A stretch of 33,589 nucleotides of DNA from Rubrivivax sp. (lineage in GTDB: Bacteria; Pseudomonadota; Gammaproteobacteria; Burkholderiales; Burkholderiaceae_C): NCBI GenBank assembly GCA_019635285.1, contig JAHBZS010000052.1, forward strand, positions 1 to 33,589, given 5' to 3'. Below, piece by piece: positions 1-33,589 of the stretch; the stretch's first letter is position 1; each line of letters starts with the position of its first letter. A program made the position numbers and the translations under genes. The notes under the pieces were generated by a model, which saw only the letters and a list, made by a program, of their open reading frames with translations, ran no database searches and was not told where the DNA came from.

Positions 1-170
1 AAAGAATTGAAGTGAACTTCACTTCTATGAGCGTTTGAGGTTTTTAGGCCTCGAGCCTTGCGATTGCTCGCAACACTCTTGGCACTCGCCTTCAAACGCC
101 CACGCTTATCGGCTGTATGTTGTTAAAGAACTTGCTTTGCCGCTACCGACAAGTCGTCAGCAGCAAAGAG
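1..170 (-). other. Leader of a 16S rRNA operon (the 16S gene lies just beyond base 1)
   Basis: Read on the minus strand, this stretch has the composition and motifs of a Burkholderiales rRNA leader: a boxA-like GTTCTTTAACA, then a structured GC/AT-mixed region thought to form one side of the RNase III processing stem, then the AT-rich run that normally precedes mature 16S rRNA. Transcription runs out of the window at base 1, so the 16S gene itself is not visible. A short open frame on the plus strand here has no coding character. The identification rests on recalled similarity to rRNA leaders and on the promoter and boxA arranged in the right order. Confidence 0.8.
121..131 (-). promoter_or_regulatory. 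boxA antitermination site of the rRNA leader
   Basis: The minus strand reads GTTCTTTAACA, close to the boxA consensus TGCTCTTTAACA bound by NusB/NusE. It lies about 40 bases downstream of the inferred start of transcription, as expected for an rRNA antitermination signal. Confidence 0.75.
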
Positions 171-175
171 ATGGA

Positions 176-204
176 AGTATGACCTGCTTTGAACCACCTG
201 TCAA
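176..204 (-). promoter_or_regulatory. Predicted rRNA operon promoter
   Basis: On the minus strand there is a perfect -35 TTGACA (199-204), a 17-base spacer and a -10-like CATACT (176-181), which would start transcription near base 169. It sits directly upstream of the leader and boxA. The segment from 205 to 329, between this promoter and the end of ptsI, holds no gene; it may contain an upstream (UP) element, but no clear A-tracts were seen. Confidence 0.7.
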
Positions 205-329
205 CACTTCCCTGCACTTCTTCTTCTTGCCCCGTCTCGGTGAACCGCGTTGGAGCTGTCTTAAGCGCAGCCCACGACTATAACACGATTCGCGACCCAC
301 GCTAGAGGGGGCTCTCTAACGACGGCCCC

Positions 330-2099
330 TCAGGGCAGCGTCGACGTGAAGGCCCTGGTTGCTTCGAGCTGCGGGTTCTCCGCGGCGAGAACGCGCTCCA
401 GCGCCGGCGCGAGGCGCCGGGTGTCAGCGCGAAGGATGCGCTGTTTGATCGACGAGATCTGCGCCGGATGCATCGAGAAGCTGCGCAGCCCCATGGCAAG
501 AAGCAGTTCAGTGAACGCCGGGTCGCCAGCCATCTCGCCGCAGACGCTGACGCCCTTGCCGACGGCATTGGCGCGCTGGATGACGCCGGCAATCAGCCCC
601 ACGACCGCTGGATGCCACGGGTCGTACAGATGGGACACGGCATCGTCCGCCCGGTCGATGGCCAGCGTGTACTGGATCAGGTCGTTGGTGCCGATGGACA
701 CGAAGTCGAAGTAGCGCAAGAACTGTCCCAGGCTCAGTGCCGCCGCGGGGACTTCGACCATGGCGCCCAGGTCCACCTGGGAATAGGCATGTCCGGCTTC
801 GTCGAGTTGCCGCCTGGCGCGCTCCAGCGCTTCGAGCGTCAGCTTCACTTCGCTCAGGTGGGCCACCATCGGAATGAGGATGCGCACGCGACCATAGGCG
901 CTGGCGCGCAGGATGGCGCGCAACTGCTGCCTGAACATGCCCGGCTCCGACAGACTCCAGCGGATCGCGCGCAGGCCGAGCGCCGGGTTGAGCACATGTT
1001 CGTGCCGCAGTTCCTGGACGGTCATGCGCTCCAACGGCTTGTCGGCGCCGACATCGACGGTGCGGATCGTCACCGGCAATCCACGCATCGCGAGCACCGC
1101 GTCGCGATAGGCCTCGAACTGCTCTTCCTCGCCAGGCAGATCGTCGCCGCGGCTCATGAACAGGAACTCGCTGCGGAACAGGCCCACGCCCACCGCGCCT
1201 GCCTCCAGCGCGCCGGCTGCATCGCTGGGCTGCTCGATATTGGCCAGCAGTTCGACGTGCTGCCCGTCCAGCGTAACCGATGGCGTGTGCCGCAGCCGGT
1301 GCAGGCGGGCGCGTTCCAGCTCGCTCTGCCGCTGGCGGAAGCGGTACTCCTCCAGCACGATGGGCGACGGATCGACGATGACGATGCCGGCATCGCCATC
1401 GACGACGATCCAGTCGTCCGGCCGCACCAGGCGGCTGGCCTCGCGCGCGCCCACCACGGCCGGAATGTCCATGCTGCGCGCCACGATGGCGGTATGCGAG
1501 GTGCGGCCGCCGACATCGGTGATGAAGCCAGTGAAGACGCTGTGCTTGAAGCGCATCATGTCGGCTGGCGCGATGTCGTTGGCCACCAGCACCAGCGGGT
1601 CCTCGCCCGCGAAGTCACGCGGGCTCAGCGTGGCCGACTGCTCGGCCGGCCCCGCCGGGCCGCGCGACATGGCGCGCAGCATGCGTTCGACGACCTGCTC
1701 CAGGTCAGCCTTGCGTTCGCGCAGGTAGTCGTCTTCCATCTCGTCGAACTGCCGCGCCAGCACCTCCAGTTGTGCCGACAGCGCCCATTCGGCGTTGTAG
1801 TGCCGGTCGATGACCCAGCTCTTGGCGGCGCCCGTCAGCGTCTCGTCGTGCACAAGCATCAGGTGCACGTCGAGCAGCGCCGACAGTTCCGCGGGGGCGT
1901 CTTCCGGCAGATCCCGCTGCAAGGTCCCCAGCTCCGTCGCCACCGTGTCGCGTGCCTGGCGCAAGCGGTCGATCTCGTCGTCGACGCGCTCGGCCGCGAT
2001 GAAGTAGTGCGCCACGTCCACGCGGCTGGATGCCACCAGCACCGCCCGCCCGATGGCCACGCCGCGCGACACCGGCATGCCAAAGAACTGGATGCTCAT
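330..2099 (-). CDS. ptsI: Phosphoenolpyruvate-protein phosphotransferase (PTS enzyme I)
   Basis: Cytoplasmic enzyme I takes phosphate from phosphoenolpyruvate and passes it to HPr. The 589-residue product has the family's usual length and layout: an N-terminal HPr-binding and phosphohistidine domain with GGRTSHTAIVARS (His202 is the expected phospho-acceptor), and a C-terminal PEP-binding barrel with IGTNDLIQYTLA and SVCGEMAGDP, which carries the catalytic cysteine. It follows ptsH after 9 bases and is the last gene of the EIIA-HPr-EI set. No sugar-specific EIIC permease is nearby, so the set probably works mainly in regulation, as is common in betaproteobacteria (inference). Its stop lies about 125 bases upstream of the rRNA promoter on the same strand. 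Confidence 0.97.
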   Translation of the reverse strand: MSIQFFGMPVSRGVAIGRAVLVASSRVDVAHYFIAAERVDDEIDRLRQARDTVATELGTLQRDLPEDAPAELSALLDVHLMLVHDETLTGAAKSWVIDRHYNAEWALSAQLEVLARQFDEMEDDYLRERKADLEQVVERMLRAMSRGPAGPAEQSATLSPRDFAGEDPLVLVANDIAPADMMRFKHSVFTGFITDVGGRTSHTAIVARSMDIPAVVGAREASRLVRPDDWIVVDGDAGIVIVDPSPIVLEEYRFRQRQSELERARLHRLRHTPSVTLDGQHVELLANIEQPSDAAGALEAGAVGVGLFRSEFLFMSRGDDLPGEEEQFEAYRDAVLAMRGLPVTIRTVDVGADKPLERMTVQELRHEHVLNPALGLRAIRWSLSEPGMFRQQLRAILRASAYGRVRILIPMVAHLSEVKLTLEALERARRQLDEAGHAYSQVDLGAMVEVPAAALSLGQFLRYFDFVSIGTNDLIQYTLAIDRADDAVSHLYDPWHPAVVGLIAGVIQRANAVGKGVSVCGEMAGDPAFTELLLAMGLRSFSMHPAQISSIKQRILRADTRRLAPALERVLAAENPQLEATRAFTSTLP

Positions 2100-2108
2100 G
2101 CAGACCGC

Positions 2109-2378
2109 CTACTGGCCTTCGCCGAACTTGTCGTCGATCAGCGCGACGATCGCCTTCATCGCCGCGTCCTCGTCGCTGCCCTCGATCTCGATCTCGACTT
2201 CGGAGCCCAGGCCGGCGGCCAGCATCATCACGCCCATGATGCTCTTGGCGTTGACGCGCCGGCCGTTGCGCGACAGGTGGACTTCGCTGGCGAAGCTGCC
2301 GGCCAGCTTGGTGAGCTTGGCGGACGCGCGGGCGTGCAAGCCCAGCTTGTTACTGATCGTGGCGACCTGTTTGATCAT
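2109..2378 (-). CDS. ptsH: Phosphocarrier protein HPr
   Basis: This 89-residue protein is the small phosphocarrier between enzyme I and EIIA. It shows the active-site motif LGLHARAS with His15, and the regulatory-serine region NAKSIMGVM with Ser46, the site used by HPr kinase/phosphorylase in organisms that have it. Its start lies inside the 3' end of the EIIA gene (about a 29-base overlap), which indicates translational coupling. ptsI follows 9 bases downstream. Confidence 0.97.
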   Translation of the reverse strand: MIKQVATISNKLGLHARASAKLTKLAGSFASEVHLSRNGRRVNAKSIMGVMMLAAGLGSEVEIEIEGSDEDAAMKAIVALIDDKFGEGQ

Positions 2379-2799
2379 GAGAGGCGGGCCGCAGGGCCTG
2401 GTTCTGGGGGGGCGACGCGGTCACCGGCATCACGCCTTGCGTGGCCCCTGCGACGGCGCGTGCCACCAGGGCGTCCAGCGATTCCTTGGTGCCGTAGCAG
2501 AGCGTGCGCCACAGCATCGGCACGTTGACGCCGGCCACCACGCGCACACGCGGGTCGCCCAGCAGCAGCGCAGCGCCTCGACAGGGGGTCGCGCCAAAAA
2601 CATCGGTGAGCACCAGCGTGTCGGCATCCGCGCGCGTGGAGATCAACTGCCTGGCGGTCTCGGCGACCTGTTCCTCGTTGGCATCGCCCGGCACGTCCAT
2701 CGCCTGCACATCTGCGGCGCAATCCGGGTACGCATGCTGGGCCACGGCTTTCAGCGCCGAGGCCAGCGGGGCATGCGCAATGATCAGGACGTTGGTCAT
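2350..2799 (-). CDS. PTS mannose-type EIIA domain protein
   Basis: A 149-residue single-domain EIIA of the mannose/sorbose type. It begins MTNVLIIAHAPLA, with His9 as the expected phospho-acceptor, and has the family signature LVLTDVFGATPCRGAALLL. The last 20 or so residues form a polar tail beyond the normal domain end. The start codon shares an ATGA overlap with the stop of the upstream MFS gene, and the 3' end overlaps ptsH. With HPr and EI it forms the compact PTS set found in many betaproteobacteria, where phosphorylation state serves signalling rather than sugar import (inference). No EIIB or EIIC partner is visible. Confidence 0.9.
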   Translation of the reverse strand: MTNVLIIAHAPLASALKAVAQHAYPDCAADVQAMDVPGDANEEQVAETARQLISTRADADTLVLTDVFGATPCRGAALLLGDPRVRVVAGVNVPMLWRTLCYGTKESLDALVARAVAGATQGVMPVTASPPQNQALRPASHDQTGRHDQ

Positions 2800-4016
2800 C
2801 GGAGGGCGGCTCGGTTTTGGATTATCACCATTCGGCGCTGCCTCAGCAGGAACCACGCTTGCGCCAGCGCACAGCACAGCGCGAACAGGCCCATCGCGCC
2901 GCGGAACGCGTCGGCGCGCGCCCACCCCAGTGCGACGAAGGCATCGATCGCCAGGCCGATGCCCCACTGCAGGCAAAAGACGCCGGCGAAGACCACCAGA
3001 TTGAAGGCCGACAGCGCACGGCCGGCCCACGCCAAGGGGAAAGCCTGTCCGACAAAGGGCAGGCTCAGCGTGACGCAGGTCGACAGCACGCACCACAGCG
3101 CCCAGTGCAGCGCGCCGGCCCGTGAGCCGAGCATGACGATTGCGGCCAGCACGAGCACGCTCAGCGGCAGACCCCAGCTGATCATCTGCCGGGTATGCAG
3201 GCCCCTGCCGGCCAGGCGCGGCATGACGACGCCCCAGCTCATGAAGGTCAGCAACATGCTCAGGTTGATGACCAACAGTCCCTGCGCCGCCTCGCTCGCC
3301 GAGCGCCCGGCCACCTGGGTGAGCCAGGGCCCGGCCCACAGCGACTGGATGGCGATCAGCCCGCCGTAGCTGAAGAAGCCCAGCGGCGCCAGCGCCACGA
3401 ACACCGGGTGCCGCATGATCTCGCGATAGCCCCCACCCGCCGGCGCGGCAGGCTCCTGCGCCGCCCGCGGCGCGAAGCGCGCGATGCCCAGCATGGACAG
3501 CGCCAGCAACACCGCCAGCACCACGAACAGGCCCCGCCAACCCAGGTACGGCAGCACCAGTTGCACGGGCACCGTCGACGCCACCATGCCCAGCGACCCG
3601 GTCATCAGCATCCACGAGTTGAGCCGCAGTTGCACGGCCGCGTCGAAGAGGTGCCGAAAGCAGGTGAGCGGCGCCATCAGGCAGGCCGCCACGCCCATGC
3701 CGATCAGCAGCCGCGCGGCGATCAGCGACGCCAGCGATGTCGCCAGTGCAAAGCCTGCGCAGCCGATCACGGCCAGGCTCAACAGCACCAGCTGCACGCG
3801 CCGCGCGCCGTGGCGGTCGAGCGCCCGGCCCAGCGGCAACTGCAACGATGCGAAACCCAGGAAGTAGGCGCCGGCCAGCAGGCCCAGGCCGGCCGGCCCC
3901 AGGCCCAGCTCCGCGCTGAACACCGGCGCCAGCGTGGCCGTCACGGCACGCAACAGCGCCGACAGAAAGTAGGCGAACGCAAAGGCCAGCACGATGGCCG
4001 GCGCTGCGGCGCTCAT
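2796..4016 (-). CDS. Major facilitator superfamily transporter
   Basis: A 406-residue membrane protein with about 12 hydrophobic segments. It carries the MFS motif-A-like loop GRALDRHGARRVQ between segments 2 and 3, and begins with a membrane segment (AIVLAFAFAYFLSALLRA). Substrate cannot be read from the sequence. It resembles proton-linked efflux or nitrate/cyanate-type MFS proteins, often annotated only as MFS. The ATG at 4016 was chosen because it overlaps the stop of the lipoprotein gene, and the stop overlaps the EIIA start as ATGA, giving a continuous coupled operon. Confidence 0.9.
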   Translation of the reverse strand: MSAAAPAIVLAFAFAYFLSALLRAVTATLAPVFSAELGLGPAGLGLLAGAYFLGFASLQLPLGRALDRHGARRVQLVLLSLAVIGCAGFALATSLASLIAARLLIGMGVAACLMAPLTCFRHLFDAAVQLRLNSWMLMTGSLGMVASTVPVQLVLPYLGWRGLFVVLAVLLALSMLGIARFAPRAAQEPAAPAGGGYREIMRHPVFVALAPLGFFSYGGLIAIQSLWAGPWLTQVAGRSASEAAQGLLVINLSMLLTFMSWGVVMPRLAGRGLHTRQMISWGLPLSVLVLAAIVMLGSRAGALHWALWCVLSTCVTLSLPFVGQAFPLAWAGRALSAFNLVVFAGVFCLQWGIGLAIDAFVALGWARADAFRGAMGLFALCCALAQAWFLLRQRRMVIIQNRAALR

Positions 4017-4534
4017 GGCAGCAGACGCAGGCCGCCGAAGAAGGTCGCCACGGCTTCCGGCTCCAGCTTGGTGCCCAGCGCCACGGCCTGGAACACGCGC
4101 GTGCCCTTGGCGAACACCGCCGTCTGCTCGACGACGGCACGCCCGTCGGGCATACGCCCCGACACCTGCACGCGTCGGCTGGCTGGATTCGGCGTGGCCC
4201 CGGGGATCTGCAGCGGCAGCGCCGCCGTCTCGGCGCCCCCCAGATTCCTCGCCGCCGACGCGCGCAGTTCCTCCAGCGCGGCGCCCACCCGGGCCGGATC
4301 GCCGATGTCGGCAAAGGCCACGCCCCAGGTGACACCGCCCGCACTGCAGGCATGCAGCTGCATGCGCACCTGGGTCGACGCTAGGCTGACCGGACGCGCC
4401 TGGCTGTCCGGCTTGCAGGGCATCAGCACCGCGAGGCCGCTGCCCTCGGGCCGCAACTCGCGCCAATCCAGGGTCGGCGCACAGCCCGTGAGTAGCACGG
4501 CCGCCGCCAGACCCCTCCAGAAGCTTCGATTCAT
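4013..4534 (-). CDS. Putative lipoprotein of unknown function
   Basis: A 173-residue protein with a classic lipoprotein signal: basic MNRSFWR, a hydrophobic stretch, then the lipobox LLTGC with Cys18 as the lipidated residue. The mature part has two more cysteines (Cys40 and Cys63) and a C-terminal segment ending FFGGLRLLP. No known family was recognised. It appears to be the first gene of the lipoprotein-MFS-EIIA-HPr-EI operon and overlaps the MFS start by 4 bases. Its role is probably in the periplasm or at the membrane; nothing more specific is supported. Confidence 0.8.
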   Translation of the reverse strand: MNRSFWRGLAAAVLLTGCAPTLDWRELRPEGSGLAVLMPCKPDSQARPVSLASTQVRMQLHACSAGGVTWGVAFADIGDPARVGAALEELRASAARNLGGAETAALPLQIPGATPNPASRRVQVSGRMPDGRAVVEQTAVFAKGTRVFQAVALGTKLEPEAVATFFGGLRLLP

Positions 4535-4718
4535 CGGGCGCGAATTATCGGAGCGATTCTTTAGCCCGCAGGTCGTGAACTATTGCCGCACTACAGCCGC
4601 GGTCAATGGCGCCCCCTCCAGTCGCGGGCTGTTCAGCCGCCGGCGCCGCACCAAACTTGCGCCTGGGCAAGCTGCGCCAGGCGCACGCTACAAGCCCGCC
4701 GTCCCAAGGAATCAGAAC

Positions 4719-5864
4719 ATGGATCTTCCCGACCTGCCCCGCGAGCCCAGCCGCGTGCCGCTGCCTGCCAAGCCGGTGGCCCTGGCCGAGCCGACCGACA
4801 GCTTCCGCGAGCTGATCGCGCAGATCGGGCGCGAGGTGGTCGCCCCGATGACCTCGGCGCTGGAGCGGGTCAACGCCTTCGCCACCAGCGGCCGCATGGA
4901 CCGCGCGGCGCTGCGTGCCTTGCGCGACGAGCTCGAATGCGCGCGGCGCATCGGCCTGGGCGCACAGCAGCTCAGCCGCTTCGCCAGCGGGCACGTGCGC
5001 CAGAACCCGCAGCGCATGAACCTGGCCCAGACCCTGCACGAGGCGCTTGCGCAGCGGCAGCGCGAAACCGCGGCCCGCGGCATCGACCTGCGCCAGGACC
5101 TGAAGCCGGCCGAGGTGATGATCGACCCGTCGATGCTGTCGGCGCTGCAGCAGGCCTTGCTGGATTGGAGCTTCGAGCATGCCCGCTCGCACATCGAGTT
5201 CCACATCGACGTGAAGAGCTGGCCCGTGCACGCCCGCCTGTCCTGCCGCTTTGCCTACGTGCCGGCTGACGAGATGCCGGACCACGAGCGCCGCGCAGCT
5301 GCCCGGCTGGATACGCTGCCGTGGCAACTGCTGCGGCGCCTGGCGCAGACGCTGGGCCTGGTGCTGCAACGCGACCACGCCGACGGCAGCACCTGCGCGG
5401 TGCTGGAATTCCCCCAGACGGTCAAGGCCGACCTGCTGTCCCTGGATGCGCTGCAGGCCGACGAACCCGCCGCGACGGGCCCGAACTCGCAGCCGATGGT
5501 CGGGCGCCACGTGCTGGTGGTGGCCGCACGCCGCGAGATCCGCAACGGCGTGCGCGACACCCTGCGCGCGATGGGCCTGATGGTGGACTACGTCGGCTCG
5601 GTCGACGAGGCGCGCGAGTTCTGCACCGGCGGCCTGCCGCACGCCGTCATCTACGAAGCGGCGCTGGCCGGCGAGAACTTCCGCAAGCTGCGCGCGGAAT
5701 GGACGCGTGAAGTCCCGTCGCTGGCCTTCGTGGAGATTGCCGAGCAGGGACGCGAGTTGGAGGTATGCGACATCGGCGGCCAGCGCACCTCGCGCATCGG
5801 CCGCGACGTCATCGCCAGCGCGCTGGGCAGCGCGCTGATGTTCGAGCTGGCCAAGGGCGGCTGA
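4719..5864 (+). CDS. Degenerate histidine-kinase-like protein with pseudo-receiver domain
   Basis: A 381-residue cytoplasmic protein. Residues 25-245 look like the dimerisation and ATPase region of a hybrid kinase: a helical stretch at 60-95, a segment from NLAQTLHEAL typical of the post-H-box region, and DPSMLSALQQALLDW where an N-box would sit. There is no clear H-box histidine, no N-box asparagine and no DxGxG. Residues 260-380 resemble a receiver (HVLVVAARREIRNGVRDTLRAMG), but the acidic pair is replaced by AAR and the phospho-Asp position is occupied by Glu313 (AVIYEAALAG). It is therefore probably a signalling pseudoenzyme or scaffold (inference). It is a lone plus-strand gene, convergent with lipA 6 bases downstream. 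The ATG at 4719 is the first in a sensible position. Confidence 0.75.
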   Translation: MDLPDLPREPSRVPLPAKPVALAEPTDSFRELIAQIGREVVAPMTSALERVNAFATSGRMDRAALRALRDELECARRIGLGAQQLSRFASGHVRQNPQRMNLAQTLHEALAQRQRETAARGIDLRQDLKPAEVMIDPSMLSALQQALLDWSFEHARSHIEFHIDVKSWPVHARLSCRFAYVPADEMPDHERRAAARLDTLPWQLLRRLAQTLGLVLQRDHADGSTCAVLEFPQTVKADLLSLDALQADEPAATGPNSQPMVGRHVLVVAARREIRNGVRDTLRAMGLMVDYVGSVDEAREFCTGGLPHAVIYEAALAGENFRKLRAEWTREVPSLAFVEIAEQGRELEVCDIGGQRTSRIGRDVIASALGSALMFELAKGG

Positions 5865-5870
5865 AGCGCC

Positions 5871-6854
5871 TCAGGCGACGGCATTGGCCACGCCGGCGGC
5901 GTGGGCCTGCTGGTCGGCGTGGTAGCTGGAGCGCACCAGCGCCCCCACCGCGGCATGGGTGAAGCCCATCTTCGCTGCCTCGGCCTCGAACATGCGGAAG
6001 GTGTCCGGGTGCACGTAGCGCAGCACCGGCAGGTGGTGGCCGCTGGGTGCCAGGTACTGGCCGATGGTCAGCATGTCGATGCCATGCGCGCGCATGTCAC
6101 GCATCACCTGCAGGATCTCCTCGTCGGTCTCGCCCAGGCCGACCATCAGGCCGCTCTTCGTCGGCACGCCCGGCACCGCAGCCTTGAAGCGCTTGAGCAG
6201 ATCCAGGCTGAAGGCGTAGTCCGAACCCGGGCGCGCCTGCTTGTACAGCCGCGGCACCGTTTCCAGGTTGTGGTTCATCACGTCGGGCGGCGCGGCCTTC
6301 AGGATGTCCAGCGCGCGGTCCAGGCGGCCGCGGAAGTCCGGTGTCAGCACCTCGATGCGCGTCGCCGGCGACAGCTCGCGCACGCGCTGGATGCACGCGA
6401 CGAAGTGCGCGGCCCCGCCGTCGCGCAGGTCGTCGCGGTCGACGCTGGTGATGACCACGTACTGCAGCTTCAGCGCGGCGATGGTCTTGGCCAGGTTCAG
6501 CGGCTCGTCCGCATCCAGCGGGTCGGGGCGGCCGTGGCCCACGTCGCAGAACGGGCAGCGCCGCGTGCACTTGTCACCCATGACCATGAAGGTGGCCGTG
6601 CCCTTGCCGAAGCACTCGCCGATGTTCGGGCACGAGGCCTCTTCGCAGACGCTGTGCAGCTTGTGCTCGCGCAGGATCTGCTTGATCTCGTAGAAACGCG
6701 TGCTCGGGCTGCCGGCCTTGACGCGGATCCAGTCCGGCTTCTTCAGCGCCGGCGCGGCCACCACCTTGATCGGGATGCGCGAGGTCTTGGCCTGCGACTT
6801 CTGCTTGGCTGCGGCGTCGTAGGCCGCATCGGCGGGAACGGGAGGGGTGGTCAT
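5871..6854 (-). CDS. lipA: Lipoyl synthase
   Basis: A radical SAM enzyme that inserts two sulfurs into protein-bound octanoyl groups to make lipoyl cofactors. The 327-residue product shows both cluster motifs: the auxiliary cluster [12 protein letters not shown] near residues 75-86 and the radical SAM motif [11 protein letters not shown], along with the typical [12 protein letters not shown] and the C-terminal RSSYHA. The start at 6854 overlaps the lipB stop as ATGA, showing coupling to the octanoyltransferase that supplies its substrate. The preceding residues of the open frame lie inside lipB and are not part of the protein. Confidence 0.98.
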
Positions 6855-7531
6855 GGTGGCGCTGAGGGAGTCAGTTGGGCGCTGAGCCGCTGCGCCAGCA
6901 TCGGCGCTGCCGTCGCCCAATCCGTGTGCACGCCCAGTGTAGCCAGATCGACGGTGCGCAGCCCTGCGTAGCCGCACGGATCGATGCGCTCGAAGGGGCC
7001 CAGGTCCATGGCGACGTTCAGCGCCACGCCGTGGTACGTGCAGTGGTTGCTGACCTTGATGCCCAGCGCGGCGATCTTGCCCAGGCCGCGGAACGGGTCG
7101 CCGGGCAGCGCCGGGCCGGCCAGCGCCGCGTGGCCGAAGGGGTCGTCCAGGCGCACGTAGATGCCGGGCGCGCCGGCCACGCGGTGGCCGGTGACGCCGA
7201 ACTCCTCCAGCACCTTCAGCAACGCCTGCTCCAGCCGGTAGACGTATTCCTTGACGTAGATGCCCAGGCGCCGCAGGTCGACCAGCGGATAGGCCACCAC
7301 CTGCCCCGGCCCGTGGTAAGTGACCTGGCCACCGCGATTGCTTTGCACCAGCGGGATGTCGCCGGCATCGTGCACATGCTGCACCCGCCCGGCCACGCCC
7401 AGCGTGTACACCGGCTCATGTTCCACCAGCCACAGCTGGTCTTCGGAGCCCGCCTCGCGCGCGGCCGTGAAGTCGCGCATCTCGGCTTCGATGCCGGCAT
7501 AACTGCGTCGACCCAACATCCGCACTTGCAT
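6851..7531 (-). CDS. lipB: Octanoyltransferase
   Basis: Transfers octanoate from acyl-carrier protein to lipoyl domains, the first step of lipoate synthesis. The 226-residue product has the family signature [23 protein letters not shown] in parts ([11 protein letters not shown]), [18 protein letters not shown] with the conserved lysine, and [11 protein letters not shown] with the catalytic cysteine. The ATG at 7531 gives the expected [13 protein letters not shown] start; upstream codons are not family-like. In many Burkholderiales lipB directly follows ybeD. Here a three-gene glycan cassette separates them, 29 bases upstream. Confidence 0.97.
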
Positions 7532-7560
7532 CGTTCTGAGTGTACGCAGCGAGCGGCCGC

Positions 7561-8715
7561 TCAGCGCCTGTAGCCTTCGAGCGCGCGGATCGCCGCCACC
7601 ACCTGCGCGCGGCCGTAGCGCGCCTCGATGGCGCAGCGGTTGGCCTGCCGCTGCCCGGGGCTCAATTCGCACAGCGCGGCGGCCGGGTCCGCCTCGAGCT
7701 CTTCAATGGCCAGCAGCGTGATGCCCAGGTCGCAGAAGAAGCCGAACAGCGGGTTGTCGCGGCGCATGTAGACGCTGGCGCCGCGGTACAGGGCCGCCGC
7801 GATGTTGCCCACCGCCTGCTGGCGGCGCTGGTTCATCAGCACCCAGCCGCAGCGCGCCATGCGCTGGTTGTAGTCGCCGATCGGCAGCCAGTCCGTCAAG
7901 GGCTCGAACCTCGCACCCAGCATCTCGCGCCCGGCGTCGATCACCGCCTGCGCATAGCCCGGCGGCGCCTTGCCGTAGCTCAGCGGCACGAGCACCCGGC
8001 AGCCCTCAGGCAGGCGCCCGCGCAGCAGCGCCAGTGCCTCCAGATGGTTGTTGGTCGGCGAGCAGGAATTGCCCAGCTGCAGGTCCGGTCCGGCCATGTC
8101 GGCCGTGCCGGCGGCGAAAATGTCCTCGACGGTGAACGACGGAATCGGATGCAGCACGGCGTGCAGCGACGGCAGTACCTCGCTCAGCAGCCGCGCGTCC
8201 GCGGGGTTGGCGCTGAGCACGTCGATGCGCGGCGCCACCGCCATCGCCGGCAGCGTCGGAGGCGGCTGGGCCTTCGCCCGGCGCCAAGGTGCGCGCAGGC
8301 GGCGCCACCAGCCGCCGCGCGCCGGCGCCCGCTGCGCCAGCGCGCGCAGCAGCTCGGCCGTGCGCGGCAGCACCAGGCTGCCCAGCCGCGGCTCGAGCAA
8401 CGGCATGTAGTCACCGCCGCCGGCCAGCCAGACCACCAGCGTGCCGGGACGCACGTGGCGCAGCGCCGGCGCGAAGCGTGACGACATCAGATGCACCACG
8501 ACGCAGTCCGCGTCCGCCAGCTGTCGCGCGATCCAGCGCGTGCGAAAGCGCAGCGAATGGTGATGGCTGACGTCGGACGCCGCTGCGACATGGCGCCGCT
8601 CCCCCGGCCGCAGCCGCGCCAGCAGCCAGCGGTTCATTCCTGGAAAGGCCTCGTCGAACAGCGAGCGCGCCAGCGGCACGAACTTCTCGTCGTTCGACAG
8701 GTGCACGATCTTCAT
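7561..8715 (-). CDS. WecF-like Fuc4NAc transferase family glycosyltransferase
   Basis: A 384-residue protein whose second half matches the pattern of TDP-N-acetylfucosamine:lipid II N-acetylfucosaminyltransferases (WecF, GT56): [17 protein letters not shown] at residues 212-228, then VLVPLSYG, a YAQAVIDAG stretch, [29 protein letters not shown] and RRDNPLF. In enterobacteria WecF adds Fuc4NAc to lipid-linked enterobacterial common antigen; here the donor and acceptor are unknown. Residues 130-155 are Arg/Trp/Pro-rich and look like a linker or membrane-contact patch. The start overlaps the WbqC stop as ATGA. It is the last gene of a glycan cassette that lies between ybeD and lipB. Confidence 0.8.
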
Positions 8716-9398
8716 GCGCGCCGCACGAGCGCGGGCGCCTCGGCGCCGGCGTTGAAGAGCAGATCGAGCACGGACACGTGGTGCTCGAACGCCCCCCACG
8801 GCTGCGGGTACTCGCGGTAGGGGCCGTAGTGGAACCACTCGACGGCGATGCCCTGGCGCGCAAAGGCGCCGTCATCCAGGTAGTCGCGCGCCGACGGGCC
8901 CGACACATACACCCGGGCGCCGGCCTGCGCGCAGATCGAGGCCAGACGCTCGCTGCGCTCGCCCTGCAGGACAAAGTCCCCGGAGTCGCCCAGTCGCGTG
9001 GTGATGCCCAGGCGCGCGCACACCGCCTCGATCAGGCTGCGGTTCAGCGCCGAGAGATGGGTCCAGCGCTGCCGGTACAGCGGCTCGAGCCATGCGGCGA
9101 CGGCCTCGAAGGCCGGGGCGCGCCGGTAGTTCAGCGTCAGCGCCTTCCAGTGCCGTTCGGCCCAGGCGCTGCCGTCGATCAGGGTGTCGCGGATGCGCTG
9201 CTCGTAGCGCCCCTTGGCCTGCACCGGCACGGTCAGCCATTGCAGCCCGTCGGGCGTCTTGATGCTGTTGCGGTTGCGCCAGTCGCGACGCGTGTACTGC
9301 ACATCGTCGTAGAGCACGAACTCGTCGACCGAGGCGATCAGGTCGAAGTAGCCCTTCCAGGGGATGTAGTTCGACTGCACGATCGCCACGCGCTTCAA
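8712..9398 (-). CDS. WbqC-like family protein
   Basis: A 228-residue protein of the WbqC family, whose members sit in O-antigen and capsule clusters and are thought to act in nucleotide-sugar modification; the reaction is not settled. The N-terminus [18 protein letters not shown] is diagnostic, followed by [18 protein letters not shown] and LTVPV. The start was set at the TTG at 9398: its TTGA overlaps the stop of the NeuD-like gene, and the resulting [16 protein letters not shown] fits the family. The downstream gene starts inside its stop codon. All three cassette genes are thus translationally coupled. Confidence 0.85.
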
Positions 9399-10042
9399 GT
9401 CGGCTCCCGGCGCGGCGTGGGTGCGGCCGCATACACCCCGTCGGCGGCGCAGTCGCCCAGGATGACGGCGCCCGCGCCGATGACGCAGGCGGCACCGATG
9501 CGGACGTGGTCGCGCACGACGGCATTCGCCCCGATGAAGACACGTTCGCCGATGTGCACGCCGCCGCACACGACGCTGCCCGCCGCCAGCCAGGCGTGCG
9601 CGCCGACGTGCACATGGTGGGATACCGCGACCTGCGGGCCGATGACCACCCCGTCGCCCACGCGCGCAAACGGCGACACCGCCGCCAGCTCGCGCAGCAG
9701 GCAGTTCACGCCGATGGGCACGTTGCGCGCGACGACGGCGCGCTCGTGCACGAAGCTCGGCAGCGTGTAGCCCAGCGCCTGCGCCTGCTCGACGATGCGC
9801 TGGCGCACCAGGTTGCGCTGCGAATAGCCGACGGCCACGAACAGCTCGTGCGTGGCCGGTGCGCAGCGCCGCTGTGCCTCGTCGAAGGGCAGCACCGGCA
9901 GGCCGGCGAACTGGCTCACGGTGGCATAGGCAGCATCCGCGGTGAACGCCTCGACCCGGCGTCCGCCGTGCTGCGTGAAGTAGTAGTGCGCCTGTTCCGC
10001 CAGCTCACCCAGACCGAAGATGAGCAGCGGTTTGGCCGTCAT
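9395..10042 (-). CDS. NeuD-like sugar O-acyltransferase (left-handed beta-helix)
   Basis: A 215-residue protein with the two-part layout of NeuD/PglD-type acetyltransferases: an N-terminal nucleotide-binding-like fold starting [12 protein letters not shown], and a C-terminal hexapeptide-repeat region with [22 protein letters not shown] and [31 protein letters not shown], which forms a left-handed beta-helix. The His-His in AVSHHVHVG fits the usual catalytic histidine. It probably acetylates a (amino)sugar for surface polysaccharide. It is the first gene of the inserted cassette, 24 bases after ybeD, and overlaps the WbqC-like gene by 4 bases. Confidence 0.85.
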
Positions 10043-10066
10043 GTCGCTGGCGCCGGCCGGCCCGCG

Positions 10067-10339
10067 CTACAGCACCACCTTGACCAGCGGATGGCCGCTC
10101 AGCGCGCGGTACAGCCCGTCGAGCTGCTCGCGCGAGGTGGCGGTGACGTGCAGCGTCAGCCCAAGAAACTTGCCGCCGCTGCTGGGCCGCAGTTCGAGCG
10201 ACGCGGGGTCGTAGTCCGGGTCGAACTGCCGCGCGATCTCCACCACCGCGCGCTCGAACTCCGGGCTGCTCTCGCCCATCACCTTGATCGGGAAGCGGCT
10301 GGGGTACTCGATCAGCGAGGGAAGGTCTTCTTGGGTCAT
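10067..10339 (-). CDS. ybeD: YbeD/DUF493 family protein
   Basis: A 90-residue protein with an ACT-like ferredoxin fold, recognised from LIEYPSRFPIKVMGESSPEFE and the C-terminal LYRALSGHPLVKVVL. The family has been proposed to regulate lipoate attachment because it commonly lies beside lipB; its biochemical role is not established. Here it follows dat by 5 bases but is separated from lipB by the three glycan genes, unlike the usual arrangement. Confidence 0.92.
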   Translation of the reverse strand: MTQEDLPSLIEYPSRFPIKVMGESSPEFERAVVEIARQFDPDYDPASLELRPSSGGKFLGLTLHVTATSREQLDGLYRALSGHPLVKVVL

Positions 10340-10344
10340 GGCTC

Positions 10345-11232
10345 TCAGATCGACTGCAGCGTCTTGGCCCGCTGGTAGGCCTCGTACAAGCGGCTGTACA
10401 CCGGCCCGGGTTTGCCGCGCAGCGCACCGTGGCCGACGGCTTCACCGTCGAGCTGCGTCACCGCCAGCACTTCCTTGGTGGCCGAACTGAGCAGCAGTTC
10501 GTCCGCGCTGCGCACGTCGGCCTCGGCGATGGGCCGCAGGTTGTAGGCAATGCCCACGTCCTCGCACAGCTCGCGCAGCAGTTCGAAACGGATGCCTTCG
10601 AGCACATGTTCGCTCTTGGGCACGCCCAGCAGCGCGCCTTCGTGCACCACCCAGACGTTGCTCGACGACGCCTCGGTCAGGAAGCCGTCGCGGAACAGGA
10701 TCGTCTCCACCGCCCCGTGGTCGGCGGAGATCTGCCGGGCCATCACGTTGCCCAGCAGCGACAGGCTCTTGATGTCGCCGCGCTCCCAGCGGAAGTCGCG
10801 CGCCGTCATGCAGGCCACGCCGTGGTGGCGCTGTTCGGGCGTCGGCGGCTTCATCGGCGTGACCATCATGTACACGGTGGGCGTGATGCCCGACGGCATG
10901 GTGTGCTCGCGCACGGCCACGCCGCGCGTCACCTGGATGTAGACCAGCTGGTCCTCCGCCGCGGTCTGCTCGGCGAGCATCTGCACCAGGCGCCGGCAGC
11001 GTTGCAGCCAGTCCTCCGGCGTGTGCGGGTTGCCGATGCGCACTTTGGTCAGGCTGCGCTGCAGCCGCGCCATGTGTTCATCGAAGCGGAACAGCCGCCG
11101 GCCGTACACCGGCACCACCTCGTAGATGCCGTCGCCGAAGATGAAGCCGCGGTCGAGCACCGACACCTTGGCGTCGCAGACCCGCGTGTACTCGCCGTCC
11201 AAGTAGCAGGGCGTGTCGGGCAAGCTGGGCAT
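10345..11232 (-). CDS. dat: D-amino-acid aminotransferase (class IV, PLP-dependent)
   Basis: A fold-type IV transaminase of 295 residues. It has the N-terminal pattern VSVLDRGFIFGDGIYEVVPVYG, Lys155 in RGDIKSLSLLGNVMARQ as the PLP Schiff-base lysine, and TEASSSNVWVV. The family interconverts D-alanine and D-glutamate with keto acids and feeds peptidoglycan synthesis; a branched-chain aminotransferase role is possible but less likely, given dacC just upstream. The ATG at 11232 was preferred over a TTG 15 bases earlier because a GAGGA ribosome site lies about 7 bases before it. It sits between dacC and ybeD, as in many Burkholderiales. Confidence 0.92.
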   Translation of the reverse strand: MPSLPDTPCYLDGEYTRVCDAKVSVLDRGFIFGDGIYEVVPVYGRRLFRFDEHMARLQRSLTKVRIGNPHTPEDWLQRCRRLVQMLAEQTAAEDQLVYIQVTRGVAVREHTMPSGITPTVYMMVTPMKPPTPEQRHHGVACMTARDFRWERGDIKSLSLLGNVMARQISADHGAVETILFRDGFLTEASSSNVWVVHEGALLGVPKSEHVLEGIRFELLRELCEDVGIAYNLRPIAEADVRSADELLLSSATKEVLAVTQLDGEAVGHGALRGKPGPVYSRLYEAYQRAKTLQSI

Positions 11233-11260
11233 GGGCTCGTTCCTCAAGGTCGCGTCGAGC

Positions 11261-12409
11261 TTACTTGATCCACAGCCGCAGCGCGTCCCAGGTGCGGCCG
11301 ATGATGCCGGCCAGCTCCACCGGCTGCATCACCACCAGCGGCACCGTGGCCACCGGCGTGCCGCCGGCGGTGCTGACCTTGATCTGCCCGACCTGCTGGC
11401 CCTGCGTCAGCGGCGCCAGCAGCGGGTCGGTGCGCTCGATCTGCGTCTTCAGCTTGTCGCCCTCGCCCTTGGGCACGGTGACGAACAGCGCGCCGGGCGC
11501 GCCGAGTTGCGCCTCGGGCAGCTTGCCCTTCCACACCGGCACGGTGACGATGGGCTTGCCGGCTTCGAACAGGCGCACCGCGTCCCAGGCCTGGAAGCCC
11601 CAGTTCAGCAGCTTCTGGCTTTCGGCCGCGCGCGCCTCGCGCGAGGAGGTGCCGAGCACCACGCTGACCAGGCGGCGCTTGCCGTTGGGCATGTCGCGCA
11701 CCGCGCTGGCCACCAGGCAGTAGCCCGCGGCGTCGGTGTAGCCGGTCTTCATGCCGTCCACCGACGGGTCGCGGCCGAGCAGCAGGTTGCGGTTGTCCTG
11801 CTTGATCTTGTTGTAGGTGAACTGGCGCACCGAGTACAGCGTGTAGAACTCGGGGAAGTCGTTGATGATCTTCGACGCCACCACCGCCACGTCGCGCGCC
11901 GACGAATAGTGGCCCGCCTCGGTCAGCCCGGTGACGTTGCGGAACTGCGTGTTCTTCAGCCCCCAGGCCTGGGCCTGCTTGTTCATCATGCCGACGAAGG
12001 CGTCGAGCGAGCCGCCCACGGCTTCGGCCAGCACCACCGAGGCATCGTTGCCGCTCTGCACGATCACCCCCTTGAGCAGGTCGTCGACGCGCGGCGACAT
12101 GGTGGTGTCGATGAACATCAGCGAGCCGCCGCCCTTGCGCTCGGCCCAGGCACGCTGCGAGACCGGCAGCGTCTGCTCCAGGCTCAGCTTCTTGTCGCGT
12201 ATCGCCGCGAACACCAGGTAGGCGGTCATCAGCTTGGTCAGCGAGGCCGGGTCGGTGTGCGCGTCGGCTTCGCGCTCGGCCAGCACCTGCTGGCTGTTCA
12301 GGTCCATCAGGATGTAGTTGCGCGCCGCGATCTCCGGCGGCTGCGGCGTCTGGGCGAAGGTGGTCAGGGCAGTGGCCGCAGCCAGGCAGAACGCGAGGAA
12401 TCTTTTCAT
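11261..12409 (-). CDS. dacC: D-alanyl-D-alanine carboxypeptidase (PBP5/6 type)
   Basis: Trims the terminal D-Ala from peptidoglycan pentapeptides in the periplasm. The 382-residue protein has a signal peptide (MKRFLAFCLAAATALTTFAQ) and the three penicillin-binding motifs: SLTK (Ser56, Lys59), SGN (119-121) and KTG (221-223). A C-terminal beta-rich domain ends in an amphipathic segment WDALRLWIK, expected to anchor it to the inner membrane. It is followed 28 bases later by dat, which may recycle or supply D-amino acids. Confidence 0.96.
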   Translation of the reverse strand: MKRFLAFCLAAATALTTFAQTPQPPEIAARNYILMDLNSQQVLAEREADAHTDPASLTKLMTAYLVFAAIRDKKLSLEQTLPVSQRAWAERKGGGSLMFIDTTMSPRVDDLLKGVIVQSGNDASVVLAEAVGGSLDAFVGMMNKQAQAWGLKNTQFRNVTGLTEAGHYSSARDVAVVASKIINDFPEFYTLYSVRQFTYNKIKQDNRNLLLGRDPSVDGMKTGYTDAAGYCLVASAVRDMPNGKRRLVSVVLGTSSREARAAESQKLLNWGFQAWDAVRLFEAGKPIVTVPVWKGKLPEAQLGAPGALFVTVPKGEGDKLKTQIERTDPLLAPLTQGQQVGQIKVSTAGGTPVATVPLVVMQPVELAGIIGRTWDALRLWIK

Positions 12410-12425
12410 CAGGGACTTGAAGGAA

Positions 12426-13043
12426 TCAGGAAAGGTGGGAACGGACCACCAGGGACTTGAGCAGCGGCAGCTGCCCGTGGAAGAAATGGCCGGCGCCGGG
12501 GATCACCGTCACCGGCAGCGACTGCGGCCGCGCCCAGTCGAACACCGCGGCCAGCGGCACCACGTCATCGGCCTCGCCATGCAGCACCAGCGTGTCGGCC
12601 GGCACCGGCGGCATGTCGAAGCGGCTTGCCGCCGGGCCGACCAGCACCAGCCGCTCGGCACCCGCCGCGGCCGCCGCCAGCTGCGTGGCGACGTGCGACA
12701 CCACGTAGGCGCCGAAGGAGAAGCCGGCCAGCCACAGCGGCTGGCCGGGCGCGCGCAGCGCGGCGACCACCGCCAGCGCGTCCTCGATCTCGCCGGGGCC
12801 GCCGGCCCACGAACCCTGCGACGCACCGACGCCACGGAAGTTGAAGCGCACCGCGGTGCAGCCCAGCTGCGTGTAGGCCCGCGCCAAGGTCTGCACCACC
12901 TTGTTGTCCATCGTGCCGCCGTGCTGCGGGTGCGGATGGCAGACCACCGCCACGCCGCGCGAGGCGCCGCCGGGCGCGTCGACGGCACATTCGAGGGCGC
13001 CGGCCGGGCCGGCGACGGTCTGGCGCTGCGTCTGAGCGTTCAT
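12426..13043 (-). CDS. Alpha/beta hydrolase
   Basis: A 205-residue hydrolase of the small COG2945-like group. It shows CHPHPQHGGTMDNKVV (oxyanion/His-Pro region), FNFRGVGASQGSW, the nucleophile elbow GFSFGA with Ser109, an acidic residue in LHGEADDVVP (Asp159/160) and His186 in GAGHFFHG, a complete Ser-Asp-His triad. No signal peptide is seen, so it is probably cytoplasmic. The substrate is unknown. It lies 9 bases after the ferredoxin gene and 16 bases before dacC. Confidence 0.88.
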   Translation of the reverse strand: MNAQTQRQTVAGPAGALECAVDAPGGASRGVAVVCHPHPQHGGTMDNKVVQTLARAYTQLGCTAVRFNFRGVGASQGSWAGGPGEIEDALAVVAALRAPGQPLWLAGFSFGAYVVSHVATQLAAAAAGAERLVLVGPAASRFDMPPVPADTLVLHGEADDVVPLAAVFDWARPQSLPVTVIPGAGHFFHGQLPLLKSLVVRSHLS

Positions 13044-13052
13044 GCGCAGCGC

Positions 13053-13379
13053 TCAGCGCCCCACGTCCGGCGGCAGCAGCAGACGCTCGACCACCTGGCC
13101 GTTCTTAAGATGGGATTCGACGATCTCGTCGATGTCCTGCTGGTCCACATAGGTGTACCAGACCGCCTCGGGGTAGACCACGGCCACCGGGCCGCCGGCA
13201 CAGCGGTCCAGACAGCCGGACTTGTTGACGCGCACCCCGCCCGGGCCGGCCAGGCCCGCGGCCTTGACGCGAGACTTGCAGCGGTCGAAGCCGGCCTGCG
13301 CATCGTGCTGCGCGCAGGCGGCCTCGCCGTTGTCACGCTGGTTCAGACAGAAGAAGATGTGGTGACGGTAGTAGCTCAA
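13053..13379 (-). CDS. Thioredoxin-like [2Fe-2S] ferredoxin
   Basis: A 108-residue ferredoxin of the thioredoxin-fold type. Cysteines 11, 22, 56 and 60 form the pattern CX10C...CX3C expected for the cluster (FFCLNQRDNGEAAC and GCLDRC); Cys34 is extra. The start was placed at the TTG at 13379, giving MSYYRHHIFFCLNQRD, with GGAG 8 bases upstream, because the frame upstream shows no family character. It probably transfers electrons in the cytoplasm; partner unknown. Its start lies 93 bases downstream of the VanZ-like gene's end. Confidence 0.88.
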   Translation of the reverse strand: MSYYRHHIFFCLNQRDNGEAACAQHDAQAGFDRCKSRVKAAGLAGPGGVRVNKSGCLDRCAGGPVAVVYPEAVWYTYVDQQDIDEIVESHLKNGQVVERLLLPPDVGR

Positions 13380-13472
13380 CGGGGTCTCTCCGGCGTCGCC
13401 GCCATGCGGTCGCCACCCAGGGAAAGTGCGGATTGTAGGCAGCGCCGCCCCGCCGGCCGGCGCCAAGACCCC

Positions 13473-14588
13473 TCAATCCGCTGCGTGGCCCAGGCGGCTC
13501 AGCATCCAGGTCATCGCCACATAGGGCCACAGCCAGCCGATCCACAGCGCCAGCCCATGAAAGCGGATGAAGCGGCCGCGCTCCCAGCTTTGCAGGCTCT
13601 GGGCGAAATACGGGTCCAGCGGCGCCTGGCTGACGAGCACGACCAGCGCGCCCAGCACGGCCAGCCCCAGCCCCGCCGCGGCACGCGAACTGAGCGGCGC
13701 GCAGAGCGCCGCCAGCAAGGTGCCCAGCGCCAGCGCCGGCACGGTCTGCGGCGTCACCCAGGCCAGGCCGTTGACCGGGCCGAAGCTCAACGCGGTGGAC
13801 AAGGTGGTCGCCAGCACGCCCAGCGCCAGGACCGCGGCCACCAGCAGCAGTCGGCGCCAGCCGCGTCGCGCCACGCTGAAGGCCAGCAGGCAAGGCGCGA
13901 GCAGGCCGAGCAGCTGCAACAGCGCGTCCGAAATCGGCGGCAGCGGTGCCGCGTGCACCTCGGCAGCATGCAGGCGCGCCGCCACGTCCGACGCCCAGGG
14001 CACCTGGTCGATGGCCTCCAGCAGCCAGGTGCGCAGCTGGCCCGTGACATGCCCCAGCCCCAGCGGCACCGGCGTCGGAAAGAGCAGGCCCACTGGCCAC
14101 AGCGCCAGCAGGCTCAGGCCGCCGGCGCTGTCGCGCACGAACCAGCGCTCGCGCACGGCCTGCCAGCGCTGCAGCAGGCCCAGCGCCTGCAGCAGCGCCG
14201 CCAAGCCGATGCCGGCCGCCACGCCGGCGCTGTTCAGCGCCCAGTCGACACGCGACGGCACGCGCCCCGGCAGGAACTGCTGAACGACCTCGGTGGCATA
14301 GGACAGGGCACTGCCCGTCACCAGCGCCAGCAGCGCGGCGCGCCCCACGGCGCGCCCGCCGCGCACGTGCGCCACATACACCAGCGCACCCAGCGGCACA
14401 TAGCCCAGCACGTTGGACCAGACGTCGAAGGGGTCGCGCCACGGCGGCCAGGGCAGTGCCAGCAGCGCCAGCGGCGACAACCCGGGCGGCCAGCGCCAGC
14501 CGGTGAACGGATAGAGGCTGGCGTACAGCAGCAGCGCCACATAGACCAGGGCCAGCGGCGCCGCGGAGCTGCGTTGGGAAAGCGTCAC
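13473..14588 (-). CDS. VanZ-like family membrane protein
   Basis: A 371-residue multi-pass membrane protein. Its N-terminal third has the VanZ-like pattern: YVALLLYASLYPF, DVWSNVLGYVPLGALVYVA, and SYATEVVQQFLPGRVPSRVDWALNSAGVAAG. The C-terminal half adds further membrane segments and a soluble stretch with no recognisable family. VanZ in enterococci gives low-level teicoplanin resistance, but most members have no known role, and this one is longer than VanZ itself. It lies 1 base downstream of the hemJ stop's far side and is read after hemJ. Confidence 0.85.
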   Translation of the reverse strand: MTLSQRSSAAPLALVYVALLLYASLYPFTGWRWPPGLSPLALLALPWPPWRDPFDVWSNVLGYVPLGALVYVAHVRGGRAVGRAALLALVTGSALSYATEVVQQFLPGRVPSRVDWALNSAGVAAGIGLAALLQALGLLQRWQAVRERWFVRDSAGGLSLLALWPVGLLFPTPVPLGLGHVTGQLRTWLLEAIDQVPWASDVAARLHAAEVHAAPLPPISDALLQLLGLLAPCLLAFSVARRGWRRLLLVAAVLALGVLATTLSTALSFGPVNGLAWVTPQTVPALALGTLLAALCAPLSSRAAAGLGLAVLGALVVLVSQAPLDPYFAQSLQSWERGRFIRFHGLALWIGWLWPYVAMTWMLSRLGHAAD

Positions 14589-14589
14589 G

Positions 14590-15033
14590 TCAGAAGGGCT
14601 TCACGACCACCAGTACGACGATGGCCGCAAACAGCAGCACGGCCGCTTCGTTGAACACGCGGAACCACCGGTCGCCGTGCCCGGGAGCCTGGCGCTCGAA
14701 GCGGCGCAGCAGGCGGCCGCAGCCCAGGTGGTAGCCGATGACCACCAGCACCAGCGCCAGCTTGGCATGCATCCAGCCGTTGCCGGCGCCCAGGCCGATA
14801 CCGAAACCGAGCCAGAGGATCAGGCCGAGGCCCAGCGCCGGCACCATCAGCAAGCCGGCGAAACGGTACAGTTTGCGCGCCATCAGCAGCAGCCGGGCGC
14901 GCTCGGCCGGGCTGTCGGGCGCGACCAGCGCGAGGTTGACGAACAGGCGCGGCAGATAGAACAGGGCAGCGAACCAGCTGGCAACGAAGATGATGTGGAA
15001 GGCCTTGACCCAGAGGTACGCGCTGCTGCCCAT
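14590..15033 (-). CDS. hemJ: Protoporphyrinogen IX oxidase HemJ
   Basis: A 147-residue membrane protein of the HemJ family (formerly UPF0093), which oxidises protoporphyrinogen IX to protoporphyrin IX. It shows WVKAFHIIFVASWFAALFYLPRLFV with the conserved His13, a Lys91 in MHAKLALVLVVIGYHLG, and four hydrophobic segments. It is divergent from hemB, an earlier enzyme of the same pathway, which supports the call. The ATG at 15033 gives the usual short N-terminus. The VanZ-like gene follows almost without a gap. Confidence 0.93.
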   Translation of the reverse strand: MGSSAYLWVKAFHIIFVASWFAALFYLPRLFVNLALVAPDSPAERARLLLMARKLYRFAGLLMVPALGLGLILWLGFGIGLGAGNGWMHAKLALVLVVIGYHLGCGRLLRRFERQAPGHGDRWFRVFNEAAVLLFAAIVVLVVVKPF

Positions 15034-15062
15034 CGGACGATTATCGAAGGCGCGGGATGAAG

Positions 15063-15173
15063 AAAAAGGCCCCGGCACGAAGCCGGGGCCAGGAAGCCTT
15101 ATCGCTGTCAACACGCTAAGGCACCTGCTCAGGGAGGAAAAGCAGGGAATGACCACCTCGCGGCTATCATTCG
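15063..15173 (-). ncRNA. Predicted small RNA between hemJ and hemB
   Basis: On the minus strand, four stem-loops lie end to end: GAATGA/TCATTC (15147-15172), CCTGCT/AGCAGG (15124-15146), GCCTTA/TAAGGC (15096-15122) and a perfect 9-bp GC-rich hairpin (15068-15090) followed by five U residues (15063-15067), a textbook intrinsic terminator. A promoter-like extended -10 sits at the right distance upstream (TSS about 15173). The 11-base loop of the second hairpin reads UUUCCUCCCUG, complementary to Shine-Dalgarno sequences, as in several trans-acting sRNAs. The family was not recognised; it does not look like 6S, tmRNA or 4.5S RNA. A leader attenuator of hemJ is the main alternative, as hemJ starts 30 bases after the terminator. 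Confidence 0.6.
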
Positions 15174-15179
15174 CTTACA

Positions 15180-15208
15180 ACTCTAGCAGAGTCGCGCGCC
15201 TCTGCGAC
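15180..15208 (-). promoter_or_regulatory. Predicted promoter of the hemJ/hemB intergenic RNA
   Basis: On the minus strand the element reads GTCGCA (15203-15208), a 17-base spacer ending in TGC, then TAGAGT (15180-15185): a weak -35 with an extended TGn -10. The predicted start at about 15173 coincides with the first base of the first RNA hairpin. The spacer and -35 also contain the inverted repeat GCAGAG-N8-CTCTGC (15186-15205), a possible regulator site. Confidence 0.45.
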
Positions 15209-15256
15209 CGAGAATTTACCAGGGATGGTCTCGAAACCTCCTCAAATATGGGATAG

Positions 15257-16264
<1,008 letters not shown>

Positions 16265-16276
16265 GCACGCGCCGGC

Positions 16277-17374
16277 ATGCGCGTCTTCCACGTCAGCGCG
16301 GAGCAGTTCGTCGAACTCGACGCCATGCCGGCGGCGCTGCCGCCGACCGGCTTCCTCTGGATCGGCAGCGGGCGCCGCGAGTTCGAAGTCGGCGTGGCCG
16401 ACGTCCAGAGCCACCTGCAGGCCTGGACCGGTGGCCAGCTGGTCGACCTGCATGTGCGCGACCTGCTGAGCCAGCAGTTGCCGTCGAACTTCGACTACAC
16501 CTCCTGGTACGACCTGCTGATCTTCCGCCGCCTGGCCGTGGGCGGCGGCAGCGACGCCACGGACGACTCGCCGGGCACGCTGCGCGCGGCGCGCAAGGTG
16601 CTGGCCTCGGTGGACACCAGCCCTGTCGGCTTCGCCGTGTTCGACCGCGTGCTCGTCACCGTGCACCCGACCGACTGCGCAGTGCGCGACTTCTTCGCAC
16701 AGCGCCTGCAGCAGCAGGCCGCCAGCGGCGACGCACGCGGCCAGGGCCGCCTGCCCACCAGCCCGGCGGACCTGATGCTGCGCATGGCCAACCACATGGT
16801 CGACGGCTACCTGGAACTGCGCCGCCTGCTGACGCGCCACCTGGGCATGCTGCAGAGCGAGTTGCTCGACCCGAAGAGCCGCTTCGGCGACTGGAAGGCG
16901 CTGCTCGATGCGCGCAACACGCTCTATGTGCTGGAGGACACCTGCGAGGACCAGCGCAGCGCCATGCAGGAGTGGATCGACGCACTGGAGGAATGGCCCG
17001 TGGAGGCCCAGCCGGGCGCGCCGCGCGAGCGCGAGCTGCTGCGCCTGCGCTCGCGCGACGTGCTCGAACACATCGAACGCGTGCTGACGCATGTGCGCCG
17101 GCTCGAGCATTCGGCCGAGGTCGCGGTGCAGATGCACTTCTCGGCGCTGGGCCATCGCACCAACGACATCATGCGCACGCTGACCGTGCTGACGGCCGTG
17201 TTCCTGCCGCTGAACCTGATCACCGGCTTCTTCGGCATGAACTTCGACGCCCTGCCGCTGATCCACTCCGCCACCGGCATCTGGATGGCCGTCGGCACGA
17301 TGGCCGCGGTGGGCATCGGCCTGATCGTCTATTTCCGGCGCAAGCGCTACCTGGGCTCTCAGCTGAGCAAGTAG
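16277..17374 (+). CDS. CorA-family magnesium/divalent cation transporter
   Basis: A 365-residue CorA-type channel. A long cytoplasmic funnel with charged helices is followed by two C-terminal membrane segments. The pore motif GMN is at 320-322 ([15 protein letters not shown]), then a basic tail FRRKRYLG. Whether it carries Mg, Co or Zn cannot be decided from sequence. It starts 12 bases after hemB. A Mg-dependent HemB beside a Mg-type channel is suggestive but unproven. Its last 16 bases overlap the 3' end of ybeY on the other strand. Confidence 0.9.
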
Positions 17375-17802
17375 GGGTCGGCGAAGCCCAGGCCCAGCAG
17401 CAGCCGCGACTCGAGCGCCTCCATGCGCGCCGCATCGGCGTCACTGGTCTCGTGGTCGTAGCCCTGCGCATGCAGCGTGCCGTGCACCAGCAGATGGGCG
17501 TAGTGCGCCTGCAGCTCGATGCCGGCTGCGGCCGCTTCGCGCTCGACCACCGGCGCGCACAGCACCAGGTCGGCCTGCACGCGCGGCGCGCGCGCGTAGT
17601 CGAAGGTCAGCACGTTGGTCGCGTAGTCCTTGCCGCGGTAGTCGCGGTTCAGCGCGCGGCCTTCGTCCTCATTCACGATGCGCACCGTGATGTCGGCCGG
17701 CGCCTGCAACGCGGCGCGGATCCAGCGTGCCACGCGATGCCGCGGCAGTTGCCCCCGGTGCCGCGCATCGGGCATCTGCAGCGACAGCTGCAGCTCAGGC
17801 AT
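17359..17802 (-). CDS. ybeY: Endoribonuclease YbeY (rRNA maturation factor)
   Basis: A zinc-dependent RNase for 16S rRNA 3' maturation and 70S quality control. The 147-residue protein has the defining motif [11 protein letters not shown], with His107, His111 and His117 as metal ligands, and [17 protein letters not shown]. The ATG at 17802 was preferred over one 21 bases earlier, which would overlap ybeZ more deeply. It overlaps the end of ybeZ by 8 bases, the standard ybeZ-ybeY pairing. corC/ybeX, which often follows, is absent; the tail-to-tail neighbour is instead a CorA-type gene. Confidence 0.95.
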
Positions 17803-18745
17803 CGGCCCGCCGCGCGGCGTCATAGGCCTCGACGATGCGCGCCACCAGCGGGTGGCGCACCACGTCGGCCGCGTCGAACTGCGTGAAGGCCACGCCTTCG
17901 ACGCCCGCCAGCACGGCCTGCGCCTCCACCAGGCCGCTGGTGCGGCCCTTGGGCAGGTCGATCTGGCTGGTGTCGCCGGTGACCACGCAGCGCGAGCCGA
18001 AGCCGATGCGCGTGAGGAACATCTTCATCTGCTCCGACGTGGTGTTCTGCGCCTCGTCGAGGATGACGAACGCATGGTTCAGCGTGCGCCCGCGCATGAA
18101 GGCCAGCGGCGCCACTTCCAGCAGCCCTTTGTCGAAGGCGCGCGTCACGCGCTCCAGGCCCATCAGGTCGTACAGCGCGTCGTACAACGGGCGCAGGTAC
18201 GGGTCGACCTTCTGCGCCATGTCGCCGGGCAGGAAGCCCAGCCGTTCGCCGGCCTCGACGGCCGGCCGAGTGAGCACGATGCGCTGCACGGTGTTGCGCT
18301 CCAACGCATCGACCGCGCAGGCCACCGCCAGGAAGGTCTTGCCGGTGCCGGCCGGGCCGATGCCGAAGCTGATGTCGTGCGTCAGCATGCCTTGCAGGTA
18401 ACGCAACTGGTTCGGCGAGCGGGCCGCCAGGTCGGTACGGCGCGTGTGCAGCAGCACGGCCGGTGCGGCGGCGCCGGCCGCACGCCCCTGGTCATCGCGC
18501 TCGCGCAGCGCATGCTGCAGCGCTTCGGCCTCGAGCGGCCGGTCGGCGCCGGCATACAGCCGCTGCAGCAGGGCCAGGGTGGCCCGCGCCGGCGCAGCGG
18601 CACCGTCGATGCGGAACTGCTCGTGGCGATGTGCGATGCGCACCCCCAGCGCGCTCTCGATGGCCCGCAGGTTTTCATCCAGCGGGCCGCACAGGTGCGC
18701 CAGCCGAGCGTTGTCGGCGGGCGTGAAGGCATGTCTAAGGATCAC
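17795..18745 (-). CDS. ybeZ: PhoH-like ATPase YbeZ
   Basis: A 316-residue PhoH-family NTPase linked to RNA metabolism and YbeY. It has Walker A GPAGTGKT (130-137), the Walker-B-like [12 protein letters not shown], and [13 protein letters not shown]. The N-terminal 110 residues match the small KH-like region of YbeZ. The start was set at a GTG at 18745, giving [21 protein letters not shown]; residues upstream in the frame are unlike the family. It lies divergent to the sensor kinase gene, 85 bases apart. No miaB is seen upstream. Confidence 0.93.
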
Positions 18746-18830
18746 GGCGCGCGCACGGCCGCCCCAAGGGGCGGGAAGCGGAACAAGCGCACATTGTCGC
18801 CGTGCCGCGCCCCAGGCACCATCCTGCACA

Positions 18831-20744
18831 ATGCCCGCCGCGATGCTGCGCCGACGTCTTCTGCCCGCTTCCTGGTCGCACGGACGCGGCCGGCTGTGCT
18901 GCCGCCTGTCGTGGTGGCTGTGCCTGTGCCTGGTGTGGCTCGTTGCACCGCCCGCGTCGGCACGCAGCGTGGCGATCCACGCCGCGCAGGCCGTGGCCTC
19001 CGACAGCGCGCGCTTCCCGGCGGAGCTGCCGGCCCAACTCGTGAACCTGCCCGACGACTGGGCGACCAGCCGCCCGGGCTACAGCGGGACGGTGTGGTAC
19101 CGGCTGAGCTTCACCGCGCCAGGCCTGCGCAGCCAGGACGAGTTGCTGGCGCTGTACATCGAGCGGGTGTGCAGCAACGTCGAGGTCTATCTGAACGGCC
19201 ACCTGCTGCACAGCGGCGGCAGCATGGCCGAGCCGGTCACGCAGAACTGCAACCACCCGCAGCTGGTCAGCCTGCCCGCCGGCTTGATCGGGCCGGGCCT
19301 GAACACGCTGGACCTCAAGGTGGCGGGCCATGCGCTGACACAAGTCGCCTCCAGCCGGCGCGCCGGCGGCCTGTCGGCGCTGCAGATCGGCCCGCAGTCG
19401 ACGCTGGCGCCGGTGCACGCGTGGCAATTGGCACTCCAAGTCGAGCTGCCGCAGGCGATCAGCGCCACGCTGCTGCTGATGGGCAGCTTCATGTTCGTGC
19501 TGGGCGGCATCAACCGGCGCGAGCGGCACCTGGCGTACTTCGGCGTGTTGTGCGTGGGCTGGGCGATCGTCGAAGCCCGCCTGTGGTGGCGCGATCCGCC
19601 TTTCGACAACGCCACGGCCGAATTGCTGCTGTGCACGCTGCTGCCGTTGCTGACGCTGGCCAGCGTGCAGTTCCTGCTGCGCTACGCGCAGCATCGCAGC
19701 CGCTGGGTCGACATCGCGCTGCCGCTGCAATGCGTGCTGATGCCGGCGACCTTGCTGCTGGCCGGGCCGCAGCGGCTGCACGCCACGGCCAGCGTCTGGT
19801 ACCCGCTGCTGGCACTGCAGGTGCTGGCGGCCGCCGCCTTCTATCTGCGCACGCTGCATCGCCTGCGCGGCCGCTCGTTCTGGCCGATGGCGCTGCTGCT
19901 GTGCCTGGCCACGCTGGCGCTGGCGACGGACTACGTGTCGCAGGTGCTGGGCATCCGCTCGGCGCTGACCCAGCTGGCGCAGCTGGCCACGCCGCTGATG
20001 ATGGTGCTGCTGGGGCTGCGCCTGCTGCAGCAGCACGGACGGGCGCTGCAGACGGCCGAGGACAGCAAGGCCCATCTGGAGCAGCGCATTCGCGACGCCA
20101 CCGCAGAAATCGAGCGCAACTTCACCCAGCTGGCCGAACTGCGTGTGGAGAAGGTCACCGAGCGCGAGCGCAAGCGCATCGCCGCCGACCTGCACGACGA
20201 CCTGGGGGCGAAGTTGCTGACCATCGTGCACACCAGCGAATCGGAGCGCATCTCCACGCTGGCGCGCGAAGCGCTCGAAGAGATGCGCCTGTCGGTGCGC
20301 GGGCTCACCGGCCGCCCGGTGCAGCTGATCGACGCACTGGGCGACTGGCGTGCCGAGGTGGTGTCGCGCCTCGGCCAGGCCGGCATCGAGGCCGACTGGT
20401 CGTCGCCGGCCGAGGAGCTGCCGCAGACGCTGTCGGCGCGCGCCTTCGTACAGACCACGCGCATCCTGCGCGAGGCGGTGAGCAACGTCATCAAGCACAG
20501 CGGCGCGACGCACTGCTCGCTGAGCTGCGTCATTGCCGACGGCGACGTGCAGATCGTCGTGCGCGACAACGGCAACGGCATTCCGATGGAGCTGGACGGC
20601 CGGCTCGACCGTGGGCACGGCATGGCCAGCATGAAGCACCGCGCCAAGCAATTGCAGGGCCAGTGCCTGGTGGAGTCGGGCCCCGGCTACGGCACCGTGA
20701 TACGGCTCACGCTTCCCCTGAACCGCGCCACCGAAGCCGCATGA
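18831..20744 (+). CDS. Sensor histidine kinase with 7TMR-DISM-like sensor (HisKA_3 type)
   Basis: A 637-residue membrane kinase. A signal/anchor segment at 24-45 precedes a periplasmic beta-rich domain (about 46-200; [24 protein letters not shown]) like the carbohydrate-binding-type DISM sensor folds, then about seven membrane segments (205-400). A coiled-coil (405-445) leads to the H-box [17 protein letters not shown] with His455, the N-box [10 protein letters not shown], and ATP-binding DNGNG (579-583) and GHGMASM. It is expected to phosphorylate the LuxR-type regulator encoded 38 bases downstream. The signal is unknown. ATG 18831 is used; 18843 is an alternative. Confidence 0.88.
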
Positions 20745-20782
20745 TGCGCTGGTAGGATGACTTTGCACCAAGGGAGCAATGC

Positions 20783-21439
20783 ATGACCAACATCCTGCTG
20801 CTGGAGGACCTGCCGCAGATCCGCGCCTGGCTCAGCAGCCTGGTGCTGCAGGTGTTTCCCGACGCACAGATCGCCGAGGCCGCGCGCGTGCACGATGCGC
20901 TGGGCTTTGTGTCGGCCATCAAGTTCGACCTCGCGCTGGTCGACCTGGGCCTGCCCGACGGCTCGGGGGTCGACGTCGTGGCCGCGCTGCGCGAGCACCA
21001 GCCCGAAACGCAGAGCGTCGTCGTCACCATCCACGACGACGACGAACACCTGTTCCCGGCGCTGCAGGCCGGCGCCTTCGGCTACATCCTGAAGGAGCAG
21101 CCGCGCGAGCTGATCATCGAGCAGCTGCAGCGCATCAGCCAGGGCGAGCCGCCGCTGTCGCCGTCGATCGCGCGGCGCGTGATGGCCTACTTTGCCGCCA
21201 AGTCCAAGCCGCAGCCGGCGTCGGCGGCGGGCATTCCGCACGTGTCGCTGACCGACCGCGAAACCGAGGTGCTGCTGCGCGTGGCCAAAGGCTACACGCT
21301 GCCCGAGATCGGCCAGCAGCTGACGCTGTCGCGCCACACCATCGCCGACTACGTCAAGCAGATCTACCGCAAGCTGAACGTGAGCTCGCGCGCGGAAGCC
21401 GCCCTCGAAGCGCAGCGCATGGGCTTGTTCGGACGGTAG
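20783..21439 (+). CDS. NarL/FixJ-type response regulator
   Basis: A 218-residue two-domain regulator. The receiver has acidic Glu8-Asp9, the phospho-acceptor Asp54 (LALVDLGLPDG), Thr82 and Lys104. The C-terminal LuxR-type helix-turn-helix begins at VSLTDRETEVLLRVAKGYTLPEI and continues SRHTIADYVKQIYRKLNV. A clear ribosome site (AAGGGAG) precedes the ATG. It is paired with the kinase immediately upstream. Targets are unknown. A GC-rich palindromic element follows and may end transcription. Confidence 0.93.
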   Translation: MTNILLLEDLPQIRAWLSSLVLQVFPDAQIAEAARVHDALGFVSAIKFDLALVDLGLPDGSGVDVVAALREHQPETQSVVVTIHDDDEHLFPALQAGAFGYILKEQPRELIIEQLQRISQGEPPLSPSIARRVMAYFAAKSKPQPASAAGIPHVSLTDRETEVLLRVAKGYTLPEIGQQLTLSRHTIADYVKQIYRKLNVSSRAEAALEAQRMGLFGR

Positions 21440-21468
21440 CGCGCCCGCCCCCGAAGCGCCTGCGGCGC

Positions 21469-21517
21469 GCCCCCTCGAGGGGGCGGCACCCGCGGCCCGG
21501 CGCAGCCGGTTCCGCGG
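21469..21517. repeat. GC-rich palindromic intergenic repeat
   Basis: Contains a perfect 16-bp palindrome GCCCCCTCGAGGGGGC (21469-21484) followed by a second inverted repeat: CCGCGG (21490-21495) and CCGGC (21497-21501) pair with GCCGG (21505-21509) and CCGCGG (21512-21517). Elements of this type recur between genes in Comamonadaceae and related Burkholderiales (recalled, not searched). It may act as a transcription terminator or RNA-stabilising hairpin after the response regulator gene, though no T-run follows. Confidence 0.6.
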
Positions 21518-21597
21518 TGCCTGCTTGAAGCGGTCCGAGCGATTCGACCGGTCTTCCCGTCAATGGGGCCCTCTCGCGGGCTGGCGATAATCACCGG

Positions 21598-22173
21598 ATG
21601 ATCGGACGTCTCACGGGCCTCATTGCGGAGAAGTCGCCCCCGCAGGTGCTGGTCGACGTGAACGGCGTCGGCTACGAGCTGGACGTGCCGATGAGCACGT
21701 TCTACCACCTGCCCGGCCTGGGCGAGCGCACCACGCTGCTGACGCACTTCGTCGTGCGCGAGGACGCGCAGGTGCTGTTCGGCTTCCTGACGCACGACGA
21801 GCGCAGCACCTTTCGCCAGTTGGTGCGCATCAGCGGCGTCGGCCCGCGCACGGCGCTGGCCATCCTGTCCGGGCTGAGCGTGGCCGAACTGGCGGCGGCC
21901 GTCGGCCGTCAGGAAAGCGGCCGGCTGGTCAAGGTGCCGGGCATCGGCAAGAAGACGGCCGAGCGCCTGCTGCTGGAACTGAAGGGCAAGCTCGGCCCGG
22001 ACCTCGGGGCCGCCACGGCCGTGCCCGCCAGCGGCGCACAGGCCGACATCGTGCAGGCGCTGGTGGCGCTGGGCTACAGCGAGCGCGATGCGGCGGCCGC
22101 GCTGAAGGCGCTGCCGCCGGACATCGCCGTCAGCGACGGCATCAAGCTGGCGCTGAAGACCTTGAACCGGTAG
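21598..22173 (+). CDS. ruvA: Holliday junction branch migration protein RuvA
   Basis: Binds Holliday junctions and loads RuvB. The 191-residue protein starts [23 protein letters not shown] and has the helix-hairpin-helix region [20 protein letters not shown] and [20 protein letters not shown], plus the flexible linker (about 135-145) and the C-terminal RuvB-contacting domain ([19 protein letters not shown]). Its usual partner ruvB lies 500 bases downstream, with an opposite-strand copper chaperone gene between them. Confidence 0.97.
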
Positions 22174-22176
22174 TGC

Positions 22177-22617
22177 TCAGTGCTTGTGCTGGTTGTCGGC
22201 CAGCGCCTTCACCGGTGCCTTGATCTCCACGTTCTCGCGCTTGCCGCCGGCGCCTTCGATGACCAGCGTCACCGGCACCGTCTCGCCGGGCTTCAGTTCC
22301 TGCTTCAGGTCCAACAGCATCAGGTGATGGCCGCCTGGCTTGAGTTCGACGGTCTTGCCGGCCGGCAACTCCAGGCCCGGCACGGCACGCATCTTCATCA
22401 CGTTGCCGTCCATGGCCATCTCGTGCACCTCGACCGCGCCGGCCACGGGTGACGAGGCCGCGACGATCTTGCCGCCGGAGGCCGAAGTGATCTGGCCGAA
22501 CAGCCCGCTGGCCTTCTGGCCGGCCACGGTGCCGCGCACCCATGCGTCCTTGACGGTGGTCTGCGCCTGCGCGGCCAGGGCCGCCAGCAACGCCGCGGCA
22601 AGGATGATTCGTTTCAT
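22177..22617 (-). CDS. PCuAC-type periplasmic copper chaperone
   Basis: A 146-residue secreted protein with a signal peptide (MKRIILAAALLAALAAQAQ). It matches the copper motif H(M)X10MX21HXM exactly: His65, Met76, His98 and Met100. PCuAC proteins deliver Cu(I) to the CuA centre of cytochrome c oxidase. The C-terminus ends NQHKH, possibly an extra metal ligand. It lies convergent with ruvA (3-base gap) and divergent from ruvB (56-base gap), with no Sco or oxidase gene nearby. Confidence 0.93.
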   Translation of the reverse strand: MKRIILAAALLAALAAQAQTTVKDAWVRGTVAGQKASGLFGQITSASGGKIVAASSPVAGAVEVHEMAMDGNVMKMRAVPGLELPAGKTVELKPGGHHLMLLDLKQELKPGETVPVTLVIEGAGGKRENVEIKAPVKALADNQHKH

Positions 22618-22673
22618 GTGGGTAGGGTCGCGAAGATCGGGGCGGCGATTGTCGCCCACCGGATAATGTCCCC

Positions 22674-23732
22674 ATGGTCATCCAGACGGACAGCTTCGAG
22701 CCCGCACGGCGCGTCCTCAGCGCGTCGCCGGTGTCGCCCAACGAAGAGGCCGTCGAGCGCGCGCTGCGTCCCAAGGGCCTGCAGGACTACGTGGGCCAGG
22801 CCAAGGCGCGCGAACAACTGGAGATCTTCATCGGCGCCGCGAGAAAACGCGCCGAGCCGCTGGACCATGTGCTGCTGTTCGGCCCGCCGGGGCTGGGCAA
22901 GACCACGCTGAGCCACATCATCGCCCACGAACTGGGCGTCAGCCTGCGCAGCACCTCGGGCCCGGTGCTGGAGAAACCCCGCGACCTGGCCGCGATCCTG
23001 AGCAATCTGGAGCGCAACGACGTGCTCTTCATCGACGAGATCCACCGGCTGAGCCCGGTGGTCGAGGAGATCCTCTACCCGGCGCTGGAGGACTACCGCA
23101 TCGACATCATGATCGGCGAAGGGCCGGCGGCGCGCTCCGTCAAGCTCGACCTGCAACCCTTCACGCTGGTCGGCGCCACCACCCGGGCCGGCATGCTGAC
23201 CAACCCGCTGCGCGACCGCTTCGGCATCGTCGCCCGGCTCGAGTTCTACACGCCCGAGGAACTGGCGCGCATCGTCGCGCGCTCCGCCGGCTTGCTGGAC
23301 CTGCCCGCCGACGAGGCCGGCGCCTTCGAGATCGCGCGGCGCTCGCGCGGCACCCCGCGCATCGCCAATCGGCTGCTGCGCCGCGTGCGCGACTATGCCG
23401 ACGTCAAGGGCGATGGCCGCGTCACCCAGGCGCTGGCGCAGCGCGCACTGGCGATGCTGGACGTCGACCCGCTGGGCCTGGACGTGATGGACCGCAAACT
23501 GCTGGAGGCGGTGATCCACCGCTTCGACGGCGGCCCGGTCGGGCTGGACAACGTGGCCGCCGCGATCGGCGAGGAAGCCGGCACCATCGAGGACGTGATC
23601 GAGCCGTACCTCATCCAGCAGGGCTACCTGCAGCGCACGCCGCGCGGGCGCACGGCCACGCTGGCGGCGTATCGGCACCTCGGCGTGACGCCGCCGGGGC
23701 GCGACCAGATGGGCGAGCTTTTCCAGGGTTAG
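22674..23732 (+). CDS. ruvB: Holliday junction branch migration ATPase RuvB
   Basis: A 352-residue AAA+ motor. It has Walker [16 protein letters not shown], Walker [12 protein letters not shown], sensor 1 LVGATTRAG, the arginine finger region LRDRFGI and the C-terminal winged helix ending [21 protein letters not shown]. It drives branch migration with RuvA. The two genes are not directly adjacent here because the PCuAC gene intervenes on the opposite strand, so ruvB may have its own promoter in the 56-base gap. Confidence 0.98.
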
Positions 23733-24061
23733 CAGCGGCACCGCCGAACGCCGCACCGGCCCGTCAGTCGGCCATGGCCCGCATGCCGGGCAGATGAAGG
23801 CTACCGGAGCACCACACCGAGGCAGCCTGCGCGAGCGCCGCCGCCGCGGTACTCGCGCCACCCTTCTTCAAGAAACGTCACCTTTCTTTACATTGCATCA
23901 CAACCGGGCTCCTGTACAAACATCTACAACGTTGATTCAATTGACTTTTCATATATAGGCACATGATTTGCTTGAGTCTTTCGTACCAAAGATGGGGGCG
24001 AAAGCGCGCGAGCCTGCCCCCTTGTGATGGGTGGTTGCGTCTTCGTCTTGGGGGAATCGTC
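23733..24061. other. Long intergenic regulatory region upstream of the dockerin-protein gene
   Basis: About 330 bases without a credible gene. The first 140 are GC-rich and featureless. From about 23880 to 23990 the sequence becomes clearly AT-rich, unlike its surroundings, and holds a sigma-54-type promoter (23956-23972) and an upstream inverted repeat TGTA-N8-TACA (23913-23928) that could bind an activator. The predicted 5' leader (about 23983-24061) contains a GGGGGC/GCCCCC stem (23994-24021) and ends in a strong ribosome site GGGGGA before the ATG. Confidence 0.6.
23956..23972 (+). promoter_or_regulatory. Predicted sigma-54 (RpoN) promoter
   Basis: Reads TAGGCACATGATTTGCT: the invariant GG (23958-23959) and GC (23970-23971) are separated by exactly 10 bases, and the core GGCAC-N5-TTGCT matches the consensus except at two flanking positions. 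The predicted start of transcription is near 23983, about 80 bases before the dockerin-protein ATG. RpoN, with the PrsK/PrsR system, is known to control PEP-CTERM protein genes in floc-forming betaproteobacteria, which fits the next gene pair. Confidence 0.65.
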
Positions 24062-26146
24062 ATGCCGCGTGTGTTGCAAGAGACCGACAGTCTGGGCGCA
24101 GGGTTTGGCACAGCTTGGCGCCTGTCCCGGAAAGTGCTGAAGAGCGTGGCGCTCGCCGTCGTGGCGACGGCCGCCACCGTATCGGCGGTGTCCGCCGAAA
24201 CCTTGCTGATGCCCAAGCGGGATGCGCGCACTACGGCGGACGTCGTCGTCTGGGGCGTCCATACGCAGGCTGCCGGCACGGCCTGCACACTGAATTTCGG
24301 CGATGGATCGGCCGTGCAGAACTGCACCGGGGTCGACCGCTCCTACATCGCCTACCCCCACACCTATGCGATTCAAGGCACGTACACCGTGACCTTGACC
24401 GTGGGCTCGGAGACCGCGACCACGACCGTTCAGGCTTTCAATCCGGCGGCCTTCCCCGGTGGCGGCGCAGCTAGCTTCGAGAACCGCAATCTCGGCATCA
24501 ACATGGCGATCCAGGATGGCTTGCGCTACCTTTGGACCAACCAAAACAATCGCGCAGGTGGTTTCCCCACAAGCACGACGACATTCTGGAACAACTCAGG
24601 GTTTACTTATGCCGACACATCGCTGGTCGTGCTGGCATTCGAGAACCAGGGTTACAGGCTCACCGCCAATGTCGCTCCGACCGGCATCTACGAGAAGTAC
24701 ATCGTCCGCCGCGGGCTCAACTTCGTCGCGAGCCAACTCTTACAGCAACCGCTCTCGGTAACCCCGGCGGGTAACAACCCGTGCGTGGTCTATGTCGACT
24801 GCGTGGGTCTGACGACTGGGAGTGACCAAGGCTACTCCACGGCGCTGGCCATCCTGGGTTTTGCCGGCAGCGGTGCACTCGCTCAGATCAACACCGAGGT
24901 CGCTGGCTACACCAACGGCAAGACCTATGGCGAGATTCTGCAGCGCTTGGTCAATGGACTGATCTGGGGGCAGAACGACAGCGGCAACGGCAGGGGCAGT
25001 TGGGACTACGGCTTCAACAGCACGCGCGGCGACGGCTCCACGCTGGGCTGGGACACCCTTGGCCTGCTTGACGCACGCGCCGCCGGAGCCACCGTTCCAG
25101 CGTGGGTGATCGCTGAGTACACGCTGGGGTTCAATTGCACACTCAACAACGACGGCTCATTCGACTACGTGGCCGATTGCAACGCGGCTGCCTCGAGCAA
25201 CGCGGGCCCGCAGAAGGCTGGCATCGGCCTGCAGGGACTATTTCTCATCGGCGAAACCACGGGCGCCCGCGTCAATGCCGTGAGAAACAACATCAACAGT
25301 TGGTGGAACGGCGCGACCGGGGGCATTGGTAGCAATGACTGGGGCTGCGGTGTTCCCGGCATCTTCTATCCGAACGACTCGAACAAGGGCTGCGCCTACT
25401 CGATGTTCAACAACTTCAAGGGCCTGAAGCTGCAGAACATTGCCACGCTGCCCGGCGTGACACGACCGGCCGGCCCCGGTGCGATACCGGCGAACGACTG
25501 GTACGCCGACTATGAAGATTGGTTGGTCACCAACCAAAGCGCACCCACTACCCCTGCCGGCGGTAGCTGGGGGCCGGTCATGGGTTTCTCATGCTGCGCT
25601 AACGGCGATGCGCTCGAGACCGCGATTGCCGAGTTGATTCTGGCTCCGGTCGCGTTGGTGCCGCCTGACCCAGGTCTCTTCTCTACTGTCGGCCTGAGCC
25701 CCGCCTCGGCGACCAATCCGGTGGGTACCGACCACACGGTCACGGCCTTCACACAGTCCACCAACGGTGCACCGGTGCCGGGCGTGTCGATCAACTTCAA
25801 GGTACTGACGGGGCCCAATGCCGGAAAGACGGGGTCGGGAACGACCGGTGCCGACGGCAAAACGACGTTCACCTACCATGACGATGGTGGCGCCGGCACC
25901 GACACGATCCAAGCGTTCATCGGCACGACGCTGAGTTCGAATCAGGTGACCAAGACCTGGGCCGACGCGGTCGTCGTCTGCGACGTCAACGGCGACGGCA
26001 AGGTGACTCAGGCCGATCTGACGCTGATCCGCGGCAAGAACGGCCGCAACGCCAGCGGCGCGAACGACCCGTACGACCCGAACAAGGACGGGAAGATCAA
26101 CGTGGCCGATGTGCGCTACTGCCAACTGAGGCTGACGCCTCCGTAG
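24062..26146 (+). CDS. Secreted multidomain protein with PKD, toroid-like, Ig-like and dockerin domains
   Basis: A 694-residue exported protein. In order: a signal peptide with an extended basic N-region (hydrophobic 28-45, likely cleavage after VSA45); a PKD-like domain (60-125; NFGDGS, GTYTVTLTV); an alpha/alpha-toroid-like region (140-530) with repeats such as YADTSLVVLAFENQGYR, GYSTALAILGFAGSG, LGWDTLGLLDARAAG and AGIGLQGLFLIGET; an Ig-like bacterial domain (540-632); and a type-I-like dockerin (641-690) with two calcium loops, DVNGDGKVTQAD and DPNKDGKINVAD. It has no PEP-CTERM tail, so it could be held at the surface by the cohesin protein encoded next. No catalytic domain was recognised. 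The ATG at 24062 follows a GGGGGA ribosome site; an earlier in-frame ATG lies upstream of the predicted transcription start. Composition is less GC-rich than neighbouring housekeeping genes. Confidence 0.85.
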   Translation: MPRVLQETDSLGAGFGTAWRLSRKVLKSVALAVVATAATVSAVSAETLLMPKRDARTTADVVVWGVHTQAAGTACTLNFGDGSAVQNCTGVDRSYIAYPHTYAIQGTYTVTLTVGSETATTTVQAFNPAAFPGGGAASFENRNLGINMAIQDGLRYLWTNQNNRAGGFPTSTTTFWNNSGFTYADTSLVVLAFENQGYRLTANVAPTGIYEKYIVRRGLNFVASQLLQQPLSVTPAGNNPCVVYVDCVGLTTGSDQGYSTALAILGFAGSGALAQINTEVAGYTNGKTYGEILQRLVNGLIWGQNDSGNGRGSWDYGFNSTRGDGSTLGWDTLGLLDARAAGATVPAWVIAEYTLGFNCTLNNDGSFDYVADCNAAASSNAGPQKAGIGLQGLFLIGETTGARVNAVRNNINSWWNGATGGIGSNDWGCGVPGIFYPNDSNKGCAYSMFNNFKGLKLQNIATLPGVTRPAGPGAIPANDWYADYEDWLVTNQSAPTTPAGGSWGPVMGFSCCANGDALETAIAELILAPVALVPPDPGLFSTVGLSPASATNPVGTDHTVTAFTQSTNGAPVPGVSINFKVLTGPNAGKTGSGTTGADGKTTFTYHDDGGAGTDTIQAFIGTTLSSNQVTKTWADAVVVCDVNGDGKVTQADLTLIRGKNGRNASGANDPYDPNKDGKINVADVRYCQLRLTPP

Positions 26147-26162
26147 GTTCGGCATAAGCCAA

Positions 26163-26186
26163 CCCCGACACCCCCCGGTGTCGGGG
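26163..26186 (+). terminator. Strong hairpin between dockerin-protein and cohesin-protein genes
   Basis: A perfect 10-bp stem, CCCCGACACC (26163-26172) and GGTGTCGGGG (26177-26186), closes a CCCC loop 17 bases after the stop codon. No T-run follows, so it may be a Rho-type or partial terminator, or an mRNA-stabilising element that sets unequal expression of the two genes. Confidence 0.55.
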
Positions 26187-26269
26187 GGCCAGGCGAAGGC
26201 CCGACCGAGCCCATATCGCTGTATTGTTGTTGGGCGTCTGATCGAATCGATTGAGTGGAGAGCGAAGAC

Positions 26270-26941
26270 ATGAAAAGCATCAAGCAGACCCTCCGCCTGT
26301 GGGCGCTAACCACAACCGCGGCGGCGGCCTTTCTGGGTGTCCAGGCTCAAGCTGCACCGACGGTGAGCATCGACCCGGCCTCGCAAACCATTGCTGCCGT
26401 CGGCGGCACCGCGTCCGTCAACATCGTCGTCAGTGGCTTGACCGACCCGTTGGGAGGATTCGGACTGAATCTCAGCTTCAATGGCGCGATTCTCAAGGGG
26501 CTTAGCTTCACGAACGATCCCGACAGCAAGATGGGCGGTGCGTCTGGCCTCGACATGAGCTGTGGGTTCGACTTCGGCGGCGATCCCTCCACCTGCACCC
26601 CCACCCCGAGCGGATCCTCTCCGCTGGACCTGTTCTTCGTCGCCGATGCAAACTTGGATGAGGCTGAACTCGCGGCGCTGCAGGGAGACACCTTCGTTCT
26701 CGCGACGATCACGTTCGAGGGCTTGGCCAATGGCCTCAGCCCGCTCAGGCTGTCCAATGTAGTTCTGTCCAATTGGAACGGTGACGAGACCATTGCAGGT
26801 GTCGGGACCCGGAACGGAGAGATCTGCGTAGGCGGCAACTGCAATAACGTTCCCGAGCCTGGAAGTATGGTGCTGGTGGGTACGGCATTCGGCGCCTTGG
26901 CGCTGCTGCGTCGCCGCCGGTCGATCTCGTCAGCCTCCTGA
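26270..26941 (+). CDS. Cohesin-like domain protein with PEP-CTERM sorting signal
   Basis: A 223-residue exported protein. A signal peptide (1-29, AQA|AP) precedes a beta-rich domain (31-185) with the cohesin-like opening VSIDPASQTIAAVGGTASVNIVVSGL and GGFGLNLSFNGAILKGLSF. It ends in a full PEP-CTERM signal: VPEPGS (194-199), a hydrophobic helix (200-213) and RRRR (214-217). PEP-CTERM proteins are processed by an exosortase and placed at or beyond the outer surface; no exosortase gene is in this window. The upstream gene encodes a dockerin protein, the expected cohesin partner. The ATG at 26270 was chosen because GTGGAGAG lies 7-8 bases upstream; the frame opens slightly earlier at a GTG within that site. 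Confidence 0.85.
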   Translation: MKSIKQTLRLWALTTTAAAAFLGVQAQAAPTVSIDPASQTIAAVGGTASVNIVVSGLTDPLGGFGLNLSFNGAILKGLSFTNDPDSKMGGASGLDMSCGFDFGGDPSTCTPTPSGSSPLDLFFVADANLDEAELAALQGDTFVLATITFEGLANGLSPLRLSNVVLSNWNGDETIAGVGTRNGEICVGGNCNNVPEPGSMVLVGTAFGALALLRRRRSISSAS

Positions 26942-27085
26942 CAAGTGTCTTGATCGACAGACGACCTCCCGCTTCAGAAGGCAGATCGTCAACAGGCCGT
27001 CGTGCTCGTCGGGTGCTGCCTTTGTGCATCTGACGCCTGGGTCGTGCTCGTCGGCGGAATGGCTTGGTGACGTTCCGCACCTCAG

Positions 27086-27730
27086 ATGACGTTCCGCTCG
27101 ATCGTATTCATTGGCGCAGCGCTCGTTACGATCGGCTCCAGCGCCTGGCTGTTGCTAGACAGCCTTTCACCACCAACAGCGGGGCCATCTGCGGGCAGCG
27201 ATACGGCCCCGCTGCTTGCGCGCCAGGATGAGACGCCAGCGCGGATCCCGGAGGCGGACTCGTCGCTACCGCCAGCGGCGCCAGCTCAGGCCAGCGACGA
27301 TCGCTTCAGGCTGGTTGGTGTGGTTGCGGTGGGCTCGGTGGATGCCAAGTCGTCATCGAATCCCGGCAATGGCTTCGCACTCATATCCGTCGACGGCAAG
27401 CCCGCACGGGCCTTTCATGTAGGCGCCACGGTCGACGGTGACACCGTGCTCACGGCCTTGACGCCGCTCGGCGCCACGCTTGCCTCGCCGCGGGGCGGGG
27501 AAGCGATATCGCTCCAAGTCGCGTCGGCAACCCCCACGTATGCGACCATGCCAGCGCCGGCCCCGCCGCCGGGGACCGGATCGCCCGCAGGTGTTGACAT
27601 GTCGATGCGCCCACCTGCGGAGCAGAAGAATCTGGGTACCAAGCACCCGCCGCTTCCGACGCAACCGGTGCCCGCGACGCAGGTACCCGAAGAATCCGCC
27701 ACGCAGGCCGACGGACGGTGGACGCGCTAG
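27086..27730 (+). CDS. GspC/PulC-like type II secretion inner-membrane protein
   Basis: A 214-residue protein with a short cytoplasmic start, one membrane segment (5-24), a Pro/Ala-rich linker (28-70) and a domain at 73-145 (FRLVGVVAVG, GFALISVDGKPARAFHVGATVDGDTVLTAL in parts) matching the homology region of GspC, which contacts the secretin GspD. It lacks the PDZ or coiled-coil end of full GspC and instead has a Pro/Thr/Gln-rich tail (155-205). No other type II secretion gene is nearby, so it may be an orphan subunit for exporting its neighbours (inference). It is convergent with the next gene (7-base gap). Confidence 0.75.
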   Translation: MTFRSIVFIGAALVTIGSSAWLLLDSLSPPTAGPSAGSDTAPLLARQDETPARIPEADSSLPPAAPAQASDDRFRLVGVVAVGSVDAKSSSNPGNGFALISVDGKPARAFHVGATVDGDTVLTALTPLGATLASPRGGEAISLQVASATPTYATMPAPAPPPGTGSPAGVDMSMRPPAEQKNLGTKHPPLPTQPVPATQVPEESATQADGRWTR

Positions 27731-27737
27731 TCGCGAG

Positions 27738-28007
27738 CTACGACGCGGTCCAGCCGGTGATTGCCACCACCGGCACGATGGCCGTCTCGGTGAACAGCTC
27801 GAAGGGTGCCGCGATGCGCTGTACCGCGTCGATATCGGGAGCCTCCAGCAACGTCACGTTGTGCGAGCGGTCAACGGCCGCCCATTCCCCTCGGATCTTC
27901 ACATCGGCCGGTATGGATGCGTAGAACGCCTTGGCCAGCGCCGCCAGTTCATCGTACTGGGCGGCGCTCAACCCGGCGCGGGTGCGGTTGGTCAGCATGA
28001 ACAGCAT
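27738..28007 (-). CDS. Small DUF3303-like protein
   Basis: An 89-residue protein beginning MLFMLTNRTRAG, with SAAQYDELAALAKAF and a C-terminal AAPFELFTETAIVPVVAI. This layout resembles DUF3303-type dimeric alpha-beta barrel proteins of unknown function. No signal peptide. The ATG at 28007 follows a GAGGAGA/TGAGG purine-rich stretch that overlaps the end of the VTT-protein gene region (4-base gap), so the two are probably cotranscribed. Confidence 0.7.
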   Translation of the reverse strand: MLFMLTNRTRAGLSAAQYDELAALAKAFYASIPADVKIRGEWAAVDRSHNVTLLEAPDIDAVQRIAAPFELFTETAIVPVVAITGWTAS

Positions 28008-28011
28008 GGCC

Positions 28012-28620
28012 TCAGTCTCCTCGATCAGCAATGCGCCGTGTACGGCGCCAAACCCACCAGGCCGCCACGGGCAACAGCATCGGCAACAGCAGCCCCGGGC
28101 CGATCGGCGCGTCAGGCACGAGCTCCGCGCCATTCAGCGCCAGCGCCCCGGCATAGACCGCATTCCCGGATGCGCAGGCCGCGACAAACTGCGACCAGCG
28201 CAGACGCGCGGCTCCTGCCGCAAGCACCACGGCCTCCGCCAGCACGGGGACGGGGCGGCTCAGGAACACCATCGCCAGCGTCGGCGCGGCAGGCAGTTCG
28301 GCCTGCCGCCCGCGCAGCAGCCAACGGCTGACGACATAGGCCAGCAACTGGCCGGCCATCATGCCGGCAAACGCCGTCAGGAAACCCATGCCCAGCCCCA
28401 GACGCGCGCCGAGCATCGTGCCCACGATGCTGGACGGCACCGGCAGCAGCACGTCGGCGGCCAGCAGCATCGAACCGACCCATGCGAAGCGCATGGCATG
28501 GTCGTCCTGTGCGGACAGCCAGCGCTCTCCGGGCAACTCGCCGACAAGCAAGAACGGTAGTGACGAAACACACAGCGCCGCGGCGATCAGCAGACTGGTG
28601 CGCAGGCCTTTGCGTGGCAT
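28012..28620 (-). CDS. VTT-domain (DedA-like) membrane protein
   Basis: A 202-residue membrane protein with about five hydrophobic segments. The central region DVLLPVPSSIVGTMLGARLG, then GFLTAFAGMMAGQLLAYVVSRWL, matches the VTT/SNARE-associated (DedA) fold, including the proline-bearing re-entrant loop. Family members are lipid scramblases or flippases, or affect membrane homeostasis; this one's substrate is unknown. It is divergent from the radical SAM operon, with 83 bases between the two starts. Confidence 0.75.
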   Translation of the reverse strand: MPRKGLRTSLLIAAALCVSSLPFLLVGELPGERWLSAQDDHAMRFAWVGSMLLAADVLLPVPSSIVGTMLGARLGLGMGFLTAFAGMMAGQLLAYVVSRWLLRGRQAELPAAPTLAMVFLSRPVPVLAEAVVLAAGAARLRWSQFVAACASGNAVYAGALALNGAELVPDAPIGPGLLLPMLLPVAAWWVWRRTRRIADRGD

Positions 28621-28703
28621 GATTGTTCGACGGTAGCAGAACAGCCCGACGACCGACCGGTCCGCTTTCGCCCTTGGTGCAAACAGAAGAAGGAACTGCC
28701 GAG

Positions 28704-29939
28704 ATGGTCACGCTCACCGGCTCGCCGGCGCTCAAGGTTCAGGTGATGTGCGAGGGCATTCGCTACACGGCCGCGCTCGGTGCGGCCGCGGCGCACTCGA
28801 TGCCCAACTACTACCCCTACCGCTTCAAGGAGGGCGAGCACGACCCCACCGGGCGAGGCATCGCCACCATTCCCTACCTGATCAACACGCCCGACGGCAC
28901 CGAGATCCGCATCCTGGGCAATGGCGACTCGCCCTGGCACGTCGAAGGCAGTGCGGCACTCGGCTACCAGCTGATCGACGACCGCAGTGGCCAGACGATC
29001 TCGATCGAGTTCGAACCGCTGCGGCCCTGGCTCACGCAGAAGACCGCCGACGGATTGCCGTTCGCGCAGGCGGGCGTCACCACGCATGGCGACATGCTGG
29101 TGATCAACGTCGCCCCGGGCTGCGAGTACTTCCTGCACAAGCACGATGGCGTGTCGATGCGTTGCGGCTTCTGCGCATACGGCGCGCCCGATGAACGCAC
29201 CAAGCACCTGGGCCAGGTGGCGGGGCGGGTCGAGATCCTGCCGCCGACGCTCGACCGCATGCGCGAGGCGATGGACGCGGTGATCGACCAGACCGAGATC
29301 CGCCATATCTACTTGGTCGGCGGCTCGCTGACCGATGCGCGCAAAGAAGGCGAGCGGTTCTTGCAGCTGGCCCGCTACGTCAAGCAGGCCAACCGGCGGG
29401 GCATTCCGGTGGCCCTGGGCTCGGGCGCCCTGCCCGACGACCTGATCGCGCAGTTCCATGCCGAAGGCCTGGTGCAGCATGTCTGCTTCAACCTCGAGAT
29501 GTGGTCGGAGCCGCTGTTCGCGAAGATCTGCCCCGGCAAGCACCGCTATGTGGGCTACGGGCGATGGATCGAGGCGCTCGAGACGGCGGTGCGCCACTGG
29601 GGCCGTGGTCATGTGTATTCGGCCATGGTCGCCGGCATCGAGCTGGAGCCGGAGCATGGGCTGGAATGGGAGGAGGCCGCGCGCATCGCGCTGCAGGGCG
29701 CCGACGACCTGTGCAGCCGCGGCATCATCCCGATCTATTCGCTGGTCTGGCCGGTGGGCGGGCGGCAACGTGCCGACTACCACGCGCGCATCCGCAACTA
29801 CTTCGAGACGCTGAGCAGCGGCTATCGCGAGATCCGCCAGCGTCACGGCTTGACGGTCTCGGACGGCTTCATGTGCCATCGCTGCGCCTACATGCAGCTC
29901 GAGTGCGACATGGACCGCGCAGCGCTGGTGGCCGCATGA
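28704..29939 (+). CDS. Radical SAM protein with noncanonical CX13CX2C motif
   Basis: A 411-residue protein. The likely radical SAM cluster cysteines are Cys140, Cys154 and Cys157 (APGC...MRCGFCAYG), spaced CX13CX2C instead of the usual CX3CX2C. Supporting features are the GGE-like LVGGSLTD (205-210) after a beta-strand, LALGSGALP-type later strands, and a barrel-like alternation to residue 360. A C-terminal CHRCAYMQLEC (391-401, CX2CX6C) could hold an auxiliary cluster. Substrate unknown. The ATG at 28704 has AGGA about 10 bases upstream. The stop overlaps the methyltransferase start as ATGA. It is the first gene of a six-gene operon. Confidence 0.8.
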   Translation: MVTLTGSPALKVQVMCEGIRYTAALGAAAAHSMPNYYPYRFKEGEHDPTGRGIATIPYLINTPDGTEIRILGNGDSPWHVEGSAALGYQLIDDRSGQTISIEFEPLRPWLTQKTADGLPFAQAGVTTHGDMLVINVAPGCEYFLHKHDGVSMRCGFCAYGAPDERTKHLGQVAGRVEILPPTLDRMREAMDAVIDQTEIRHIYLVGGSLTDARKEGERFLQLARYVKQANRRGIPVALGSGALPDDLIAQFHAEGLVQHVCFNLEMWSEPLFAKICPGKHRYVGYGRWIEALETAVRHWGRGHVYSAMVAGIELEPEHGLEWEEAARIALQGADDLCSRGIIPIYSLVWPVGGRQRADYHARIRNYFETLSSGYREIRQRHGLTVSDGFMCHRCAYMQLECDMDRAALVAA

Positions 29940-30955
29940 GCGACACGCAGAAGCCGGCGATGGCGCCGGACCCCACGCCCATCGTGCGCCTGAGCACGGC
30001 CTTCTGGGAAAGCCAGGTTCTGCTGACGGCCAACCGTCTGCGTGTCTTCGACTTCCTGGCCGATGGTGCGAAGTCCGTCGACGAGGTGGCCGCCGGCTTG
30101 CAGCTCGCCCCGCGCAGCACCGGGCTGCTGCTGCGCGCCTGCACGGGCCTGGGCTTCCTGCTCGAAAACGGGCAGCGCTTCGAAAACGCACCGGTCGCCG
30201 CGACCTTCCTGGTGTCGCGCAGCCCGGCCTTCATGGGCAACGTCATCCGCTACAGCGACCAGCTGTATGGCGCCTGGGGCAACCTCGAAGGCGCCGTGCG
30301 CAGCGGCCAGCCCGCGGTGCCGGCGCAGACCTACCTGGGCGACGACCCGGCGCGCACGCGCGCCTTCGTCGTCGCCATGCACGAGCGGGCGCTGGGCATC
30401 GCCCGCGCCCTGGTGCCGATGCTGGATCTGTCGGGTCGCCGCACACTGCTGGATGTCGGCGGCGGGCCGGGCACCTACTCGGTGCTGCTCACCGAGCGCT
30501 TCCCGGGCCTGCGCGCCGAGGTCATCGAACTGCCCGGCGTGGCCGCGGTGGCGCGCGAACTGGTCAGCACGGCGGGCGCCAGCGAGCGTGTGGTCTTGCG
30601 TGACGGCGACTATCACAGCGCCGACTTCGGCTCGGGCAAGGACGTGGTGCTGATGTCCGGCATGTTCCATCGCGAGACCGCGCAGGCCTGCCGGGCGCTG
30701 ATCGCGCGCGCCGCCGCCTGCCTGAACCCGGGCGGCCTGCTGGTGGTGAGCGACGTGTTCACTGACGAAGGCGGCTGCCAGCCCGCCTTTGCGGCGCTGT
30801 TCGGCCTGAACATGATGCTCACCGCGGCGGACGGCGGCGTGCATGCCGATGCCGACGTGATGCAGTGGATGGCCGACTGCGGCATGCGCGAGCTGCGCTG
30901 CATGCCGCTGCCGCCACCGATGCCTCACCGCGTCGTGCTCGGGGTCAAGCCTTGA
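29936..30955 (+). CDS. O-methyltransferase-like SAM-dependent methyltransferase
   Basis: A 339-residue protein in the plant-type O-methyltransferase (family 2) layout. An N-terminal winged-helix dimerisation domain (20-110; ANRLRVFDFLADGAKSVDEVA) precedes a Rossmann domain with SAM motif LLDVGGGPGTYS (171-182), the acidic residue at Glu197-ish in VIELPGV, and GGLLVVSDVF. The usual catalytic His position is not certain. Substrate unknown; it may act on the product of the coupled radical SAM protein. Start and stop overlap the neighbouring genes by 4 bases. Confidence 0.85.
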   Translation: MSDTQKPAMAPDPTPIVRLSTAFWESQVLLTANRLRVFDFLADGAKSVDEVAAGLQLAPRSTGLLLRACTGLGFLLENGQRFENAPVAATFLVSRSPAFMGNVIRYSDQLYGAWGNLEGAVRSGQPAVPAQTYLGDDPARTRAFVVAMHERALGIARALVPMLDLSGRRTLLDVGGGPGTYSVLLTERFPGLRAEVIELPGVAAVARELVSTAGASERVVLRDGDYHSADFGSGKDVVLMSGMFHRETAQACRALIARAAACLNPGGLLVVSDVFTDEGGCQPAFAALFGLNMMLTAADGGVHADADVMQWMADCGMRELRCMPLPPPMPHRVVLGVKP

Positions 30956-31704
30956 GATCGGGTTTGCCGCGCATCGCCGCCGCGGTGGTGGCGGCGTGCG
31001 CACTGGGGCTGTCTGCGCAAGCGCAGCCGCAGCCGCAGCCGCAGCCGCAGCCGCAGCCGCAAACACAAACGCAAACGCAAGCGCCGCAGGGCCCGCCAAA
31101 GCCGCCGGTCGGCGAAATGAAGTCGCTGGGCCAGGACCGCTATCAGGTGGGGCGCATCGTCATCGACAAGCGTGCCGGCACCGTCACCGTTCCCGGCCGA
31201 GTGCTGGTGCTGGACAAGCCGCTGGAGTACCTGGCCACCAGCCCCGGGGGCCGCAAGGCCTACGAGGCGCTGCTGGAACTGGACGCCAGCGGCACGGAGT
31301 TGAACCTGGCCTGCATCCTGGTCGGCCTCGAGCGCGACCCCGACGTTCCGTCATGGCGGCCGCTCGGCGTCGCCGGGCGCACCGGATCCAAGGTCAACCT
31401 CTGGCTGACCTGGACCGACGGCGGCCGCCAGCGCCGCCTCACGGCCGCGGAAGCCCTGGGTGCCGAGGCCGGCAGCCTCGAGTGGGCCTATACCGGCTCG
31501 TTCACGTCGAAGGATGGCAGCCAGCTCGCCGCCGACGTCACCGGCTCGCTGATCAGTTTCGTCAAGAAGGACCAGTCGGGCGTCATCGAAGTGGTCTCGG
31601 ACAGCCGCCTGGGCCCCTACGGCTCGATCCGCGGCAGCGCCGCGCTGCCCCCGGTCGGCTCGCCGATCGATCTGGTGCTCCAGGCCGCGCCGGCGGCCCG
31701 GTGA
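30952..31704 (+). CDS. Secreted YdjY-domain protein with Gln-Pro repeat
   Basis: A 250-residue exported protein. A signal peptide (about 1-24) is followed by a low-complexity run of six Gln-Pro pairs and then Gln-Thr pairs (25-43), then a YdjY-like domain (65-245; GRIVIDKRAGTVTVPGRV, PLEYLATSPGGRKAYEALLEL). YdjY domains are common in planctomycetes and have no known biochemical role. The start is a TTG whose TTGA overlaps the methyltransferase stop; no other start lies before the signal peptide within this frame outside the upstream gene. Confidence 0.75.
   Translation: MRSGLPRIAAAVVAACALGLSAQAQPQPQPQPQPQPQTQTQTQAPQGPPKPPVGEMKSLGQDRYQVGRIVIDKRAGTVTVPGRVLVLDKPLEYLATSPGGRKAYEALLELDASGTELNLACILVGLERDPDVPSWRPLGVAGRTGSKVNLWLTWTDGGRQRRLTAAEALGAEAGSLEWAYTGSFTSKDGSQLAADVTGSLISFVKKDQSGVIEVVSDSRLGPYGSIRGSAALPPVGSPIDLVLQAAPAAR
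31024..31083 (+). repeat. Hexanucleotide repeat (CAGCCG)6 with degenerate copies
   Basis: Six exact CAGCCG units (31024-31059) are followed by four related CAA-type hexamers. They encode the Gln-Pro and Gln-Thr linker behind the signal peptide of the YdjY protein. Copy-number change would keep the frame and only alter linker length. Confidence 0.9.
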
Positions 31705-32408
31705 TGGCGGCGCGCATCGCCATGCTGTTCGCCGCCGTGCTGGGCGTGCTCGTCGCCTTCGGCGCCGCCGCGCCGGACACGCAGCCGTCCGCGCTGCGGA
31801 CGATGGCCAGTGCGGCGGCGGCTCTGTTGGCACCGCTGTTCTGGCCCGGCGTCGCGGCGACGCGTGGCGCCACGGCGCGCCGCCTTTTCGTCTGGTCGGC
31901 GGCGGCGTGCGCTGCGGCGGCCTTGCCGATGTGGGCGCTGGCCCGCGCCCCACAGCCGCTGCCCGACGTGCTGCAAAGCTGCGCCCTGCTGGCGTTGATG
32001 CTGCTGGCATCCCATGCGCTGGCCGCGATGCTCGACGGGCGTGGGTCGCGCCTCCCCGGCGGCCCGGGCGATGCCCGCGAAGGGGCCGGCCGCGCCGTGG
32101 CGCTGGTGCTGATCGTGCTCGGATCGATGCCCTTCTGGCTCGGGCCTGCGGCCGAATTGCTGTCGGCCCGCCATGCGCAGGCCATCGATACCGTGCTCGG
32201 CCTCAGCCCCCTCACGCATCTGGCCGTGGCCAGCGGCAACGACTTGCTGCGCAACCCGTGGCTGTACCAGCACTCGAACCTGTCCGGCCTGCAGTTCGAG
32301 TACCCCACCTTGACCAGCCTGGCCTGGTTCTACGTCGCACTATGCTTGCTGTTGGGCGTGCTCGCCGCGAAGAGCGCCCGTCCGGATGACCGCATGGAGA
32401 GGACATGA
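31704..32408 (+). CDS. Multi-pass membrane protein of unknown function
   Basis: A 234-residue protein with roughly five to six hydrophobic segments (for example AMLFAAVLGVLVAFGAA, LLALMLLASHALAAML, ALVLIVLGSMPFWLG and LAWFYVALCLLLGVLAA). The loop at about 165-205 (LSPLTHLAVASGNDLLRNPWLYQHSNLSG in parts) is soluble and probably faces the periplasm. No family was recognised. The start overlaps the YdjY stop as TGATG, and the stop overlaps the toroid-protein start as ATGA, so it belongs to the same translation unit. Confidence 0.75.
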   Translation: MAARIAMLFAAVLGVLVAFGAAAPDTQPSALRTMASAAAALLAPLFWPGVAATRGATARRLFVWSAAACAAAALPMWALARAPQPLPDVLQSCALLALMLLASHALAAMLDGRGSRLPGGPGDAREGAGRAVALVLIVLGSMPFWLGPAAELLSARHAQAIDTVLGLSPLTHLAVASGNDLLRNPWLYQHSNLSGLQFEYPTLTSLAWFYVALCLLLGVLAAKSARPDDRMERT

Positions 32409-33496
32409 TGATCAAGAGAAGACACCTGCTCGCCACACCGGCCTGTCTGCTGCTGCCGACGATGGCCGCCCATGCGGCACCTGACATGGACCCCGATTTG
32501 CGCCGCCGCTGCGTGCGCGGCATCGCGGGCGGCCTGCACTACCTGCGCGGGCAGCAGGCGCCGGATGGCTCCGTGCTCAAGTCGGTGGGCATCACCGCGC
32601 TGTCGCTGCGCGCCTTCCTCGAGAGCCCGGAGAAGTACACCGAGGCCGACGGGCCGTTCATCACGCGGCAGGTCGAGTTCCTGCTGGCCAACGTGCGCCC
32701 CGACGGCTCCATCAGCACGACGCTGCAGTCCACCGCCTACAACACCGCCGTGGCGATGGTGGCGCTGGCGGCGACCAAGAACCCCAAGTACGACCCGGTG
32801 ATCGCCGGGGCGCGCAAGTTCCTGCTGGCGCACCAGGCCGACGAGGGCGAGGGCTACAAGCCGGACCATCCCTTCTACGGCGGCATCGGCTACGGCGGCG
32901 GCGAACGCCCCGACATGTCCAACGTCTACATGGTGCTGGAAAGCCTGAAGGCCACGTCCACCGACCCGAAGGACCCGGTGTGGCAGAAGGCGCTGGTGTT
33001 CGTCAACCGGTCGCAGAACCGCAGCGAGAGCAACGATCAGAAGTGGGCCGCCAACGACGGCGGCTTTGCCTACCGTCCCGGCTCCAACCCCACCGAGTAC
33101 GAGAACGGCACCGCGTCCTACGGCGGCATGACGGCGGCGGGCCTGCTGAGCCTGCTCTTCGCCGGCGCCGACAAGAAGGACCCGCGCGTGCAGGCCGCCT
33201 ACAAGTGGATGACGGCGAACTACACGCTGGAGTTCAACCCGGGCACCACCAAGAAGCACGGCCTCTTCTACTTCTACAACGCCTTCGCCAAGGTGATGTC
33301 GGCCTATGGCGAGGACACCTTCGTCGACGGCAACGGGCAGCGCCACAACTGGCGCAACGAGCTGGGGCAGAAGCTGCTGAGCCTGCAGGCGCAGGACGGC
33401 AGCTGGGCCAACCGCGATTCCAACGCCTGGTGGGAGGACCGGCCGCAACTGGTGACCGCGTGGTCCGTCATCGCTCTGGAACACGTCATCAAGTGA
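32405..33496 (+). CDS. Secreted alpha/alpha-toroid protein (prenyltransferase/squalene-oxidase repeat)
   Basis: A 363-residue exported protein. A twin-arginine-like signal (KRRHLLATPACLLLPTMAAHA) is followed by repeats of the squalene-cyclase/prenyltransferase toroid fold: GLHYLRGQQAPDGS, NTAVAMVALAATKNPKY, GGFAYRPGSNP, YGGMTAAGLLSLLFAGAD and QDGSWANRDSNAWWEDRPQLVTAWSVIAL (shown in parts). The pattern, including DPRVQAAYKWMTANYTLEFNPG, closely resembles planctomycete proteins of this type (recalled). Catalytic DxDD or zinc residues of true cyclases or transferases were not seen, so a binding or scaffold role is possible. It ends the coupled part of the operon; another secreted protein gene follows after 4 bases. 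Confidence 0.85.
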   Translation: MMIKRRHLLATPACLLLPTMAAHAAPDMDPDLRRRCVRGIAGGLHYLRGQQAPDGSVLKSVGITALSLRAFLESPEKYTEADGPFITRQVEFLLANVRPDGSISTTLQSTAYNTAVAMVALAATKNPKYDPVIAGARKFLLAHQADEGEGYKPDHPFYGGIGYGGGERPDMSNVYMVLESLKATSTDPKDPVWQKALVFVNRSQNRSESNDQKWAANDGGFAYRPGSNPTEYENGTASYGGMTAAGLLSLLFAGADKKDPRVQAAYKWMTANYTLEFNPGTTKKHGLFYFYNAFAKVMSAYGEDTFVDGNGQRHNWRNELGQKLLSLQAQDGSWANRDSNAWWEDRPQLVTAWSVIALEHVIK

Positions 33497-33500
33497 CCCG

Positions 33501-33589
33501 GTGCCTGGCCGCCTGCCCCTGCTGCTCGGACTGGCGCTGTGCGGCATCGCGCACGCGGCGCCGCCCCCCCAGCTCGAACTGACGGCCAC
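33501..33589 (+). CDS. Start of a secreted protein (cut by the window end)
   Basis: Begins with GTG 4 bases after the toroid-protein stop and reads as a signal peptide: PGRLPLLLGLALCGIAHA followed by APPPQLELTA. Only about 29 residues are visible, so no function can be assigned. The position and spacing suggest it is the sixth gene of the operon. Confidence 0.6.
   Translation, partial: MPGRLPLLLGLALCGIAHAAPPPQLELTA

What the first reader, a model, noticed from the sequence alone, without database searches (positions are those of the whole stretch)
23956..27730. Dockerin protein, PEP-CTERM cohesin and GspC-like protein encoded together: a possible exosortase-anchored surface complex
Gene 24062-26146 ends in a two-loop dockerin and has no cell-wall or membrane anchor. 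The next gene encodes a cohesin-like domain with a PEP-CTERM anchor, and the third a GspC-like secretion subunit. Cohesin-dockerin pairs are best known from Gram-positive cellulosomes. Here the pair would place a toroid/PKD protein on the surface of a Gram-negative cell through exosortase sorting. The dockerin protein carries no recognisable enzyme, so it may act in adhesion, floc matrix or ligand capture.
Basis: partly seen in the sequence, partly recalled or inferred. Interest (0 to 1): 0.88.

Follow-up and report, generated by a model that had tools for sequence, protein, structure and literature searches.

The report
Exosortase-sorted cohesin with its dockerin protein
A Gram-negative bacterium encodes side by side a protein ending in a dockerin plug and a cohesin-fold socket carrying an exosortase sorting tail, and related bacteria repeat this plug-and-socket pair with quite different proteins on the plug, which suggests an overlooked way to hold interchangeable proteins on the cell surface or in the slime matrix.

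Summary
Gene 24062-26146 ends in a dockerin above Pfam's cut-off; gene 26267-26941 has a PEP-CTERM tail and a predicted cohesin fold (Pfam misses the window's own cohesin but hits 7 of 13 family members; the 50 listed PDB matches of its model are cohesin entries). The pair recurs: of 41 dockerin places in 198 related genomes, 24 have a cohesin-like gene directly beside them on the same strand; 29 of 29 genomes with such dockerins have exosortase (117 of 198 overall). The dockerin tracks the cohesin better than its own protein body: its nearest relatives sit on bodies without BLAST similarity, beside the nearest relatives of its cohesin. New here: the dockerin gene carries the promoter known from PEP-CTERM genes (motif ending TTTACA plus sigma-54 site), though most propeller-type relatives do not show it. 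Other relatives pair a changed dockerin with a non-cohesin PEP-CTERM protein. The GspC-like gene scores below cut-offs and lies beside the pair in only 3 genomes. No held paper has dockerin or cohesin together with PEP-CTERM. Binding and surface location are untested. I judge it a new variant of a known kind: non-cellulosomal cohesin-dockerin display anchored by exosortase.

The parts
23877..23892 (+). motif 1 of the PEP-CTERM-gene promoter (GTCACCTTTCTTTACA, presumed PrsR box)
   Evidence: 17 bipartite sites in 638463 held bases against 0.1 per shuffle; layout as in Haft 2006 (PMC1569441, passages)
23957..23972 (+). sigma-54 -24/-12 element AGGCACATGATTTGCT, 89 nt before the start codon
24062..26146 (+). 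gene of the dockerin protein, 694 aa: signal peptide (by eye), PKD-like, toroid-like body (by eye), Big_1-like, dockerin
24266..24430 (+). PKD-like domain, residues 69-123 (below cut-off)
25730..25951 (+). Big_1-like domain, residues 557-630 (below cut-off)
25976..26143 (+). dockerin module (plug); calcium loops 25982-26017 and 26075-26110; cysteines 640 and 687, invariant in the 8 dockerins of A1
26164..26185 (+). predicted RNA hairpin between the two genes, also in the syntenic C43 locus
26267..26941 (+). gene of the cohesin-fold PEP-CTERM protein, 224 aa (socket)
26354..26818 (+). cohesin-fold domain, residues 30-184
26849..26920 (+). PEP-CTERM sorting tail, residues 195-218, preceded by Cys187 and Cys192 (invariant in the 13 of A2)
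27086..27730 (+). GspC-like protein, below family cut-offs; optional neighbour

Best explanation
The two genes are a co-regulated plug-and-socket display operon. Under the PEP-CTERM regulon (PrsK/PrsR and RpoN) the cell makes (1) a secreted protein whose only attachment element is a C-terminal dockerin and (2) a single cohesin whose PEP-CTERM tail is cut and transferred by exosortase A to an outer-surface or EPS-matrix carrier. The calcium-loaded dockerin then binds the cohesin, so the large body is held non-covalently on the exosortase-anchored socket. Shown here by sequence and predicted structure: domains, fold, recurrent pairing, exosortase, promoter elements, co-variation. Inferred: one transcript, binding, calcium need, export route, surface location and what the body binds (most likely a ligand or matrix polymer; no enzyme domain was found).
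For: Domains and fold. Pairing: 24 of 41 dockerin places in 198 genomes have a cohesin-like gene directly beside them, same strand; 20 of 36 named dockerin loci likewise, 7 of the 36 being the same contigs. PEP-CTERM genes number 824 in 24 of the 29 dockerin genomes, about 34 each, so chance adjacency would be roughly 1-2% if a genome has some 4700 genes (my estimate). Exosortase in 29 of 29 dockerin genomes against 88 of 169 others, Fisher 4.6e-8. Dockerin similarity tracks cohesin (r 0.66, 39 pairs) more than its own body (0.47), and still with body held constant (0.59). The window's nearest dockerin and cohesin relatives (C43, G061) sit with bodies without BLAST similarity, while relatives of its body (G015, G069) have more distant dockerins and cohesins. 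PEP-CTERM-type promoter before the dockerin gene; PrsR and XrtA cluster in the genome.
Against: No direct evidence of binding; no complex was modelled. The window's cohesin is not detected by Pfam. Shared ancestry inflates the co-variation, Fisher and motif counts. 6 of 41 dockerin places have no visible partner (some at contig ends), 2 have an unrelated PEP-CTERM neighbour and 6 the non-cohesin family A4; 4 of 36 named loci have none. The promoter was found in 16 of 76 scanned sequences, and not directly before the propeller-type dockerin genes. No signal-peptide predictor was at hand. How either protein crosses the outer membrane is unknown.
Confidence: 0.72

Rival explanations
1. The pair binds, but the complex is released into EPS or floc matrix, or works in the periplasm, and is not fixed on the cell.
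For: A PEP-CTERM protein, PepA, raised bound and lowered released exopolysaccharide and restored flocs in Aquincola (PMC9850573, passages); the exosortase lies in an EPS cluster.
Against: None of my calls separates cell surface from matrix.
Confidence: 0.35
2. Dockerin and cohesin are made together but bind other partners or themselves; adjacency reflects shared regulation only.
For: The function of non-cellulosomal cohesins and dockerins is called unknown in PMC5244752 (passages); common ancestry can produce the co-variation.
Against: Only two dockerins at E<=1 and two cohesin relatives at E<=0.001 in the bin; dockerin follows cohesin rather than its own body; a different partner family goes with different dockerin residues.
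Confidence: 0.15
3. The three genes are one secretion-and-display unit in which the GspC-like protein adapts the type II secretion machine to this cargo.
For: GspC-like paralogue near the pair in the three genomes with this body type; C-terminally sorted MYXO-CTERM and GlyGly-CTERM proteins are described as leaving by T2SS (PMC11980579, passages).
Against: Below GspC cut-offs; absent from C43; same strand in the window, opposite strand in G069 and G015.
Confidence: 0.2

Closest known systems
Cellulosome cohesin-dockerin (Clostridium and relatives)
   Same: Dockerin with two calcium loops at the end of a secreted protein; cohesin fold of the partner
   Different: One cohesin, no scaffoldin array and no enzyme domain found; exosortase tail instead of the Gram-positive anchors (the latter recalled)
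Non-cellulosomal cohesins of archaea (Archaeoglobus fulgidus, PDB 2xdh) and cohesin/dockerin adhesins of ANME archaea and their sulfate-reducing partners
   Same: Non-cellulosomal use; adjacent cohesin/dockerin domains expressed in SRB (PMC10553843, passages); abundant in ANME (PMC5244752, passages)
   Different: The passages seen do not link the cohesin to a PEP-CTERM tail or promoter
PEP-CTERM/exosortase (EpsH, XrtA) system and the floc protein PepA
   Same: PEP-CTERM tail, XrtA EPS cluster, motif 1 + sigma-54 promoter
   Different: Here the tail-bearing protein would be a socket for a second, untailed protein, and the promoter stands before that one's gene
MYXO-CTERM / GlyGly-CTERM sorting with T2SS
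   Same: C-terminal sorting in Gram-negatives, possible T2SS exit
   Different: Other sorting enzymes; no cohesin-dockerin relay in the passages seen

Membership tests
Dockerin type I (PF00404) | Score above Pfam's gathering cut-off | tested here: met
   27.3 against 22.9 bits
Dockerin type I (PF00404) | Two 12-residue calcium loops with acidic ligands | tested here: met
   residues 641-652 and 672-683
Dockerin type I (PF00404) | Binds a cohesin | not testable with these tools
   needs a binding assay
Cohesin (PF00963) | Window protein found by the Pfam model | tested here: not met
   no hit
Cohesin (PF00963) | Homologous family recognised as cohesin | tested here: met
   7 of 13 members hit PF00963 at E<=1, best 8.8e-8; PDB cohesins 4.1e-10
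Cohesin (PF00963) | Cohesin fold | tested here: met
   AlphaFold core blocks pLDDT 88-94 (loop 94-115 under 50), pTM 0.66; 50 listed PDB matches from cohesin or cohesin-like entries
PEP-CTERM/exosortase substrates | PEP-CTERM motif above cut-off | tested here: met
   PF07589 22.7 against 20.7 bits
PEP-CTERM/exosortase substrates | Exosortase in the same genome | tested here: met
   XrtA 326 against 208 bits with EPS genes
PEP-CTERM/exosortase substrates | N-terminal signal peptide | not testable with these tools
   seen by eye only
PEP-CTERM regulon (PrsK/PrsR/RpoN) | Motif 1 ending TTTACA, spacer about 63 nt, sigma-54 motif 2, start codon about 71 nt on | tested here: met
   window 65 nt and about 90 nt; PrsR in genome; PrsK not searched
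Cellulosome | Multi-cohesin scaffoldin and dockerin-bearing glycoside hydrolases | tested here: not met
   single cohesin, no enzyme domain in the window's or the C43 dockerin protein, two dockerins in the bin
T2SS GspC | Score above family cut-off | tested here: not met
   20.7 against 27; 21.3 against 150

The most novel reading that the evidence does not exclude
Exosortase-positive Gram-negatives have a general plug-and-socket display system: a dockerin is swapped onto many bodies (10 BLAST clusters in 39 pairs), and the socket can be a cohesin or a second, non-cohesin PEP-CTERM family that would be a new type of dockerin receptor, with the dockerin's recognition residues changed to match.
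Probability: 0.35. Interest if true: 0.9.

Novelty: new variant of a known kind. Interest (0 to 1): 0.78.

Why it matters
It gives a concrete job to some PEP-CTERM proteins, most of which resemble nothing known outside the tail (Haft 2006, passages): to be sockets for other secreted proteins. It would carry the cohesin-dockerin principle into exosortase sorting, make the floc and biofilm role of PEP-CTERM proteins testable through defined pairs, and offer pairs for surface display in Gram-negative bacteria.

Tried and rejected
Own-genome duplication as evidence was rejected: contig C43 is syntenic with the window (ruvB end 90.8%, later genes 86.6% and 79.4%, dockerin-cohesin stretch 75.3% DNA identity), so it is more likely the same locus of a co-binned relative; it is used as a body-swap comparison only.

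A general GspC role was rejected: of the matches in 99 of 198 genomes, those near the pair are in G000, G069 and G015.

A conserved hairpin between the genes was rejected as general: z -1.92 and -2.52 in the window and C43, but 0.16 and -0.12 in the two others folded.

Kinship of the second partner family with the floc protein family NF033554 was rejected as unproven: 37.6 bits (cut-off 80) is close to the 35.8 bits that another family gets from the PEP-CTERM tail alone.

The bodies of the window and C43 proteins may be remote toroid relatives: BLAST and hhalign find nothing significant, but a weak G-W-Y ... D-S-T stretch aligns. Neither body profile finds a PDB sequence at E<=1.

Plasmid records: no match for one relative's cohesin (from G040) and for the window's dockerin. 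PHROGs: none.
Full report
WHAT IS THERE. Gene 24062-26146 encodes 694 residues ending in a dockerin (PF00404, 27.3 bits, cut-off 22.9). Its PKD and Big_1 matches are below cut-off. After 120 bases comes gene 26267-26941, 224 residues, with a PEP-CTERM tail (22.7 bits, cut-off 20.7). After 144 more comes the GspC-like gene, below both family cut-offs.

THE COHESIN. Pfam does not find a cohesin in the window's protein. Its single PDB sequence match at E<=10 is a cohesin, at a non-significant 0.066. With 13 relatives the picture is clear: 7 of 13 hit PF00963 at E<=1, best 8.8e-8, and the family profile finds PDB cohesins at 4.1e-10 (a few chance immunoglobulin chains at E above 0.04 are also listed). 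The AlphaFold model (core blocks pLDDT 88-94, loop 94-115 under 50, pTM 0.66) has as its 50 listed matches chains of cohesin, cohesin-dockerin or scaffoldin entries or cohesin-like modules, best 4.4e-10, TM by target length up to 0.77, by model length about 0.5.

THE PAIR RECURS. The cohesin query rings in 28 of 198 related genomes (E<=0.001), some only through the PEP-CTERM tail. A dockerin profile rings in 29 of 198, at 41 places (E<=1e-6). I fetched the surroundings and scored them. My tally of that output: 24 places have a cohesin-like gene directly beside them on the same strand (two dockerins of G015 flank one cohesin gene); 3 have one within 0.7-1.6 kb, two of these without a PEP-CTERM tail and one on the other strand; 6 have another PEP-CTERM family (A4); 2 another PEP-CTERM protein; 6 none (some at contig ends, one of them, G068, with its cohesin at the start of another contig). 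12 of the 13 sequences behind the cohesin profile are among these 24, so their scores are inflated; the others score 5e-8 or better. With two short dockerin patterns, 36 loci were found in a collection of 84,980 named species: 16 have the cohesin downstream, 4 upstream, 12 another PEP-CTERM protein (11 of family A4), 4 none. Cohesin-paired hosts include Methylibium, Rubrivivax, Paucibacter, Aquabacterium, Accumulibacter, Rhodocyclaceae, Alteromonadaceae and Geobacteraceae. Some partner tails are variants of PEP. PEP-CTERM genes number 824 in 24 of the 29 dockerin genomes, about 34 each.

EXOSORTASE. 29 of 29 dockerin genomes have exosortase, against 88 of 169 others (Fisher 4.6e-8; relatedness not corrected). 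The own genome has XrtA (326 bits, cut-off 208) beside XrtA-system EPS genes and PrsR (723.5 bits, cut-off 502.6) on the same contig.

REGULON. Haft and co-workers (PMC1569441, passages) described a promoter of proteobacterial PEP-CTERM genes: a 17-base motif ending TTTACA, a spacer of 62.8 bases on average, a sigma-54 motif, and 71 bases on average to the start. The window has GTCACCTTTCTTTACA at 23877, then 65 bases to the GG of AGGCACATGATTTGCT, and about 90 bases to the dockerin start. In 76 held sequences (638,463 bases, some overlapping; L037 of G025 was left out) the bipartite pattern occurs 17 times, in 16 sequences, against 0.1 per shuffle. 13 sites lie before a dockerin gene, 1 before a cohesin gene that comes first (L095), 3 before a gene that by position precedes the dockerin gene (L072, L073, L076). 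I read the pattern off ten sequences, which give 8 of the 17 hits; 9 are new. Against generality: most dockerin genes with propeller-type bodies show no site, and of the 36 dockerin genes only 6 have a sigma-54 match with <=1 mismatch (0.32 expected) and 14 with <=2 (3.1 expected). In the window, then, the gene without a PEP-CTERM tail carries the PEP-CTERM promoter.

CO-VARIATION. In 39 pairs, dockerin similarity follows cohesin similarity (r 0.66) more than the rest of its own protein (0.47), and with body held constant 0.59 (species relatedness not otherwise removed). The clearest case is the window: its nearest dockerin and cohesin are those of C43 (0.90, 0.57) and G061 (0.69, 0.47), whose bodies give no BLAST match, while its body relatives G069 and G015 have dockerins at 0.57 and 0.56 and cohesins at 0.25 and 0.30. 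The C43 and window proteins share only the last 57 residues by BLAST (87.7%). At my threshold the 39 bodies fall in 10 BLAST clusters; weak links (0.03-0.04) between the window's body and L066, L068, L078 lie below it. Bodies include a PKD/RHS-repeat giant and a weakly virginiamycin-lyase-like one.

A SECOND PARTNER. Dockerins beside family A4 differ at defined positions: Arg at column 47 in 39 of 39 cohesin-paired and 0 of 14 A4-paired; Pro 43, Pro 51 and Ser 20 in 14 of 14 and 0 of 39. Related sequences, not 53 independent events. A4's model (pLDDT 87, pTM 0.77) has no cohesin among its 50 listed matches; these are mostly lectin-like, carbohydrate-binding and tail-fibre folds with TM below 0.45. 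A4 rings in 1 of 399 genomes sampled from the order (E<=1e-15), so it is patchy. It may be another kind of dockerin receptor.

THE THIRD GENE. A GspC-like homologue is in 99 of 198 genomes. The own genome has another near a GspH-like gene (62.5 bits, cut-off 80); that copy itself matches no NCBIfam model at E<=1e-5. Copies near the pair occur in G000, G069 and G015, the three genomes with this body, but not in C43. A link to type II secretion is possible: MYXO-CTERM and GlyGly-CTERM proteins are described as leaving by it (PMC11980579, passages).

NOVELTY. In the held library (open-licence PMC) no paper holds PEP-CTERM with dockerin or with cohesin; one holds dockerin and exosortase, on ANME archaea, and the passages seen do not join them in one protein pair. 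Peer 2009 and Haft 2012 are not held and were not read, so prior mention there cannot be excluded.

VERDICT. Known parts in an uncommon and recurrent combination; the binding step is inferred.

Noticed in passing
L131:3471-8000, L140:916-5799: Very large proteins carry a dockerin near the start and follow a cohesin-like PEP-CTERM gene; L131 has PKD and RHS repeats, L140 was not scanned.
   Followed up: partly
G000 contig C43 (L160, L161): Syntenic with the window at 79-91% identity outside the pair, with another dockerin body; the bin may hold two related organisms.
   Followed up: partly
window 26164-26185: Predicted hairpin between the two genes, kept in C43 with a compensatory pair.
   Followed up: partly
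L143:8502-10268: Third dockerin gene in tandem with a deviating second loop and no PEP-CTERM gene directly beside it.
   Followed up: no
L072, L073, L076: A gene of about 370 residues before the dockerin gene follows the PEP-CTERM-type promoter; looks like a beta-propeller by eye.
   Followed up: no
window 27738-28133 (-) and 28012-28620 (-): DUF3303 and VTT-domain genes downstream; the syntenic stretch follows the pair in C43 too; no visible link.
   Followed up: no
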